Source: an uncultured Clostridia bacterium (lineage in GTDB: Bacteria > Bacillota > Clostridia > Oscillospirales > Feifaniaceae). From it: a DNA stretch of 64,000 nucleotides. Shown piece by piece: positions 1-64,000 of the stretch. The stretch spans positions 124,001-188,000 of the forward strand of contig CALWCA010000004.1 in NCBI GenBank assembly GCA_944376235.1, in the 5' to 3' direction. The notes under the pieces are model-generated. The model ran no database searches. It was not told the DNA's origin and saw nothing but the letters and a program-made list of their open reading frames with translations. Positions within the stretch are counted from its first letter, which is position 1; the number at the start of each line of letters is the position of its first letter. Made by a program: the position numbers and the translations under genes.

Positions 1-184
1 GTACTACGCCAACCGCGAGGCGTCGCAGGGACGGGTCGACACGCTGCTGCTGCCGACGCAGGAGGAGTTTGTCTATCTGAGCTCCTCCATCGTGCGCGAC
101 GTGGCCTCCTACGGGGGCGACATCTCCGCCTTTGTGCCGCCTGTTATTTTAGAGCAGGTGGCCAAGGCCTATCGGAAGGGATAA
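1..184 (+). CDS. coaD: Pantetheine-phosphate adenylyltransferase, C-terminal end (partial)
   Basis: The reading frame is open from base 2 to a TAA at 182-184; the start lies outside the window. The 60 visible residues contain the FVYLSSSIVRDVASYGGD stretch followed by FVPPVI, which is the conserved C-terminal region of CoaD. This enzyme adenylylates 4'-phosphopantetheine to dephospho-CoA in the cytoplasm, the fourth step of CoA synthesis. The next gene begins about 40 bp downstream in the same direction and is probably co-transcribed. The call rests only on the tail of the protein, but the motif is distinctive. Confidence 0.85.
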   Translation, partial: YYANREASQGRVDTLLLPTQEEFVYLSSSIVRDVASYGGDISAFVPPVILEQVAKAYRKG

Positions 185-224
185 AAAAACACTCCCCCGA
201 CGGGGGAGCGGGGAGGAAGATATC

Positions 225-776
225 ATGAATTTAGAGGATCTGTTTGACCGGCTGCAGGAGCTGTTTGAGGAGTCCTGGCGCATGCCCCTGTCCAACGGCA
301 AGGCCGTGGTGGATGTGCTGGAGGCCACCGAGCTGGTGCGCGAGCTGCGCTCCAACCTGCCGGTGGAGCTGGAGCAGGCGCGGCGCATTGTGGAGGAGCG
401 AAAGGAGATTGTCACCACGGCGCGCCGCGAGGCCGAGGTGATGCTCAAAAACGCCGAGGAAAAGGCAAAATTCATGACGTCGCGCGAGGAAATCGTGGCG
501 GCGGCCAACCGCGAGGCCAATGAAATCCTGCTCGAGGCCAAGCGGCAGGCAAGCGAGGTGCTCAAGCAGGCCACCGAGCAGGCCACCGAGCAGCTCGAGC
601 TGGCCGGAAAGCAGGTGGCCGAGCAGGTGGCCGACACCAACGCGCGGGTCAAGGAGCTGCGCACCACCACCAACGAGTATGTCGAGCAGGTGCTGGCCAT
701 GGTCGACAAGAGCCTCAGCCAGGCTGTGGCCGATGTGAGGCAGGCGCAGCAGAATTTCAAGTCGGCGCGGCTGTAA
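225..776 (+). CDS. Coiled-coil protein of unknown function downstream of coaD
   Basis: This 183-residue protein begins at an ATG preceded by GGGGAGGAAG. It is almost wholly alpha-helical and charged, rich in Glu, Ala, Arg and Gln, with heptad-like repeats from about residue 45 to 150 (for example EQATEQATEQLELAGKQVAEQ). It has no signal peptide or membrane segment, so it is probably cytoplasmic. The composition resembles DivIVA-like or F0F1 subunit-b-like coiled coils, and automated pipelines may label it 'ATPase', but no ATP-binding motif is visible. It lies between coaD and a terminator, which suggests a short operon. I cannot assign a function. Confidence 0.75.
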   Translation: MNLEDLFDRLQELFEESWRMPLSNGKAVVDVLEATELVRELRSNLPVELEQARRIVEERKEIVTTARREAEVMLKNAEEKAKFMTSREEIVAAANREANEILLEAKRQASEVLKQATEQATEQLELAGKQVAEQVADTNARVKELRTTTNEYVEQVLAMVDKSLSQAVADVRQAQQNFKSARL

Positions 777-818
777 GAAATGAATATACATTAAAACAAG
801 AATAATTATTCATATTGA

Positions 819-850
819 AGAAAAGCGTCTTCGGGGAAGGCGCTTTTCTT
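819..850 (+). terminator. Rho-independent terminator after the coaD operon
   Basis: A 9-bp stem (AGAAAAGCG at 819-827 with CGCTTTTCT at 841-849) is followed by TTTTG. It lies 43 bases after the stop of the coiled-coil gene and ahead of the mraZ promoter, so it separates the two transcription units. Confidence 0.8.
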
Positions 851-885
851 TTGTGAAAAAAAGAGCTGCCGGGGTTATTTTCTTG

Positions 886-913
886 TTGCAATTTTCAAAA
901 TCTATGGTAAACT
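886..913 (+). promoter_or_regulatory. Probable promoter of the mraZ/dcw cluster
   Basis: TTGCAA (886-891), a 16-bp spacer and an extended -10 (TG at 905-906, TAAACT at 908-913). It lies just upstream of the MraZ-box repeats and 120 bp before mraZ. The hexamers are imperfect, but the spacing and the operator location support the call. Confidence 0.55.
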
Positions 914-922
914 GATGTCATA

Positions 923-962
923 GTGGAGTAAAAGGGAGTTAAAGGGAGCCAAGTGGGGATTT
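923..962 (+). promoter_or_regulatory. MraZ operator: four 10-bp direct repeats
   Basis: Four successive decamers can be read: GTGGAGTAAA (923-932), AGGGAGTTAA (933-942), AGGGAGCCAA (943-952) and GTGGGGATTT (953-962). MraZ proteins are known to bind clusters of about 10-bp-spaced GTGG/TGGG-type repeats in front of their own gene. The array begins about 10 bp after the -10 element, so bound MraZ would cover the start of transcription. Autorepression is inferred from this geometry. Confidence 0.75.
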
Positions 963-1034
963 TCCCAAAGGTATAAAAATACAAACGAATGTTCTTTTTC
1001 TCCATATCCGTTTTGCCGAAAGGGGGGACAAGCC

Positions 1035-1454
1035 GTGCTCATCGGTCAGGTACAACACAGCCTTGACGCCAAGGGAAGACTCATCATCCCGCAGAGGTTC
1101 CGCAGCGATTTGGGAGACCGGTTTGTCGCCACCAGAGGGCTTGACGGCTGCATTTCCCTCTATCCGATGGAGGAATGGGAGCGGCTGGCCCAGCAGATCC
1201 GGTCGGCGCCCATTGCGGAGGGGCGCACGATGCAGAGATATTTTTTCGGCTTTGCCGAGGAGCAGCAGCCCGATTCGCAGGGGCGCGTTTTGATTTCGGC
1301 CAAGCTGCGGCAAATTGCCGGGCTCCAAAAGGAAGTTGTGATTGTGGGCGTTGAGTCGCACGTGGAGGTCTGGGACGCGCAGGCCTGGGAGCGTGTGGAG
1401 GGCAGCGTGGAGGACGAGGATGTCATTGCGGCGCTGTCGCGCAGTGGATTCTAG
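1035..1454 (+). CDS. mraZ: Transcriptional regulator MraZ
   Basis: A 139-residue protein starting at GTG 1035 behind AAAGGGGGGA. The start MLIGQVQHSLDAKGRLIIP is the diagnostic N-terminus, and the two AbrB-like MraZ halves each carry a D-A/S-K/Q-GR element (DAKGR near residue 11, DSQGRVLIS near residue 80). MraZ forms ring-shaped oligomers that bind direct repeats and control the dcw cluster, and such repeats lie at 923-962. rsmH follows after 15 bp, so the two are co-transcribed. The length is normal for the family. Confidence 0.95.
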   Translation: MLIGQVQHSLDAKGRLIIPQRFRSDLGDRFVATRGLDGCISLYPMEEWERLAQQIRSAPIAEGRTMQRYFFGFAEEQQPDSQGRVLISAKLRQIAGLQKEVVIVGVESHVEVWDAQAWERVEGSVEDEDVIAALSRSGF

Positions 1455-1469
1455 CGGGGAGGCGGCGTC

Positions 1470-2462
1470 ATGACCCATGTTCCGGTGCTGCTGCACGAGG
1501 CGGTTGCGGCGCTTGACATCAAGCCGCAGGGCGTTTATGTCGACGGCACGATGGGCGGCGGCGGCCACAGCCTGGCCATTGCGCAGCGTCTGACGACGGG
1601 GCGGCTGATCTGTATTGACAAGGACGATTATGCCCATGAGCGCGCCCGCGAGACGCTTGCGCCGGTGGCGCAGCGCGTGAGCTTTGTGAAGGACGACTTT
1701 TGCAATCTTGCCGCGATTTTGGACAGGCTCGGGCAGCCCGCCATCGACGGGCTGCTGCTGGATTTGGGGGTCTCCTCCTTCCAGCTTGACGACGCCGCGC
1801 GCGGCTTTTCCTATACCAAGGAGGCGCCGCTCGACATGCGCATGGACAGGAGCGGCCCCGTCACGGCGGGGGACATTGTCAACGGCTGGGACGAGCGCGA
1901 GCTTGCCGACCTGCTCTTTCGCTATGGGGAGGAGCGCCATGCCAGGCGCATTGCGGCCGCCATTGTGCGGCACAGGCAGGAGCGCCCCATTGAGACCACG
2001 ACCCAGCTTGCCGAGCTGGTGGCGCAGGCCATGCCGGGCGCGGCGCGCAGAGAGGCGCAGCACCCCGCGCGGCGCACTTTTCAGGCGCTTCGCATCGAGG
2101 TCAACAACGAGCTGGGCATTTTGGACAAGACGCTGCGCGACGCGGCGGAGCGTCTTTCCCCGGGAGGCCGCATCGCGGTGATCACCTTTCACTCGCTGGA
2201 GGACCGCATCGTCAAGGAGACCTTTGCGTCGCTGGCGCAGGGGTGTACCTGTCCCAAGGATTTTCCCGTATGCGTATGCGGGAAAAAGCCGGTGGTGAAG
2301 CTGGTGGGCAGAAAGCCCGTCACGCCCTCGCCGCAGGAGATTGAGCAAAATCCCCGCAGCCGCAGCGCCAAGCTGCGTGTGGCGGAAAAACTGCCGGATG
2401 AGCGGCAGACATCAATACAAGAGGAAGGAAACGTATCGCATGCAAGAGCAGAGAAGGTATGA
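1470..2462 (+). CDS. rsmH: 16S rRNA (cytosine-1402-N4)-methyltransferase RsmH
   Basis: A 330-residue SAM-dependent methyltransferase (formerly MraW) that modifies C1402 in the decoding centre of the small ribosomal subunit. It begins MTHVPVLLHEAV, and the SAM-binding loop is YVDGTMGGGGHS at about residues 23-34. LLDLGVSSFQLD and the late ITFHSLEDRIVK motif are both typical. Its 3' end overlaps the ftsL start by 23 bp, suggesting translational coupling. The length and order (mraZ-rsmH-ftsL) are canonical. Confidence 0.97.
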   Translation: MTHVPVLLHEAVAALDIKPQGVYVDGTMGGGGHSLAIAQRLTTGRLICIDKDDYAHERARETLAPVAQRVSFVKDDFCNLAAILDRLGQPAIDGLLLDLGVSSFQLDDAARGFSYTKEAPLDMRMDRSGPVTAGDIVNGWDERELADLLFRYGEERHARRIAAAIVRHRQERPIETTTQLAELVAQAMPGAARREAQHPARRTFQALRIEVNNELGILDKTLRDAAERLSPGGRIAVITFHSLEDRIVKETFASLAQGCTCPKDFPVCVCGKKPVVKLVGRKPVTPSPQEIEQNPRSRSAKLRVAEKLPDERQTSIQEEGNVSHARAEKV

Positions 2463-2952
2463 GTCACAGTGGGGCAACGTCAGCACGGCCTATGACCTCT
2501 CGGCCTATGACGCCAGGACGACAAAGCGGGCCCGAAGCAGGGTGGTTTCCATCGTCCAAAAGCGCAGGAAACGCATGGCCCTGCGCAACATGCTCAAAAA
2601 CGTGCTGCTGTGCTGCTTTGGCGTGGCCATGCTGAGCGGAATCCTGATCAGCGCCACACAGCTCAACGAGCTCACGGCGAGGGCTTCCTCCCTCAAGAGC
2701 GAAAACGAGGAGCTGCTCAGCGAACAAAAACGCCTCATGGCGCTCTACGACATGCAGCTCGACCTTGCGGAAATCGAAAACATCGCCACCGAGCAGCTCT
2801 ATATGCAAAAGCTTGAGCAGGAGCAGATTGTCTATGTCCGTCTCACCGGCGACGACTATGCCACCGTGGTGGAGGAGCAGGACGGCCTGTTCTCCAGGGC
2901 CTTCGATGCGCTGCGCGGGGTTTCGCTGTATGTGGCCGAATGGGTTGAATAA
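2440..2952 (+). CDS. ftsL: Cell division protein FtsL-like
   Basis: A 170-residue single-pass protein. I chose ATG 2440, inside the end of rsmH, because GAGGAAGG lies 10 bp upstream and earlier in-frame Met codons are within rsmH coding sequence. A basic cytoplasmic N-terminus (to about residue 48) is followed by one membrane helix (VLLCCFGVAMLSGILISA) and a leucine-zipper-like coiled coil (LNELTARASSLKSENEELL). FtsL partners FtsQ/DivIB and FtsB/DivIC in the divisome and activates the FtsW-PBP pair. FtsL sequences diverge strongly, so the call leans on topology and position between rsmH and spoVD. Confidence 0.85.
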   Translation: MQEQRRYESQWGNVSTAYDLSAYDARTTKRARSRVVSIVQKRRKRMALRNMLKNVLLCCFGVAMLSGILISATQLNELTARASSLKSENEELLSEQKRLMALYDMQLDLAEIENIATEQLYMQKLEQEQIVYVRLTGDDYATVVEEQDGLFSRAFDALRGVSLYVAEWVE

Positions 2953-2963
2953 GGACTGCAGTG

Positions 2964-2996
2964 GTGGTGTGTTGCCCGTCCGGGGCGGCACACCAC
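2964..2996 (+). other. 14-bp intergenic hairpin between ftsL and spoVD
   Basis: Bases 2964-2977 pair with 2983-2996 (two G-T pairs) around a 5-base loop. No T-tract follows, so this is not a classical terminator. It may protect the mRNA 3' end or set different expression levels of ftsL and spoVD; that is speculation. A TATACT at 3054-3059 could be a weak -10 for a separate spoVD transcript, but no well-spaced -35 is visible. Confidence 0.6.
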
Positions 2997-3096
2997 ACGC
3001 CGCCTCTAGTGAGGGGAAATGGGAATTGCCTCATATTTTGCGGCGGGAAATACTATACTGAAGAGAAAAAGAGATGGGGAAAGGGGGATTTTTTCC

Positions 3097-5340
3097 TTGG
3101 AAAAAGCGTCGCTCGACTCGGCAACCAAACGCAGGATGCTGTTAATCCTGTTTGTTTTTTTGGCCGTTTGTTTCGTGGCAATCACGGCAAAGCTCTTTTA
3201 TGTGCAGATCGTGCAGCATGAGCTCTATCAGGCCAAGGCCATCGACCAGCAGGTCAGAGACACCACCGTGACGCCAAAGCGCGGCACCATTTACGACCGC
3301 AACATGAAGACGCTGGCCGTTTCGGCCTCGGCTGAGACCGTGTATATCGCGCCCAAGTCCATCAAGGACGACGAGCAGGCGGCTCTCATCGCCAGGGAGC
3401 TGTCGCGCATCCTGGGCGTCAGCGAGGAGAGCATCCTCAAAAAGACCCAGGCCGACAACTATTACGAAGTCATCAAGCGCCAGGTCGAAAAGGAGACGGC
3501 CGACCAGGTGCGCGAGTTCAAGCAGGAGTATGACCTTGCCGCCGTGGCGCTGGCGGAAGACTCCAAGCGCTATTACCCCTACGGCGCCTTCGCCTCCCAC
3601 ATCATCGGTTTTACCAATGTCGACGGCGAGGGCATCGAGGGCCTTGAGATGTATTACAACGACGTGCTGGTGGGCATGCCCGGGCGCATCATCACGGCCA
3701 AAAACGCCAGGGGCACCGACATGCCCTTCCGCTACGAGCAGTACATCGACGCCCAAAACGGCTACAACCTGGTGCTGACCATCGACGAGGCGGTGCAGCA
3801 CTTCGTGGAAAAGCAGCTCGAAAACGCGGTGGTGGAATACAATGTGCAAAACCGCGCTACCGCCATTGTCATGGACGTCAACACCGGGGCCATTTTGGCC
3901 ATGGCCACCAAGCCCGACTACGACCTCAACAACCCGCGCGAGATCACCGACCCCGAGCTTCTGGCCGAGCTGGAGGCGCTGGAGGGGGAGGAGTATTCAG
4001 AGCGCCAGATGGAGATCTGGCAGAGCATGTGGCGCAACAAGGCCATTGCAGACACCTATGAGCCGGGAAGCGTTTTCAAGATTATCACGGTCTCGATGGC
4101 GCTGGAAAAGGACGTGGTCTCGCTGCACGAGACCTTCAACTGCCCCGGCTACAAGGTGGTGGCCGGCACAAGGATTTCCTGCTGGAAGGCGGGGGGCCAC
4201 GGCACGCAGGACGTGCTGACCGGCCTGAAAAATTCCTGCAACCCCGTGTTTATGGAGCTGGGAGCCCGCATTGGCGGCGCCTCGTTTTACGACTATGCCG
4301 AGGCCTTCGGGCTGCTGGAGTCCACCGGCATCGACCTTTACGGCGAGGCCGAGGGCATCTTCTTTGACAGGGATACCATTGCAAACGGCGTGGTGGAGAC
4401 GGCGGTGGCCGCCTTCGGCCAGACCTTCAAGGTCACGCCCATCCAGATGATCACGGCCGTTTCGGCCTGCGTCAACGGCGGCTACCTCAACCAGCCCTAT
4501 CTGGTCAGCAAGATTGTCGACGACGAGGGCACCGTGGTGCAGGAGTTCGACCCCAGCGTCAAGCGGCAGGTCATCTCGGAGGAGACCTCCAAGACCGTGG
4601 CCTCCATGCTCGAGCAGGTGGTCGCCACCGGTACCGGAAAGAACGCCTACATCAAGGGCTACCGCATCGGCGGAAAGACGGGGACCTCGGAAAAGATTGA
4701 CGAGAAAAACGAAGAGGGCGTGGCCGACAAGCGTGTTTCGTCCTTTTGCGGCATCGCCCCCGCAGACGACCCCCAGATCGCCATTTTGATGCTCATGGAC
4801 GAGCCGGAGGTCGACCAGGTCACGGGCGGCCTCACCGCAGCGCCCACCGTGCGCAAGATGTTTGAAGACATCCTGCCCTACCTTGGCATTATGCCCCAGT
4901 ATACCGAAGAGGAGCTGGCCTCGCTCGAAAAGAGCGTGCCCGACGTGACCGGCATGTCTGTGGCCGACGCGCGCGAAAAGCTCAAGGACGCCGGCTTTGC
5001 CCCTTCGGTGATGGGCGACGGCCAGGAGGTGCTCGAGCAGGTGCCGCGAAGCGGGCAGAAGCTGGCCCAGGGCGGCAAGGTGATTCTCTATACCACCGAG
5101 CAGGAGACCTCTTCGCTCAAGGAGGTGCCGAGCGTGGCGGGCATGTCCTTCGCACAGGCTTCCAGCACGCTGGAGGCGGCCGGATTCAACATGAGCAGCG
5201 ACGGAAAGGATTTGACCGAAGACGAGGTCTATGCCACCACACAGTCGCCGGCGGCGGGAACGCTGGCCGAGGCGGGCAGCGTTGTGGAGGTGGATTTTGT
5301 GCATGAGTCCGAATCGGAATGGGTCAATGTGGAATACTGA
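3097..5340 (+). CDS. spoVD: Class B penicillin-binding protein with PASTA domains (SpoVD/FtsI)
   Basis: Peptidoglycan transpeptidase that crosslinks septal or spore-cortex wall, acting outside the membrane from one N-terminal anchor (LLILFVFLAVCFVAITA). I prefer TTG 3097: GGGGG lies 9 bp upstream and it gives a short basic N-terminus, while ATG 3019 has its purine run only 2 bp away. Visible motifs are the dimerization module (GTIYDRN), active-site SVFK (in YEPGSVFKI), SCN (LKNSCNPVF) and KTGT (GGKTGTSEK). Two PASTA repeats (VPDVTGMSVADA and VPSVAGMSFAQA) form the last 130 or so residues. PASTA tails are typical of SpoVD-like proteins. Whether it serves vegetative division or sporulation cannot be told; it is the only class B PBP in this cluster. 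Confidence 0.93.
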   Translation: MEKASLDSATKRRMLLILFVFLAVCFVAITAKLFYVQIVQHELYQAKAIDQQVRDTTVTPKRGTIYDRNMKTLAVSASAETVYIAPKSIKDDEQAALIARELSRILGVSEESILKKTQADNYYEVIKRQVEKETADQVREFKQEYDLAAVALAEDSKRYYPYGAFASHIIGFTNVDGEGIEGLEMYYNDVLVGMPGRIITAKNARGTDMPFRYEQYIDAQNGYNLVLTIDEAVQHFVEKQLENAVVEYNVQNRATAIVMDVNTGAILAMATKPDYDLNNPREITDPELLAELEALEGEEYSERQMEIWQSMWRNKAIADTYEPGSVFKIITVSMALEKDVVSLHETFNCPGYKVVAGTRISCWKAGGHGTQDVLTGLKNSCNPVFMELGARIGGASFYDYAEAFGLLESTGIDLYGEAEGIFFDRDTIANGVVETAVAAFGQTFKVTPIQMITAVSACVNGGYLNQPYLVSKIVDDEGTVVQEFDPSVKRQVISEETSKTVASMLEQVVATGTGKNAYIKGYRIGGKTGTSEKIDEKNEEGVADKRVSSFCGIAPADDPQIAILMLMDEPEVDQVTGGLTAAPTVRKMFEDILPYLGIMPQYTEEELASLEKSVPDVTGMSVADAREKLKDAGFAPSVMGDGQEVLEQVPRSGQKLAQGGKVILYTTEQETSSLKEVPSVAGMSFAQASSTLEAAGFNMSSDGKDLTEDEVYATTQSPAAGTLAEAGSVVEVDFVHESESEWVNVEY

Positions 5341-5392
5341 TGGAAAAGAAACGGGGAGGCAAAGGCGTCCCGCAAAATGTGGAGGATGAGGA

Positions 5393-6835
<1,443 letters not shown>

Positions 6836-6878
6836 GGGGCCTGCTGCGGCGGCGCCCCGGTGAAGGAGGAATCTTGGC

Positions 6879-7871
6879 ATGCAACTTACCGCCCTTGCGC
6901 CCTTTGTCTTCTCCGCGCTGCTGTGCATGGGCATCTCGCCGGTGCTCATCCCCTATCTGCACCGGCTAAAATTCGACCAGACCATCCGTGAAAACGGCCC
7001 CACCTGGCACAACGCCAAGGGCAAAACGCCCACCATGGGCGGCCTGGCCTTTGTGGCCGGCACCACGGCGGGCATCCTGCTGGGCGGCTTCGTCTGCTTA
7101 GGGCGCATCCCCACAAACGCCGTTTTGGTGCTGCTTTGCGCCCTCTCCTTTGGCTTTGTGGGCTTTGTCGACGATTATATCAAGGTGATCAAAAAGCGCA
7201 ACCTGGGGCTCACCCCGGCGCAAAAGCTGGTGCTTCAGGTGCTGGCGGCCGCCGCCTTCCTGTGGGCGGCGCGCATCGCGGGCTGGAGCTCCACGGCGCT
7301 TGCCATCCCCTTTTGGAACGTGAGCATCGAACTCTCGCTCTTTTACTATCCCGTCGCCGCCGTCATCGTCATCGGCACGGTCAACGCCGTCAACCTGACC
7401 GACGGGCTGGACGGCTTGGCCTCCTGCGTCACGCTGCCCGTGGCGCTGCTCTTTGCCGTGCTGGGCCGGCGCACGGGTGCGGGCGACCTCTTCGTGGCCT
7501 CCAGCGCCCTGATGGGCGGCGTGGCGGGCTTTCTGCCCAGCAACCTGCCCAAGGCCAAGGTCTTCATGGGCGACACCGGCGCCTTCTTCCTGGGCGGCGC
7601 CGTGGCGGCGCTGGCCTTTCTGGCCGGCATGCCGGTGCTGCTGGCCCTGTGCGGCATCGTCTATGTGCTGGAGGCTTTGTCGGACATTCTGCAGGTGGGC
7701 TATTTCAGGGCCACCGGCGGAAAACGCCTCTTTAAAATGGCGCCGCTCCACCACCACTTTGAGCTGTGCGGCCTGAGCGAGGGCCGCATCGACCTGCTCT
7801 TTACGCTGGTGTCGGCGGCCGGATGCCTGCTGGCCTATCTGGCATACGTCCGCTTCTTCCCCGTGTTGTAA
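6879..7871 (+). CDS. mraY: Phospho-N-acetylmuramoyl-pentapeptide transferase MraY
   Basis: A 330-residue polytopic membrane enzyme that transfers phospho-MurNAc-pentapeptide to undecaprenyl phosphate, forming lipid I. AAGGAGG precedes ATG 6879. Diagnostic stretches are KTPTMGGLAF (about residue 48), the acidic FVDDYIKV, NAVNLTDGLDGLA and FMGDTGAFFLGG, plus the late MAPLHHHFELCG. These carry the catalytic aspartates and the MraY-specific HHH segment. About ten hydrophobic segments are evident. Position and length are normal. Confidence 0.97.
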   Translation: MQLTALAPFVFSALLCMGISPVLIPYLHRLKFDQTIRENGPTWHNAKGKTPTMGGLAFVAGTTAGILLGGFVCLGRIPTNAVLVLLCALSFGFVGFVDDYIKVIKKRNLGLTPAQKLVLQVLAAAAFLWAARIAGWSSTALAIPFWNVSIELSLFYYPVAAVIVIGTVNAVNLTDGLDGLASCVTLPVALLFAVLGRRTGAGDLFVASSALMGGVAGFLPSNLPKAKVFMGDTGAFFLGGAVAALAFLAGMPVLLALCGIVYVLEALSDILQVGYFRATGGKRLFKMAPLHHHFELCGLSEGRIDLLFTLVSAAGCLLAYLAYVRFFPVL

Positions 7872-7929
7872 CAAGACGTATTTTGACGCAGACACTGCCA
7901 CGGCGCAGTGCGGAAACGGAGTCTTCGGA

Positions 7930-9060
7930 ATGATGAGCAGTCAATCGCGCGCGGCGGGGCGCATCCTCCCCTTAAAAACAAAGACGGCCGAAATGGATCT
8001 GCCCTTTTTCGTGCTGGTCATGCTGCTGGTCTCGATCGGCCTTGTGATGGTCTTTTCGGCCTCCAGCGCCAACGCCTACTACCGCTTCGGCGACAGCTAC
8101 TACTTTATCCGCTCCCAGCTGCTGTGGGCGGTGGTGGGCACCGTGGTCATGCTGCTCACGGCCAGGTTTCTCACGCCCAAGCTGCTGCAGATGTCGGTTT
8201 TGCCTGCCTTTGTGTTTTCCATCACCGCGCTGGTGTTGGTGCTCACGCCGCTCGGCACCGTGAGAAACGGCGCACAACGCTGGCTTTTTGGTTTCCAGCC
8301 CTCCGAGGTGGCAAAGCTGGCCATCATTTTGTGCATGTCGTGGCTGCTCTGCCGGCAGCGAAAGGAGATCCACACCTTCAAGGGCGGCCTGCTGCCCTGC
8401 GGCGCGCTGCTCATGCTCTTTTGCGGCCTGATTGCGCTGGAAAAGCACATCTCGGCCACCGTTTTGGTCTTTGCCATCGGCGCCGTGCTCATGTTCGTGG
8501 GCGGCGTGGACTGGCGCTGGTTTGTCGGCTTTGGCGCTGCGGGCGTGCTGTCGGTGCTGGGCATTATCTTTGTCAGCGACTACGCCATGGCCCGCGTCAG
8601 GGTCTGGCTCGACCCCTTCTCCGACCCCTTGGGCGACGGCTTTCAGACCATCCAGAGCCTCTATGCCATCGGCTCGGGCGGCCTGTTTGGCCTGGGAATC
8701 GGGAAAAGCCGTCAGAAATACCTCTATATCCCCGAGCCGCAAAACGACTTCATTTTCTCCATCGTCTGTGAGGAGCTGGGCTTTATCGGCGCCTGCATCA
8801 TCATTCTGCTCTTTGTTTTGCTCATCTGGCGCGGCTTTACCATCGCCTTCAAGGCGCCCGACCGCTTCTCTGCCTTCGTCGTGACCGGCATCACGGCCCA
8901 GGTGGCCATCCAGACCATTCTCAACATCGCCGTGGTGAGCAACCTCGTGCCAAACACCGGCATCTCGCTGCCCTTCTTCTCGGCGGGAGGCACCTCCCTG
9001 ATCATGCTGATGTTTGAAATGGGCATCGTGCTCAGCGTATCAAGACGGGCAAAGCTATAG
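7930..9060 (+). CDS. ftsW: SEDS peptidoglycan glycosyltransferase FtsW/SpoVE
   Basis: A 376-residue membrane protein of the SEDS family with about ten hydrophobic helices, polymerising glycan strands from lipid II together with a class B PBP, here probably the SpoVD-type protein. Typical segments are VFSASSANAY near the start, NGAQRWL, FQPSEVAKLA and the late ISLPFFSAGGTSLI. GGAG lies 8 bp before ATG 7930; ATG 7933 is an alternative. Between mraY and murG, Bacilli may carry spoVE while other bacteria have ftsW; sequence alone does not separate them. murG follows after 12 bp. Confidence 0.93.
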   Translation: MMSSQSRAAGRILPLKTKTAEMDLPFFVLVMLLVSIGLVMVFSASSANAYYRFGDSYYFIRSQLLWAVVGTVVMLLTARFLTPKLLQMSVLPAFVFSITALVLVLTPLGTVRNGAQRWLFGFQPSEVAKLAIILCMSWLLCRQRKEIHTFKGGLLPCGALLMLFCGLIALEKHISATVLVFAIGAVLMFVGGVDWRWFVGFGAAGVLSVLGIIFVSDYAMARVRVWLDPFSDPLGDGFQTIQSLYAIGSGGLFGLGIGKSRQKYLYIPEPQNDFIFSIVCEELGFIGACIIILLFVLLIWRGFTIAFKAPDRFSAFVVTGITAQVAIQTILNIAVVSNLVPNTGISLPFFSAGGTSLIMLMFEMGIVLSVSRRAKL

Positions 9061-9072
9061 GAGGGTGCGGAC

Positions 9073-10179
9073 ATGAAGGTATTGCTGTGCGGCGGCGGAA
9101 CGGCGGGGCATGTCAACCCCGCCATCGCCATTGCCGATTTTATCAGGGCGCGCCACGGGCAGGCCGACATCCGCTTTGTCGGCACCAACTACGGCATCGA
9201 GTCAAAGCTGGTGCCGCGCGCGGGATACCCCCTTATCGAAATGGACGTCCACGGCCTCAAGCGCAGGCTGACCGTGGACAACGTGAAAAACCTGGCCAAG
9301 GCTCTGAATGCCATCCGGGCCAGCAAGCGCCTGCTGCGGGAGTTTTGTCCCGATTTGGTGGTGGGCACGGGCGGCTATGTCAGCGGCCCTGTGGTCTGGG
9401 CGGCCTGCGACCTTGGCGTGCCCACCGCCATCCACGAGCAAAACGCCTTTCCCGGCCTGACAACCCGCAAGCTGGCACCCAGGGTTGACCTTGTGATGCT
9501 GGGCTTTGACGACGCAAAGGAGCGCCTGCACTGCAGACGCAGCGTGCTGGTGGGAAACCCCATCAAGCAGGAGATCCTGTTTGCCGACAAGGCCCGCGCA
9601 CGCGAAAAGCTGGGCATTGCAAAGGAGACGCGCATGGTGGTCTCCTTCGGCGGCTCGATGGGCAGCCGCCCCTTCAACGAGAACATCCGCGACTTCATGG
9701 CGCTGCACTGCGGCGACCATGCTTTTTTGCATGTCCACGCCGCCGGGCAGTTCGGCTTCAAATGGCTGCCCGGAGAGCTGGCCGAGCGGGGGATCACGCC
9801 TCAGAGCTGCCCCCTCATCGACGTGAGAGAGTACATCTTCGATATGCAGGACGTCATGGCGGCGGCCGATTTGCTCATCTGCCGCGCCGGGGCCATCACG
9901 CTTGCCGAGCTGGCCGTGATGGGCAAGCCCGCCATCCTGATCCCCTCTCCAAATGCCACAGACAACCACCAGTATTACAACGCGCTGGCCTTCGCCAAGG
10001 CGGGGGCATCGGTGCTGCTCGAGGAAAAGGACTGCACCGCGCGCACCCTGTATGACGCCGTCAAGCAGCTGCTGGGCGACCAAAAGCGGCTTGCCGACAT
10101 GCACGAAGCGGCCGGCAGGCTGGCGATTTTTGACTCCGCCCAGCGCATTTATGATAACATCATGACGCTGATTCGGTAA
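9073..10179 (+). CDS. murG: UDP-GlcNAc:lipid I N-acetylglucosaminyltransferase MurG
   Basis: A 368-residue GT28 enzyme of the inner membrane face that adds GlcNAc to lipid I to give lipid II. The N-terminal glycine-rich loop GGGTAGHVNPAIAIA, the HEQNAFPGLTTRKLAP stretch, and the UDP-GlcNAc region CRAGAITLAELAVMGKPAILIP are all present. TAGGAGGGTG overlaps the ftsW stop and serves as the ribosome site. Length is typical. It completes the lipid II branch encoded with murE and mraY in this cluster. Confidence 0.97.
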   Translation: MKVLLCGGGTAGHVNPAIAIADFIRARHGQADIRFVGTNYGIESKLVPRAGYPLIEMDVHGLKRRLTVDNVKNLAKALNAIRASKRLLREFCPDLVVGTGGYVSGPVVWAACDLGVPTAIHEQNAFPGLTTRKLAPRVDLVMLGFDDAKERLHCRRSVLVGNPIKQEILFADKARAREKLGIAKETRMVVSFGGSMGSRPFNENIRDFMALHCGDHAFLHVHAAGQFGFKWLPGELAERGITPQSCPLIDVREYIFDMQDVMAAADLLICRAGAITLAELAVMGKPAILIPSPNATDNHQYYNALAFAKAGASVLLEEKDCTARTLYDAVKQLLGDQKRLADMHEAAGRLAIFDSAQRIYDNIMTLIR

Positions 10180-10258
10180 CTTTTTGCAGCATTTTGCGTT
10201 TTTCGAACCCCCCGTCTGCAGGGCGCATAGCATGGGGCAGGATGGAGGGTGGCTAGAG

Positions 10259-11527
10259 ATGACGATATATGAGATAGAAGGCGGCCGCCGCCTCGAAGGC
10301 GAGCTTTGGGCGCAGGGCGCAAAAAATGCGGCGCTCCCACTGCTGTCGGCGGCGCTGCTGAGCCGGGAGGTGTCGGTGCTGGAGCACTGTCCCGACATCG
10401 ACGACGTCAACGTGCAAATCGAGATCCTCGAGGCGCTGGGCTGCGGCGTCACGCGGGAGAGCGAAAGGCTGACCATTGACGCGGCCGGGGCAGACGGCTT
10501 TGAGGTGCCGCGCGCCCTCATGGGCCGCATGCGTTCCTCGGTCATGGTGCTGGGTGCGCTGCTGGGCCGTCACGGCCGGGGCGTCATCCACTCTCCCGGA
10601 GGCTGCGCCATCGGGGCGCGGCCCATTGATTTTCATTTGAAGGCTTTTTCCGATATGGGGGTGCGCATCGACTGGCAGCAAGACGAGCTGACCGCCACGC
10701 TGGACGCAGCGCGCGACAGTGAGGTCGTTTTGCCCTTCCCCAGCGTTGGCGCCACCGAAAACGTGCTGCTGCTGGCGGCGGCCATTCCCTGCGTCACCGT
10801 GCTGCGCGGCGCCGCCAAGGAGCCTGAGATTGTGGACTTGGCGCACATGCTGTGCGAGATGGGCGCTGCGGTGGAGGGAGCGGGCGGCGACGTGATTACA
10901 GTGCGCGGGGCGAGGGAGCTTCGCGGCGTGCGCCACAGGGCGCTGTCCGACCGCATTGCGGCAGCCACCGATTTGTGCGCCGCCGCCATCACGGGCGGCA
11001 GCCTGACGCTGTGCGACGTCAACACCCGGCATATGGGCAGCGCGCTTGAGCTGCTGCGCCTTGCCGGCTGCGCCGTGCTCTCCACGCAGGACACCGTCTG
11101 GCTGAGCGCGCCAAAGCGCCTGTCGGGGCTGGGCGTTGTGAGAACCATGCCGTATCCCGGCTTCCCCACCGATTTGCAGGCGCCCTTTCTGGCGCTTGCC
11201 GCTTCGGCCGAGAGCGGCAGCGTGTTCATTGAGAGCATGTTTGAAAACCGCTTTCACCATGTGGAGCAGCTGCGCAAAATGGGGGCCGACATCGAGGTGC
11301 AAAACCGCGTGGCGCTGGTGCGCGGCGCAAGGCTCGCCGGGGCAAGGGTGCAAACTGCGGACCTGCGCGGCGGCGCGGCGCTCATGCTGGCCGGGCTTGC
11401 CGCGCAGGGCGTGACCGCGGTGTGCGACGCGGGCCACATCGCCAGAGGCTATGAGCGGCTTGCACAGAGGTGGAACAGCCTGGGCGCATCCATCCGGGTG
11501 AGCACGCAGGAGGATATGCCTACATAA
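10259..11527 (+). CDS. murA: UDP-N-acetylglucosamine 1-carboxyvinyltransferase MurA
   Basis: First committed step of peptidoglycan synthesis: enolpyruvyl transfer from PEP to UDP-GlcNAc in the cytosol. I place the start at ATG 10259 (GGAGGG 9 bp upstream), giving 422 residues, the family length; an earlier in-frame ATG (10184) adds 25 unconserved residues. The substrate motif GAKNAALPLL (about residue 20) and the loop SPGGCAIGARPIDFH with the PEP/fosfomycin-reactive Cys116 are intact. RGGAALMLAGLAAQG lies near the C-terminus. murA between murG and ftsQ is seen in some Firmicutes dcw clusters. Because Firmicutes often carry two murA copies, another may exist elsewhere. Confidence 0.95.
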   Translation: MTIYEIEGGRRLEGELWAQGAKNAALPLLSAALLSREVSVLEHCPDIDDVNVQIEILEALGCGVTRESERLTIDAAGADGFEVPRALMGRMRSSVMVLGALLGRHGRGVIHSPGGCAIGARPIDFHLKAFSDMGVRIDWQQDELTATLDAARDSEVVLPFPSVGATENVLLLAAAIPCVTVLRGAAKEPEIVDLAHMLCEMGAAVEGAGGDVITVRGARELRGVRHRALSDRIAAATDLCAAAITGGSLTLCDVNTRHMGSALELLRLAGCAVLSTQDTVWLSAPKRLSGLGVVRTMPYPGFPTDLQAPFLALAASAESGSVFIESMFENRFHHVEQLRKMGADIEVQNRVALVRGARLAGARVQTADLRGGAALMLAGLAAQGVTAVCDAGHIARGYERLAQRWNSLGASIRVSTQEDMPT

Positions 11528-11550
11528 ACCGGGGAGAGGAGGTGGCCGGC

Positions 11551-12519
11551 ATGGGAAAGAAAAAACGCAGGGCAAAAAAACGCATGGAAAAACAGGCCCG
11601 CAAGGCGCAAAAGCGTATGGAGAAAAAAGAGCGGGCCCGCCTGGAGCGTGCACGGAAAAAAGCCGGCCGCTCCGGCTCGGGCGGACAAGCCCGCCGCGAC
11701 CCGCGAAAGCGAAGACGCGCGGCGCGCAGACGCCTGCTGCGCCGCCTGCTGCTGCTGGCCCTTGTGGCGCTGGCTGCGGGGCTGTGCACCCTGCTGGGCT
11801 ATGCCGTCAAAAGCCTCCCGGTCAACACCATCGTCGTGGAGGGCGACAGCCCCTACAGCGACGAGCTGCTGCTCGAGACCTGCGGCCTGCAGGAGGGACA
11901 GGCCCTGCTGCTGCTGCGCACCGGCTCCATGGAAAAGACCCTGCTGGCCCGCATGCCCTGGCTTGAGACGGTGGAAATCCGCCGTCATCTGCCCGACACC
12001 GTCCAGGTGACGGTGACAAAGGCGCAGCCTGCCTACCGCGTGAAAGACGGGGGAAAAGAGCTCTATGTGTCGGCCGACGGCAAGATTTTGGGCTATCTCG
12101 GGGAGGACCCCGCATCGGCCGGCGTGCCGCTGCTTTTGGGAAATTTTGTAAGCCCAATGGAAATCGCGCAAACTCTTGCCTATGAGACAGAAAGCGACGG
12201 CGGAATATGTGTTGACATTTTTGCCGCCTTGCAGGATAATGAGCTACTGGAAGGGGTGTCCGAGGTGGACCTGAGAAACCCCTCGGAGCTGACAATCAAG
12301 CTGGAAGACCGCTTTGTCGTGCAGCTTGGGGACAGCCTGTCGCTGCCCGAAAAGCTGCGCATGGTGGCAGAGAGCGTCAAGCGCCTCGACGAGACCGAGG
12401 CCGGCACGCTCGACGCCTCCACGGTGGGGCGTGTCACATACAAGCCGGGTGCGCGCAGGTCTTCCGCCGCCGCGCAGACCGATGAGCTTTCAGAAGGGGG
12501 GACACAAGATGACGAATAA
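11551..12519 (+). CDS. ftsQ: Cell division protein FtsQ/DivIB
   Basis: A 322-residue bitopic protein. ATG 11551 has GAGAGGAGG 8 bp upstream; upstream in-frame Met codons lie in the murA end. The first 70 or so residues are exceptionally basic (Lys/Arg repeats such as KKKRRAKKRMEKQARK), followed by one membrane helix (LLLLALVALAAGLCTLLGYA) and an extracytoplasmic POTRA domain (VNTIVVEGDSPYSDELLLE) plus beta domain. DivIB stabilises FtsL-DivIC at the septum. The very long basic N-terminus is notable compared with shorter homologues. Its last codons overlap the next gene by 11 bp. Confidence 0.9.
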   Translation: MGKKKRRAKKRMEKQARKAQKRMEKKERARLERARKKAGRSGSGGQARRDPRKRRRAARRRLLRRLLLLALVALAAGLCTLLGYAVKSLPVNTIVVEGDSPYSDELLLETCGLQEGQALLLLRTGSMEKTLLARMPWLETVEIRRHLPDTVQVTVTKAQPAYRVKDGGKELYVSADGKILGYLGEDPASAGVPLLLGNFVSPMEIAQTLAYETESDGGICVDIFAALQDNELLEGVSEVDLRNPSELTIKLEDRFVVQLGDSLSLPEKLRMVAESVKRLDETEAGTLDASTVGRVTYKPGARRSSAAAQTDELSEGGTQDDE

Positions 12520-13387
12520 CCACTACGATCAGACACCGCTTCCAGGACAGGACGACGCCGTGCAGGGGGAGGTGCTCTCCGATTGCCCGCTTGTCGTTGC
12601 AAAAGAGCAGCAAAAGGCTCCGCCGCAGGAGCCGGTGCACACAAAACGGCCCGTGGCCTTCGGCGTGTTTTTTGCCTGTATCCTGTTTGGCTTTTTGCTC
12701 TCCATGCAGTTTAAGAGCGTGGACATCTCGAGCAACGCCCTCACCAGCCAGCAGCTGCGTGCCGAGGAGCTGCAGGCTTTGCTCAACAAGGAGCGGGAAA
12801 AAAATCAGGAGCTCTATGAGGAGCTGCTGCGCGGCAAGGACGATTTGTCCCAGTATCGTGAGCAGGCGCTGCAAAGCGGCGACTACGCTACCATCCTCGC
12901 CGACGAGCTGGCCCGCGCCGAGCTGGCCGCCGGTTTTACCGATGTGGTCGGCCCGGGGCTTATCGTCACCATGAGCGACTCCACCAAAAACCCCGCCGAC
13001 ACCACCGCCGACCCCAGCTACTATATCATTCACGACAACGACATCCTTCAGGTGGTCAACGAGCTGCGCGATGCCGGCGCCGAGGCCCTGAGCATCAACG
13101 GCGAGCGCCTGCTGGCCACCAGCGAAATCCGGTGCGCCGGCTCGATTGTCAGCGTCAACAACAACCGCTACGCCGCGCCCTACGTCATCCGCGCCATCGG
13201 AGACCCTGCGGCCATGAGCTCCGCTTTGAGCATGCGCGGCGGCGTGATTGACCAGCTCTCCATCTGGGATATCCAGGTCGATGTCCAGCAGTCGGAAGAG
13301 GTGCTCATCCGCGCCTACACCGGAAAAACCACCTTCCAGTACGCGCAGGAATATAAAGATAATTCGTCGCAGGAGAAAGGAGAGTAA
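12509..13387 (+). CDS. DUF881 family membrane protein (YlxW/YlxX-like)
   Basis: A 292-residue protein, start ATG 12509 within the end of ftsQ (AGAAGGGGGG upstream). One N-terminal membrane helix (about residues 49-68, VFFACILFGFLLSMQF), a coiled coil rich in Glu/Leu/Arg, then the DUF881 domain, recognisable by VVGPGLIVTMSDS, NELRDAGAEALSINGERL and VNNNRYAAPYVIRAIGDP. The family commonly lies beside ftsQ and the small basic protein in Firmicutes and Actinobacteria, and is suspected to have a division-related role. The molecular function is not established. Confidence 0.88.
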   Translation: MTNNHYDQTPLPGQDDAVQGEVLSDCPLVVAKEQQKAPPQEPVHTKRPVAFGVFFACILFGFLLSMQFKSVDISSNALTSQQLRAEELQALLNKEREKNQELYEELLRGKDDLSQYREQALQSGDYATILADELARAELAAGFTDVVGPGLIVTMSDSTKNPADTTADPSYYIIHDNDILQVVNELRDAGAEALSINGERLLATSEIRCAGSIVSVNNNRYAAPYVIRAIGDPAAMSSALSMRGGVIDQLSIWDIQVDVQQSEEVLIRAYTGKTTFQYAQEYKDNSSQEKGE

Positions 13388-13390
13388 ACC

Positions 13391-13729
13391 ATGCTTCTTG
13401 GTGTGATTGGTCTTGCCATCGGCATCGGACTGGGTTTTGTCTTTCCCGGGTATTTCCCCGAAACCCTCTCCGATTACATGGGCATCATGCTCATCGCCTG
13501 CGCCGATTCCATCATCGGCGGCCTGCGCGCCCGTGCGCTCGGAGAGTATAACGACAGTATTTTTATCTCGGGTTTTTTCATCAACGCACTGCTGGCTGCG
13601 GCGATGACATATTTTGGAAAACGTATCAACCTGCAGCTTGAACTGGCCGCCATGGTGGTTTTTGCCACCCGTATCTTCCAGAACCTTGCGATTTTGCGGA
13701 GAAACCTCTTGAATTTGAATGCAGAATAA
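13391..13729 (+). CDS. sbp: Small basic protein, DUF1290 (Sbp)
   Basis: A 112-residue integral membrane protein with three predicted helices and the family signature GFVFP followed by ADSIIGGLRA and FFINALLAA. AAGGAGAG precedes ATG 13391, only 3 bp after the DUF881 stop, so translation is probably coupled. It sits between DUF881 and ftsZ as in Bacillus (sbp upstream of ftsA/ftsZ). Function unknown; conserved location suggests a divisome-associated role. Confidence 0.9.
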   Translation: MLLGVIGLAIGIGLGFVFPGYFPETLSDYMGIMLIACADSIIGGLRARALGEYNDSIFISGFFINALLAAAMTYFGKRINLQLELAAMVVFATRIFQNLAILRRNLLNLNAE

Positions 13730-13742
13730 GCTACACTATAAA
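13709..13742 (+). promoter_or_regulatory. Candidate ftsZ promoter at the end of sbp
   Basis: TTGAAT (13709-13714), 17 bp, TACACT (13732-13737); an alternative pair is TTGAAT (13715-13720) with TATAAA (13737-13742) at 16 bp. It overlaps the last codons of sbp and would start transcription about 75 bp before ftsZ, giving extra FtsZ independent of the upstream cluster. Confidence 0.5.
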
Positions 13743-13821
13743 GAAAAGATGCTTCGAGCAGACACAATATTTTGTGATGAGGCGCATCGCCGCCATTTGA
13801 CCGACACCAGGAGGAACAGAC

Positions 13822-15045
13822 ATGATTTTTGATTTTGATTCCAGCGCAGTATCTCCCGTCAACATTAAAGTCGTCGGTATCGGTGGAGGGGGAAACAATG
13901 CCGTCAACCGGATGATTTCTTCCGGAATTACCAGTGTGGAGTTTATCTCTGTCAATACGGACAAGCAGGACCTCAACTCCTCGCGGGCCACGCAGAAAAT
14001 CCAAATCGGAGAAAAGCTGACCAAGGGGCAGGGCGCCGGCACCAACCCCGAAAAGGGGGCCCGTGCGGCAGAGGAGAGCAGGGAAGAGCTGGCCGCCGCC
14101 ATCAAGGGCGCCGACATGGTCTTTATTACGGCCGGCATGGGCGGCGGAACCGGAACCGGCGGCTCGCCCGTTGTGGCCAACATTGCAAAGGAGATGGGCA
14201 TTCTCACGGTCGGCATTGTGACAAAGCCCTTCCACTTTGAGGGAAAGAGCAGGATGAACGCCGCTGAAGAGGGCATCCGCATGCTGCGCGAGCAGGTGGA
14301 TTCGCTCATTGTCATCCCCAACGAGCGCCTCAAGCTGGTCAGCGACACCCCCATCACGCTCTTCAACGCCTTCGAAAAGGCCGACGACGTGCTGCGCCTG
14401 GGCGTGGCAAACCTGTCTGACCTCATCAACGTGCCCGGATACATCAACCTCGACTTTGCAGACGTCTCCTCCGTCATGAAGGATGCCGGCTACGCCCACA
14501 TGGGCGTCGGACACGGCACCGGACGCGACAAGATGACCGAAGCCGTGCTCGAGGCCATCAACAGCCCCCTTATCGAGACCACCATCAACGGCGCCCGCGG
14601 CGTTATCATCAACATCTTCGCCCCGGCCGACATCGGCCTTGGCGAGGTGGACGATGCCGTCAGCGTGGTGACGGCGGCGGCCCACCCCGAGGCAAACATC
14701 ATCTTCGGCGTCTCCTTTGACGAGGAGCTGGCCGACGAGGTGCGCGTGACCATCATCGCCACCGGCTTTGAAACGCTGGCCACGGCTGCCCCGGCCACGG
14801 CAGCAGCCCCTGCCGCCTCAGCGCAGGAGACCAAGTCTCCGGCCGGCAATGCGCCTTCGTTTGACGGCGTGCCCAGCACCCACAAGCCCTTCAACACGCC
14901 CTTTGCGGCCCCGCAGACCCAGGCTCCCGCCGCCTCCCAGACCGAGACGGCGGCCCCGGCAGACGGAGATTCCAAGCGCCTGATCAGCGATGACGACATC
15001 AACGACATCGACTCCATTCTCAGCTTTTTCAAAAAGCGCGGATAA
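13822..15045 (+). CDS. ftsZ: Cell division protein FtsZ
   Basis: A 407-residue tubulin-like GTPase that polymerises into the Z ring. The nucleotide motif [11 protein letters not shown] (about residue 20), tubulin signature [13 protein letters not shown]7-loop region [13 protein letters not shown] and a conserved C-terminal tail ([17 protein letters not shown]) that binds anchor proteins are all present. A variable Ala/Pro/Thr-rich linker of about 80 residues precedes the tail. CAGGAGG precedes ATG 13822. No ftsA lies upstream; SepF, encoded at 39.2-39.6 kb, is the likely membrane tether. Confidence 0.98.
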
Positions 15046-15137
15046 AAACGCACCCTGCCGGCTTTGCGGCTTCGCAGGAGCCCTCCCGCTCGGGCCGCTT
15101 CAGGCACAGGGGCGGGGGAGGGCGTTAAAAAACGGCA

Positions 15138-15170
15138 ACAAAGGGCCGGCGCAAAGCGCCGGCCTTTGGT
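15138..15170 (+). terminator. Terminator downstream of ftsZ
   Basis: GGCCGGCGC and GCGCCGGCC form a 9-bp GC stem with an AAA loop, flanked by AAAG and TTTGGTTTG. It lies about 100 bp after the ftsZ stop and probably ends the dcw transcript, although the T-run is short. Confidence 0.65.
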
Positions 15171-15268
15171 TTGTCCGCAGGAGGGGGCGATGCCGGCGCC
15201 TTTCGGGGCGTTGGAGGGCCTTCAAAAGGATGCTGCGGGACGGCCCCCCGGAAAGGAGAGAGACGGTT

Positions 15269-15541
15269 TTGGCCTGGTATGTCTATATGGTGCGCTGCGC
15301 GGACGGCACGCTCTACACCGGCACGGCGCTGGATGTGACGCGCCGCATTGCCCTTCACAACGAGGGAAAGGGTGCAAAGTATACGAGAGGGCGGCGCCCG
15401 GTGCGTGAAATTTACCGGGAGTGCTGTGCCGACCGGCCGGCGGCGCTGCGGCGGGAGGCCGCCGTCAAGCGCCTGAGCCGGCAGCAAAAGCTGGAGCTTG
15501 CCGCCTCCCTCGGGCACAAGGATGAAAAACCGTCTCCCTGA
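15269..15541 (+). CDS. GIY-YIG domain protein (YhbQ/YazA-like)
   Basis: A 90-residue protein. Start TTG 15269 is chosen because GGAGAG lies 9 bp upstream and the domain begins at once (WYVYMVRCADGTLYTG). The GIY-YIG core includes the D-T-R-R-I...HN (DVTRRIALHNEGKGAKYT) segment and the conserved Arg/Glu-containing helix (ALRREAAVKRLSRQQK). Small single-domain members are common in bacteria. Some show nuclease or DNA-repair activity, but most are uncharacterised. It stands alone between the ftsZ terminator and a palindromic repeat. Confidence 0.85.
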   Translation: MAWYVYMVRCADGTLYTGTALDVTRRIALHNEGKGAKYTRGRRPVREIYRECCADRPAALRREAAVKRLSRQQKLELAASLGHKDEKPSP

Positions 15542-15667
15542 GGGAGATTTCAGGCAGGGCTTTTGCCAAAAGGAAAAGCGGGTTGCCGCCGCGAAAAGAG
15601 AAACGGCATAGGGCGGGAGGCAAAGGGTCTTCAGCCCTTTTTTGGCCCTGCAGGCGGTGGGGGCCGG

Positions 15668-15772
15668 CCCGCCCCGCCGGGAAAAGCGGCGCCGCCGCTT
15701 TGAACGGGAATTTCCCTTTCGGGAAATTCCCCGGCTTTTTTGCCTGCGGCAAAAAAGGCTCGGCGGGGCGGG
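15668..15772 (+). repeat. Cloverleaf-shaped palindromic intergenic repeat, copy 1
   Basis: An outer 14-bp stem (15668-15681 with 15759-15772, one G-T pair) encloses three hairpins: 15683-15690/15694-15701, 15706-15716/15721-15731 and 15735-15744/15748-15757, each perfectly paired. A second copy with the same architecture lies at 29992-30094. It occupies most of the 338-bp gene-free stretch between the GIY-YIG gene and the flavodoxin gene. No target-site duplication is evident. Confidence 0.8.
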
Positions 15773-15879
15773 GAAGAGGCGCTCGAGGCAGCCCCGGGAA
15801 AAGAGGCACAAAAAAGGGGCGGCGGGGAAAAGCCCGCCGCCCCGTGTGCGCCGTGCAGGCCGCGGCCTGCCGGCAGGGC

Positions 15880-16350
15880 TTATGGATTTGCAAGGAAGTT
15901 TTTGATATCCTGCTCCGAGGCGCCGGTCAGCATGCGGCCCTCCTTCCAGAGCGTACCGGGGCACAGGGGCTTGAGCTGCTCGAGCGTTTTGCCAAGGCCA
16001 CTGCCGCCCGAAGTGGCAAAGGGGATCAGCGTTTTGCCGGAAAAGTCATAGCTCTCAAGAAAGGTGCAGACAATGGAGGGAGCGACGTACCACCAGATGG
16101 GAAAGCCCACGAAGATGGTATCGTAGTCATCCATCCCCTCCAGGCGCTGCGCGATTTCGGGGCGCGAGCCGGGATTGCTCATCTCCACCGAGCTGCGGCT
16201 GTTTTTGTTGGTCCAGTCGAGGTCGGCGGCGGTATAGGGGACGGCCGGCTTGATTTCAAACAAGTCCGCGCCTGCTGCGGCAGCCAGCCGCTCCGCCACC
16301 GCACGGGTGACGCCTCCTGCAGAAAAGTATGCCACAAGTGTTTTTCCCAT
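15880..16350 (-). CDS. Flavodoxin-like protein
   Basis: A 156-residue protein with the FMN phosphate-binding loop at the N-terminus (TLVAYFSAGGVTRAVAE), an isoalloxazine-region loop (FVGFPIWWYVAPSIV) and the late FATSGGSGLGKT. This pattern fits the single-domain flavodoxins of Clostridia annotated as 'flavodoxin' or putative NAD(P)H-dependent oxidoreductase, acting as a cytosolic FMN electron carrier. AAGGAG precedes the ATG. It is transcribed alone from a promoter at 16521-16549, with a leader of about 160 bases. The redox partner is unknown. Confidence 0.85.
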   Translation of the reverse strand: MGKTLVAYFSAGGVTRAVAERLAAAAGADLFEIKPAVPYTAADLDWTNKNSRSSVEMSNPGSRPEIAQRLEGMDDYDTIFVGFPIWWYVAPSIVCTFLESYDFSGKTLIPFATSGGSGLGKTLEQLKPLCPGTLWKEGRMLTGASEQDIKNFLANP

Positions 16351-16520
16351 GGGTGATGTCTCCTTTCAAGACGTATGCGGCCGGCCTGTCGCGGCTTTTG
16401 GGCGCAAAGGGGCCTGCCGTAGAGGTAAGGCGCCCTTTTTCCCTGAGGGTTTTGGAGAGCACCGGGAGGAGGACGCCGCAAGCTGCCTTCTGCCGGTCTG
16501 CCCGCAGGAGGCTTTTTTTC

Positions 16521-16549
16521 AGTATAACGCAGAAAAGCCGGATTTTCAA
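16521..16549 (-). promoter_or_regulatory. Promoter of the flavodoxin gene
   Basis: On the minus strand, TTGAAA (16549-16544), 17 bp, TATACT (16526-16521). It predicts a leader of about 160 bases before the flavodoxin ATG at 16350. I recognise no riboswitch in that leader. Confidence 0.65.
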
Positions 16550-16586
16550 GCGAGGGGGGCCTTCAAGGGGAGGATGTCAAAAAGGC

Positions 16587-16619
16587 GGCAGCCGGCCCTT
16601 TCGAAAAGGGCCGGCTGCC
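16587..16619 (-). terminator. Terminator of the DUF4349 lipoprotein gene
   Basis: A perfect 15-bp stem (16587-16601 with 16605-16619) with a CGA/TCG loop lies 47 bp beyond the stop of the DUF4349 gene. On the minus strand it is followed by TTTTTGAC, a short U-run. Confidence 0.75.
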
Positions 16620-16665
16620 GGGAAGAAGGTGGTTCAAGGGCTGCGGCAGGGTGCGGGCGGCTTTT

Positions 16666-17709
16666 TTACTGTGCGTCAGGGGGCGTCTGCCCTTCTGCCC
16701 CGTCGGGCTGGTCGGACGAGACGTTCTCCTGTGTGCCCTGCGCTGGGGTATGCTTTTTGTGCAGCAGAGGCAGCTTGGGCAGGCGGCGGCGCAGCAGCCA
16801 CAGAAGGACGCCCAGCACGACCAGCCAGGGCAGCAGGTAAATGAGGCGGATGGAGAGGTTTGCAAGGGAGTCCAAAAAGCTGCGCAGGCTGTCGAGCACG
16901 GCGTCTGCCATGCGGGACAAGAAGCCCTGACGCTCGGGCGGTGTGTAGCGCGTCACCTCGTAGATCTGCAGCGTCACGGTGCTGTAGTCCACCTGCGACT
17001 GCCAGCCGCGCAGCGTGGTGGTCAGGCTTTCGATCTCATAGCGCACCTCGGTGAGCTGGGCCTCGATGGCCAGGATGTCGGCCATGCTGTCGGCCCGCTC
17101 CAGCAGCTCGAGCAGCCTGTCATATTGAACCTGGCAGGCGTCAAGGCGCGACTGCGTGTCGTAAAAGCGGGGGGCGATGTTCTCGGCCTGCCGGCTCGAG
17201 CCGGTGACGTTGCCCAGCTCCCCGGAGCTCTCGAGAAACTCCGAAAAGCGATCGCTGGGGATGCGCAGCACATAGTGCGCGTAGCGGTCGACAAGCTGCG
17301 CGCTGCCGTCGTCCTCGCGGTAGACCGTCGTCCCCGAGCTCTCGGAGCTCTCGATATAGCCGCCAAAGCGCTCCACCATGCCCGAAAGGGCCTCGCAGCT
17401 TTGGTCAAATTCCAGCGTCTCCACCGTGACATGCCCGGTATAGACCATCTTTTCGGGCAGAAGACGGCCCTGCTCGTCGGTTGCCGCCTCCTGCGGCGTC
17501 TCAGGAGCCTCGGAGGTGCCGGACAGCATGGTCGACAGCGAATTGTCGCTCTTCCCCGTGGCCTCGGAGGACTGCGGCAGCATGCCTTGCCCCGAGGAAG
17601 AGAATGCCTCGTTTTGGGCGCTGCCCAGGCCCTGTGAGCAGCCTGACAGCAGCAGCGCAGCGCACAGCAGCAGCGCAAAAAGCCGATGGGGTTGGGCGGC
17701 GTGTTTCAT
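16666..17709 (-). CDS. DUF4349 lipoprotein with C-terminal membrane helix
   Basis: A 347-residue protein with a lipoprotein signal peptide (lipobox LLSGC, Cys24), a low-complexity Ser/Gly/Glu region, then the DUF4349 domain starting VYTGHVTVETL and continuing through IPSDRFSEFL and a coiled coil (about residues 190-240). A C-terminal hydrophobic helix (IRLIYLLPWLVVLGVLLWLL) and basic tail anchor it. DUF4349 proteins are widespread surface proteins of unknown function. AAGGAGGTC precedes ATG 17709. It is divergent from ade, so the 186-bp gap holds promoters for both. Confidence 0.87.
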   Translation of the reverse strand: MKHAAQPHRLFALLLCAALLLSGCSQGLGSAQNEAFSSSGQGMLPQSSEATGKSDNSLSTMLSGTSEAPETPQEAATDEQGRLLPEKMVYTGHVTVETLEFDQSCEALSGMVERFGGYIESSESSGTTVYREDDGSAQLVDRYAHYVLRIPSDRFSEFLESSGELGNVTGSSRQAENIAPRFYDTQSRLDACQVQYDRLLELLERADSMADILAIEAQLTEVRYEIESLTTTLRGWQSQVDYSTVTLQIYEVTRYTPPERQGFLSRMADAVLDSLRSFLDSLANLSIRLIYLLPWLVVLGVLLWLLRRRLPKLPLLHKKHTPAQGTQENVSSDQPDGAEGQTPPDAQ

Positions 17710-17825
17710 AGGAAGACCTCCTTGCAGCGTGATTTTATCAAAATTTTGTCAAACTTATCCCTTTTGTCGTGCGTGCAGCAGACAAAGTTCCCGCAGGGAG
17801 AGGCAAAGATTTCAAAAAGGGTGCA

Positions 17826-17854
17826 TTGTCTCCGGGGTTGTCCCCTGCTATAAT
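17826..17854 (+). promoter_or_regulatory. Promoter of the adenine deaminase gene
   Basis: TTGTCT (17826-17831), 17-bp spacer, TATAAT (17849-17854) with an extended TG at 17846-17847. It lies 42 bp before the ade start. I see no purine riboswitch aptamer in the short leader. Confidence 0.75.
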
Positions 17855-17895
17855 GGCAAAAAGAGAGTTTGACACGGCAAAAAGGAGGGCTTTTG

Positions 17896-19668
17896 ATGAA
17901 ACTGTATCCCAAGGACAGGCGTGCGCTGCTGGAGGCGGCCATGGGCAGGCGATCCTGCGACCTGGCGGTGGAAAACGTGCGCTTTGTCAACGTGTTCACC
18001 GGGGAGATTTACCCGGCGGTGGTCTATGTCCTGGACGGGTTTGTGGCCTATGTGGAGGAGGGCGGCAGGGCCGACCCGGCGCTGGCGCACCGGGTGGTCG
18101 ACGGGCAGGGGGCCTATCTGACGCCGGGCTTTGTGGACCCCCACATCCACATCGAGAGCACCATGCTCACGCCGCGCGCCTTTGCGGCGGCCGTCGTGCC
18201 CCACGGCACCACGACGGTGGTGACCGACCCCCACGAGATTGCCAACGTGCTGGGGGAGCAGGCGGTGGTCTACATGCACGACGCGGCGGAGGATTTGCCC
18301 ATGCGTCAGTTTGTGGACATCCCCTCCTGTGTGCCTGCGGTGCCGGGGCTGGAAAATTCCGGGGCGGAATTTGACGCCGGCACGGTGCACCGTCTGGCAA
18401 AGCTGCCCCGCGTGATAGGGCTGGCCGAGGTCATGGATTTTCTGGCGGTGGCGCAGGGCGAGCAGAGAATGCTCGACATGCTGGATGCGGCGCAGCAGGA
18501 GGGCCTGTATGTGCAGGGGCATGTGCCGGTCTCGGACAAGAGGCTGCTTTCCGCCTATGCCATTGGCGGCCCCACCACCTGCCATGAGACGCGCGAGGGG
18601 GAGGACGCCGTCAGCAAGCTGCGCCTGGGGCTGAGGATCGACGCGCGCGAGAGCTCGATTGCCAAGGACGTGGAAAAAATCTACTCGCAGGTGCGCCGCC
18701 TGCGCTATCTCGACAGGGTCAGCCTGTGCACCGACGACCGCGAGGCGCACGACATTTTGGAAAACGGCCATATGGACAACGCGCTGCGCAAGGCGGTGGC
18801 CTGCGGCATGGACGGCGTGGACGCGCTGCGCTGCGCCACGCTGCATCCGGCGCTGGAATCGGGGCTGGGCAACCTGGGCGCCGTGGCGCCGGGCTATGCG
18901 GCCGACTTTCTGCTGCTGGAGGATTTGAAGGGCTTTCGCGTCAAGGAGGTCTATTGCGGCGGCCGCCTGGTGGCGAGGGACGGCGTGCTGATGCAGGAAA
19001 TCACCCCAAAGGCCTTCGCGCTCGAGCAAATGGACACCATGCGGGTGCCCCCCTTGAAGCGCGAGGATTTTGAGATTGCCGCGCCGGTGGAGCAGGGCGT
19101 GGTGAAGGTCAACGTGCTGCACTTTGCGGAGCTTGAGAAGTCGAACACCACGCGCTGCGTGGAGGAAATCGCGGTCAGGGATGGAAAGCTCGACCTCTCG
19201 CAGCAGCCCGACCTGTGCTATGTGAAGATTGTCAACCGCCACGGGAAGGGCACCGTCTGCGACGGTGTGACGCGCGGCTTTGGCCTGAAAGAGGGGGCCT
19301 TTGCCTCCACCGTGTCGCACGACAGCCACAACCTGTGTATCGTCTACCGCGACGCAGACAGTGCCCTTGAGGCCTTCGAGGCCCTGCGGGCCTGCCGGGG
19401 CGGCATGTGCTGCGCGATGCCCGGGCAGCAGACCGTGACGCTGCCCCTGCCGGTGGCGGGCCTGATGTCGACCCTGCCCTGCGGGGAGCTGGCGCGGCAG
19501 GCGGGCGAGATGAAGCAGGCGCTGCGCCGCGCCGGCATGCCCCAGAGCAACCCCCTGGTGCGCATCGTCACCATGGCGCTGCCCGTCATCCCCGAGGCAA
19601 AGTATACAGACCTTGGGCTGGTCGACGTCTATGCCAAAAAGGTGCTGCCGCTCTTTCCCGAGGCCTAG
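17896..19668 (+). CDS. ade: Adenine deaminase
   Basis: A 590-residue amidohydrolase-superfamily enzyme converting adenine to hypoxanthine and ammonia in purine salvage. ATG 17896 has AAAGGAGGG 7 bp upstream; an earlier in-frame ATG (17869) lacks a site. The metal motif FVDPHIHIEST, VTDPHEIANVLG, HVPVSDKRL and CTDDREAHDIL (catalytic Asp region) are typical of AdeC. The C-terminal part has FGLKEGAFASTVSHDSHN and VAGLMSTLPCGE, matching the adenine-deaminase-specific domain. It stands alone with its own promoter. Length fits the family. Confidence 0.95.
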   Translation: MKLYPKDRRALLEAAMGRRSCDLAVENVRFVNVFTGEIYPAVVYVLDGFVAYVEEGGRADPALAHRVVDGQGAYLTPGFVDPHIHIESTMLTPRAFAAAVVPHGTTTVVTDPHEIANVLGEQAVVYMHDAAEDLPMRQFVDIPSCVPAVPGLENSGAEFDAGTVHRLAKLPRVIGLAEVMDFLAVAQGEQRMLDMLDAAQQEGLYVQGHVPVSDKRLLSAYAIGGPTTCHETREGEDAVSKLRLGLRIDARESSIAKDVEKIYSQVRRLRYLDRVSLCTDDREAHDILENGHMDNALRKAVACGMDGVDALRCATLHPALESGLGNLGAVAPGYAADFLLLEDLKGFRVKEVYCGGRLVARDGVLMQEITPKAFALEQMDTMRVPPLKREDFEIAAPVEQGVVKVNVLHFAELEKSNTTRCVEEIAVRDGKLDLSQQPDLCYVKIVNRHGKGTVCDGVTRGFGLKEGAFASTVSHDSHNLCIVYRDADSALEAFEALRACRGGMCCAMPGQQTVTLPLPVAGLMSTLPCGELARQAGEMKQALRRAGMPQSNPLVRIVTMALPVIPEAKYTDLGLVDVYAKKVLPLFPEA

Positions 19669-19741
19669 GGCCTCTTTGGCAAAAGGGGACGAAAGGGCCG
19701 CCTCCAAAGGCCCCCGCCTTTTTGGCCCCCTGTGCAGCAGG

Positions 19742-19795
19742 CAAAGGCCGGCGCCCGGGAGCAGGAACCCCCCTGCTCCCGGGCGCCGGCCTTTG
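19742..19795. terminator. Long 24-bp intergenic hairpin between convergent genes
   Basis: A perfect 24-bp inverted repeat (19742-19765 with 19772-19795, 6-base loop) between the ade stop and the convergent ABC-exporter stop. It is flanked by only short T/A runs but is placed as a bidirectional terminator. The rest of this 187-bp gap shows no gene. Confidence 0.65.
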
Positions 19796-19855
19796 GGCCT
19801 TTCCTTTCCGAAAAACAGAGAGGTGCGCCCTTTCGGCGGAAGATGGCCCTGTATG

Positions 19856-21556
19856 CTATGCGCTGTCCTTTGAAGAAGGCTCTACTGCCTGCCCCTGCTC
19901 CAGCCGCAGAATGCGCGAGCAGCCGGTGAGAGTGGAGCTGCGGTGGGACACAATGAAAATCATCTTGTCGCCGCAGGCCGTTTTGAGCGTTTGCAGAAAT
20001 TCCTTTTCGTGCAGGACGTCGAGGCTGCTTGTGGGCTCGTCCATGACGATGACGTCGGGCTCGGTGATGAGCACGCGGGCGATGCCAATGCGCTGCCGTT
20101 CCCCGCCAGACAGGCGTGCGCCCATTTCACCCATCGGAGTATGGTAGCCCAGGGGCAGCGTTTGAATAAAGTCGTGGATGCCTGCGCGGCGCGCGGCACA
20201 CTCGATTTGCTCCATGGTGGCATCGGGGCGGCCCAGTGCGATGTTTTGAGCGATGCTGCCGCCAAAGAGAAAGGTGTCCTGCTCCAACACGCCGATGCGG
20301 CGGCGCAGCTCGTTGAGCGGGAGCTGTTGGAGGGGAATCCCGTTGATCAGGATTTGGCCCTCTTCGACATCCCAAAAGCGCAGCAGCAGCCGCAGCACGG
20401 TGGATTTTCCGATGCCGCTCTCGCCTGAAATACCAACGGATTCCCTTTCCGAGACCTTCAGGGAGAAGTGCTCGAGCACCTTGCGGCCAGACGCCCCGTA
20501 AGAAAAGCCGACGTCGCGAAATTCAATGCTCTGGATGGGGCCAATGGGTTTGGGCGAGGGGGTCTCGGTAACGGCAGGGAGGGTGTCCTCCAGCGAGAAA
20601 AGGCGCTGAGCGGCAGCATAGGTTTCCAACAGGCTTGAGACCACCATGGTCAGCGACTGGGTGGAGGAAAAGGAGGCAGCGGCGACAAAGGAAAGCAGGA
20701 TTACCCCGTTGGAGTTGACTGTGCCGCCGGCAGCCAGCAGCGAAGCGGCGGCCACAATCGAGATGCGGGCCAGATAGACAAAAAAGCTGGGGACGGAGGA
20801 GACGGTCTGACGGTGCAGCGTAAGGCCGTGGGAGGCACGGTTGAGCTGCCCGTTGAGACGCTCCATCTGGGCCATGCGGGCCTGGGCAAAATCAAAAATT
20901 TGAATGTCGCGCAGGCCGTATACGCTCTCGAGCACCAGGGATTTCAGGCCGCCCAGATGCTCGCGGTAGCGCTCCCCGATGCGGCGCCCCGATTTGACGG
21001 CAATCAGGGGAAACCCCACGCTGATAATCAGATAGATGGGGAGCAAAACCGCCACAAAGAGGGGGTGGACGAAAAAGGCCAGCACCAGCGTGGCGCAGGG
21101 CAGCAAAATCACGGTGAAAAGAGGGCCGATGGTGTGCGCAAAGAAAAATTCAATGGTTTCAATGTCGGAAACGGCAATGTTGAGGATGTCGCCCTTTTGC
21201 CGGTCCATCAGGCAGGCGGGAGCCAGCTTGCGCAAAGTGACAAACAGGTGGGTGCGCATGTGCGAGAGCAGCGCGTAGGCGCCGGCGTGGGAGACCACAC
21301 CCTCAACGTAACGGCACAGGACAATCAAAAGGGCGCTCAGGGCGGTCAGCCCGCCCCACAGCCCCACAGAGCCCGTCGGGAGCCTGCCGCAGCAAAAAAG
21401 CAGCGTCAATGCCCCGAAGCCCATGAGCCCCATCTGGGAGAGGTTTCCCACAATGCTGGCCAGGGTGGATACCGTCAGCGTTCCCTTGACGGGCGCCGCC
21501 ATATGAAAGAGCCTTCGGCTCATGGAAAAAACCGAGTATCGGGATTTTTCAGGCAC
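19856..21556 (-). CDS. ABC exporter half-transporter (CydC-like subunit)
   Basis: A 566-residue fusion of an N-terminal six-helix membrane domain and a C-terminal ATPase. I chose GTG 21556: it overlaps the stop region of the upstream subunit by 8 bp and has GGGGAGG 9 bp before it, while the longer ATG start lies well inside that gene. ATPase motifs: Walker A GESGIGKST, signature LSGGERQRIG, Walker B VIVMDEPTSSLD, H-loop SHRSS. With the preceding gene it should form a heterodimer. It resembles CydC-type or multidrug heterodimeric exporters; no cydAB is nearby, so the substrate is unknown. Confidence 0.85.
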   Translation of the reverse strand: MPEKSRYSVFSMSRRLFHMAAPVKGTLTVSTLASIVGNLSQMGLMGFGALTLLFCCGRLPTGSVGLWGGLTALSALLIVLCRYVEGVVSHAGAYALLSHMRTHLFVTLRKLAPACLMDRQKGDILNIAVSDIETIEFFFAHTIGPLFTVILLPCATLVLAFFVHPLFVAVLLPIYLIISVGFPLIAVKSGRRIGERYREHLGGLKSLVLESVYGLRDIQIFDFAQARMAQMERLNGQLNRASHGLTLHRQTVSSVPSFFVYLARISIVAAASLLAAGGTVNSNGVILLSFVAAASFSSTQSLTMVVSSLLETYAAAQRLFSLEDTLPAVTETPSPKPIGPIQSIEFRDVGFSYGASGRKVLEHFSLKVSERESVGISGESGIGKSTVLRLLLRFWDVEEGQILINGIPLQQLPLNELRRRIGVLEQDTFLFGGSIAQNIALGRPDATMEQIECAARRAGIHDFIQTLPLGYHTPMGEMGARLSGGERQRIGIARVLITEPDVIVMDEPTSSLDVLHEKEFLQTLKTACGDKMIFIVSHRSSTLTGCSRILRLEQGQAVEPSSKDSA

Positions 21557-23306
21557 AGATATGCACCTCCCCTTGACGCTCAAGTGCTTCCTGTTCTTCA
21601 ACCAAGCGGCGGTAAAGGCCGCTTTGCTCCATCAGCTGAGCGTGAACCCCGCACTGCTGTACGCCGCCGCCCGACAGCACGCAGATGCAGTCGGCGTCCC
21701 GGATGGAGGATAACCGGTGGGAAATGAGAATCAGCGTGCGGCTCTCGGACAGCTCATGGATGCAGTTCCAGATTTCCCGCTCGCTGTCCATGTCAACGCT
21801 GGAGGTGGCCTCGTCAAAAATGATGTACTCCGCCTTGGACAGCAGGGCCCGGGCAATGCCGATTTTCTGGCGCTGCCCGCCCGAAAGCTTGGCCCCCGCA
21901 TCCCCCACATCGCTGTCAAGCCCCTGCGGCTGTGCCAGAACCCAGGCTTTAAGACGCACCTGCTCCAGGGCTTTTAGCAGCTCCTCGTCGGAGCAGCCGG
22001 GAGCTGCGATGCGCAGGTTGTCGGCAATGGTTCCACTGAAAAGAGAAACCGATTGCGGCACCATAATGATGTGCCGGCGCAGCTCCTCCGGACGCAGGCT
22101 CAGATAGTCTCTTCCGTCTATTCGAATGTGCCCCAAGCGGGGATCGGCAAAGCGCATGAGCAGCAGGGCAAGGGTGCTCTTTCCACAGCCCGAAAGCCCC
22201 ACAAGCGCCGTTGTCTTGCCGTGTGCAATGCGCAGCGAGACATCCTGAAGGGTTGGCTGCCGGCCTTCATAGGCAAAGGTGACGCCACTGACCTCAATGC
22301 CGTGAAAGGGCTCGCGGCTCAAGGCGAGGTCCGGCCGGTAGGGGCGCGATGTGTCGGTTTGCAGCAGCTTTTCCACCCCGCTTGCCGCCGCCACACCGGT
22401 CAGTGCGGAATGGGTGACGTTCATGAGCTGCCGTACCGAGCTGAAAAATCCAAAGGACAGCAGCAGGATGGTCAAGGCGGCGGTAAAGGTGATTTGCCCT
22501 GCGGCAAGCTGCCGGCCTGTGATCAGGAGCGCCCCCAAAATAGAGGCGTACATCAGTCCGTCGGTCAGCAAAAATGAGGAGAAGTTGACCTTCATGACGT
22601 CCATGATAATTTTGTTGAACTGCCGGGCCTTCTGCTGCAAAACCTCGGTGTGATGCTCATCCCGGCAAAAGAGCTTGAGTGTGTTGAGCCCCCGCAGGCC
22701 CTCGAGGTAATGTCCCGTCAAATCCTCCAGCGAGCTCCAGTAGTCTCCCTTGAGCTCTTCGATGTGCTTTCGGAACAGATTGTTGACCGGCATGAGCACA
22801 AAAGAGCAGGCAAACAAAACTGCGGCGACAGGCAGAGAAAGGCTGCGCAGCTTGAAAAAAAGATAGACGGGTGCCATCAGGCTGTAGAAAAGCCCCGGGA
22901 GATATTTGCTGTAGTATATGGTCATGGCCTCTGCCCCGTCTACCGAGGTCGTGATGACCGAAACGGCTCCCAGCTTCTCAAGCCCCTCCACATCCAGTTC
23001 AAGAACCTTGGAAAAAATGCTTTGACGCAGATTTTGACGCGCCTTCACCGTGCATCGGTATTCCCCCTCCCCAATCAGCAGTTCGCTGATCAGGACAACC
23101 ACAGCCGCAAGCAGTGCATATAAAATGGCGCCCGCCGCCTGCGCCGCTGTCAGCTCGGGAGAATCCATCTGCCCGAGAAAGGCCGAAATGGCGCCGGCAA
23201 AGCCTGCAATGGCGGCAAGGGAAACCATCTTCAGCGCGGTAATGAGACAAATCCAGCCCCACAGCCCCCTGGCCATCCGCAGCAGGGTTTTGTTGAGCAG
23301 CAGCAT
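21549..23306 (-). CDS. ABC exporter half-transporter (CydD-like subunit)
   Basis: A 585-residue membrane-ATPase fusion, first gene of a two-gene operon. AAAGGAGGTC precedes ATG 23306. About six helices (for example LLAAVVVLISELLI) precede the ATPase: Walker A GLSGCGKST, signature LSGGQRQKIG, Walker B YIIFDEATSSVD, H-loop SHRLSS. Both subunits keep the catalytic Glu, so neither site looks degenerate by these motifs. The transport substrate is not predictable; CydDC (thiol export) or drug/peptide export are both possible. A structured leader of about 115 bases lies upstream. Confidence 0.85.
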   Translation of the reverse strand: MLLLNKTLLRMARGLWGWICLITALKMVSLAAIAGFAGAISAFLGQMDSPELTAAQAAGAILYALLAAVVVLISELLIGEGEYRCTVKARQNLRQSIFSKVLELDVEGLEKLGAVSVITTSVDGAEAMTIYYSKYLPGLFYSLMAPVYLFFKLRSLSLPVAAVLFACSFVLMPVNNLFRKHIEELKGDYWSSLEDLTGHYLEGLRGLNTLKLFCRDEHHTEVLQQKARQFNKIIMDVMKVNFSSFLLTDGLMYASILGALLITGRQLAAGQITFTAALTILLLSFGFFSSVRQLMNVTHSALTGVAAASGVEKLLQTDTSRPYRPDLALSREPFHGIEVSGVTFAYEGRQPTLQDVSLRIAHGKTTALVGLSGCGKSTLALLLMRFADPRLGHIRIDGRDYLSLRPEELRRHIIMVPQSVSLFSGTIADNLRIAAPGCSDEELLKALEQVRLKAWVLAQPQGLDSDVGDAGAKLSGGQRQKIGIARALLSKAEYIIFDEATSSVDMDSEREIWNCIHELSESRTLILISHRLSSIRDADCICVLSGGGVQQCGVHAQLMEQSGLYRRLVEEQEALERQGEVHICA

Positions 23307-23331
23307 GAAAAAAGACCTCCTTTCACAAAAC

Positions 23332-23417
23332 GGTTAGAATAAACTAACTTTAAGGGAGGACTTGCTCCCCGGAGAGCAGGCGTTCCCCGCCTCCCCCTTA
23401 GTTAGTTAAAGATAACC
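23332..23417 (-). promoter_or_regulatory. Structured 5' leader of the ABC-exporter operon
   Basis: GGTTA (23332-23336) pairs with TAACC (23413-23417), AACTAACTTTAAGGGAGG (23342-23359) pairs almost completely with 23390-23407, and a short inner hairpin forms around CTCCCCGGAGAG. The whole lies just after the predicted transcription start and before the ribosome site. It could be a cis-acting RNA element, or the AACTAACT/AGTTAGTT arms could be protein operators. It does not match a riboswitch class I can recall. Confidence 0.55.
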
Positions 23418-23427
23418 TACAGGGGCA

Positions 23428-23456
23428 ATTTTATCACATTGACTGCCGCAAGTAAA
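23428..23456 (-). promoter_or_regulatory. Promoter of the ABC-exporter operon
   Basis: Minus strand TTTACT (23456-23451), 17 bp, TAAAAT (23433-23428). Transcription would begin near 23421, giving a leader of about 115 bases that contains the large hairpin at 23332-23417. The 270 bp between this and the SRP promoter hold no convincing gene. Confidence 0.55.
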
Positions 23457-23733
23457 GGGGGTTTGCAGGAATTTTTGAAAAAGGGCGGGGAGGGGGCTTT
23501 CTGAAAAAGAGAGGGGTGGCTTTTTGCGCAAGGGGACGACGGCAGCAGGCCGGGAGAAGCCGGAAGAAAGATGAAGAAGCCGATGTGCGCAGGCAAGAGC
23601 AGGGGGGGCGCTTTGGGCCCGGCTTTTGCCGTTTTGCCCCTTGCGGCGGCCGCAGGGCTTTCGGGCGGAGTCCTGTGCGCGGGGGGCGATATGCCCTTTT
23701 GCATGAGCGGGCAAAGACGGCGCACTTTTCCGA

Positions 23734-23762
23734 TTGACGGCGCGCCCAAATTCGTCTATAAT
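23734..23762 (+). promoter_or_regulatory. SRP RNA promoter
   Basis: TTGACG (23734-23739), 17 bp, TATAAT (23757-23762): nearly consensus, as expected for an abundant stable RNA. Transcription should begin near 23769. Confidence 0.85.
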
Positions 23763-23768
23763 GAAAGC

Positions 23769-24087
23769 TACACCGGAGCAATCGGTGTTTTTGAAGGCCG
23801 TACTATCCGGGGAGATAGCGGTGCCCTGTACCCGCAATCCGCTAGAGCGGGGGAGAATTCCCGGTTGAGGGTTCCTGTTGTGTGGACTGCCCGTCCGGCG
23901 GGAGTGATGAGAGACAGGTCTTGCGCAATGTTCCTCCGTGAACCATGTCAGGCGGGGAACCGAGCAGCATTAAGCGGACTCGAGCATGTGCCGCGAGAGC
24001 GCCTGTTTTGAGCTTCTTCGGGCGGTACCGCACATAGCAGCGGGCTCGACGCCGGGTGTGCGGCCTTCAAAGACACCGATTTTTTTT
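23769..24087 (+). ncRNA. ffs: Signal recognition particle RNA (large, Alu-domain type)
   Basis: The RNA component of SRP, which binds Ffh and targets membrane proteins. The Alu-domain start GGTGCCCTGTACCCGCAATC (about 23820) and the S-domain helix 8 (23947-23974: GTCAGG, GGAA tetraloop, AGCAGC, then ATTAAG) are unmistakable. The 5' and 3' ends pair over about 17 bases (ATCGGTGTTTTTGAAGGC with GCCTTCAAAGACACCGAT) and are followed by a run of T's at 24080-24087. The mature RNA probably starts near 23782 after processing. The long form and its position upstream of dnaX-ebfC-recR match Bacillus and Clostridia. Confidence 0.93.
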
Positions 24088-24116
24088 GACGGCTTGACCA
24101 AAAGGGGGGAGCGGCG

Positions 24117-25784
24117 ACGTATCAGGCGCTTTACAGAAAATGGAGGCCGAAGACCTTTGACGAGATGTCGGGCCAAAAGGCGGTGCGCGAGGTGCTGCGC
24201 CGCGAGGTGGAGACAGGGCAACTGTCGCACGCCTACCTCTTTTGCGGCACCAGGGGCACGGGCAAGACCACGGCCGCCAAAATCCTGGCCAAGGCCGTCA
24301 ACTGCCGCAGCCCGCGCAACGGCAACCCCTGCAACGAGTGCGACCTCTGCCGGGGCATTGACGAGGGCTCGATTCTCGACGTGCTGGAAATCGACGCCGC
24401 CTCCAACAACGGCGTGGACAACGTCAGGGCGATCCGCGAGGAGGTGCAGTATACGCCGGCGGTGGCGCGCTACCGGGTGTATATCATCGACGAGGTGCAC
24501 ATGCTCTCGCCGGGGGCCTTCAACGCGCTGCTCAAGACGCTGGAAGAGCCGCCCGAGCATGTCATTTTTATTTTGGCCACCACCGAGCGCCACAAAATCC
24601 CCGCCACCATCCTTTCGCGCTGCCAGTGCTTTGAGTTCGTGCGCATTCCGGCGGGGGAGATTGTGGCGCGGCTGGAGCAGGTGGCGCGCGCCGAGGGCTT
24701 TGAGCTGGAGGCGCGCGCGGCAGAGCTCATTGCGCGCCTGTCGGACGGGGCGCTGAGAAACGCGCTCTCCCTTTTGGAGCAGTGCGCCGCTTTGGGAAAT
24801 CCCGTGACGCAGGGCATGGTGATGGAGATTGCCGGTCTGTCGGGACGGGAGCATTTGTTTGAGGTGTCGGCGGCCGTTGCGGCAAGAGACGGCGCGCAGG
24901 TGCTGCGCGCGGCGAGGGAGCTTGCCGCAAGCTCGCAGGATTTGACGCAGGTGACGGTGGAGCTGCTCACCCATTTTCGCGACCTGCTGCTGTGCAAAAC
25001 GCTGCCGTCGCCCGAGCCCATGCTCGACGCGCCGCCCGACGAGCATGCGCTGCTGCACGCCAGAGCGCAGGATATGACGGCGGGAGACATCCTTTCGGCC
25101 ATCGGGGCGCTGCAGCAGGCGCTTGACGCCATGATGCGCTCGACGCACCGGCAGGTGCTGCTCGAGCTTGCGCTGCTGGGCCTGACCACGCCCGCGCTCG
25201 ATACGACGCCGGCCGGCCTGCTGGCGCGTCTGGAGCGTCTGGAGCGCCAAATGGAGCAGACGCCGCCGGCGCCCCCTGCAGCAGGGGCGCAGACGCCCGT
25301 GTCCCCTGCGGCGCAGCCGCAGCAGCCGGTGCCGCAGCCCCCGCAGCAGGCAGAGGATGCGCCGCCCTGGGGGGTTTTGCCCCAGGAGGCTGGTCAGACG
25401 CCGGCACCGGCGCAGGGGGCGCCGGAGAGGATGCCCCCTGCAGAGCAGCCCTCCGCAAAAGGGCAGCAGCCGGCACAGGGGGCCCCCGCCTTTTGGGGAG
25501 ACCTGCTGGCGCAGGTGGAGCCCAGCGTGGCGGGATTTTTGTCCTCGGCCGGCGCCGTGATGCAGGGCGACGTGCTGGTGCTCACGCCGGGCAGCAAATT
25601 TGCAGCAAGGATGCTGCAAAAGGAGAGTGTGCGCGCCGAGATTGCGCAAAAGCTGTCGCGCGTTGCGGGCAGGCCCTGCAGCGTGGCGGTGGGCGAGAGC
25701 CCCGGCGCGCAGGCGCCACGGGAGAACCCGCTCTTTGAGCAGCTTGCCACAAAGATAGAAGCCTTACAACAGGAGGAAAAATAG
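24117..25784 (+). CDS. dnaX: DNA polymerase III subunit gamma/tau (start codon unclear)
   Basis: Clamp-loader ATPase subunit of the replicative polymerase. The first canonical start is ATG 24165, but the in-frame codons from 24117 encode TYQALYRKWRPKTFDE, the conserved DnaX N-terminus, so the true gene must begin at or just before 24117. No ATG, GTG or TTG occurs between the in-frame stop at 24087 and 24165; GGGGGGAG at 24104-24111 fits initiation at the non-canonical 24114/24117 codons. Motifs: Walker A GTRGTGKTT, zinc cysteines in PCNECDLC, Walker B IDEVHML, SRC in LSRCQCF. A Pro/Gln/Ala-rich linker precedes a short tau-like C-terminal domain. Confidence 0.92.
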   Translation, partial: TYQALYRKWRPKTFDEMSGQKAVREVLRREVETGQLSHAYLFCGTRGTGKTTAAKILAKAVNCRSPRNGNPCNECDLCRGIDEGSILDVLEIDAASNNGVDNVRAIREEVQYTPAVARYRVYIIDEVHMLSPGAFNALLKTLEEPPEHVIFILATTERHKIPATILSRCQCFEFVRIPAGEIVARLEQVARAEGFELEARAAELIARLSDGALRNALSLLEQCAALGNPVTQGMVMEIAGLSGREHLFEVSAAVAARDGAQVLRAARELAASSQDLTQVTVELLTHFRDLLLCKTLPSPEPMLDAPPDEHALLHARAQDMTAGDILSAIGALQQALDAMMRSTHRQVLLELALLGLTTPALDTTPAGLLARLERLERQMEQTPPAPPAAGAQTPVSPAAQPQQPVPQPPQQAEDAPPWGVLPQEAGQTPAPAQGAPERMPPAEQPSAKGQQPAQGAPAFWGDLLAQVEPSVAGFLSSAGAVMQGDVLVLTPGSKFAARMLQKESVRAEIAQKLSRVAGRPCSVAVGESPGAQAPRENPLFEQLATKIEALQQEEK

Positions 25785-26132
25785 ATGAAAGCGAGAATTC
25801 CCAAAAGCCCCGCCGGCGGCAACATGCTGGAGCAGATCCAAAAAATGCAGGAGGACATGCAGAAAAAGCAGGCCGAACTGGAGGAAAAGGAGTATGAGAT
25901 CAAGGCGGGCGGCGGCCTGCTGCGTCTGGTGATGGACGGAAAAAAGCAGGTCAAAGAGCTCGAGCTTGACCCCGACATCGTCGACCCTGAAGACATTGAG
26001 ACGCTGCAGGATCTCATCGTGGCGGCCGTCAACGAGGCCATCACCACCGTGGAAGAGACGGCGGCCCGCGAGCTCGAGAAAATCACGAGCGCCGTGGCCA
26101 TGCCGAATTTGCCGGGCATGCCCCGGATGTAA
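25785..26132 (+). CDS. ebfC: YbaB/EbfC family nucleoid-associated protein
   Basis: A 115-residue DNA-binding protein. Its ATG directly abuts the dnaX stop, and AGGAGG lies inside the end of dnaX, implying coupled translation. The family pattern is clear: N-terminal coiled coil (LEQIQKMQEDMQKKQAEL), then a glycine-rich beta strand (KAGGGLLRLVMDGKKQV) and DPEDIETLQDLIVAAVNEA. EbfC/YaaK proteins form small dimers that bind DNA, and the gene nearly always lies between dnaX and recR. The precise role is uncertain. Confidence 0.95.
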   Translation: MKARIPKSPAGGNMLEQIQKMQEDMQKKQAELEEKEYEIKAGGGLLRLVMDGKKQVKELELDPDIVDPEDIETLQDLIVAAVNEAITTVEETAARELEKITSAVAMPNLPGMPRM

Positions 26133-26148
26133 GAAAAGTGGGGATTGG

Positions 26149-26751
26149 ATGAACGGACAAACGGGGTCGGTGGCCCGCCTGATTGAGAGTTTTGCACGCC
26201 TGCCGGGCATCGGCCGAAAGACGGCGTCGCGCCTTGCCTACCATGTGATGCGCATGGACTACGACCAGGCCATGGAATTTGCCTCGGCCATTGTGGATGC
26301 GCGCAACAACCTGCACTACTGCGTGTGCTGCCAGAACATCTCCGACGAGGAGCTGTGCCCCATCTGTGCCGACGAGAGCCGGGACAGGGGGGTCATCTGC
26401 GTGGTGGAGCGCCCCAGGGACATCCCCTCCATCGAAAAGACCCGCGAGTTTCGCGGGCTCTATCATGTGCTGCACGGCCTCATTTCGCCCATTGACGGCG
26501 TGGGGCCGGAGGAGCTGCGCGTCAAGGAGCTGCTCGAGCGCGTGGGGGCCGGAGGGGTGAGGGAGATCATCATGGCCACCAATCCCACCGTGGAGGGGGA
26601 GGCGACGGCGCTCTACCTGGCGCGGCTGCTCAAGCCCTTTGACGTGACGGTGACGCGCCTGGCCTTCGGCCTGCCGGTGGGCGGCGATCTCGAGTATGCC
26701 GACGAGGTGACGCTCTCACGGGCGCTGGAAGGGCGCAGAGAGATTTTGTAA
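26149..26751 (+). CDS. recR: Recombination protein RecR
   Basis: A 200-residue protein acting with RecO/RecF to load RecA at single-strand gaps. ATG 26149 is 16 bp after ebfC. Helix-hairpin-helix (FARLPGIGRKTASRLA), the C4 zinc finger (CVCCQNISDEELCPIC) and the Toprim domain (VICVVERPRDIPSIEK, then MATNPTVEGEATALYLARLL) are intact. Length matches the family. A terminator follows immediately. Confidence 0.97.
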   Translation: MNGQTGSVARLIESFARLPGIGRKTASRLAYHVMRMDYDQAMEFASAIVDARNNLHYCVCCQNISDEELCPICADESRDRGVICVVERPRDIPSIEKTREFRGLYHVLHGLISPIDGVGPEELRVKELLERVGAGGVREIIMATNPTVEGEATALYLARLLKPFDVTVTRLAFGLPVGGDLEYADEVTLSRALEGRREIL

Positions 26752-26756
26752 CAAAA

Positions 26757-26813
26757 AAAACAAGGCGGCGTTTCGAAAGCCAGGCAAGGGCTCGGAACGC
26801 CGCCTTGTTTTTG
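26757..26813 (+). terminator. Terminator after recR
   Basis: AACAAGGCGGCGTTTCG pairs with CGGAACGCCGCCTTGTT (with a small mismatch near the loop) and is followed by TTTT. The A-run before and T-run after mean it may also end the convergent cotJ transcript. Confidence 0.85.
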
Positions 26814-26883
26814 ACGCCTTGCATCGGGGAGTCCGGATGCGCGGATGTTCCATCCCGTGCGAAATCCCGATGTATTGTGGAGT

Positions 26884-27510
26884 TTACCGTTTTTTACTGG
26901 AGGAAGGTTTGCCGCACTTGTCAAAGGCGGGATTGAAGGCGTAAAAATTTTTACTGTTCAGGTAGTCCTGCGTGATGCTCAGCGCGTCGCCGAAGCGCTG
27001 GAAGTGCACCAGCTCGCGCTCGCGCAGGAATTTGATGGGATCGCGCACGTCGGGGTCGTCGACCAGGCGCAGAATATTGTCGTAGGTCACGCGGGCCTTC
27101 TGCTCTGCGGCGAGGTCTTCCACCAAATCGGCGATGGGGTCGCCCTTGACGGCAAAGGTCTTGGCATCGAAGGGAATGCCGGCCGCCGAAACGGGGTAGA
27201 TGCCGGTGGTGTGGTCGACAAAGTAGGTGTCAAAGCCACTGGCCTTGATTTCGTCCATCGACAGGTTGCGCGTGAGCTGGTAGACGATGGCCGCGATCAT
27301 CTCGGTATGGGCAAGCTCCTCGGTACCGATGTCGGTCAGGATGCCCACCGTTTTACTGTAGGGCATGGAATATCTCTGATTGAGGTAACGGTTGGCTGCT
27401 CCCAGTTCCCCGTCGGGCCCGCCAAGCTGTGTGATGATGATTTTAGCCGTCTTGGGGTCTGGGGTCTTGATGTTGACGGGGTATTGCAGTTTCTTGTCGT
27501 AAATCCACAT
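26884..27510 (-). CDS. cotJC: Spore coat / manganese catalase family protein CotJC
   Basis: A 208-residue ferritin-like di-manganese protein. The probable metal ligands are visible: Glu35 (GPDGELGAAN), Glu65 and His68 (EELAH), Glu136 (AAEQKAR), Glu166 and His169 (RERELVHF). In Bacillus CotJC is a spore-coat protein expressed in the mother cell, and the fold equals Mn catalase, so peroxide disproportionation is likely. It is the last gene of cotJABC, 3 bp after cotJB. The C-terminal SSSKKR tail is short and unconserved. Confidence 0.93.
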   Translation of the reverse strand: MWIYDKKLQYPVNIKTPDPKTAKIIITQLGGPDGELGAANRYLNQRYSMPYSKTVGILTDIGTEELAHTEMIAAIVYQLTRNLSMDEIKASGFDTYFVDHTTGIYPVSAAGIPFDAKTFAVKGDPIADLVEDLAAEQKARVTYDNILRLVDDPDVRDPIKFLRERELVHFQRFGDALSITQDYLNSKNFYAFNPAFDKCGKPSSSKKR

Positions 27511-27513
27511 GGC

Positions 27514-27774
27514 TTACTTCTCTCCTTCCCACGGCCAGGGGCCGTCAGCCCAGCTCCAGGCCCCACTGGCGGTGGAGGCCCGGGAGTTTTGCGTCAGAGG
27601 CCCAAAGGCCTCTTCATAGTCGGCAACGGCCTGTTTCCAGAGCTCACGCTGCTTGTCAAAATAGGCGCGGGCCTTTTGGTTGTCGGGATGGCCGTCGAGA
27701 TAGAGGGCGGCCTCGTTGAGGGCAAAGGAATGGTTTTGTACCTGCCGGAGCAGTCGGGCACGCTCAGTTGTCAT
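27514..27774 (-). CDS. cotJB: Spore coat protein CotJB
   Basis: An 86-residue protein. I chose ATG 27774, which overlaps the end of cotJA by 11 bp and has GAAGGGG 9 bp upstream; an ATG at 27783 is possible. Family features are LLRQVQNHSFALNEAALYLD, YLDGHPDN and the terminal tryptophan-rich WSWADGPWPWEGE. CotJB is needed, with CotJA and CotJC, for the CotJ coat layer in Bacillus; the biochemical role is unknown. Confidence 0.9.
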   Translation of the reverse strand: MTTERARLLRQVQNHSFALNEAALYLDGHPDNQKARAYFDKQRELWKQAVADYEEAFGPLTQNSRASTASGAWSWADGPWPWEGEK

Positions 27775-27985
27775 CGCAGACATCCCCTTCCATCCACGGC
27801 TTGTCGAGCTCGGGGAAAATGGTGCCACGCTCAAGCCCGAGAGCCGGATCGTAAGTGGCGCCCCATACCTGGGGCGGGGAATAGACCATGGCCAGGGCGG
27901 CGCCTGCAAGGCAGGTCTCGTCCACGGTGCCGCGCGGCGTGACGCCTTCTCCCTTTGACGAAAAGGGAGTCGATGCATTCATCAT
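27764..27985 (-). CDS. cotJA: Spore coat protein CotJA
   Basis: A 73-residue protein, start ATG 27985 with AAGGAG upstream. It ends LERGTIFPELDKPW, which matches the conserved CotJA motif (L..GT.FPEL..P). First gene of cotJABC, so this organism is a genuine or former spore-former. Expression is expected from a mother-cell sigma factor. GTCACACA, 13 bp, TATATGTT on the minus strand (28068-28040) loosely resembles a sigma-E site, but I do not list it as a feature. Confidence 0.88.
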   Translation of the reverse strand: MMNASTPFSSKGEGVTPRGTVDETCLAGAALAMVYSPPQVWGATYDPALGLERGTIFPELDKPWMEGDVCDDN

Positions 27986-28190
27986 ATAGCTGCACTCCTT
28001 ATTTGCGGTGTTTTGGGGGCGTTGCACCCCTTCATCCCCAACATATACAAAAAAATGACATGTGTGACTGCCGAATTTTCTGAAAAGTTTTCCCTTCCCG
28101 CCCTTTTGTGCATCCTCTCCCCCTTGGCGCTGCGCCTCAAGCCCTTTGCTTGGGAAAGCTGGCCAAAGTAAAAAAAATGACAAAGGGATG

Positions 28191-28219
28191 TTCCAAACAA
28201 TATGGTATTGTGCTATAAT
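28191..28219 (+). promoter_or_regulatory. Promoter of the MATE transporter gene
   Basis: TTCCAA (28191-28196), 17 bp, TATAAT (28214-28219) with extended TG at 28211-28212. Transcription from about 28226 excludes the in-frame ATG at 28202 and supports the downstream start at 28286. Confidence 0.65.
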
Positions 28220-28285
28220 GACCGTATTATTAAAAATAAAGAGAGGGGGAAACACGACCGGCGCGGACCGGTCGTTCGTACGCTT

Positions 28286-29845
28286 ATGGACCAGGAAAAG
28301 AAATCTCCGGAGTTGGAGATTCCTCCCTGCGAAACGGGGGGAGATTTGCCAGAACAAGGCACGCCTCCGGAAGGACAGCCGGAGCAGCCCAAAGTGCAGG
28401 CAAAAATCATCCGCACAACGCTTGACGACTTGCCTGCGGGAGAGGGAAACGAGCACAACGAGGCAAGGGTGAGGGGCAAAAACCCTCTGCCTGAGGGCGT
28501 GACGTCAAAAATGCTGTACAAAGACGTGGTGCGCATTGCGTGGCCTTCTTTTGTCGAGATGATGCTCATGCAGCTTGCCTCCATGGTCGACCTCATGATG
28601 GTGGGAAAGCTCGGCCCGTGGGCCATCTCGGCCGTCGGCCTGACCACGCAGCCAAAGTTCCTCATGGGCATGGCATTCATGTCGCTCAATGTCGGCAACA
28701 TGGCTCTGGTCGCCCGCTATCGCGGCGCCGGAAAACAGGAGGAGGCCAAGCTGGTGCTGCGGCAGTCCATGCTGCTCAATGTGGTGCTCAGCGCCATTTT
28801 GTCGGTGGTGGGTTTTATTTTTGCCGAACCGCTCATCCTCTTCATGGGCGCCGAGGACGCCCAGACCCTGGCAGGCGGCACCTCATACCTGAAAATCCAG
28901 ATGGTCGGCCTGCTGACCGTCTCCATCACCACCACCATCACCAACGCCCTGCGCGCCGTGGGCGACAGCAAGACCTCCATGCGCTACAATCTGACGGCAA
29001 ACCTCGTCAACGTGGTGTTCAACTACCTGCTCATCTACGGTCATTTCGGCTTCCCGCGCCTCGAAGTCACCGGCGCGTCCCTGGCCACCGTCATCGGCCA
29101 GTTTGTCGGTATGCTCATGGCGCTGTATGCCATCCTGCGCAAGGATCAGTATGTCCGCCTTGAAATCAAAAAGGGATTCAAGCCCGACGTTGTCATGCTC
29201 AAGAATATCTGGCACATCGGCATGCCGGCCATGATGGAGCAGCTTGTCATGCGTATCGGCATCATCATCTACGCCAAGACCGTCGCAAGCCTGGGCACCG
29301 TTTTGCTGGCGGCTCACCAGGTCTGTATGAACATCCAGGCACTGACCTTTATGAACGGCCAGTCCTTCGCCGTGTCGGCCACCTCGCTGGTGGGACAAAG
29401 CCTTGGAAAGAGGCGCGGCGATATGGCGGTCAACTACTCCAAACGCGTCCAGCGCCTTGGCATGTGGGTGTCAGTCGGCATTGCGCTTGCCATCTTCTTC
29501 TTCCCAAGAGAGTTTATTTTGATGTATAACGACGACCCTGTGATTTTGGATGTCGGCGTCACTGTGCTTCGCATGGTGGCCTTAATCCAGCCCCTGCAGG
29601 CCTCGCAGTTTATCCTGGCGGGCGCCATGCGCGGCGCCGGCGACACCAAGTACACCGCCATGGTGACCTTTATCACCGTGCTGCTGGTTCGCCCCATCAT
29701 CGCCATCTACACCATCAAGGTGCTCGAGTGGGGCCTCATCGGAGCCTGGATTGCCATGGTGGCCGACCAGCTCCTGAGAACGACGCTCATCTTCCTGCGC
29801 TACAACTCCGGAAAGTGGCGCAACGCCTATCGGCACAAGAGCTGA
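28286..29845 (+). CDS. MATE family multidrug/Na+ antiporter
   Basis: A 519-residue membrane protein with about twelve helices in two similar halves. The MATE pattern is visible in PSFVEMMLMQLASMVDLMMV near helix 1 and in the halves' QPL...ALRAVGDSKT and MRGAGDTKYT motifs. It exports cationic drugs or metabolites using Na+ or H+ gradients. I start at ATG 28286 because the -10 element covers the earlier ATG. The N-terminus is an unusual charged Pro/Glu-rich region of about 75 residues before helix 1. No close ribosome site precedes 28286; a short hairpin (CGACCGG/CCGGTCG) sits between GAGAGGGGG and the ATG. Substrate unknown. Confidence 0.88.
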   Translation: MDQEKKSPELEIPPCETGGDLPEQGTPPEGQPEQPKVQAKIIRTTLDDLPAGEGNEHNEARVRGKNPLPEGVTSKMLYKDVVRIAWPSFVEMMLMQLASMVDLMMVGKLGPWAISAVGLTTQPKFLMGMAFMSLNVGNMALVARYRGAGKQEEAKLVLRQSMLLNVVLSAILSVVGFIFAEPLILFMGAEDAQTLAGGTSYLKIQMVGLLTVSITTTITNALRAVGDSKTSMRYNLTANLVNVVFNYLLIYGHFGFPRLEVTGASLATVIGQFVGMLMALYAILRKDQYVRLEIKKGFKPDVVMLKNIWHIGMPAMMEQLVMRIGIIIYAKTVASLGTVLLAAHQVCMNIQALTFMNGQSFAVSATSLVGQSLGKRRGDMAVNYSKRVQRLGMWVSVGIALAIFFFPREFILMYNDDPVILDVGVTVLRMVALIQPLQASQFILAGAMRGAGDTKYTAMVTFITVLLVRPIIAIYTIKVLEWGLIGAWIAMVADQLLRTTLIFLRYNSGKWRNAYRHKS

Positions 29846-29888
29846 CGCGAAGAGTCAAAGCCATTTGACAATGGAATCCTGTCCCTTG

Positions 29889-29925
29889 CAGGGCGGCATG
29901 ACAAGTCATGCCGCCCTGTGTTTTT
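29889..29925 (+). terminator. Terminator after the MATE gene
   Basis: A perfect 14-bp stem (29889-29902 with 29905-29918, AA loop) followed by TGTTTTT, 43 bp after the stop codon. Confidence 0.9.
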
Positions 29926-29991
29926 GGGATGGCTCTTTGCGGGGATTTCTCAGGCCCTGTTTTTTTTGGAAAAGCAAGGCACCCGCCCTGC

Positions 29992-30094
29992 CGCCCCGCC
30001 GGGCAAAAGGGCGTTGCCCGCTTTGAACGGGGATTTCCCGCTTGCGGGAAATCCCCGGGCTTTTTTGCCTGCGGCAAAAAGGCCCGGCGGGGCG
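29992..30094 (+). repeat. Cloverleaf-shaped palindromic intergenic repeat, copy 2
   Basis: A perfect 13-bp outer stem (29992-30004 with 30082-30094) encloses three hairpins: around 30006-30024 (GGGC/GCCC with flanking AAA/TTT), a perfect 13-bp stem 30029-30041/30044-30056, and 30062-30069/30073-30080. Order, spacing and much of the sequence match copy 1 at 15668-15772. It lies in the 457-bp gene-free stretch after the MATE gene, which also holds the terminator at 29889 and the hairpin at 30217. Confidence 0.85.
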
Positions 30095-30216
30095 AAAAAG
30101 GCCGCGCTGCAGCGCTTTAGAAGGGCGGATACAGAAAGGAATGCAGGCGGGGGATGTGTCCTTGCGGCCTCATGGGAAGAAGTCGGGGAGAAAGGGCCTC
30201 TTTTTGCAGATGGCAG

Positions 30217-30266
30217 CAAGGGGGGGCGCGGGGAAAGCATTTCTGCTCTCCCCGCGCCCCCCCTTG
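30217..30266 (-). terminator. Strong hairpin downstream of the DegV gene
   Basis: An 18-bp perfect stem (30217-30234 with 30249-30266) starting 37 bp beyond the DegV stop. There is no long U-run, so it may act in termination or 3'-end stability. Confidence 0.6.
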
Positions 30267-30302
30267 TCTTGAAAGAAGTGCCTAGCGTTTTAAAGAAATG
30301 AT

Positions 30303-31160
30303 TTATTTTTGGAGACTGGCGCTGCCCTTTGCGATAAAGGCAACCCCTATCACGCCGGGACCGGTGTGGGCGCCGATGGCGGCGCCGATACTGCCCCGGT
30401 AAACGGGCATGCCGCCCAGGTGGGGCCGGATGTATTCCAGATAACGCTCAAGACGCTCGGGTGCGTCGGCGTGGGCGAAGGCGATGCCGTAGGCCGGGTC
30501 GGGGTTGCCCTTTTGAATCAAATCGAGCAGGGCCTTTTTTCCGGCCTCCTCCCCGCGCACCTTGCCGACCGGCGCAATGGCGCCCTCCTGCAGGCACAGG
30601 ATGGGCGTGATGCCCAGCGCCCCGCCCAGCAGCGCGGCGGCGGGGCTCAACCGGCCGCCCATTTTGAGATACTTCAGGGTGTCCACCACGGCAAACAGGC
30701 GCAGCCGGGACGTCAGGGAGGTCAGCTCCTGTGCGATGTCGGAGGCAGAGCGCCCGGCGTCGCGCAGCTTGACGGCGTGACGCAGCAGCAGAGCCGTGCC
30801 GAAGGAGCCCGACAGGGAGTCCACCACATGAATGCGCGACGCGTCAAGCGACTGCGCGGCAATGAGCGCCGAGTTCATGGTGGCGCTCAGCTTGGAAGAC
30901 ACCGTGACCGCCACGATGTCCTCCCCTTGCGCAAGGTGGCGGGAAAAAACCTCCTCAAACTGCATGGGGTTGGCCTGGGAGGTGGTGGGAAGCTTGTCGG
31001 CGCTGCGCATTTTGGCGTAAAACTCCTCGTGCGTGAGGTCAAAGCCGTCGAGGTAGGAGGCCCCCTGAAATTGGATGGTCAAAGGGACGCGGTCGATGCC
31101 CAGCGCCGCACACTCCTGCCCGGAAAGGTCACAGGTGCTGTCTGATACAATAGAAATCAT
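30303..31160 (-). CDS. DegV family fatty-acid-binding protein (FakB-like)
   Basis: A 285-residue protein with the DegV pattern: VSDSTCDL at the start, GFDLTHEEFYAKM, PTTSQANP, the VSSKLSATMNSA segment, and the C-terminal IGAAIGAHTGPGVIGVAF. DegV proteins bind a fatty acid; the FakB members present it to the kinase FakA for incorporation into phospholipid. No FakA is in this window. The gene overlaps the upstream marR by 4 bp (ATGA), so the two are translated together. This pairing, plus FabT-like operators in the promoter, points to exogenous fatty-acid use. Function beyond lipid binding is inference. Confidence 0.9.
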   Translation of the reverse strand: MISIVSDSTCDLSGQECAALGIDRVPLTIQFQGASYLDGFDLTHEEFYAKMRSADKLPTTSQANPMQFEEVFSRHLAQGEDIVAVTVSSKLSATMNSALIAAQSLDASRIHVVDSLSGSFGTALLLRHAVKLRDAGRSASDIAQELTSLTSRLRLFAVVDTLKYLKMGGRLSPAAALLGGALGITPILCLQEGAIAPVGKVRGEEAGKKALLDLIQKGNPDPAYGIAFAHADAPERLERYLEYIRPHLGGMPVYRGSIGAAIGAHTGPGVIGVAFIAKGSASLQK

Positions 31161-31660
31161 GATGTAGTCTCCTTGCTTTGCTGATGATTTTGATGGTCAC
31201 GGGTACGCGCGTTCTGTTCCAGACGGAAAAATTGGCTCAGCCGGTCAAGCGCGCGCATGAAAACCACCGTCTCCTCCTCGCTCAGAAGATCGAGCACCTG
31301 GTCGGTCATGCGGCGGTGAAACAGGGCGTGGTCGGCGTTGGCTGAGAGCCCCTTCTCCGTGGGAGAGATACGCACAACGCGCCGGTCGAGCGCGTCGCGG
31401 CTGCGCGTGAGGTAGCCCTTTCGCTCCAGGGCCGCGGTGGACACGGTCAGCGTGCCCGGCACGACGTCAAGCAGGGCCGCAATGTCGCTGGCCGTGTTTT
31501 TCCCCTTTTCGGCGCACTGGCACACCGCTTCAATCACATGCAGCTCGCGGATGGACAGATCCGTATGGCCGCTTTGTGTGATGCAGCGTTCCTCCGTTCG
31601 CAAAATCTCGTTGAAAATTTCCACGAGAAACCGGTTGAGAATTTCATGGTCGCAGGACAT
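31157..31660 (-). CDS. MarR family transcriptional regulator (FabT-like candidate)
   Basis: A 167-residue winged-helix regulator. ATG 31660 follows GGGAGG; earlier in-frame Met codons lie upstream of the operator. The MarR pattern is clear: LSIRELHVIEAV, helix-turn-helix TASDIAALLDVVPGTLTVSTAALERKGYL, and the wing SRDALDRRVVRISPTEKG. It is the first gene of an operon with a DegV/FakB protein. Its promoter is bracketed by two TTTGA-N3-TCAAA palindromes, the half-site arrangement known for FabT, the lipid-responsive MarR repressor of streptococci. Autoregulation is likely; the ligand (acyl-ACP or similar) is a guess. Confidence 0.87.
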   Translation of the reverse strand: MSCDHEILNRFLVEIFNEILRTEERCITQSGHTDLSIRELHVIEAVCQCAEKGKNTASDIAALLDVVPGTLTVSTAALERKGYLTRSRDALDRRVVRISPTEKGLSANADHALFHRRMTDQVLDLLSEEETVVFMRALDRLSQFFRLEQNARTRDHQNHQQSKETTS

Positions 31661-31678
31661 GCGGCACCTCCCAAAAAG

Positions 31679-31740
31679 TTTGAGGTTCAAAGAGATTATA
31701 GCGGGGCCCAATGTCCTTGTCAAGTGTTTTGAAGTTCAAA
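31679..31740 (-). promoter_or_regulatory. marR-degV promoter flanked by two palindromic operators
   Basis: The minus strand carries a fully consensus promoter: TTGACA (31723-31718), 17 bp, TATAAT (31700-31695). Palindrome 1, TTTGAAGTTCAAA, is at 31728-31740 just upstream of the -35; palindrome 2, TTTGAGGTTCAAA (one mismatch), is at 31679-31691 over the transcription start. Their centres are 49 bp apart. A consensus promoter clamped by two operators is a classic repressible design. Confidence 0.88.
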
Positions 31741-31877
31741 GTGAAAAAAATATTCGACAAAACAGGGAAAACACCTATATATTTAGAGAGGTTTTGATAA
31801 AACGATACAAAAAGAAAAGAAGAATACCAAAAATACTGCAGACATGCCGCCAGGGAAAGAGGGCTTTGGGGAGGAGG

Positions 31878-31907
31878 TTGACGACAGGGGTGCCGCCGTG
31901 ATATCAT
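31878..31907 (+). promoter_or_regulatory. Candidate promoter of the 163-residue unknown gene
   Basis: TTGACG (31878-31883), 18 bp, TATCAT (31902-31907), 44 bp before the start codon. The stretch 31741-31877 is AT-rich and shows no gene. Confidence 0.5.
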
Positions 31908-31951
31908 AGGACTGCGCGCGGCGCAGAGGACATCAAAAAAGGAGGGGCTGG

Positions 31952-32443
31952 ATGAACAAAAAGAGACGGGCAGCCACGGCGGCCGTGGTATTGCTTTTAT
32001 GTGCGGGGTATCTTTTTTATACGAGGCCTGTGGCGCTGGGTCAGATATATCCCATGCTGGAGGCCGGCGAGTGTGTCGGGATATCCGGGTTTTTCAGCGT
32101 CGGCTCACAGGAGGAGCGGTCGGAATTTACGCTCACGCAGGACAGTGAGGCCTTTGAAGAGGTGCTGGGACTGCTGTATGACTGCCGGTATCGCCGCACA
32201 TTGAGAGATCTTCTGGTTCACGGCACGCGAACCCATGCGGTGCAGCCGGGGGATTTTCAGTGGGACCTCTGGCTTGCGTTTGAAGGGGTGGAGCTGCCGG
32301 ACGGCGGCGTTGGCTCGGGGCCCATGCTGCACGTCCAGTACTGGTACGGGGAGCTTGACTTCCATTTTAACGGGCAGACGCGTTCCTATCGGGCAAAGGA
32401 CGAGACGACCTGGGCGGCTGACCTGCTGGAGGCCTTTGGATAA
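31952..32443 (+). CDS. Unknown membrane-anchored or secreted protein
   Basis: A 163-residue protein behind AAAAAGGAGGGG. Residues 1-6 are basic (MNKKRR) and 8-24 hydrophobic (TAAVVLLLCAGYLFYT), a signal anchor or uncleaved signal peptide, so the rest should lie outside the membrane. The remainder contains aromatic-rich strands (DFQWDLWLAF, LHVQYWYGELDFHFNG) suggesting a small beta-rich domain. I do not recognise the family. It has its own candidate promoter and a terminator, so it is monocistronic. Confidence 0.7.
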   Translation: MNKKRRAATAAVVLLLCAGYLFYTRPVALGQIYPMLEAGECVGISGFFSVGSQEERSEFTLTQDSEAFEEVLGLLYDCRYRRTLRDLLVHGTRTHAVQPGDFQWDLWLAFEGVELPDGGVGSGPMLHVQYWYGELDFHFNGQTRSYRAKDETTWAADLLEAFG

Positions 32444-32493
32444 GAGAAAGGGCGCAAGGCGCCCCCCGGGGAGCCGGACAACAAAAGAGAAAA

Positions 32494-32536
32494 GGCCGGG
32501 AGAACAGCCGTTTTGGCTGCTCTCCCGGCTTTTTTT
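32494..32536 (+). terminator. Terminator after the 163-residue gene
   Basis: GGCCGGGAGA and TCTCCCGGC arms with inner CAGCC/GGCTG (one mismatch), loop GTTTT, followed by TTTTTTT; 50 bp after the stop. Confidence 0.9.
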
Positions 32537-32725
32537 GAATCGGGGAAAGTGTCCCCGCCCTGTGCACGGCAAGGAAGGGGAGAGGGGATTTTGCCGGCAA
32601 AAGGGCCTGCCTTAAAAAAGGGGGGGGGAAAGACGGCTCTGTCAGCCCCCCGGCCGGGGATTTTGCAGGGGAAGGGGTGTTTTTGCCGCAGGCCCCGTCA
32701 AAAGAAGGCTTTTTTGGGGGAGGGC

Positions 32726-33625
32726 TTACAGGGTGGGCAGCTTTTTGAGCAGCGCCTCAAAATAGTCGGGCAGGGGGGAGACAAAGCGCAAAAACTCCCC
32801 CGTGACGGGATGCGTAAAGCCCAGCACAGCGGCGTGCAGGCACTGGCCCCCGATGGAGAGGCCCCTGGCGGGGCCGTAGAGCGGGTCGCCGGCCAGGGGA
32901 TGGCCGATGGAGGCCATGTGCACGCGAATCTGATGGGTGCGTCCGGTCTCCAGACGGCAGGAGAGATAGCAAAAGCGGGGAAACTGCTCGAGCACCCTGT
33001 AGTGCGTGACGGCACGGCGTCCGCCCGGCACCACGGCCATTTTCTTGCGGTGGACGGGGTGGCGCGCCAGGGGGGCGTCAATCACGCCCTCGCTCTCCCG
33101 CAGCCGGCCATGCACCACGGCGCGGTACTCGCGCTCCATGCTGTGCGCCTCGAGCTGCGCCGACAGCCCCAGATGGGCCGCATCGGTCTTGGCCACCACC
33201 AGCAGGCCGGAGGTGTCCTTGTCGATGCGGTGGACGATGCCGGGGCGCAGCACGCCGTTGATGCCCGAAAGCGAGCTGCCGCAGTGGGCCAGCAGGGCGT
33301 TGACCAGCGTCCCCTGCTCGTTGCCGGCGGCCGGATGCACCACCATGCCGCGCGGCTTGTCGACCACCAGCAGCGCGTCGTCCTCGTAGACGATGCAAAG
33401 CGGGATGTCCTCGGGCTGCGCGTCCAGGGGGCGCGCCGGCGGGGGCGTGACCGTCACCACCTCGCCCTGCCGCGTCTGGTGGTTCTTGGGGCGGGTCTGT
33501 CCGTCGACCAGCACAAGCCCCGCGTCCAGCCACTTCTGCGCGGCCGCACGGCTGACGCCGGCACGCGCGGAAATCTCGCTGTCAAGCCTCCGGCCGCCCT
33601 CCGACACCCATGTGAGCGCGCTCAT
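32726..33625 (-). CDS. rluD: RluA/RluD family pseudouridine synthase
   Basis: A 299-residue rRNA pseudouridine synthase. An N-terminal S4 domain (RLDSEISARAGVSRAAAQKWL...GLVLVDG) is followed by the catalytic domain with HRIDKDTSGLLVVAK, whose Asp is the nucleophile, and the late GRTHQIRVH motif. These act on 23S rRNA uridines; the exact site is not predictable here. Its ATG overlaps the lspA stop by 4 bp. The pair lspA-rluD downstream of ileS is classical in Firmicutes (lspA-ylyB). Confidence 0.92.
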   Translation of the reverse strand: MSALTWVSEGGRRLDSEISARAGVSRAAAQKWLDAGLVLVDGQTRPKNHQTRQGEVVTVTPPPARPLDAQPEDIPLCIVYEDDALLVVDKPRGMVVHPAAGNEQGTLVNALLAHCGSSLSGINGVLRPGIVHRIDKDTSGLLVVAKTDAAHLGLSAQLEAHSMEREYRAVVHGRLRESEGVIDAPLARHPVHRKKMAVVPGGRRAVTHYRVLEQFPRFCYLSCRLETGRTHQIRVHMASIGHPLAGDPLYGPARGLSIGGQCLHAAVLGFTHPVTGEFLRFVSPLPDYFEALLKKLPTL

Positions 33626-34425
33626 GCCAAAGACTCCCCGTGCGCTGAGGCGGTGTCGCCCGCCGGGGCGGGCCCCCGGCCGCCCTGCGGCGCAGCGTCT
33701 TGATCCCGGCCAATGCCGTAGGCCGGGTCTGCGCCCTGACTCCTGCCGTCCTGTGGGAAAGCGCCGCAGACGGTTTCCCCCGAAGGCTGCCGCATCCGGC
33801 AGTCCTCCTGCCCGGCGGCGGGGGAGGGGGCGTCACATGCGGCGGGAAAGGCCTCTTGGCCCTCCTTTTTGCAGGGCTCCTCAGGTAAGGGGCTGTTCTC
33901 GTCCTGGCCCTGGCCCTCGTCTTTGCCCTGGTCGACCTCGCTGCTCAGCTCCTTCCAGTGCAAAACAAGGTAGAGGATGAGCAGGGCGCTGCCCACCGAA
34001 ATGGCGCAGTCGGCAAGGTTGAAGATGGCAAAGCGGAAGAGGCGGATTTCCAGAAAGTCCACCACATAGCCGTAGGCAATGCGGTCATAGAGATTGCCCA
34101 GCGCGCCGCCCATGATGAGGGGGAGGGCAAAGTCGGTCAAAGGGTGGGCGTAAAGACGCCTGAAATAGAGAAAAAGCAGCAGCCCCAGCGCCGCGATGGG
34201 CAGCAGCGTGAGCAGCAGGCGGCGGCCCGACAGGATGGAAAAGGCCGCGCCGGTGTTTTCGGCGTAGGTAAAGTGCAGCACGCCCGGCCAGAAGGCGATG
34301 CTGCCCTGCGGCTTGAGCACCTCGACGCACCACTGCTTGACCACCCGGTCGGCCGTGAAGACAACGGCGATGATGAGCAGGGCCCTGACGGCGAGCGAGG
34401 CGGTTTGTTTGGCGGATAGTTTCAT
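33622..34425 (-). CDS. lspA: Signal peptidase II with long C-terminal tail
   Basis: A prolipoprotein signal peptidase of the cytoplasmic membrane. ATG 34425 has TTTGGAGGAA upstream. Residues 1-160 form the normal enzyme with four helices; the catalytic aspartates are Asp123 (YGYVVDFLEI) and Asp139 (FNLADCAISVG), and the conserved ENTGAAFS loop is present. After KELSSEVDQ comes about 105 residues of Gly/Asp/Glu/Ala/Pro-rich sequence, giving 267 residues where 150-170 is usual. The tail should be cytoplasmic and looks disordered. Clients in this window include the lipoproteins at 17.7 and 59.6 kb. Confidence 0.92.
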   Translation of the reverse strand: MKLSAKQTASLAVRALLIIAVVFTADRVVKQWCVEVLKPQGSIAFWPGVLHFTYAENTGAAFSILSGRRLLLTLLPIAALGLLLFLYFRRLYAHPLTDFALPLIMGGALGNLYDRIAYGYVVDFLEIRLFRFAIFNLADCAISVGSALLILYLVLHWKELSSEVDQGKDEGQGQDENSPLPEEPCKKEGQEAFPAACDAPSPAAGQEDCRMRQPSGETVCGAFPQDGRSQGADPAYGIGRDQDAAPQGGRGPAPAGDTASAHGESLA

Positions 34426-34709
34426 GGGCTTCCTCCAAAGGGAATTTTGGAAAACAAACGGGCGGGGTCTTGCAGACGCCCCTGCGTGAAATGCGAAAGG
34501 AGCCGCCTTTTGAAAATGGAGACCCCGGCGTTTTGCCGCAGGCAAAGGGCAGCAAAAAAGGGGAAAAGGCGCAAGGCTTGCCCGCAGGGGGCTGCCGTCA
34601 AAGGGGAAGGGCGCCGCCTGCCCGGCGCGTGCGGCAAAGAGGCAGGGGGGACAAGTGCCGCAAGGGTTTTTGCTTGGCAGACAAAAAGGGGCAAATGGGC
34701 AGGGCCTTC

Positions 34710-34756
34710 GGGGGCCGCGCGGGCAGCCCCCCGAAAAGGCTGCCCGCGCGGCCCCC
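34710..34756 (-). terminator. 19-bp hairpin downstream of ileS
   Basis: A perfect 19-bp GC stem (34710-34728 with 34738-34756, 9-base loop). Together with the 40-bp palindrome at 34788 it fills the gap between ileS and lspA. The remainder of that 416-bp gap is GC-rich and shows no gene. Confidence 0.6.
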
Positions 34757-34787
34757 GGGGCTCTGCCGCCCCGGGTCCCGGGAGCAT

Positions 34788-34827
34788 TTCAGCCGGAGGC
34801 GGGCGCATGCGCCCGCCTCCGGCTGAA
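34788..34827. repeat. Perfect 40-bp palindrome after ileS
   Basis: Bases 34788-34807 are the exact reverse complement of 34808-34827 with no loop, starting 15 bp beyond the ileS stop. In RNA it would fold into a hairpin of up to 18 bp. It lacks a U-run on the ileS strand. Confidence 0.8.
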
Positions 34828-34841
34828 GAGCGGAACGTTTC

Positions 34842-37634
34842 TTACAGGCTGCGTACCACGGCGGCGCAGCGCGGGCACAGCGTGGGGTGCTCGGCGTCGC
34901 TTCCCACCTCGGGCGACACCTTCCAGCAGCGCTCGCACTTCTCGCCGGGCGCCACCGCCACCTCCACCGTGACGCCGGGGAAGGCCTCTCCGGCATACCC
35001 CCGGCCGGCGCCCTTTGTGACGGTCACGGCCGAGACGATGAACAGCGTGGGCAGCAGGGCCTCGTTTTGGGCCACGAAGTCATAGATCTCGTCGGAGCAG
35101 TGCAGCGTGACGGCGGCCTCGAGGGCGGCGCCGATCAGCTTTTGTCCGCGTGCCAGCTCGAGCGCCTTCTTGACGTCGTCGCGCAGCGCCATCAGACGCT
35201 CCCACTTTTGCTCGTCGATGCCGGGGCAGGCGACGGGCTTTGGAATCTCGTTGTAGTTGACGCTCTCGGTCTCCACGCCCTCTTGGTGCGGCATGGTCTG
35301 CCAGATCTCCTCCGACGTGAAGCACAGGATGGGAGCCAGCAGGCGGGTCAGGGCGTCGAGAATCAGGAACATGGCCGACTGGGCCGAGCGGCGGGCGGCG
35401 CCGTCCGCACGCTCGCAGTAAAGACGGTCCTTGATGACGTCGAGATAAAAGTTGCTCATGTCGACCACGCAGAAGTTGTAAACCGAGTGGTACACCAGGT
35501 GGTAGGCGTAGCTCTCATAGGCGTCGGTGGCCTTTTGCAGCATGCGGTTCATGGCCAGAACCGCCCACTTGTCGAGCTCCTCCATCTGCTCGTAGGGCAC
35601 AAGGTCGGTGCTTGGATCAAAGTCGTAAAGATTGCCCAGGATGTAGCGCGCCGTGTTGCGGATTTTGCGGTAGACCTCCGAGAGCTGCTTGAGAATCTCG
35701 GGCGAGATGCGCACGTCGCTGGTGTAGTCGGCCGAGGCCGCCCACAGACGCAGAATGTCGGCACCGTACTGCGCCTCAATCTCGGCGGGGTCGATGCCGT
35801 TGCCAAGCGATTTGCTCATCTTCTTGCCCTCGCCGTCCACCACCATGCCGCAGGTCAGAACCTCGCGGTAGGGCGCCACCCCGCGCACGGCCACCGAGGT
35901 CAGCAGCGAGGACTGGAACCAGCCACGGTGCTGGTCGTTGCCCTCCAGATACATGTCGCTGGGCCACGACAGCTCGGGACGCGACTCCAGCACGCCAAAG
36001 TGCGACGAGCCCGAGTCAAACCACACGTCCATGATGTCGGTCTCCTTGGTAAATTCGGTGCAGCCGCACTCGCAGGCAAAGCCCTCGGGCAGGATTTCCG
36101 ACGCCTCGTGCTCATACCAGCCGTTGCTGCCCTCGCGGGCAAAAAGCGCCGACACGGCCTGAATCGACGCGTCGTTGATGATGGGCTTGTGGCACTTCTT
36201 GCAGTAGAAAATCGGGATGGGCACCCCCCACAGACGCTGACGCGAAATGCACCAGTCGCTGCGGTCGCGCACCATGGAGGAGATGCGCTCCTCCCCCCAT
36301 GCCGGATACCACTTGACCTTGGAGATGGCCTCGAGCGCCTCCTTCTTGAAGCCCTCCACCGAGCAGAACCACTGCTCCGTGACCCGGAAAAGCACCGGCT
36401 GCTTGCAGCGCCAGCAGTGGGGATAGGAGTGGGTGAAGCGGCGGGCGGCAAACAGAATGCCCCCCTCCTCCAAAAACTTGAGAATGGCCTTGTTGCTCTC
36501 CCACACGTCCATGCCCTCAAACAGGGGGCCGGCGTCGGCCGTCATGATGCCCGAATCGTCGACCGGACGCCACATGCGAAGGTCGGGAAACTGCTCCTTG
36601 AAGGCCTCGCATACCTCAAAGTCCTCCGGGCCGCAGGCGTAGGCCGTGTGGACGCAGCCCGTGCCGTCGTCCGCCGTGACGTGGTCGCCCACAATCACCG
36701 GCTCGTCAACGTCGTGCACCGGGCCCTTGACATAGGCGCCCAGCAGCTCGCGCCCCGGCAGCGTGCAGACCAGACGGGCGTCCTGCATGCCCCCCAGCTC
36801 CAGCACCTCGTGCGCAATGTCCACCGCCATGAAGTAGCCCTTGCCGTCCTTCTCGTAGACGCCGTATTCAATGTCGGGCCCAAGGCAGACGCAGGAGGAG
36901 GCCGGAATGGTCCACAGCGCCGTCGTCCATACCACGATGTAAATGGTGTCAAGCCCCGTTTTGGCAAAGAGCTTGCCTTGATCGTTTGTCACCTCAAGGT
37001 TGACATAGGCCGTCATGACCGTGTCGTCCTGATACTCAATCTCGGCTTCGGCCAGCGCCGTCTCGTCGTGCGGGCACCAGTACACCGGCTTGAGGCCCTT
37101 ATAGATATACCCCTTTTTGGCCATCTCGCCGAACACTTCCACCTGACGGGCTTCAAAGGCCGGCTCCATCGTGAGATAGGGCTTATCCCAATACCCCAAA
37201 ACCCCCAGACGCTTGAACTGCTCGCGCTGGTTGTTGACATAGGTCATGGCAAAATCGGCGCAGATTTTGCGAAATTCCGAGGGCGACACCTCGCTGCGGT
37301 TGATGCCCAGCTTCTTGATGGCCTGGCTCTCGATGGGCAGCCCGTGGGTGTCCCAGCCCGGAACGTAGGGGCTGGAATAGCCGCTTTGGTTCTTGTAGCG
37401 CACCACAAAATCCTTCAGGCACTTGTTGAGCGCGTGCCCCGTGTGAATGTCGCCGTTGGCATAGGGAGGGCCGTCGTGCAGAATGTAGGAGGGCTTGCCC
37501 TCGTTGCGCGCCATAATCCCTTCGTAGAGCTTCATCTCTTCCCACTTTTTCAAAATCAGGGGTTCTTTCTTAGGCAGCCCCGCCCGCATGGAAAATTCGG
37601 TTTTCGGTAGATTGATGGTGGTGTTGTAGTCCAT
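34842..37634 (-). CDS. ileS: Isoleucyl-tRNA synthetase
   Basis: A 930-residue class I synthetase charging tRNA-Ile. ATG 37634 has GAGAGGG 7 bp upstream. The HIGH-type motif is GPPYANGDIHTGHALN, the KMSKS loop is GKKMSKSLGN, the editing domain contains GTGCVHTAYACG, and a C-terminal zinc motif is present (EKCERCWK...CPRC). It is followed by lspA and rluD and preceded by divIVA, the usual Firmicutes order. The 79-bp gap to divIVA has no room for a T-box, so expression probably follows the operon. Bacterial (non-mupirocin-resistant) size and order. Confidence 0.97.
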   Translation of the reverse strand: MDYNTTINLPKTEFSMRAGLPKKEPLILKKWEEMKLYEGIMARNEGKPSYILHDGPPYANGDIHTGHALNKCLKDFVVRYKNQSGYSSPYVPGWDTHGLPIESQAIKKLGINRSEVSPSEFRKICADFAMTYVNNQREQFKRLGVLGYWDKPYLTMEPAFEARQVEVFGEMAKKGYIYKGLKPVYWCPHDETALAEAEIEYQDDTVMTAYVNLEVTNDQGKLFAKTGLDTIYIVVWTTALWTIPASSCVCLGPDIEYGVYEKDGKGYFMAVDIAHEVLELGGMQDARLVCTLPGRELLGAYVKGPVHDVDEPVIVGDHVTADDGTGCVHTAYACGPEDFEVCEAFKEQFPDLRMWRPVDDSGIMTADAGPLFEGMDVWESNKAILKFLEEGGILFAARRFTHSYPHCWRCKQPVLFRVTEQWFCSVEGFKKEALEAISKVKWYPAWGEERISSMVRDRSDWCISRQRLWGVPIPIFYCKKCHKPIINDASIQAVSALFAREGSNGWYEHEASEILPEGFACECGCTEFTKETDIMDVWFDSGSSHFGVLESRPELSWPSDMYLEGNDQHRGWFQSSLLTSVAVRGVAPYREVLTCGMVVDGEGKKMSKSLGNGIDPAEIEAQYGADILRLWAASADYTSDVRISPEILKQLSEVYRKIRNTARYILGNLYDFDPSTDLVPYEQMEELDKWAVLAMNRMLQKATDAYESYAYHLVYHSVYNFCVVDMSNFYLDVIKDRLYCERADGAARRSAQSAMFLILDALTRLLAPILCFTSEEIWQTMPHQEGVETESVNYNEIPKPVACPGIDEQKWERLMALRDDVKKALELARGQKLIGAALEAAVTLHCSDEIYDFVAQNEALLPTLFIVSAVTVTKGAGRGYAGEAFPGVTVEVAVAPGEKCERCWKVSPEVGSDAEHPTLCPRCAAVVRSL

Positions 37635-37713
37635 TGTTTGACCCTCTCTATTCATGATGGCGGCAACCTGCTGGCTGCCGCCGGGATTTCATCGGTATCA
37701 GGGGAAAGGGGCC

Positions 37714-38730
37714 TTACCGCCGCTTTCCCGTTGCAATGTCAAATTCGGTGCCGAATTCCAGCGAATCCTCCAGATTGAGCGAGTGAATGCCGCTGTAGTC
37801 GATTTCCTCCTCGTCAAGCGGCGGCTCGCCGGCAAGATAGGGGAGCGGCGCATCGTCGTCAAGCATCTCCACAACCATGGAGGAGGCCTGTCCAAAGGCT
37901 TCCGGCTCAGCCTGCTCAGGCAGACTGCCCTCCTCCTGCTCCTGCCGCACCGGCCCGTCCTCGGCCTGCTGCCCGGGAGCCTGGCCTGCGGCCTGCTGCG
38001 CCGCCACGGTCTGCCCGGAAGCGCTTGCCGAAGATGCCCCGGCTGCCTCAGGCGGCGCGCCGGCGTCTGACGCGCCGGCCTCCGGCCGGCCCTCATCGGT
38101 CGCGGCCCCGGCCGCGACCGACACGGCGTCGGCACGCGGCGGAGTAAATTCCATGGTCTTTTCCAGATCGGCAAGCGGCTCCTGCGCCTTGGCCTGGGCC
38201 GACGGCGCCGACGCCGCCCCGGTCTGTGCCAGACCGTCCGAGGGCCGGCCGGCATCGGCCTGCTGCGCCGGCATTTCCTCCTCAAAGGAGGGGATCTCCT
38301 TGATTTTTTCCAGATGGCTGCGGTAAAGGCTCACAAGCTGGCTGCGAAACTGTGTGACCTCCCTGCGGATGGAGACCAGCTCGTCGTGCTTGTCCTGAAT
38401 GCCGCGCTGCGCCTCTTCGGCCACCCGGCCTGCCTTGATTTTGGCGTCCTGCTCAATGAGCGCCGCCTGCTGCCTGGCCTGCGCCACGATGGTGTCGCAC
38501 ATGCGCTGTGCGTTGAGAATGGCGGCCTTGATGGAATCCTCCTGCTCCTCGTACCGCTCCAGACGGTCGAGCAGGACCTCCACCTTCTTGCGCAGTTCGG
38601 CATTTTCGTTGTAAAGCGCCTCGTAGTCAGGCGTTACCTCGTCGAGCAGCTTGTCCACTTCCGCCATGACGTATCCGCCCAGTCTCGCCTTGGAAAACTG
38701 GGCGTTGCGCAGCTCACTCGGTGTCAGCAT
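37714..38730 (-). CDS. divIVA: DivIVA domain protein
   Basis: A 338-residue coiled-coil protein that binds curved membrane at poles and septa. ATG 38730 follows GGAGGGGG. The membrane-binding start MLTPSELRNAQFSKARLGGY, with VDKLLDEVTPDYEALYNEN, is the DivIVA N-domain, followed by a coiled coil to about residue 165. The last 170 residues are Ala/Pro/Glu/Gln-rich low complexity, longer than in Bacillus (about 164 residues in total). It recruits division-site or sporulation partners; which ones cannot be told. Confidence 0.92.
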   Translation of the reverse strand: MLTPSELRNAQFSKARLGGYVMAEVDKLLDEVTPDYEALYNENAELRKKVEVLLDRLERYEEQEDSIKAAILNAQRMCDTIVAQARQQAALIEQDAKIKAGRVAEEAQRGIQDKHDELVSIRREVTQFRSQLVSLYRSHLEKIKEIPSFEEEMPAQQADAGRPSDGLAQTGAASAPSAQAKAQEPLADLEKTMEFTPPRADAVSVAAGAATDEGRPEAGASDAGAPPEAAGASSASASGQTVAAQQAAGQAPGQQAEDGPVRQEQEEGSLPEQAEPEAFGQASSMVVEMLDDDAPLPYLAGEPPLDEEEIDYSGIHSLNLEDSLEFGTEFDIATGKRR

Positions 38731-38829
38731 GATTGTCGTCCCCCTCCGGTCCACAGCTCGCAGAGCCTTTGTTTTTGTGTTTGCCCCCGCCTCAGAGGGG
38801 CCCTTGCAGGCATCCCCTGGCGGATTGCC

Positions 38830-39090
38830 TCAAAGAAGAATGCGGATGAGCTCCAGCAGCAGCATGGCGCCCAGCAGCGAAAAATCAAGCGGAGCCAGCG
38901 CCGCCGGATAATAGCGCGCCAGCAGCTTCCTCACGGGCGCAACCACCGGCTCGGTGAAGGTGACGGTGATCTGATAGAGCTGTGCCATGATGGGCGTGGC
39001 CTGCAGCCAGGACAAAATGGCCCGCAGCACCAGAGTCCACTCCAGCAGTGACAACAGCCAGTGAAGCGCCTGGATAAGACGAACCATCAT
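38830..39090 (-). CDS. yggT: YggT family membrane protein
   Basis: An 86-residue protein with two hydrophobic helices flanking a conserved loop (AILSWLQATPIMAQLYQITVTFTEPVVAPVRKLL), matching the YggT pattern. ATG 39090 has GGAG 8 bp upstream; a GTG three codons earlier is too close to it. It sits between sepF and divIVA as in most Firmicutes. The usual S4-domain gene ylmH between yggT and divIVA is missing. Role uncertain; osmotic or division functions have been proposed. Confidence 0.92.
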   Translation of the reverse strand: MMVRLIQALHWLLSLLEWTLVLRAILSWLQATPIMAQLYQITVTFTEPVVAPVRKLLARYYPAALAPLDFSLLGAMLLLELIRILL

Positions 39091-39165
39091 GGCAATCACT
39101 CCAAATTTTCATATTGCAAAAAGAGATGGTAACGGGGCGTTGCCCGATGCCCGCCCTTTGAGGCG

Positions 39166-39624
39166 TCAGAAAAAGACGCCCGTGCTCTCCAGCTCGTCGA
39201 GCAAATCCCCCATGATGTTGACATTGTAGGGGGTGATGATAAAGGTGGAGTTGGCCACCTTCTTAAGCTGACCGCCTCCGGCGTAGGCCACGCCCGACAA
39301 AAAGTCCACCAGGCGGCGGCTGACGTCCTTGTTGGTCTGCTCGAGATTGAGCACCACCGTGCGCTTTTCGAGCAGGTGGTCGGCAATCGAAACGGCGTCG
39401 TCAAAGCGCTCGGGCTTGACCAAAATCACCTGAAGCTGTGCCGTGGTGTGGATGTTGACCACCTTGTTTTGCTTCTTGCCGTCCAGAACCGACAGCTTCT
39501 TCTCCTCCGAGGGCAGGGGAGAGGGCTCCTCCTTTTTCGTGGGCAGGAAGTCCATCTCCTCGTCATCGTAGAAATCGTCTTCGTCGCTGCCAATCAAATC
39601 CTTGAATTTGTCAATCAGTCCCAT
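39166..39624 (-). CDS. sepF: Cell division protein SepF
   Basis: A 152-residue FtsZ-binding membrane tether. ATG 39624 (GGAGG 11 bp upstream) starts MGLIDKFKDLIG, the amphipathic membrane-targeting helix. An acidic linker follows, then the SepF core: VILVKPERFDDAVSIADHL, VVLNLEQTNKDVSRRLVDFLSG and NSTFIITPYNVNI. Since ftsA is absent from the dcw cluster here, SepF is the probable anchor of the Z ring. Located between yggS and yggT, the standard order. Confidence 0.95.
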   Translation of the reverse strand: MGLIDKFKDLIGSDEDDFYDDEEMDFLPTKKEEPSPLPSEEKKLSVLDGKKQNKVVNIHTTAQLQVILVKPERFDDAVSIADHLLEKRTVVLNLEQTNKDVSRRLVDFLSGVAYAGGGQLKKVANSTFIITPYNVNIMGDLLDELESTGVFF

Positions 39625-39682
39625 ACTTCCGATTACCTCCGAATCCGCGCCGCAGCGCGCGGCACCGTTGTTGTGAAATGAT

Positions 39683-40378
39683 TTATTTCTGATAGCTGCG
39701 CGGGCCGAAAATGGCCGTGCCAATGCGCACCATGGTGGAGCCGCAGGCGATGGCCTCGCGGTAGTCGCCCGACATGCCCATGGACAAAACGCATATATTT
39801 GTATTATCTATTTTTTTCTGCTGCATGTCAAGGAATAGATGATATAATCTCTCAAAATACGGCACGGACTGCGCCGGGCTCTCGGTGTGGGGCGGAATGG
39901 ACATCAGCCCCGTCAGCTCCAGCCCCGGCAGCAGCGCGAACTCGCGGGCCAGCTCCTCCGCCTGCGCGAAAGAGGTGCCCGACTTGCTGGCCTCCCCGCC
40001 CGCATTGACCTCCAGCAGCACCTTCTGGCACACGCCTTCCCTCTGGGCAAGACGGCTGAGCTCGCGCGCCAGCGACAGCCGGTCGACCGACTGGATGAGC
40101 TCCACCTTGCCCACCACGAATTTGGCCTTGTTGGACTGAAGATGGCCGATAAAATGCAGACGCGCACGCGCGTCGATGTGCTCGCGCTTTTGCACGAACT
40201 CCTGCACATAGTTCTCCCCCACGTCGAGGACGCCGGCAGCCACGGCCTCGTTGACGGCCTCGGGCGGGAAGGTCTTGCTCACGGCGACCAGCGTGACCTC
40301 GCTCTCGTCGCGCCCTGCGGCGGCGCAGGCAGAGGCAATGCCCTCCCTGACGCGGTTGAGATTGTCCGAAATGCTCAT
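39683..40378 (-). CDS. yggS: YggS family PLP-binding protein
   Basis: A 231-residue single-domain TIM-barrel that binds pyridoxal phosphate through the Lys in LVAVSKTFPPEAV and helps keep PLP levels balanced. ATG 40378 has GGGGGAG upstream. Other signatures are GENYVQEFVQK, LHFIGHLQSNKAK, SVDRLSLA and LSMGMSGDYREAI with GTAIFGPR near the end. It lies upstream of sepF as in many Gram-positives. A rare AT-rich stretch in the middle (39780-39850) encodes KKIDNTNI. Confidence 0.95.
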   Translation of the reverse strand: MSISDNLNRVREGIASACAAAGRDESEVTLVAVSKTFPPEAVNEAVAAGVLDVGENYVQEFVQKREHIDARARLHFIGHLQSNKAKFVVGKVELIQSVDRLSLARELSRLAQREGVCQKVLLEVNAGGEASKSGTSFAQAEELAREFALLPGLELTGLMSIPPHTESPAQSVPYFERLYHLFLDMQQKKIDNTNICVLSMGMSGDYREAIACGSTMVRIGTAIFGPRSYQK

Positions 40379-40636
40379 CGGTTGCTCCCCCTTTTTGCTT
40401 TTGTGTCTTTTGTATGTGGACGCGCACACGCGCGGAAAAAACCGTGCCGCAGGCATGTCGCAAAAGGCAGGGGCACGGCCGCCCGAGGCCTCTTCCCGGG
40501 GAAAGCCCCCGGACAGGAAGGCCCCGATGGGCGGCGATGTCACGCCCATGGCGCAAGCCCTTCAGACAGGAAAGCCCCGCCGGACGAAAAGCCCCCGCAG
40601 CAGCCCCGCTGGAAGGGATGGGACCTGACGGCAGGC

Positions 40637-40663
40637 AAGGCCCTGCCCTCAAAGGCAGGGCTT
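40637..40663 (-). terminator. Hairpin between the HlyD-like gene and yggS
   Basis: AAGGCCCTGCC pairs with GGCAGGGCTT around CTCAAA, 46 bp after the HlyD-like stop. No U-run follows on the minus strand. It may mark a partial stop before yggS. The 330-bp gap shows no other clear element. Confidence 0.5.
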
Positions 40664-40708
40664 CCCGGAGAGAAGAGCCGCAAGGCCCTTTCAAAAGCCT
40701 CTGTGACG

Positions 40709-41926
40709 CTATGAGATGATCTTGCCGTCGTAGAGGTCCTTGCCTCCGATGACCACCTCGTCGTAGAGCTTGAGAGCGCCGCTTTTGCCCGACTCCCACC
40801 TGACGATGGAGTGGCTCTCGTCGGCATACAGCACCTCGATGGGGCAAAATTCAAAGGTCAGCCCCGAGCGCACGAAGACCCCCACCTGCCCGTCGATGAC
40901 GCGCCGGGCCTCGTTGCGGATGCGCAGGCCCTCATACTTGGAGCGCACGATGGCTGCCGTGTGGCTTCGCAGCAGCAAAATCTCGTCGGTGATGTAAGTG
41001 GAGGAAAAGGTCAGGACGTAGCCGTCCTCCCCCGAGACGACGATGCTCTCAAGAAGGGCCGGGATGTCCTGCTGAGGCGCGTAGGAAAAATGCAGCGTGT
41101 AGGTCTCCCCGGCCTTCAGGCTGTCGGCAAGGGACTTGTCCGCCTCGCAGCAGAAATACCAGACGTAGTCCTCCACCAGCTTGCCGACGGCGTCGGGCGT
41201 CTCGACAGGCGCCGCACTGCGCAGCTCGTTGAGCATGGCCACCGTCAGCTTGCCGGCCAAATCGGAGGAATAAACGCTCTCGTAGCCGTCGCTGTAGTTG
41301 ACAAAAAAACCCGCCGTGTCGGCAGAAAGCGAGCGCGCCGAGCCAAGCTGCGCGCTCAGCGAGCTGCGCTGCGCGGCAAGCTCGCTGCGCAGCTCCTCGA
41401 CACTTGAAAAGGTGCCCACCGCCATCTGACGGCGCGCCATCTGGTAGATGAGCTCGCTCTTGAGCGAGGCCGCGTCGTGCCCGTTGCCCTCGTCGGCATA
41501 GGCCGACAGCGACACCAGCAGCGACGACAGCGAGGCGTCGATGTCGCTCACGCCCCCCATGCCGATGCCGGGACGGGCAAGCAGCATGTCGAGCTGCTCA
41601 ATGGCGTCGTCGAGCTCGGCGATCTGAAGCCCCGTCTCAAGCTGCTGCGCCGAGGTGTAGACCGTGGCCAGCAGCCCGCCGGCCGAGACGCGCTCCCCGT
41701 TTTCCTTGGCATAGCTCAGATAGCCGTCCGCCCCGCCGGCCAGCGAGACCGCGTGCTCTCTGCGCAAAAAGACGCCAGACACCTGCACCTCGTCGATCAC
41801 GCTGCCCAGCAGCGCCGGCTCGGTGACGTATTCGCTCTTCGACAGGGTGATGATTTGATAGGCCAGATATCCCACAACAAGACAAAGGGCAATGCGGGCA
41901 AACAAAGAGACCAGCTTTTGCTTCAT
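40709..41926 (-). CDS. HlyD-like membrane-anchored periplasmic-adaptor protein
   Basis: A 405-residue protein with one N-terminal membrane helix (ARIALCLVVGYLAYQII), a lipoyl/biotinyl-like half motif (GGADGYLSYAKENGERVSAGGLLATV), a coiled coil (about residues 90-190), and a beta-rich C-terminal half, the plan of membrane-fusion proteins. No ABC or efflux partner is adjacent. Related genes lie beside yggS-sepF in other Clostridia, I believe, so a wall or division role is as likely as transport. Assignment to the HlyD superfamily is from architecture, not from a strong motif. Confidence 0.7.
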   Translation of the reverse strand: MKQKLVSLFARIALCLVVGYLAYQIITLSKSEYVTEPALLGSVIDEVQVSGVFLRREHAVSLAGGADGYLSYAKENGERVSAGGLLATVYTSAQQLETGLQIAELDDAIEQLDMLLARPGIGMGGVSDIDASLSSLLVSLSAYADEGNGHDAASLKSELIYQMARRQMAVGTFSSVEELRSELAAQRSSLSAQLGSARSLSADTAGFFVNYSDGYESVYSSDLAGKLTVAMLNELRSAAPVETPDAVGKLVEDYVWYFCCEADKSLADSLKAGETYTLHFSYAPQQDIPALLESIVVSGEDGYVLTFSSTYITDEILLLRSHTAAIVRSKYEGLRIRNEARRVIDGQVGVFVRSGLTFEFCPIEVLYADESHSIVRWESGKSGALKLYDEVVIGGKDLYDGKIIS

Positions 41927-41983
41927 GAGTGTAACCGCTCCTCAAACAGCTTGCAGGGCCCGCACCCTTTCGTGCAAAGCCCC

Positions 41984-42265
41984 TTATTCGCCGCCCTCCC
42001 CCAGCAGAGGAACCGGGGCGGCCGGAATCATGGTGGAAATGGCGTGCTTGTAGATGACCTGCTGAATGCCGCGATCCTCCACAACCACGACAAAGCTGTC
42101 AAACCCACGGACAACCCCGCCCATTTTCACGCCGTTCATTAAAAATAACGTGATGCGCTGACGCTCCCGGCGCACCTGATTCAAAAAGGCGTCCTGCAAA
42201 TTGACGGGACGCGTCCGCGCCGCCCGGGCACATGAGCTCGCCGCTTCAAAACACTGTTCCTGCAT
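41984..42265 (-). CDS. hfq: RNA chaperone Hfq
   Basis: A 93-residue Sm-like protein; ATG 42265 follows AGGAAGG. The Sm1 region NLQDAFLNQVRRERQRITLFLMNG and the Sm2 motif YKHAISTMIP are complete. Residues 1-20 form an extra Cys/Ala/Arg-rich N-terminus (MQEQCFEAASSCARAARTRP), whereas most Hfq proteins begin a few residues before NLQD. It follows miaA, the canonical order. It binds A/U-rich RNA and small RNAs. Confidence 0.96.
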   Translation of the reverse strand: MQEQCFEAASSCARAARTRPVNLQDAFLNQVRRERQRITLFLMNGVKMGGVVRGFDSFVVVVEDRGIQQVIYKHAISTMIPAAPVPLLGEGGE

Positions 42266-42369
42266 GGTATTCCTTCCTCTCTTTTTTCGCGTGCGGCGCC
42301 GGGACAAGGCTGCCCCGCGCCGCCGACAGGATTTCATTAAGAATACCAAAATATGGATGTCAAATGCAG

Positions 42370-43386
42370 TCAAAACGTGTTGCGAAAGAGCGATATCATC
42401 TGGGAAAGAATGGAGTTGTCGTCCTGCCGGTCACGGTAGAACCAGTGGGTGTCGGCATGCCGGTAAAACCAGGTGCGCTGACGCTTGGCATAGCGCCGCG
42501 AGGCCTGCTTGACGGCGGCGACGGCGTCGGGCAGCGAGCCCTCTCCCCGCAGCAGGGGCAAAAATTCCTTGTAGCCGATGGCGGCCAGCGCCGTGCCGCC
42601 CTGCACGCCGGGCTGTGCGGCCAGCGCGCGCACCTCCCCGAGCAGCCCCTGCTCCATCATGAGGTCCACGCGCCGGTCGATGCGCTCGTAGAGCAGCGCA
42701 CGGTCGCGGTAGTCCAGCCCCAGACGCAGGCACCGGTAGGCGGGCTCGCCGCGCGCCCTTTGGGCCAGCTCGCTCATGGGCTGCCCCGTGCTTTCATAGA
42801 CCTCGAGCGCCCGGATGATGCGCCGGGCGTCGTTTTGATGCAGACGGGCCGCGCTTTGCGGGTCGACCTGCTGCAGGCGCCGGTACAGGGCGTCAAGCCC
42901 CTCCCGGCGCGCCTGCTCGGCAAGACGGGCGCGCAGGGGCTGCGCGTCGGGCAGCTCGGGATAGGACAGCCCGTCAAGCAGGCTGTCGGCATACAGGCCC
43001 GTGCCCCCCACCAGGATGGGCAGCCTGCCGCGCGACAGCACGCCGGCAATGCAGGCCGACGCGTCGCGGCAGTAGTCGGCCACCGAGTAAGGCTGTGCCG
43101 GGGAGACGGTGCCAATCATATGATGGGGCACGCCGCGCCGCTCCTGCTCCGTGGGGGCGGCAGTGCCGATGCGCATGCCCTTGTAAATCTGCATGGAGTC
43201 GCAGGAGATGACCTCCCCGCCAAGCGCCAGCGCCAGCTCCACGCCAAACCAGGTCTTGCCCGTGGCGGTGGGGCCCACGACGGCCACGACGGGGGGCTTT
43301 TGACACGCCGCCGGGCCCTTCTGCGGGGCGCCCGCCGCAAGGCTGTCCGCCGGGCCGGCTGCAGGGGTGTCCAGGGGACTGTTCAT
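42370..43386 (-). CDS. miaA: tRNA dimethylallyltransferase MiaA
   Basis: A 338-residue enzyme adding dimethylallyl to A37 of tRNAs that read U-starting codons. The P-loop GPTATGKTWFGVELA (about residue 38), CDSMQIYKGMRIGTA, the ILVGGTGLYADSLL stretch and RRYAKRQRTWFYRH near the C-terminus are diagnostic. About 30 extra N-terminal residues (Ala/Pro-rich) precede the core. The ribosome site GAGAGG lies inside the end of mutL (7-bp gap). The product is the substrate for MiaB, encoded upstream in the same run. Confidence 0.95.
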   Translation of the reverse strand: MNSPLDTPAAGPADSLAAGAPQKGPAACQKPPVVAVVGPTATGKTWFGVELALALGGEVISCDSMQIYKGMRIGTAAPTEQERRGVPHHMIGTVSPAQPYSVADYCRDASACIAGVLSRGRLPILVGGTGLYADSLLDGLSYPELPDAQPLRARLAEQARREGLDALYRRLQQVDPQSAARLHQNDARRIIRALEVYESTGQPMSELAQRARGEPAYRCLRLGLDYRDRALLYERIDRRVDLMMEQGLLGEVRALAAQPGVQGGTALAAIGYKEFLPLLRGEGSLPDAVAAVKQASRRYAKRQRTWFYRHADTHWFYRDRQDDNSILSQMISLFRNTF

Positions 43387-43392
43387 GGTCGG

Positions 43393-45510
43393 TTATCCTC
43401 TCAAAAACTCTTTTTCCAGATAGCTGCGCGGCACGACCTTGACGCAGGGCCGCCCGTGGGGGCAGTAGCGCACGTCGGGCAGCCGCAGCAGCTCGCGCAC
43501 CAGCGCCTCCCCCGCCTGGGGCGGCTCCCTGTCGCCCCCCTTGACGGCGGCGGCGCAGGCCACGCGGTGCAGCAGCTCGTCGAAAATGTGCACGGCGGCG
43601 TCTCGCCGACCCTGCCCGAGCAGCGTGAGCAGCTCGAGCAAAAGGTCGCCGCAGGCCTCGAGCGGCACCCCCATGGGGGCCGCCCGCAGCAGCAGCGCGT
43701 TGTCGCCGAAGGAGTCGAGCAAAAAGCCGGCATCGGCCAGCGTCTTGGAATGCTCCTGGGCCAGCGCCGTCAGCGTGCGCCCCGGCTCGATGACGAGCGG
43801 GGAGAGCAGCAGCTGCTGCTCCACGCGGTTTTGCGCCTTGAACTGCTCATACAAAATGCGCTCCCTGGCCGCGTGCTTGTCCACAATCCACAGCTCTTTT
43901 TCAAACTCCGCCACAAAATAGGTGCGAAAGAGCTCGCCCACCAGGCGGAAGGGCTCGAGCACAAGCTCCTGCTGAAGCGGCGCACCGGCATCGGAAAGAG
44001 GAGGCTGCGGCGCGGCAAGGCCTGACGAAGGGCCCTGCGCCGGCGCGTCGGACTGCGCCAAAGCGCCGTCCTGCGGGGGCTGCTCTGCCGGGGGCTTTGA
44101 AAGGGGCGCCCCCGCGCCCGCCCCGCCGGCCGTATCCTGCGCAGGGCCGACCGAGGGAGCCGAGGCGGTGGGGAGGGCGCGGTTTCCCGCCGGCGCGCCG
44201 CCGCCGGCGCAGGCTTCCTGCCGCGCCCGGCGCAGGGCCATGGCCTTGTCGCCGTAATACTGCCAGTCGGAGGCCTCCACGTCGATGCTGCCGTGCCGGC
44301 GAAGGGGGGTGCTCAGCGAGAGGCTTTGGGAAAAGGCCACGCCTCCCGGAAGGCCCGTGGCAGGGGAGGGGGCGGCTTGCGGTGTGCCCCTGCCGCTTTG
44401 CCTTGCGGCGGGGGAGAGGGCGCCGGAGGAGACGCCTTTTTCGAAAAGGGGCTGCGCGGCCTGCCGGGAGGGGGAGGCGCAAGACGCCTTTTCCCCCGGC
44501 AGCCGCATGGCGGGCGGCTGGGCGCGCTCGCGCAGCGCCTGCGACACCGCCGCCAACACGCAGTCGTAAACGGCGCGCTCGTCGGCGAATTTGACTTCTA
44601 TTTTCTGCGGGTGGACGTTGGCGTCCACCCGGCTGGGGTGCAGCTCCACAAAGAGCACGCAGACAGGGTAGCGCCCCGCCGGCAAAAAGCCCTGGTAGGC
44701 CTCCTCCAGCGCAAACTGCAGCACCCGGGAGCGGACGTAGCGCCCGCCCACGAAGAAGATCTGCTGCTGCCTGCCGGGGCGCGCGGCCTCGGGCACCGAG
44801 CACAGCCCGTGCACCGTCATGCCGCCCGCCGAAAAGGAGACCGGCAGCATGGCGCCCGCCACGGACTGCCCCAGCACGGCGCCCGCCGTTTTGCGCAGGT
44901 CGCCGGTGCCCGGGGTGCGAAGGCTCTCCCTGCCGTCCTTTTTATAGGAGAGGGCAAGCCCCGGCCGCGAGAGGGCCAGCTTTTCCAGCAGGCCGCCGAT
45001 GACGGCGGCCTCGGTGCTCTCCTTTTTGAGGAATTTTTTGCGCGCCGGCGTGTTGTAAAACAAATCCTGCACCGCAATATCGGTGCCGACGGGGCAGCCG
45101 CAGGGCGAGGACGAGACAAGCTCTCCCCCCTGCATCACCACCTCGAAGCCCTCGTCGCTGCCCGGCTCGCGGGTGCGCAGCGTCACCCTGGAGACGGCGG
45201 CCACCGAGGCAAGGGCTTCGCCGCGAAAGCCAAGCGTGGCCACGGCGGCGAGGTCGCTCTCGCTGCGCAGCTTGGAGGTGGCGTGGCGTCCGAAGCAGGC
45301 GACGGCGTCGTCCGGGGACATGCCGCAGCCGTTGTCGGAGACGCGCATCAGGCGCGTGCCGCCCGCTTCGATTTCCACTGTGACGCGGGTGGCGCCGGCG
45401 TCGATGGCGTTTTCCAGGAGCTCCTTGACCACCGAGGCCGGACGCTCCACGACTTCGCCGGCGGCAATCAGGTTTGCCACCTGCGGCGACAGGGTTTGAA
45501 TGCGCTGCAT
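43393..45510 (-). CDS. mutL: DNA mismatch repair protein MutL
   Basis: A 705-residue protein: GHKL ATPase (LLENAIDAGATRVTVEI, DNGCGMSPDD, GFRGEALAS), a long Ala/Pro/Gly-rich linker (about residues 330-510), and a C-terminal endonuclease domain. The endonuclease motif reads DKHAARERILYE, that is DxHA-x2-E-x4-E with Lys where Gln is usual; zinc-site elements ACAAAVKGG and CPHGRP are present. It should therefore nick DNA, as expected in organisms without MutH. It follows mutS and precedes miaA. Confidence 0.96.
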   Translation of the reverse strand: MQRIQTLSPQVANLIAAGEVVERPASVVKELLENAIDAGATRVTVEIEAGGTRLMRVSDNGCGMSPDDAVACFGRHATSKLRSESDLAAVATLGFRGEALASVAAVSRVTLRTREPGSDEGFEVVMQGGELVSSSPCGCPVGTDIAVQDLFYNTPARKKFLKKESTEAAVIGGLLEKLALSRPGLALSYKKDGRESLRTPGTGDLRKTAGAVLGQSVAGAMLPVSFSAGGMTVHGLCSVPEAARPGRQQQIFFVGGRYVRSRVLQFALEEAYQGFLPAGRYPVCVLFVELHPSRVDANVHPQKIEVKFADERAVYDCVLAAVSQALRERAQPPAMRLPGEKASCASPSRQAAQPLFEKGVSSGALSPAARQSGRGTPQAAPSPATGLPGGVAFSQSLSLSTPLRRHGSIDVEASDWQYYGDKAMALRRARQEACAGGGAPAGNRALPTASAPSVGPAQDTAGGAGAGAPLSKPPAEQPPQDGALAQSDAPAQGPSSGLAAPQPPLSDAGAPLQQELVLEPFRLVGELFRTYFVAEFEKELWIVDKHAARERILYEQFKAQNRVEQQLLLSPLVIEPGRTLTALAQEHSKTLADAGFLLDSFGDNALLLRAAPMGVPLEACGDLLLELLTLLGQGRRDAAVHIFDELLHRVACAAAVKGGDREPPQAGEALVRELLRLPDVRYCPHGRPCVKVVPRSYLEKEFLRG

Positions 45511-45748
45511 GCTGCTCTCCTTTCAAATATCAAAAGCAAAGGGGGTTGGCTCCCTCAAAAGAGGGGGCAGGGAAGCTCGGCGGCCGGGGGAACTTGCCGC
45601 CCGGAAGGCGCCGCAGAACACATGTTTGCCCAAAACGGTCTTGCGGGCCCCCCTGAAACTCCCCAAAAGAGGGCGCGGGCCGGCCGCGCCCGCCGCCTCT
45701 TGCGGCAAACGGGAACGCGCGGCAGGCCGGCAGCCTGCTTTGGCGGCC

Positions 45749-48376
45749 TTATTGCTCGCGCTGCCGGTCTTCCTCCATCTGCTGCTCCGACAGCGTCTTG
45801 AGCTCGTAGAGCTTGTTGATGGCCTCAATGGGGGTCAGGGTGGTCACGTCGATGCGCGAGAGGGCCTCCAGCAGGCGGGAGGAGGCGCCGTCGCGGCGGG
45901 GAGGGTTCTCTGCGGGAACGTCGCTGCGCCGCGACGGCGCCTGCGCGCCGGCGCCCGACTCCAGTCCCTGCAGCACCTGCTTGGCCTTGTCGATGACGGG
46001 CTGCGGCACGCCGGCCAGCTTGGCCACCTCGATGCCGTAGCTGTCGTCGGCCCCGCCGCGCACGATGCGGCGCAGGAAAATGATGTCGTCGCCGCGTTTC
46101 TTGACGGCCACGCAGTAATTTTTTACGCCCTCGAGCGTCTGCTCGAGCTCGGTGAGTTCATGGTAGTGGGTGGCGAAGAGCGTCTTGGCGCCCAGCACGC
46201 GCGGGTCGGCCACATATTCGATCACGGCGCGCGCGATGCTCATGCCGTCAAAGGTGGAGGTGCCGCGCCCGATCTCGTCAAAGATGAGCAGGCTGCGCTG
46301 GGTGGCGTTTTTGAGAATCCCGGCCGTTTCGCTCATCTCCACCAGGAAGGTCGACTGGCCGGCCGCCAAGTCGTCCGACGCGCCGACGCGCGTGAAAATC
46401 TGGTCCACCACGCCGATGACGGCCTGCTGCGCCGGCACGAAGCTGCCCATCTGCGCCATGAGCACAATCAGGGCCACCTGGCGCATGTAGGTCGACTTTC
46501 CGGCCATGTTTGGCCCGGTGATGATGGCAAGGCGGTTTTCCCCGCAGTCAAGCCTGGTGTCGTTTGGCACGAAGCGGGCGTCCCTGAGCATGCGCTCGAC
46601 CACGGGGTGGCGCCCCTCCCTGATGACGATGGCATCGCCCCCGTTGACCTCGGGCCGGCAGTAGTCATACTCCTGCGCCACCTGTGCCAGCGAGCACAGC
46701 GCGTCAAGAGAGGCCAGCGCCGCGGCGGTGCGCAGAATGCGCGGCGAGCAGGATGAGACCCGGTCGCGCAGCGAGCAGAAGGCCTCGTATTCCAGCGCGC
46801 ACAGGCGCTCGTCGGCCGTCAGCAGCTCGGTTTCAAGCTGCTTGAGCTCTTCGGTGATGTAGCGTTCGGAGCTCGCCAGCGTCTGCTTCCTGATGTAGCG
46901 GTCGGGCACAAGGTCGTAATACGACTTTGTCACCTCCAGATAGTAGCCAAATACCTTGTTGTAGGAAATTTTCAGATTTTTGATGCCGGTCTGCTCCCGC
47001 TCCCTGGCCTCGATGTCGGCCATGGTCTGCTTGCTGGTCGAGACCAGGTGCCGGATGGAGTCGATCTCGGGGGAGTAGCCGTCGGCAATCAGGCCGCCCT
47101 CGCGCAGCGAGACCGGCAGCTCCCCCGGGCAAAGCGCCCGATCGAGCAGGTCGACAAGCTCGGGCAGCTCGGGGATGCCCTGCCCCAGCTCGCGCAGCGC
47201 CGGGCTGCCCCCGGAGTCCAGCGCCAGCTTGATGCCCGGCACCAGCGCCAGCGACGCCCCGATGGCGCGCAGCTCCCGGGCGTTGGCATTGAGATAAAAC
47301 ACCCGCGTCATCAGACGCTGCAGGTCGGACAGCTCGCGCAAAGAGGCCTGAAGGCTCTCGCGCAGCGCCACGTTGTCAAACAGCGCCTGCACCGCGTCAA
47401 GCCGCTCCTCGATCGAGTCCACGTCGCGTAAGGGCTGCTCCATCCAGGAGCGCAGCAGACGCCCGCCCATGGCGCTTTTGGTCTTGTCCAGCACGCCCAG
47501 CAGCGAGCCACGGCGGCTCTTGCCTCCACGGATGGTGCCGGTCAGCTCCAGGTTGCGCCGGGTGGCCGCGTCAAGCCCCAGGCAGCTTCCGGGAGGACGG
47601 TAGCGCAGCTCGCTCAGATGAAGCTGGCTGCTGCGCTGCGTCTCGGTCAAATAGCGCAGCAGCAGCCCCACCGCGCTCCACAGCGTCTCACTGTCCGAAA
47701 TGCCCTGCCGCAGAAAACAGTCGGCCCCGAAGCGTACCCGCGCCGTGGCGGAAAAGGTCTCGGCATTGCCGCCCACAGGCGTCACCACCGCGCCCAGTAC
47801 GCCGCGCACAAAGTCCGTGAGAGCCGGCTGAGGCTCCCCCTCCTTTGCCGTCAGCAGCTCGGCAGGGGCGTATTTGGCAAGCTCCCCCTTCATGCGCACG
47901 GCCGCGTCGGGCCCTGCCAGCAGCGTGGCGTAAATCTCCCCCGTCGACACGTCGGCCACGCACAGCCCCGCCTCCTGCCCGCTAAAGTACATCGCCGCCA
48001 GAAAATTGTTGCGGCTGCCCTCCAGCATGGCCTCGTCGGTGATGGTGCCGGGCGTCACCACCCGCACGATGTCGCGCTTGACCAGCCCCTTGGCAAGGGC
48101 GGGATCCTCCAGCTGCTCGCAGATGGCCACCTTGTAGCCCTTTTGAACAAGACGCTGGATGTAGCTGTCCACACTATGGTAAGGCACGCCGCACATGGGC
48201 GCGCGCTCCTCCTGCCCGCAGTCCCTGCCCGTCAGCGTGAGCTCCAGTTCCGAGGAGGCCAGACGCGCGTCGTCAAAGAAAAATTCATAAAAGTCGCCCA
48301 GCCGGAACATGAGCAGATAGTCGGGGTTTTTCTGCTTGAGCTCAAGATACTGCTGCATCATGGGGGTGAATTTCAC
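45749..48376 (-). CDS. mutS: DNA mismatch repair protein MutS
   Basis: An 875-residue mismatch sensor. I start at GTG 48376 (GGGAGG 7 bp upstream), giving MKFTPMMQQYLELK; longer starts run into a terminator-like hairpin. The mismatch-probing Phe-x-Glu is in GDFYEFF, the connector and lever domains follow, and the ATPase has GPNMAGKSTYMRQ, DEIGRGTSTFDG and ATHYHEL. The protein ends in the usual helix-turn-helix (IDVTTLTPIEAINKLYELK). The 238-bp gap to mutL is GC-rich and holds no gene. Confidence 0.97.
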   Translation of the reverse strand: MKFTPMMQQYLELKQKNPDYLLMFRLGDFYEFFFDDARLASSELELTLTGRDCGQEERAPMCGVPYHSVDSYIQRLVQKGYKVAICEQLEDPALAKGLVKRDIVRVVTPGTITDEAMLEGSRNNFLAAMYFSGQEAGLCVADVSTGEIYATLLAGPDAAVRMKGELAKYAPAELLTAKEGEPQPALTDFVRGVLGAVVTPVGGNAETFSATARVRFGADCFLRQGISDSETLWSAVGLLLRYLTETQRSSQLHLSELRYRPPGSCLGLDAATRRNLELTGTIRGGKSRRGSLLGVLDKTKSAMGGRLLRSWMEQPLRDVDSIEERLDAVQALFDNVALRESLQASLRELSDLQRLMTRVFYLNANARELRAIGASLALVPGIKLALDSGGSPALRELGQGIPELPELVDLLDRALCPGELPVSLREGGLIADGYSPEIDSIRHLVSTSKQTMADIEAREREQTGIKNLKISYNKVFGYYLEVTKSYYDLVPDRYIRKQTLASSERYITEELKQLETELLTADERLCALEYEAFCSLRDRVSSCSPRILRTAAALASLDALCSLAQVAQEYDYCRPEVNGGDAIVIREGRHPVVERMLRDARFVPNDTRLDCGENRLAIITGPNMAGKSTYMRQVALIVLMAQMGSFVPAQQAVIGVVDQIFTRVGASDDLAAGQSTFLVEMSETAGILKNATQRSLLIFDEIGRGTSTFDGMSIARAVIEYVADPRVLGAKTLFATHYHELTELEQTLEGVKNYCVAVKKRGDDIIFLRRIVRGGADDSYGIEVAKLAGVPQPVIDKAKQVLQGLESGAGAQAPSRRSDVPAENPPRRDGASSRLLEALSRIDVTTLTPIEAINKLYELKTLSEQQMEEDRQREQ

Positions 48377-48479
48377 AAAAACGCCTCCCTTGCCCGTCAT
48401 CGGTAAAAACAATCCTTTTAAAAAACAACGGCCTGCCACCGGCGGCAGCCCTGCCCGGGCGCTGCCCGACGATTTCAAA

Positions 48480-48513
48480 CAGGGCTGCAACGCAAAATGC
48501 CGTTGCAGCCCTG
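48480..48513 (-). terminator. Hairpin between the ylbF-like gene and mutS
   Basis: A perfect 13-bp stem (48480-48492 with 48501-48513) followed on the minus strand by TTTG. It may attenuate transcription into mutS. Confidence 0.6.
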
Positions 48514-48546
48514 TTTGGGCACATCAAATTCGAAAAACGAAATGGG

Positions 48547-48942
48547 TCAGTCCCCGCAGCTTCCGCCGCAGGAGGCACAGTTGCCGTCGCAGGCCGTGGG
48601 CTCCTCCCCGGTGATGAAAAACTGGATGCGGGCGTTGATTTCCTGCACCATGTCGGACAGCTCCTGCTGCGCCTCCATGAAGGTGATCATGTTGGGGTTT
48701 TGCATGATTTCCTCATAGACCTTCTTCATCTTGTCGCCCAGCTCGGCATGCTTGTCGGCATTGGTCGGGTCCTCCAGATTGGCCGCCATCAGCTCGTCGC
48801 GCACGGCGTTGAAGTCGGCCAGCTTGGCCTGCAGCTGCTCATCGGCCTCCTGGGCCTGCTTGGCCGCCATCCAGGCGGCGCGGCGGGGATCCTCCGCAAT
48901 GGCCTCTCCCAGGGCTTCCAGACGTTCGCTCAGTGTGCTCAT
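48547..48942 (-). CDS. YlbF/YmcA family protein with cysteine-rich tail
   Basis: A 131-residue helical protein. The core (EDPRRAAWMAAKQAQEADEQLQAKL and the IMQNPNMITFMEAQQEL helix) matches the YlbF/YmcA family; in Bacillus these form an Fe-S-containing complex with YaaT that controls RNase Y processing. The last 15 residues carry four cysteines (118, 122, 125, 129) as C-x3-C-x2-C-x3-C, reminiscent of metal or cluster binding. It lies between miaB and mutS; ymcA follows miaB (ymcB) in Bacillus, supporting the call. Confidence 0.87.
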   Translation of the reverse strand: MSTLSERLEALGEAIAEDPRRAAWMAAKQAQEADEQLQAKLADFNAVRDELMAANLEDPTNADKHAELGDKMKKVYEEIMQNPNMITFMEAQQELSDMVQEINARIQFFITGEEPTACDGNCASCGGSCGD

Positions 48943-49038
48943 GTGTTTCTACCTTCCTGTTCGTGTTATATTTTGGAATACAGCAATTCCCTCGTGTGAT
49001 GAAGGCCGCGCCCAAACAGCGGCCGTGCGGGGGGCCGG

Positions 49039-50460
<1,422 letters not shown>

Positions 50461-50504
50461 TGCGCCCCTCCTGTTCGTGACCTCTGCCGATACTTTGACA
50501 ACTC

Positions 50505-50533
50505 ATTATATCAGGAAGCCGCCCCTTTTGCAA
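50505..50533 (-). promoter_or_regulatory. Promoter of miaB and the downstream repair/modification run
   Basis: Minus strand TTGCAA (50533-50528), 17 bp, TATAAT (50510-50505), with transcription from about 50498, 38 bases before the miaB start. Confidence 0.75.
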
Positions 50534-50691
50534 GCGGCGCCCCGCAAAAGAAGACGAAAAAAAGGGCATGCCGGCGCCTTTTGCTAAAACCCCTGCCGCC
50601 GCTTCGCCCCCCTCCCCCTCCCGGCCGGCGCAGACAGGCCGGAATTTGGGACGTGCGCACAAAAAAAGAGCGCATTTTGCCAATCCAATCA

Positions 50692-50720
50692 TTGCAATTG
50701 ACGGGAAAACCCGTTATACT
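50692..50720 (+). promoter_or_regulatory. Promoter of the CoA-transferase pair, with palindromic spacer
   Basis: TTGCAA (50692-50697), 17 bp, TATACT (50715-50720). The spacer holds the inverted repeat ACGGG-AAAA-CCCGT (50701-50714), a possible operator. Transcription would start about 28 bp before the TTG start codon. Confidence 0.65.
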
Positions 50721-50755
50721 GATTTCAACTGAATTTTTTGAAAGAGGTGATCCGT

Positions 50756-52054
50756 TTGACTGTCCAGGAAAAGATCAAAGCCAAAACTCGAACAGTTGAA
50801 GAACTCCTTGCCTTGGTGCCCGACGGCGCCATTATCTGCAATGCCGGAACCGGCTTCCAGGGATTTTATTCCAAGCTGCACACCATCGCCGACCGTCTGA
50901 CCAAGCCCGTGGTGGTGTATGGGTATGCCGGCGGCAAGGACAACGCCTATTTCTGGGACGACCAGTATAAGGAGAAGTTTGTCACCTGGTCCGAATTTTT
51001 CGGCAAGCCCCTGCGCGACCGTCACCCGGCCGGCAACGTCTCGCTCATCCCCTTGCACCTGCACGCCTTTATGGACCGCTTCCTCGATGTCTATAAGCCA
51101 AACATCTACATCCTCGGCACCACCATGGTGGACCGTCACGGCTATGTTCGCACGCCGCTCAGCTGCCCGAACAGACGCGCCATCGACATGGCCGACATCG
51201 TCATCGCCTGCGTCAACCCCCTGGCCCCCACCGTCTACGGCGACACCGAGATTTCCATTGACGACATCGACTATATCGTCGAAGAGGCAAACCCCATCAA
51301 CACCTTCGACCCCGGCCCCCTGACCGACGTGGACCGCGCCATCGGCCAGAACGTCGCCACCCTGGTGGAGGACGGCTCGACCATCCAGCTCGGCATCGGC
51401 GCCATCCCCGACGCCGTGGCCCAGGCCTTCATGAGCAAAAAGGACCTTGGCATCCACACCGAGATGATCACCTCCTCCATGGCAGACCTCTGCCTGGCCG
51501 GCGTTGTCAACGGCAGCAAAAAGACGCTGCACAGAGGCAAGCTGATCGGCGGCTTTGCCTCGGGCAGCCAGAAGCTGGTCGACTACCTCACCGAAAACCC
51601 CAGCGTCTACCTCATGCCGCTTGAATATACCAACCACCCCGCCGTGGTGGCAAAGAACTACAAGATGTGCTCCATCAACACCTGCATCGAGGTCGACCTG
51701 ACGGGTCAGATTGCCTCCGAGTCCATCGGCCCGCGCCAGTTCTCGGGCTCGGGCGGCCAAAACGACACCGCCGAGGGCGCCATCCACTGCCCGGGCGGCA
51801 AGTCCATCATCGCCTTTGCCTCGGCCATCACCAAAAAGGACGGCACCCGCATCTCCAAAATCAAGTCGGTGCTGACGCCGGGCTCCATCGTGACGCTGTC
51901 GCGCAACAACATCGACTACATCGTCACCGAATACGGCATCGCCCCCATGAAGGCGCGCAGCGTGCGCCAGAGAGTGGACAATCTGATTGCCGTGGCGCAC
52001 CCCGACTTCCGGGAGCAGCTGCGCGCCGAGGCAAACAAGCTCATGCTGTGGTAA
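50756..52054 (+). CDS. Acetyl-CoA hydrolase/transferase family CoA-transferase, copy 1
   Basis: A 432-residue cytosolic enzyme of the 4-hydroxybutyrate/butyryl-CoA:acetate CoA-transferase type. TTG 50756 is chosen because AGAGGTG lies 6 bp upstream and alignment with copy 2 (MTLQDKIKAKT) begins exactly there. The likely catalytic Glu is Glu236 in LGIHTEMITSS, matching Glu238 of AbfT; GIGAIPDAVA and FSGSGGQND motifs are conserved. Transfer of CoA between an acyl-CoA and acetate or a related acid is expected; the substrate is unknown. Copy 2 follows after 44 bp; the last 130 residues are nearly identical in the two. Confidence 0.85.
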   Translation: MTVQEKIKAKTRTVEELLALVPDGAIICNAGTGFQGFYSKLHTIADRLTKPVVVYGYAGGKDNAYFWDDQYKEKFVTWSEFFGKPLRDRHPAGNVSLIPLHLHAFMDRFLDVYKPNIYILGTTMVDRHGYVRTPLSCPNRRAIDMADIVIACVNPLAPTVYGDTEISIDDIDYIVEEANPINTFDPGPLTDVDRAIGQNVATLVEDGSTIQLGIGAIPDAVAQAFMSKKDLGIHTEMITSSMADLCLAGVVNGSKKTLHRGKLIGGFASGSQKLVDYLTENPSVYLMPLEYTNHPAVVAKNYKMCSINTCIEVDLTGQIASESIGPRQFSGSGGQNDTAEGAIHCPGGKSIIAFASAITKKDGTRISKIKSVLTPGSIVTLSRNNIDYIVTEYGIAPMKARSVRQRVDNLIAVAHPDFREQLRAEANKLMLW

Positions 52055-52098
52055 GACGCATGGCTTCCTTTCAAAAACACAAATGAGGTGAACCGTAC

Positions 52099-53397
52099 AT
52101 GACGCTTCAGGATAAAATCAAGGCCAAAACAATTACGCTCGACGAGCTGCTCGAAAAAATCCCCGACGGGGCCTTTATCAGCGGCAGCGAGTCGCGCCCC
52201 CTGTTTTACAAGCTGCACACCATTGCCGACCGCCTGACAAAGCCTGTGACGGTCAGCGTGGGCATGGGCACCGGCGCAGAGCCCTACCCCTTCTTCTGGG
52301 ACGACCAGTATAAGGACAAATTCCAGCTCAGCTCCGGCTTCTACGGCGCCCCCACGAGAAAAACCCATCCGCGCGGCAACGTCTCGCTTGTCCCCACCCA
52401 CCTGCACGCCACCAACGACCGCTTCCTCGACGAGTTCCCCTACGACGTGCTGCTGCTGAGCACCACGCCGGTCAACCGCCACGGCTATGTCTGGAGCGGC
52501 CTGTCGGCCCCCTGCTACCGCGCCATCGAAGAGGCCGGCATGGTGGTGGCCTTCGTCAACCCCAACGTCCCGGTGGTCTTCGGCGAGACCGAGATCCCCA
52601 TTGACTGCATCGACTGGCTGGTGGAGGACGACAGCCCCATCGGCACCTTCGAGCCTGCGCCGCTCTCCGAGACCGACAAGGTGATTGGCCAGTATGTCGC
52701 CAGCCTGGTGGAGGACGGCTCGACCATCCAGCTTGGCATCGGCGGCATTCCCGACGCCGTGGCCCAGGCCTTCATGAGCAAAAAGGACCTTGGCGTGCAC
52801 ACCGAGATGGTGACCTCCTCGATGGCAGACCTCGTGGAGGCCGGCGTCGTCAACGGCAGCAAGAAGACGCTGCACCCGCGCCGTCTGATCGGCGGCTTTG
52901 CCTCGGGCTCCAAGAAGTTAGTGGAGTTCATGACCGAAAACCCCGGGGCCCAGCTCATGCCGCTCTCCTATGTCAACGACCCGTGGGTGGTGGCGAGGAA
53001 CTACAAGATGTGCTCCATCAACACCTGCATCGAGGTCGATCTGACCGGGCAGATTGCCTCCGAGTCCATCGGGCCCATGCAGTTTTCGGGCACGGGCGGG
53101 CAAAACGACACGGCCGAGGGCGCCATCCACTGCCCGGGCGGCAAGTCCATCATCGCCTTTGCCTCGGCCATCACCAAGAAGGACGGCACCCGCATCTCCA
53201 AGATCAAGTCGGTGCTGACGCCGGGCTCCATCGTGACGCTGTCACGCAACAACATCGACTACCTCGTGACCGAATACGGCATCGCACCCATGAAGGCGCG
53301 GCCCATCCGCCAGAGGGTGGACAATCTGATTGCCATTGCGCATCCCGACTTCCGGGAGCAGCTTCGCGCCGAGGCAAACAAGCTCATGCTGTGGTAA
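52099..53397 (+). CDS. Acetyl-CoA hydrolase/transferase family CoA-transferase, copy 2
   Basis: A 432-residue paralogue of the preceding gene, same length, start ATG 52099 with AATGAGGTG upstream. It retains the HTEM Glu, GIGGIPDAVA and FSGTGGQND. The N-terminal half, which contributes to acyl-CoA/acid selection in this family, differs substantially (for example LSSGFYGAPTRKTHP against TWSEFFGKPLRDRHP), whereas the C-terminal third is about 95% identical. The two may form different homodimers or one heteromer; either way, distinct substrate ranges are plausible. Palindromic terminators follow. Confidence 0.85.
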   Translation: MTLQDKIKAKTITLDELLEKIPDGAFISGSESRPLFYKLHTIADRLTKPVTVSVGMGTGAEPYPFFWDDQYKDKFQLSSGFYGAPTRKTHPRGNVSLVPTHLHATNDRFLDEFPYDVLLLSTTPVNRHGYVWSGLSAPCYRAIEEAGMVVAFVNPNVPVVFGETEIPIDCIDWLVEDDSPIGTFEPAPLSETDKVIGQYVASLVEDGSTIQLGIGGIPDAVAQAFMSKKDLGVHTEMVTSSMADLVEAGVVNGSKKTLHPRRLIGGFASGSKKLVEFMTENPGAQLMPLSYVNDPWVVARNYKMCSINTCIEVDLTGQIASESIGPMQFSGTGGQNDTAEGAIHCPGGKSIIAFASAITKKDGTRISKIKSVLTPGSIVTLSRNNIDYLVTEYGIAPMKARPIRQRVDNLIAIAHPDFREQLRAEANKLMLW

Positions 53398-53494
53398 GAC
53401 GCGCCGCATCCCTGTGACGCGCCCGTGCGCCCCGGGCCGCCCTGTTGAGGCAGTCTCTGCCTGCCGGGCGGGGCACGGGGCGCCCTTTTCAAAA

Positions 53495-53535
53495 GCAGCC
53501 CGCCGCTCAATCCCCCTGATTGAGCGGCGGGCTGC
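53495..53535. terminator. Terminator after the CoA-transferase pair
   Basis: A perfect 17-bp stem (53495-53511 with 53519-53535) preceded by AAAA and followed by TTTG, 97 bp after the stop. The surrounding 349-bp gap between convergent genes holds three hairpins and no gene. Confidence 0.8.
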
Positions 53536-53540
53536 TTTGT

Positions 53541-53565
53541 CCCGTCGCGCCGCCGGCGCGACGGG
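53541..53565. other. Additional 11-bp hairpin in the convergent gap
   Basis: CCCGTCGCGCC pairs perfectly with GGCGCGACGGG around GCC, directly after the previous terminator. Confidence 0.7.
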
Positions 53566-53625
53566 GGAGCCGCCGAAGGCGGGAAAAGGGCGCCCCGCAA
53601 AAGGGGTGCCGCGCAGGAGGCAGCC

Positions 53626-53665
53626 AAAAAGCCGCCCCCCCCAAGGCCTTGGGGGGCGGCTTTTT
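53626..53665 (-). terminator. Terminator of the GltS-like gene (works on both strands)
   Basis: AAAAAGCCGCC and GGCGGCTTTTT arms with G/C runs between, 82 bp after the minus-strand stop. Flanking A5 and T5 give U-runs in either direction. Confidence 0.85.
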
Positions 53666-53746
53666 CAAAGACCAGGATTCGCGGCGCCTGCCGGGCAGGA
53701 GAGCGGCCACGGCAGGGGAAGCGCCCCGAAAGACTTGCGCCTGTTT

Positions 53747-54970
53747 CTATTGGAAGATGATTGGCGCGATGGCCGAAGCGAAGGCCACCGAGGCGATGGT
53801 GACGGTGACGAACCCGCCCACCACCATCTTGGGCAGCAGATAGGCCTTTGCCCGGGCGCGCTGCTCGTCGGTGACGCCTTCGCCCATCTCTCGCACGGCC
53901 TCGTTGGTCAGCAGCTCGGTGCCGGGGTAGCCGAACATGCAGGTGATGGCCACCGACAGCGACATGTAGGGCGAGTAGCCCACCAGCTTGCCGAGGATGG
54001 CCGCAATGAGACAGACGCCCACGGCCGAAAAGACCAGCATGCCCACCAGGGGGACGATCATGCTCAGCAGGCTGGAGGGCGAGATGCTCGCCAGCGAGCC
54101 CGGCAGCATAAACATCAGGCCCATGAGGCAAAAGCCGTAGGCGTTGGATTTCTGCAAAGACTCCTTCTCAAGAAAGCCCAGCCGCGTGAAAAGCATGCCA
54201 AACAGCAGATAGGCGATATTGGGGTTGAGGTAGTAGTTGGCGGGGCCGTCGCCGGGGATTTTTGTCATGAGCCCCGTGATGTTGGCAAGCGTGGCCACCA
54301 GGCCCAGCTTGAAGAGATACATGGTGGAGGTCTTGAATTTTTCGGGCGTCTCCTTGAAAATGCGCATGGAGGGCAGCTTGAGCTTGTCGGAGGGGAGATC
54401 GTCAGAGTCAAAGTCCCCCGCCTTGAGCTTTCTGGCAAGCTCCTTTTTCATGCCCAGCGTTGCAATGGGCATGCCCACAAAGCCCTGAAAGGCCAAAACC
54501 AGCACGGCAAAGCCGGCCAGCTCGGGACGCCCCGCCGCGTTTGCCGCCTCCTGAACCAAGATCCCGGCAATGGTGCCGCCCGCAATGGGGGGCGCCGCAA
54601 CCAGCGCGTACTCCCGCCCAAAGAGCGGAATGCCGACGGCAAAGGCGGCCACCAGAATGCCGCCAAGCCCCAAAAAGGCAATCAATACCGTTTTCCACTC
54701 CCGGCACATGGTCTCCAAATCAATCATGGTGCCCATGTTGGTGAGCAGCAGGGCAATGCCGAAGTTGGCGGTGACGGTGACAAGCCCCGAAGAGGTCGTG
54801 ACGTCGGCCGGCAAAACGCCCGCCCAAAAGGCAAACAGGAAAATAAAGCTGGCAAACAGCAGCGAGGGCACATAGCCCTTGGTCAGATGCGAGAGGAATT
54901 CGCCGACAAGATAGATCAGGCAACAAGCCGCGAAACAGGTGACAGGATTCCAAAAATTGGCAGCTAACAT
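53747..54970 (-). CDS. Sodium/glutamate symporter-like (GltS, ESS family) transporter
   Basis: A 407-residue membrane protein with about ten to twelve helices in two pseudo-repeated halves. Glycine-rich loops resembling GltS re-entrant regions (PPIAGGTIAGILVQEA in the first half, MFGYPGTELLTNEAV in the second) suggest Na+-coupled uptake of glutamate or a similar anion. The large loop KAGDFDSDDLPSDKLKLP is cytoplasmic. Family assignment is from topology and loop pattern and could be a relative with a different substrate. It has a long leader with a 41-codon ORF and its own promoter. It is divergent from the peptidase operon. Confidence 0.68.
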   Translation of the reverse strand: MLAANFWNPVTCFAACCLIYLVGEFLSHLTKGYVPSLLFASFIFLFAFWAGVLPADVTTSSGLVTVTANFGIALLLTNMGTMIDLETMCREWKTVLIAFLGLGGILVAAFAVGIPLFGREYALVAAPPIAGGTIAGILVQEAANAAGRPELAGFAVLVLAFQGFVGMPIATLGMKKELARKLKAGDFDSDDLPSDKLKLPSMRIFKETPEKFKTSTMYLFKLGLVATLANITGLMTKIPGDGPANYYLNPNIAYLLFGMLFTRLGFLEKESLQKSNAYGFCLMGLMFMLPGSLASISPSSLLSMIVPLVGMLVFSAVGVCLIAAILGKLVGYSPYMSLSVAITCMFGYPGTELLTNEAVREMGEGVTDEQRARAKAYLLPKMVVGGFVTVTIASVAFASAIAPIIFQ

Positions 54971-55024
54971 CGTTCGTACACTCTTTTCCGGGAGAGCCGC
55001 GCAAAGCGAAGGTCATCCCCTGTT

Positions 55025-55150
55025 TTATTTACGAACACCTGTGTCGGGTGAGCACCCCTTGGTAATTCGGTTGCAGACAGAAAAGGATACGGGAAATCCC
55101 GCAGTCGTCACATGAAAGAATACGCCAATGTCGCTAATGTCGCATAGCAT
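55025..55150 (-). CDS. Small 41-residue ORF in the gltS leader
   Basis: ATG 55150 follows a near-perfect ribosome site (AGGAGGTGA, 7-bp spacing) on the transcript of the gltS promoter; the stop is TAA at 55025, 54 bp before gltS. The start of the protein is MLCDISDIGVFFHVTTAGF and it includes three Cys residues. gltS itself has only a weak site (AAAAGAG). This could be a leader peptide coupling translation to gltS control, or a real small protein. No family is recognised. Confidence 0.5.
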   Translation of the reverse strand: MLCDISDIGVFFHVTTAGFPVSFSVCNRITKGCSPDTGVRK

Positions 55151-55239
55151 GGGGAACTCACCTCCTGATAAGCTAAAGCTTGTTTTTTTACAAATGGGGT
55201 GCGCAGCCGACGAGTGTGATCGGCGTGAATTTAGAGTGT

Positions 55240-55268
55240 ATTATCGTTAAAATTGAACAAAAAGTCAA
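55240..55268 (-). promoter_or_regulatory. Promoter of the GltS-like gene
   Basis: Minus strand TTGACT (55268-55263), 17 bp, GATAAT (55245-55240). Transcription from about 55233 gives a 263-base leader with the small ORF. Confidence 0.75.
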
Positions 55269-55269
55269 T

Positions 55270-55810
55270 CCTATTTTAACAAATTCGTCAATCAAGCCAG
55301 AAGGTGGAGTAAAATTGCATTTTCGGCTTGTGAAAACCCAACAAATGTCTTTCGAACAAGGACAAATGGCCGCGGCTACCCCGCATATTGCTTGAAATGG
55401 CAGGGGAAAAGGCAAAAAAACCCCCTCCGAAGAAATATTTTTTAGGTGAGCAAAGGGATTTTTGACGGTGTGATGCCAAAAAATTGAAAGAGGGAGAAGC
55501 CTGAAAAACGATACATTATCATACATTTTTAAGTTACCTAAAAAATATCAAGGCACTCTCTTGGAAAACGAAAAAGAAGAAAGACAAGGCGGAAAAGAAA
55601 GACAAAAAAGTGAATCAAGTGGCTTTTTCGATATTTTTCTTGTCACTGAAAAATTGAAAATAGTGCCACCCAAAGCCCGAAATTTCGTGTTTTTTGGTGC
55701 ATTTCCTATAGAGCGCGGGCCTTATAGAGCGCCGGAGTTGTGAGAAGTCGACAACAAGCGTATTTCAACATCATGAATTTGCTTTTTTCATTGACATATA
55801 AAACGAAAGT
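55270..55810. other. AT-rich gene-free spacer between gltS and the peptidase operon
   Basis: About 540 bp with much lower GC than all surroundings. ORFs of 60-71 codons occur on both strands but none has a ribosome site or coding-like composition. TTGACATATAAAACG (from 55792) has a -35-like element without a spaced -10. It may hold regulatory sites for the two divergent units. Confidence 0.6.
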
Positions 55811-55816
55811 TGTGGC

Positions 55817-55845
55817 TTGCCGAGAGCACTTTTCTCCGCTAAAGT
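55817..55845 (+). promoter_or_regulatory. Candidate promoter of the peptidase/DUF4438 operon
   Basis: TTGCCG (55817-55822), 17 bp, TAAAGT (55840-55845), 54 bp before the GTG start of the first gene. Weak hexamers, good spacing and position. Confidence 0.4.
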
Positions 55846-55898
55846 TATGAGGAATTAAAGACGCTTTGGACAAGCGCGCAAGGGAGAGTGAAACGACC

Positions 55899-57104
55899 GT
55901 GCCAAGCTATGAAAATATGTATAAGTATGCAAACGTCCTGGTGCGCAGGGGAGTGAATCTGCAGCCGGGGCAGATGCTTTACATTGAAGCTCCCACGGAG
56001 CACGAGTATTTTGTCAGCATCGTGGCAAAAGCGGCATACGACGCCGGCGCGTCGGATGTGGGCGTGGTGTGGAAGAGCAACCTGCTGGACCTGGTCAAGC
56101 TCTCCCAGCCCGAGATGCCCGAGAACACGCTGCTGCCCTGTGACTACGACGTGGTGGACTATTTTGCGGGCAAGGGCGCCGCTTTTTTGCGTCTTGAGAG
56201 TCCTGACCTGACCACCTTTGCAGACCTGCCGGCCGACCGGATCCAAAAAAAGGCGGTGGCCGACAGGGAGATTCGCGTGCGATACGGCAAGCTGGCGCAG
56301 GGGGCGGGGCAGAGCATTGCGGCGGTGCCGAGCGCAGGCTGGGCCAAGGCCGTGTTCCCCGACCTGCCGGAGCAGCAGGCGGTGGAAAAGCTGTGGGACT
56401 GCGTGCTGTCCTGCACGCGCTGCATGGAGCCAGACCCCATTGCGGCGTGGGACGAGTTTATCCGCCGCACCAACGAGCGCAAGCGCATCCTCAACGAAAA
56501 GAAATACGTCACCTTCCATTATAAGAGCGCCAAGACCGACCTGATGATGAGCCCCATTGACGACCAGAGCTGGGGCGGCGGCTGCATCGAGGTGCCGGGC
56601 GGCAAGGTGTATACGCCAAACGTCCCCACCGAGGAGGTCTTCACGGTGCCCCACAAGTACAAGGTCAACGGGGTGGTGTGCTCGACCATGCCCCTCAACT
56701 TCCGGGGCAAGATTGTCGACGATTTCCGCCTGGTGCTCAAGGACGGCAAGGTGGTGGAGTATTCGGCGGCCGTGGGCGAAGACGTCCTCAAGAGCATCCT
56801 CGAGACCGACGAGGGCTCCTGCTACTTCGGCGAGATGGCGCTGGTGGATCAGAGATCGCCCATTGCCAGGCAGGGCGTGATTTTCTACAACACGCTGTAT
56901 GACGAAAACGCCTCCTGCCACATTGCGCTGGGCCTGGCCGGCGCACGGGGGGGTATGACCGACGAGGAGCGCGAGGCCAAGGGCATCAACCACTCCATTT
57001 TACATGTGGATTTCATGGTGGGCTCCGACGACATGAGCATTCGCGGCCAGAAGCAGGACGGCACCTGGGAAGACGTGTTTGTCAACGGACGCTGGGCCTG
57101 GTGA
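55899..57104 (+). CDS. Aminopeptidase, M29 family (AmpS/PepS-like)
   Basis: A 401-residue metallo-aminopeptidase. GTG 55899 is chosen (AGGGAGAG 10 bp upstream) since the family begins YENMYKYANVLVRRGVNLQPGQ; TTG 55866 would add 11 residues. The metal ligands of M29 enzymes are all recognisable: Glu in VPTEEVFTVP, Glu in CYFGEMALV, His in SCHIALG with the Tyr/Asn of FYNTLYDENAS, and His/Asp in ILHVDFMVGS. It removes N-terminal residues from peptides in the cytoplasm. First gene of an operon with a second peptidase and an amidohydrolase. Confidence 0.92.
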   Translation: MPSYENMYKYANVLVRRGVNLQPGQMLYIEAPTEHEYFVSIVAKAAYDAGASDVGVVWKSNLLDLVKLSQPEMPENTLLPCDYDVVDYFAGKGAAFLRLESPDLTTFADLPADRIQKKAVADREIRVRYGKLAQGAGQSIAAVPSAGWAKAVFPDLPEQQAVEKLWDCVLSCTRCMEPDPIAAWDEFIRRTNERKRILNEKKYVTFHYKSAKTDLMMSPIDDQSWGGGCIEVPGGKVYTPNVPTEEVFTVPHKYKVNGVVCSTMPLNFRGKIVDDFRLVLKDGKVVEYSAAVGEDVLKSILETDEGSCYFGEMALVDQRSPIARQGVIFYNTLYDENASCHIALGLAGARGGMTDEEREAKGINHSILHVDFMVGSDDMSIRGQKQDGTWEDVFVNGRWAW

Positions 57105-57196
57105 CAGCGAAGGCCTCTGGCAGTCTCAGGGGACAAAAGGGGCCGCTTTGGCCAAAAGATTTTTCGACAGAAAATTGACAGAAAAGAGAGAACGCC

Positions 57197-58279
57197 ATGC
57201 AGGACACCCTCTTGAAAACCAATGGAAATACCGCTCCCCAAATGGATGGGGAGGATTTGAATTACATGCTCGGGCAGCTTGAGGCCGTGATGGCAATTGA
57301 CAGCCCCTCGGGCTATTTCCCCGAAATCGAAGACTACCTCGTGCGCGAGCTGGAGGACATGGGCTATGCGCCCGCGAGGCTGCGCAAGGGCGGGGTGCAG
57401 GTCTTCCTGGGCGGACAGGGAGACGACGCCCTGGTGGCCGCCCACGCCGACACGCTGGGCGCCGTGGTGCGCTGCATCAAGCCCGACGGAAGGCTGATGC
57501 TGGCCCCGGTGGGCGGCCTGTTTGCCGGCCACTGCGAGAGGGAGAACGTGCGCGTGACCACGCGCGGCGGGCGCAAATACACCGGCTTTATCGCGCGCAC
57601 CAACGCCTCGCTGCACATCCAGAGCGAGGAGGAGCTGGCGGCAAAGGCCGATTTCACCAAAAACGTCGAGGTCGTGCTCGACGAGGACGTGCAAAGCGAG
57701 CAGGACGTGCGGGCGCTGGGCGTGCGCGCGGGGGATTTCGTGGCGCTCGACCCCCGGTACACCGTGACGGATTCCGGCTACATCAAGAGCCGCTTTCTTG
57801 ACGACAAGGCGGCGGTGGCGGTGCTGCTGGCCTATGCGCGGCACCTCAAGCGGCACAAGCTGACGCCGTCGCGCGCGGTGTGGGCGCACTTCTCGCTGCA
57901 CGAGGAGATTGGCCACGGCGCCACGGGCGGCCTGCCCGAGGGCCTGACCGAGATTCTGGCCATGGACATGGGCTGCGTGGGCAGCTTCACCGAGGCGGGG
58001 GAGAAAAAGGTTTCGATCTGCGCCAAGGACGCCTCCTTCCCCTATCACTACGACGTGGTGACAAGGCTCATCGAGACGGCCGAGCGGGAGGGCCTTTGCT
58101 ACGGGGTGGACGTCTACTACCCGCACTACGGCTCCGACGCAAACGCCGCCCTGCGCGCGGGACTCGACCTGCGCCACGGGCTGATCGGCCCGGGGGTGTA
58201 CGGCTGCCACGACTATGAGCGCACCCATGTGGAGGCGCTCAAAAACACCTTTTTGCTGCTGAAAGCCTATTTTGCATAA
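57197..58279 (+). CDS. M42 family metallopeptidase (glutamyl aminopeptidase-like)
   Basis: A 360-residue dinuclear zinc peptidase; AGAGAACG precedes ATG 57197. Metal ligands appear as AAHADTLGAVV (His, Asp), RFLDDKAAVA (Asp), HEEIGHGA (catalytic Glu-Glu), MDMGCVG (Asp) and GCHDYERTH (His). M42 enzymes form tetrahedral 12-mers that trim oligopeptides. Compared with most, this one has an N-terminal extension of about 23 residues before the LGQLEAVMAIDSPSGYF core. With the M29 gene 92 bp upstream, it suggests staged digestion of imported peptides. Confidence 0.92.
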   Translation: MQDTLLKTNGNTAPQMDGEDLNYMLGQLEAVMAIDSPSGYFPEIEDYLVRELEDMGYAPARLRKGGVQVFLGGQGDDALVAAHADTLGAVVRCIKPDGRLMLAPVGGLFAGHCERENVRVTTRGGRKYTGFIARTNASLHIQSEEELAAKADFTKNVEVVLDEDVQSEQDVRALGVRAGDFVALDPRYTVTDSGYIKSRFLDDKAAVAVLLAYARHLKRHKLTPSRAVWAHFSLHEEIGHGATGGLPEGLTEILAMDMGCVGSFTEAGEKKVSICAKDASFPYHYDVVTRLIETAEREGLCYGVDVYYPHYGSDANAALRAGLDLRHGLIGPGVYGCHDYERTHVEALKNTFLLLKAYFA

Positions 58280-58333
58280 TGCGCGCCGGCAGAAGGCCGG
58301 CACGCGCAGACAAAGAGAGAGGAGAGGGAAGAC

Positions 58334-59497
58334 ATGATTGCACTGACTGGCGGGAGAATCCTTCCCGTTGCGGGAGAGCCCATCGAAAAGGGCACCGTTT
58401 TGGTCGAAAACGGCAAGATCAAGGCGGTGGGCGCCGACCTGGAGGTCCCGGCAGGGGCGCAGGTCGTCGACGTGACCGGCATGTGGGTCACGCCCGGCCT
58501 GATTGACGTGCACACCCACATTTCGGTCATGGGCGAGCCCGCCCCGACCGACACGGTGGACGGCAACGAGGGCTCTTCGCCCATCACGCCCCATCTGCGC
58601 GTGATCGACGCGCTCAACCCGCGCGACGTGGGCATCACCGAGAGCGTCAAGGCCGGCTTTACCACCTGCTACACCGGCCCCGGCTCGGCCAACATCATCG
58701 GCGGCACCGGCACGGCCATCAAGCTGCGCCACGGCCGCACCATTGACGACATTGTCATCCCCGGCACCGTACAGATGAAGATGGCGCTGGGAGAGAACCC
58801 CAAGAAGTTCTATGGCGACATGAAGAAGCAGCCGCCCATGACCCGCATGATGACGGCGGCCATGCTGCGCGAGACGCTGACGGCGGCGGTGGAGTATTCC
58901 GAGGCGCTGCGCGAGGCCGAGAAGAAGGGCGAAAAGCCCCCCAAGAAGGACATGAAGCTGGCCGCCCTCGTGCCGGTGGTGCGCGGCGAGATGAGAGTGA
59001 GAATCCACTGCCATCGCTGCGACGACATCTACACCGCCATCCGCATCTCCGAGGAGTTTGGGCTCGACTTCACGCTTGAGCACTGCACCGAGGGCTACAT
59101 GATTGCCGACATTCTGGCCCAAAAGAAGATCCCCTGCGTGGTGGGCCCCCTGACCATGGGCCTGCGCAAGAGGGAAATCTGGAATGCCGATCTCAACAAC
59201 GCAAAGACCCTGCTTGAGGCGGGCGTGGAGTTCTCCTTTACCGAGGACGCCAGCGCCGGAACCAAGTGGCTGCCCATGCACATTGGCCTTTGCATCGGCA
59301 GAGGGCTGCCCGAGGACGCCGCCCTGCGCGCCGTGACCATCAACCCCGCGCGCATCCTGGGCCTGGACAACCGCCTGGGCACGCTTGAGCCCGGCAAGGA
59401 CGCGGATCTGGCCGTCTTCAACGGCAACCCCTTCCTCAACACCACGCTGTGCAAGGCCACCATGATCGACGGCGTCTTCGAGCATAACGAGCTCTAA
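58334..59497 (+). CDS. Amidohydrolase (imidazolonepropionase/prolidase-like)
   Basis: A 387-residue metal-dependent hydrolase of the amidohydrolase superfamily. GAGAGGAGAGG precedes ATG 58334. The HxH motif is in LIDVHTHIS, further His residues in VRIHCHRCDD and LEHCTEGY, and the catalytic Asp in FSFTEDAS; GRGLPEDAALRAVTINPARILG and LGTLEPGKDADLAVFNGNP are typical C-terminal motifs. It likely cleaves an amide bond of a cyclic amide, N-acyl amino acid or dipeptide produced by the neighbouring peptidases. The exact substrate is unknown. Confidence 0.88.
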   Translation: MIALTGGRILPVAGEPIEKGTVLVENGKIKAVGADLEVPAGAQVVDVTGMWVTPGLIDVHTHISVMGEPAPTDTVDGNEGSSPITPHLRVIDALNPRDVGITESVKAGFTTCYTGPGSANIIGGTGTAIKLRHGRTIDDIVIPGTVQMKMALGENPKKFYGDMKKQPPMTRMMTAAMLRETLTAAVEYSEALREAEKKGEKPPKKDMKLAALVPVVRGEMRVRIHCHRCDDIYTAIRISEEFGLDFTLEHCTEGYMIADILAQKKIPCVVGPLTMGLRKREIWNADLNNAKTLLEAGVEFSFTEDASAGTKWLPMHIGLCIGRGLPEDAALRAVTINPARILGLDNRLGTLEPGKDADLAVFNGNPFLNTTLCKATMIDGVFEHNEL

Positions 59498-59592
59498 GGC
59501 ACCCCTTGGAACATCGCCCTTTCAACCGTTCCCAAAGCCTGAGGGTCAGGCTGCAATAAAACTTTAAAAAAAGTAAGGAGAGCAAAAACACC

Positions 59593-61155
59593 ATGAAGAC
59601 CAAGAAGATCCTTGCGCTTCTCCTGGCCGCCGTCATGCTGTGCAGCTTTGCCGCTGCCTGCAGCAGCGACGAGGGAGAAGAGACCGGTGGCGTGAAGGAC
59701 ACGCTGGTGGTTGCCATCAACGGCGAGCCCACCAAGCTGACCCCCTATCTCGACACCTCCGCCAACAACACCATCGTGGAAATCCAGATGCTCGAGCCCC
59801 TGTTCCGCATGGACAACGAGGGCAATGTGCATCCCCTGCTGGCCGAGAGCTATGAGTATGAGGATGAGAGCACCCTCGTGGTCAAGCTCAAGGAGGGCAT
59901 CAAGTTCCACAACGGCGATCCCCTGACCGCCGACGAGGTGCTCTTCACCTACCGCAAGTATGCCGAGCAGCCTGCCGGCTCCACCAACCTGGACATGATC
60001 GACACCGAGAACTCCTTTGCGCGTGACGAGCACACGGTTGTCTTCAAGCTCAACTACTCCTACGGTCCCCTGATCCGTCTGATGTCGACCACCGCCACCT
60101 GCATCGTCAGCTCCCGCGCCATCGAGGAGCTGGGTGAGGACGGCTTCTCGCGCGCCCCCGTGGGCACCGGCCCCTACAAGATGGGTACCTGGGAGAGCGG
60201 CTCTTCCATCACCCTGGTCCGCAACGACGAATACTGGGGCACCCCGGCCGTGACCCCCAACCTGGAATTCCGCATCATCGTGGAAGCCACCAACCGCTGC
60301 ATCGAGCTTGAGACCGGCTCCATCGACATCGCCCTGGACATCCAGGCCAACGACATGGCCCGTATCAGCGAGAACCCCGACCTGACCCTGGTTCAGACCC
60401 CCGGCGTGGGCGTCACCATCGCCCGTATCAACACCCTGAAGGAACCCCTGACCGATCCCCGCGTGCGCCTGGCCCTCATCAAGGCGCTGGATGTGGACGC
60501 TGCCGTTGAGGCCGTCTACGGCGGCAAGGGCAAGCGCGCCTGGAACGGCACCGCCTCCACCATCTGGGGCTACGACGACACCTACTCCAAGGAGAACTAC
60601 GCCTACGATGTCGAGGCTGCCAAGCAGCTCATGATCGACGCCGGCTATCCCAACGGCTTTGACCTCACCATCCTGACCTCCGACGACACCTCCCGCTCCC
60701 TGTTTGCCGAAATCATGCAAAACCAGTGGAAGGAGCTGGGCATCAACACCAAGGTCCAGGTCTATGAGGTCGGTACCTTCTTCGAGTACTTCCGCTCCGC
60801 CGACTACCAGATCTGCATGGTCTCGCTCAACAACGACATGCAGGATCCCGACAACTCGCTCATGACCATGTTCCACACCGGCATGTCGGAGGTCCCGGTC
60901 TACGATAACAGCAAGGTCGACGAGCTGCTCATCCAGGGCCGTCAGGAGACCGACGAGACCAAGCGCCTTGAAATCTACAAGGAAGTCCAGCGCATCCTGC
61001 AGGAGGACGTCGCCGTGCTGCCTCTGGCCGAGCTCGATGTCATCTCCGCCACCCGTGCCAACGTGACCGGTTTTGAGCCCATGGCCAACACCACCACCCG
61101 CTTTGCCACGGTCGGCTTCGCCGATGCCACCGCCGGTACCGAGACTGCCGAATAA
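59593..61155 (+). CDS. Peptide-type ABC solute-binding lipoprotein (DppA/OppA family)
   Basis: A 520-residue family-5 binding protein. Signal peptide with Cys23 as the lipidated residue (SFAAACSS), then the SBP_bac_5 pattern: LVVAINGEPTKLTPY, LEPLFRMDNEGNVHPLLAESYE, VKLKEGIKFHNGDPLTADEV, GTGPYKMGTWE and RVRLALIKALDVD. It binds peptides or similar ligands on the outer membrane face. TAAGGAG precedes ATG 59593. No permease or ATPase genes follow; an MFS carrier does instead. Codon use here is more C-ending than in nearby genes, which may reflect high expression. Confidence 0.93.
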   Translation: MKTKKILALLLAAVMLCSFAAACSSDEGEETGGVKDTLVVAINGEPTKLTPYLDTSANNTIVEIQMLEPLFRMDNEGNVHPLLAESYEYEDESTLVVKLKEGIKFHNGDPLTADEVLFTYRKYAEQPAGSTNLDMIDTENSFARDEHTVVFKLNYSYGPLIRLMSTTATCIVSSRAIEELGEDGFSRAPVGTGPYKMGTWESGSSITLVRNDEYWGTPAVTPNLEFRIIVEATNRCIELETGSIDIALDIQANDMARISENPDLTLVQTPGVGVTIARINTLKEPLTDPRVRLALIKALDVDAAVEAVYGGKGKRAWNGTASTIWGYDDTYSKENYAYDVEAAKQLMIDAGYPNGFDLTILTSDDTSRSLFAEIMQNQWKELGINTKVQVYEVGTFFEYFRSADYQICMVSLNNDMQDPDNSLMTMFHTGMSEVPVYDNSKVDELLIQGRQETDETKRLEIYKEVQRILQEDVAVLPLAELDVISATRANVTGFEPMANTTTRFATVGFADATAGTETAE

Positions 61156-61323
61156 GACATGATTCTTCCGGCGCCCACCTTCTGTGCGGCTCCGGGCTTC
61201 CAACCGGCACTTCTCCAGAAAAGAAACCTGCAGGTTGTGTCGGTCAGCGCCGGCCCGACCCAGCACTTCTGAAATTCCCCAGCGCCCAAGGCGCAGGATT
61301 TGCTGGACTTGTCGCCTGTCTCC

Positions 61324-61355
61324 CTTGAAGCCGCGGCGTTGCCCGCGGCTTCAAG
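61324..61355 (+). other. Hairpin between the binding-protein and MFS genes
   Basis: A perfect 13-bp stem (61324-61336 with 61343-61355, 6-base loop) without a T-run, about 170 bp after the SBP stop. It may stabilise the abundant SBP message or partly end transcription. Confidence 0.65.
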
Positions 61356-61407
61356 GGGTCATGGGCGAATTTTGGCCGGAATTTGATAAGCAGGAGTTGT
61401 CTTTTCC

Positions 61408-62613
61408 TTGAACAACACGACCAGAGTGGCGATCATGACCGCCACAAACTTTTTTACCGGAGGCATGCTGTCCACCAACATCTCGGTGCTGGCCACCCTC
61501 CTGAAAGAGGACATCGGGCTGACTAGCGGGCAGTTTGGCGTGATTTTTGCCATGTCCGGCATCGTGACCGGCCTGCTGGGCGCCTTTCCCGGCATCCTCA
61601 TCGACAAAATCGGCCCCAAGCGCGGCATGATTTTGGGCTACTTCCTCACCTGGACCCCCATGGTGCTCTTTCCCCTCATCCAAACGCCCTGGCCGGTCTT
61701 TTTGGCCCTCTTTTTCACGGCCTTCGGCAGCTCGCTCAACATGCCGTCGACCTCGGCCATCGTCAAGGCGCTCAAAATCACCAACTTCAGCAAGATCCTG
61801 GGCGTCAACATCGTGGCAAACTCCACCGGCGCCTTCATCACCCAGACCTTTTCCCCCCGCCTCATCCCCGTGATGGGCGGAAGCTGGAGAAATGTGATCT
61901 GGCTCTTTACCGGCATCACCTTGATGTTTGGCCTGTTTGCCATTTTCACCATCTCAAGGCTCGACATCGGCCATGCCGACGTGTCCTCGGCCGCCCGCCG
62001 CTTTGACAAGAGCGTCAAGGTGCCCGCCGAGTGCAGACGCAGCATGTGGTCGCTGGCCGTGCTCTATGCCGGTACCATGGGCACCAGCGTGGCGGTGAGC
62101 AGCTGGCTGCCCACCCTCATGGCCGAGCGCGGCTACGACACCGTGACGGCCGGCACCATCGCCTCCTTTCAGACGGTGGGCGCCCTGGCAACGGCGCTGC
62201 TGGTGCCCCTCTTTTTCGAAAGGCTGCTGCACAACACCCTGACAACCCCCATTGCCGGCCTTGCGGTGCTGGGCATTGTCATGACCATCCTGTCGTCGCA
62301 GACGCTTTTCCTCATCAAGGCCGCCGCCCTTTGCGCCGGCATTGCCTTTAACTTTTTGTCCCTGCATGCCCAGCGCGACATCATCTCGTCGGCGCCGGAA
62401 CACGTCTCGGGCAAATACGTCTCCACAATCAACGCCTGCGCCAACTGCAGCGGCGTGATGTCGGTCATGGGCATCGGCATGCTGACCACCTCGCAGGGCA
62501 AGCTGCTCTATCTGTGCTGCTTTGCCTGCCTCATCCTGGTGGGCGGCCTGCTCTACCGCTCGGCCCATCGCGCGGCACAGCAGGCTCAAGCGCAGCCGGT
62601 ATCCGCCAACTAA
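61408..62613 (+). CDS. Major facilitator superfamily transporter
   Basis: A 401-residue carrier with twelve likely helices. TTG 61408 has AGGAG 11 bp upstream and the first helix starts soon after (VAIMTATNFFTGGMLSTN). The MFS loop after helix 2 reads GILIDKIGPKRG (G-x3-D-x2-G-x-R/K pattern). A matching MFS sequence family cannot be named. It could import the product of the peptidases or export an amino acid end product. It is likely co-transcribed with the two DUF4438 genes that follow. Confidence 0.87.
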   Translation: MNNTTRVAIMTATNFFTGGMLSTNISVLATLLKEDIGLTSGQFGVIFAMSGIVTGLLGAFPGILIDKIGPKRGMILGYFLTWTPMVLFPLIQTPWPVFLALFFTAFGSSLNMPSTSAIVKALKITNFSKILGVNIVANSTGAFITQTFSPRLIPVMGGSWRNVIWLFTGITLMFGLFAIFTISRLDIGHADVSSAARRFDKSVKVPAECRRSMWSLAVLYAGTMGTSVAVSSWLPTLMAERGYDTVTAGTIASFQTVGALATALLVPLFFERLLHNTLTTPIAGLAVLGIVMTILSSQTLFLIKAAALCAGIAFNFLSLHAQRDIISSAPEHVSGKYVSTINACANCSGVMSVMGIGMLTTSQGKLLYLCCFACLILVGGLLYRSAHRAAQQAQAQPVSAN

Positions 62614-62653
62614 AACCGGGATCCGTCAACAAAACAAAGGGGAGGACGAGAAC

Positions 62654-63523
62654 ATGAAAACGAATGCTTCGAAGCTGCCTGTCAAAAGCGTGCTGGGCCA
62701 GGTCGCCCAGGCGCAGGGCGCTCCGTTTTGGAATATGGCCATGGACAAGGACGGCAGAGGCCATCCCATGGTCTGCGGCGGCGGCATCACCTACAACTTT
62801 AAGGTGGGCGACTGCTGCATGGGCATCGCGGGCGACCGCGTGGAGCCCGGCGTGTGCACCTGCAACACCGGCGACCCCGGCGTGTCGGGCGCCTATTCGA
62901 ATTTCTCCTGCATCGGCAACAAGGCCGTCGTGCTGAGCGGCGACGCCAAGGGCGCCGTGGGCACCGTGGTGGGCAAGACGGTGGGCGCCGGCCGCGCCAG
63001 CAACGTCATCTTGCACTTTGACGACGAGACGCTGCACAAGCTGTCGGGCGACGACCGCTTCCGCATCGAGAGCTGCGGCTTTGGCCTGCGCCTTCTCGAC
63101 TACCCCGACGTCGAGGCCCGCAGCCTCTCGCCCAAGCTGCTCGAGGTCATGGGCATCGAGGAAAGGGACGGCAAGCTCTTTGTCCCCGTGGCCAAGGTCA
63201 TCCCGCCCGAGCTCATCTCCTCGGGGCTGGGCGGCACCGCCTTCGGCGGCGACTGCGACATGTCCACCCTCGAGGGCGACGAGTATTGGCAGGAATACCA
63301 GGATCTGCGCTTTGGCGACATCGTGCTCATCCAGGACATCGACACCACCCTCGGACGCACCTTCCAGCGCGGCGCCGTCACCATCGGCGTGGTCAGCCAC
63401 GGCGACAGCATCGAGCTGGGCTACGGCCCCGGCATCACCACCCTGCTGGCCGCCAAGACCGACGTGCTGCAGGGCGTGCTGTGCAAGGACGCCAACATCG
63501 CCAATTATCTCGGGCTCAAGTAA
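62654..63523 (+). CDS. DUF4438 domain protein, copy 1
   Basis: A 289-residue protein; GGGGAGGA precedes ATG 62654, 40 bp after the MFS gene. It matches the DUF4438 family of anaerobic bacteria, for which structures exist (a Thermotoga member, as I recall) but no function. Conserved elements shared with the next gene are GDCCMGIAGDRVEPGV near residue 52 and SCIGNKAVVLSGDAKGAVG near 83. The double-cysteine CCMGI motif and a later TTLGRTFQRGAVTIGVV hint at a metal- or nucleophile-based active site; this is inference. No signal peptide, so cytoplasmic. Confidence 0.8.
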   Translation: MKTNASKLPVKSVLGQVAQAQGAPFWNMAMDKDGRGHPMVCGGGITYNFKVGDCCMGIAGDRVEPGVCTCNTGDPGVSGAYSNFSCIGNKAVVLSGDAKGAVGTVVGKTVGAGRASNVILHFDDETLHKLSGDDRFRIESCGFGLRLLDYPDVEARSLSPKLLEVMGIEERDGKLFVPVAKVIPPELISSGLGGTAFGGDCDMSTLEGDEYWQEYQDLRFGDIVLIQDIDTTLGRTFQRGAVTIGVVSHGDSIELGYGPGITTLLAAKTDVLQGVLCKDANIANYLGLK

Positions 63524-63558
63524 GCCCTTCAAAACGCACAGGACAAGGAGGAATCGTG

Positions 63559-64000
63559 ATGCTGAAAACCAACAGGGACAAGCTCATCAAGATTTCGGTG
63601 CAGGGCAGCGTTGACCATCCCGGCACCCCCACCGGAACCGAATACAATCCCGACAGAATGCGCATGGCGCAGGCCACCCCCACCATGGGCGGCATCTGCT
63701 ACAATGCCAACATCGGCGACTGCTGCATGGGGATCAAGGGAGAGCACACCGAGCCCGGCGTGACCACCAAAAACCTCACCAGCGAGGCCCACAACGGCGC
63801 CTACAACACCTACTCCTGCATCGGCAACGTGGCCAAGGTCGTGACCGGCGACGCCAAGGGCGAGCTCGGCCGCGTCACCGGCATGCACGGCGGCCCGGAG
63901 CATGTCATGCTCTGGTTCCCGCAGGAGACCCTCGAAAAGCTGACCTGCACCGACCAGTTCCTGGTCAAGGCTTACGGCTTTGGCCTCGAGCTGACCGACT
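63559..64000 (+). CDS. DUF4438 domain protein, copy 2 (truncated by window end)
   Basis: Begins at ATG 63559 behind CAAGGAGG and is open to the window end (147 residues seen). It shares the motif GDCCMGIKGEHTEPGV and the SCIGNVAKVVTGDAKGELG segment with copy 1, plus a similar final segment (KAYGFGLELTD against ESCGFGLRLLD). The first 40 or so residues differ. Tandem DUF4438 paralogues, 35 bp apart, suggest two subunits or two related activities in the operon. Confidence 0.85.
   Translation, partial: MLKTNRDKLIKISVQGSVDHPGTPTGTEYNPDRMRMAQATPTMGGICYNANIGDCCMGIKGEHTEPGVTTKNLTSEAHNGAYNTYSCIGNVAKVVTGDAKGELGRVTGMHGGPEHVMLWFPQETLEKLTCTDQFLVKAYGFGLELTD

Follow-up and report, generated by a model that had tools for sequence, protein, structure and literature searches.

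The DNA binding of FabT, a repressor of the MarR family, is strengthened by acyl-ACP (PMC9083066; PMC13046290). The fabT gene typically heads an operon under its own control and overlaps or abuts the next gene (PMC13046290). In E. faecalis, PlsX is needed for co-repression by FabT, and loss of the PlsX pathway blocks repression (PMC9083066). The fak genes of E. faecalis are not under FabT (PMC12594616). FabT regulates the fakB4 gene of S. pyogenes, which carries the site ATTTTGATTATCAAA and is unlinked to fabT (PMC10138225). In cells that synthesize fatty acids, FabT control of a fakB gene has been described as perverse, since the fatty acids would prevent their own utilization (PMC12594616). 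A search of the open-access literature yielded no account of a fabT-fakB operon, and this agrees with a statement in an earlier, sequence-only reading of the present DNA that no MarR-FakB operon with such a layout was known. Within that literature the layout reported here is apparently new, and the FabT-regulated, unlinked fakB4 of S. pyogenes is its closest precedent (PMC10138225).

The window, that is, the whole stretch of 64,000 nucleotides of clostridial DNA that was analysed, contains a marR gene followed by a degV gene, with the following features:

30303..31160, minus strand: degV, FakB-type fatty-acid-binding protein, 285 aa
31157..31660, minus strand: marR, FabT-like repressor, 167 aa, ATG start
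31679..31691: putative operator O2, TTTGAACCTCAAA, 3 bp downstream of the -10 element
31695..31700, minus strand: -10 element TATAAT, perfect consensus (from the sequence)
31718..31723, minus strand: -35 element TTGACA, perfect consensus (from the sequence)
31728..31740: putative operator O1, TTTGAACTTCAAA, 4 bp upstream of the -35 element

Both reading frames are intact, and a ribosome site, GGGAGG, lies ahead of the marR ATG. As the sequence-only reading had described and the sequence confirms, the two genes overlap by 4 bp (ATGA), and their promoter, with a spacer of 17 bp between the hexamers, lies between two perfect TTTGA-N3-TCAAA palindromes whose centres are 49 bp apart. O2 overlies the likely transcription start. 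A divergent open reading frame of 163 aa (31952-32443, plus strand) has a signal-like start and is conserved in Candidatus Galloscillospira excrementipullorum; a search for a family match to it gave none.

Neither protein reaches the cut-off of its curated equivalog model, and they are for that reason named FabT-like and FakB-type. The best curated model for the MarR protein is NCBIfam FabT (NF050133), at 116.6 bits against a cut-off of 200 bits; three other members of its subfamily (L044, L051 and L053) score 121-130 bits with the same model and cut-off. Its best match among solved structures is the FabT-DNA complex of S. pneumoniae, 6jbx (37% identity, 143 columns, 1.5 A). The AlphaFold model (pLDDT 91) has a winged-helix fold, again with 6jbx as its best match, and the positions common to classical FabTs (E39, H41 and H115) are kept. 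In a tree of 28 regulators, whose bootstrap had not fully settled, the subfamily forms a clade (93/98) separate from the classical FabTs of fab operons. Thus, the MarR is FabT-like and a member of a sister subfamily rather than FabT proper, and the earlier claim of FabT likeness is upheld by sequence, curated model and predicted structure. Other MarR-domain matches in the window's genome revealed no second FabT; one adjoins ABC exporters and one is AsnC/Lrp-like, and both were rejected as FabT candidates.

Like the FabTs of S. pneumoniae, E. faecalis, S. pyogenes and L. lactis, this regulator has the MarR fold and is accompanied by the TTTGA-N3-TCAAA core (ANTTTGATTATCAAATT). Also like them (PMC13046290; PMC10138225), it is encoded by the first gene of an operon and overlaps the next gene, with autoregulation predicted here. 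It differs from them in that a fakB-type gene is the only other gene of the operon, fab genes were not found, PlsX is missing and the score falls below the FabT cut-off.

The DegV protein scores 275.9 bits with the DegV model, above the cut-off, and 121.6 bits with the FakB1 equivalog model (NF038249), below its cut-off of 350 bits. Its AlphaFold model (pLDDT 90) matches fatty-acid-loaded FakB structures, with TM values of about 0.8-0.89 to 1pzx, 4x9x, 5uto and 6dke and 23-29% identity in the structure alignments. In S. aureus FakB1, Thr62, Ser95 and His270 form the carboxylate network, Arg173 is the latch and Arg205 contacts FakA (PMC8892158). In the alignment these residues correspond to T60, S92, H265, R170 and R202 of the window's DegV, whereas Ser171 of FakB1 is replaced by Gly. 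The fold and the carboxylate pocket, latch and FakA-contact residues are therefore shared with FakB1 of S. aureus and S. pneumoniae, and the low identity, the Ser171 replacement and the linkage to a regulator set the protein apart. The earlier proposal that the DegV is FakB-like, which had been made to depend on the pocket residues, is borne out by the fold and by the retention of those residues; the protein is best classed as FakB-type, not FakB1 proper. In three other marR-linked DegVs (L047:6447-7283, L051:6469-7308 and L053:6445-7293) the FakA-contact Arg, Arg205 of FakB1, is Lys or Gln, and two of the three head fab operons. These proteins may not work with FakA.

The fatty-acid gene content was surveyed in four draft genomes of the genus, 93-98% complete (the window's own, G000, with G002, G003 and G004). 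FabF was absent from all four. In the window's genome FabH was not found, FabD and FabZ gave no match and free AccB was absent, the only biotin domain lying within a 1157-aa open frame. The same genome retains FakA (G000:C4:19858-20505, 254 bits), three DegVs and PlsC. ACP is encoded by a single gene in every genus genome, with the DSI serine motif present in the window's genome, and the three sister genomes encode PlsY. The simplest reading of this draft-genome gene content is that the organism is a fatty-acid auxotroph that uses scavenged fatty acids. A dependence on exogenous fatty acids, here deduced from gene content, would be shared with Lactobacillus johnsonii, which also lacks FASII and for which, unlike the window, no FabT-fakB operon is described (PMC11625735). 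Although no other FASII enzyme was found, three members of the genus retain a FabK-like (or nitronate monooxygenase-like) protein (G000:C1:56224-57132, L083) that shares about 47% identity with FabK of G006.

The window has two exact TTTGAN3TCAAA sites, where shuffling predicts 0.02, and the assembly as a whole (1.54 Mb, 92.7% complete) has three. The genome scan for the palindrome proposed earlier thus yielded one further exact site, but this lies within the murD coding sequence, and no exact operator was present near fakA, acpP, plsC or the other two degV genes of the window's genome. Sites with one mismatch were not significantly enriched in the window (3 versus 1.4 expected), and genome-wide there were 57 against about 35 expected when the window shuffles were scaled. 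Most of 12 such sites inspected fall within reading frames, and a regulon built on one-mismatch sites is not proposed. A genome-wide fab regulon was also rejected for the window's genome, where no fab operon genes were found and the exact sites are confined to the marR-degV promoter and the interior of murD. The sequence-only reading had suggested that the MarR controls unlinked fab genes; this fails in the window's genome because FabH, FabF, FabD, FabZ and AccB were not found there.

The nearest named record is that of Ca. G. excrementipullorum (Oscillospiraceae), in which the MarR is 89% and the DegV 95% identical to those of the window. It has the same operators and promoter hexamers as the window, with a changed spacer between the hexamers. 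Such conservation, together with the two intact frames, speaks against the pair being a relic of a lost fab operon, kept by drift and with no current function. The loss of FASII would fit a relic, as would the absence of the MarR from two of the four genus genomes, and this explanation is nevertheless considered very improbable.

When about 85,000 species genomes were searched with a profile of the subfamily, 17 loci were obtained. The marR-degV layout recurs across Clostridia, with pairs in L043, L044, L047, L048, L049, L050, L054 and L057, and also in L051 and L053. The order operator, -35, -10, operator is found in G000, L043, L044, L045, L051, L053 and L059, with gaps of 4-7 bp and 2-19 bp; O1 has the same position in L043, L044 and L045 and is slightly shifted in L051, L053 and L059. 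An exact site is present in 13 of the 15 usable upstream regions of subfamily regulators, the window included, against 0.045 expected from shuffles. The two exceptions, G010 and G016, each have a solitary subfamily regulator, and their exact operators precede a distant fabH operon. In L053 (Caproiciproducens faecalis) and in L051, from another clostridium, two operators precede the series marR-degV-fabH-(acpP)-fabK-fabD-fabG; in L055, marR and a divergent fab operon have the operators between them. G006, from the same family as the window, has the fab-operon operators TTTGATTATCAAA and TTTGATAATCAAA. The earlier claim that the operators are of FabT type therefore holds, and they are common to the fab operons of relatives. 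In a tree of DegVs the marR-linked proteins form one clade (93/96) against four unlinked DegVs, and the pair has therefore been inherited together. Taken together, this comparative evidence indicates that the marR-degV pair belongs with fatty-acid synthesis in relatives and was left over or moved in this genus. One locus, L045, has a solitary subfamily marR (L045:503-1003) with both operators around a perfect promoter and no adjoining degV; its genome is 1.3 Mb and lacks FabF.

Members of the MarR family commonly respond to small aromatic or lipophilic compounds. The locus could accordingly be an ordinary self-regulating MarR-DegV pair unrelated to lipid status, in which, for example, the MarR answers a toxic lipophilic compound and the DegV is a binding protein. 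This is improbable, as this regulator and these operators are found at the head of, or facing, fab operons in L051, L053, L055, G010 and G016, and FabT is the nearest family of the MarR.

FabF is missing from seven of 18 genomes searched (G000, G002, G008, G009, G012, G014 and G021) and present in 11; G021 is the same organism as G007, the genome of which is 75% complete, and the locus-derived genomes lack completeness figures. Three FabF-positive genomes (G011, G013 and G018) carry a detached marR-degV pair and a fab operon elsewhere, so that a strict link between the operon and the loss of FASII was rejected and the pair is not tied to that loss. A gene for a long-chain acyl-CoA ligase (L044:4139-5857, plus strand) follows marR-degV in an Oscillospiraceae genome that lacks FabF, and it is possibly a third member of the circuit.

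The locus is probably an autoregulated FabT-type fabT-fakB operon that survived the loss of fatty-acid synthesis and now provides feedback control of scavenging. This reading draws on the order of the genes, the operators, the layout of the promoter, conservation, the absence of the pathway, the predicted fold and the residues of the pocket; that the MarR binds DNA and represses, what its ligand is and in which direction it responds are predictions. As the synthesis pathway is gone in the genus, feedback control of scavenging is the role that would remain. By analogy with FabT, the most likely mechanism is that a MarR dimer occupies O1 and O2, on either side of the promoter, and represses both marR and the fakB-type gene. 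FakB would take fatty acids from the membrane and hand them to FakA, which would make acyl-phosphate for phospholipid synthesis. Plentiful activated acyl chains would then lower FakB, and scarce ones would raise it.

PlsX was absent from all four genus genomes and present in the four other genera of the family. According to gene names read from translations, G007 has the order trmFO-plsX-acpP-rnc, whereas the window's genome reads trmFO-acpP-rnc and so lacks plsX at the usual position between trmFO and acpP (L068 8299-8380). The whole genus is thus without PlsX but with ACP, PlsC and FakA, the last of these checked in the window's genome. With PlsX missing, the known route to the FabT co-repressor must differ here, and either another enzyme would charge ACP or the MarR would read another signal. 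It is possible, though less likely than not, that a FabT-type repressor of this same operon senses a signal that is not made by PlsX, such as free fatty acid, acyl-phosphate, loaded FakB or acyl-ACP from an unknown ligase. The circuit would still tune uptake, perhaps in the opposite direction, with fatty acids as inducers. The absence of PlsX from the genus, and of plsX from its place in the window's genome, would fit such a signal, as would a search of G000 and G002 that yielded no long-chain acyl-CoA ligase and the blocked FabT repression of E. faecalis (PMC9083066). However, every genus genome has kept the single ACP gene, which in the window's genome retains the serine motif. The cell may therefore still contain acyl-ACP, and the MarR keeps the three positions common to classical FabTs. 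The broader suggestion, that a FabT-type regulator kept its operators and lost its old targets after the loss of FASII and PlsX, becoming a dedicated scavenging controller with a signal other than PlsX-made acyl-ACP, is likewise put forward tentatively.

The recognition helix of the MarR lies at 68-80, and residues 69-72 fall in the pattern G[TS][LV][TS]. Regulators with this type of helix accompany TTTGAN3TCAAA, whereas no exact sites were found with classical FabTs reading [PS][ST][VT]T (G001, G005, G011, G018 and G023) or with an ASLT pair (L056 and L058). The fab operons of G011, G018 and G023 have their own classical FabT and no exact operator. A two-by-two test of helix type against exact site gave p = 3e-6 for 17 versus 7 related regulators, counted by eye and post hoc, with L052 and L059 included despite aberrant or unread helices. 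For these reasons, the possibility that helix type predicts operator type is offered as a lead only. Clostridial fab operons with classical FabT genes (promoters L070, L072 and L073) have diverged, TAG/CTAA-like operators, not TTTGAN3TCAAA, and two FabT-type circuits may therefore be insulated within one cell.

The operon resembles fakB4 of S. pyogenes in having a FakB-type gene with a FabT-type operator (PMC10138225). In S. pyogenes fakB4 is unlinked, FASII is complete and FakB4 is believed to have no part in bulk uptake, whereas here the genes overlap and FASII is gone. In a cell unable to make fatty acids, a fabT-fakB operon would amount to ordinary nutrient-uptake feedback. The system would be suited to asking how regulators survive the loss of their own pathway, and it bears on how gut bacteria meter lipids and on the ligands of FabT-type repressors when the known co-repressor route is missing.
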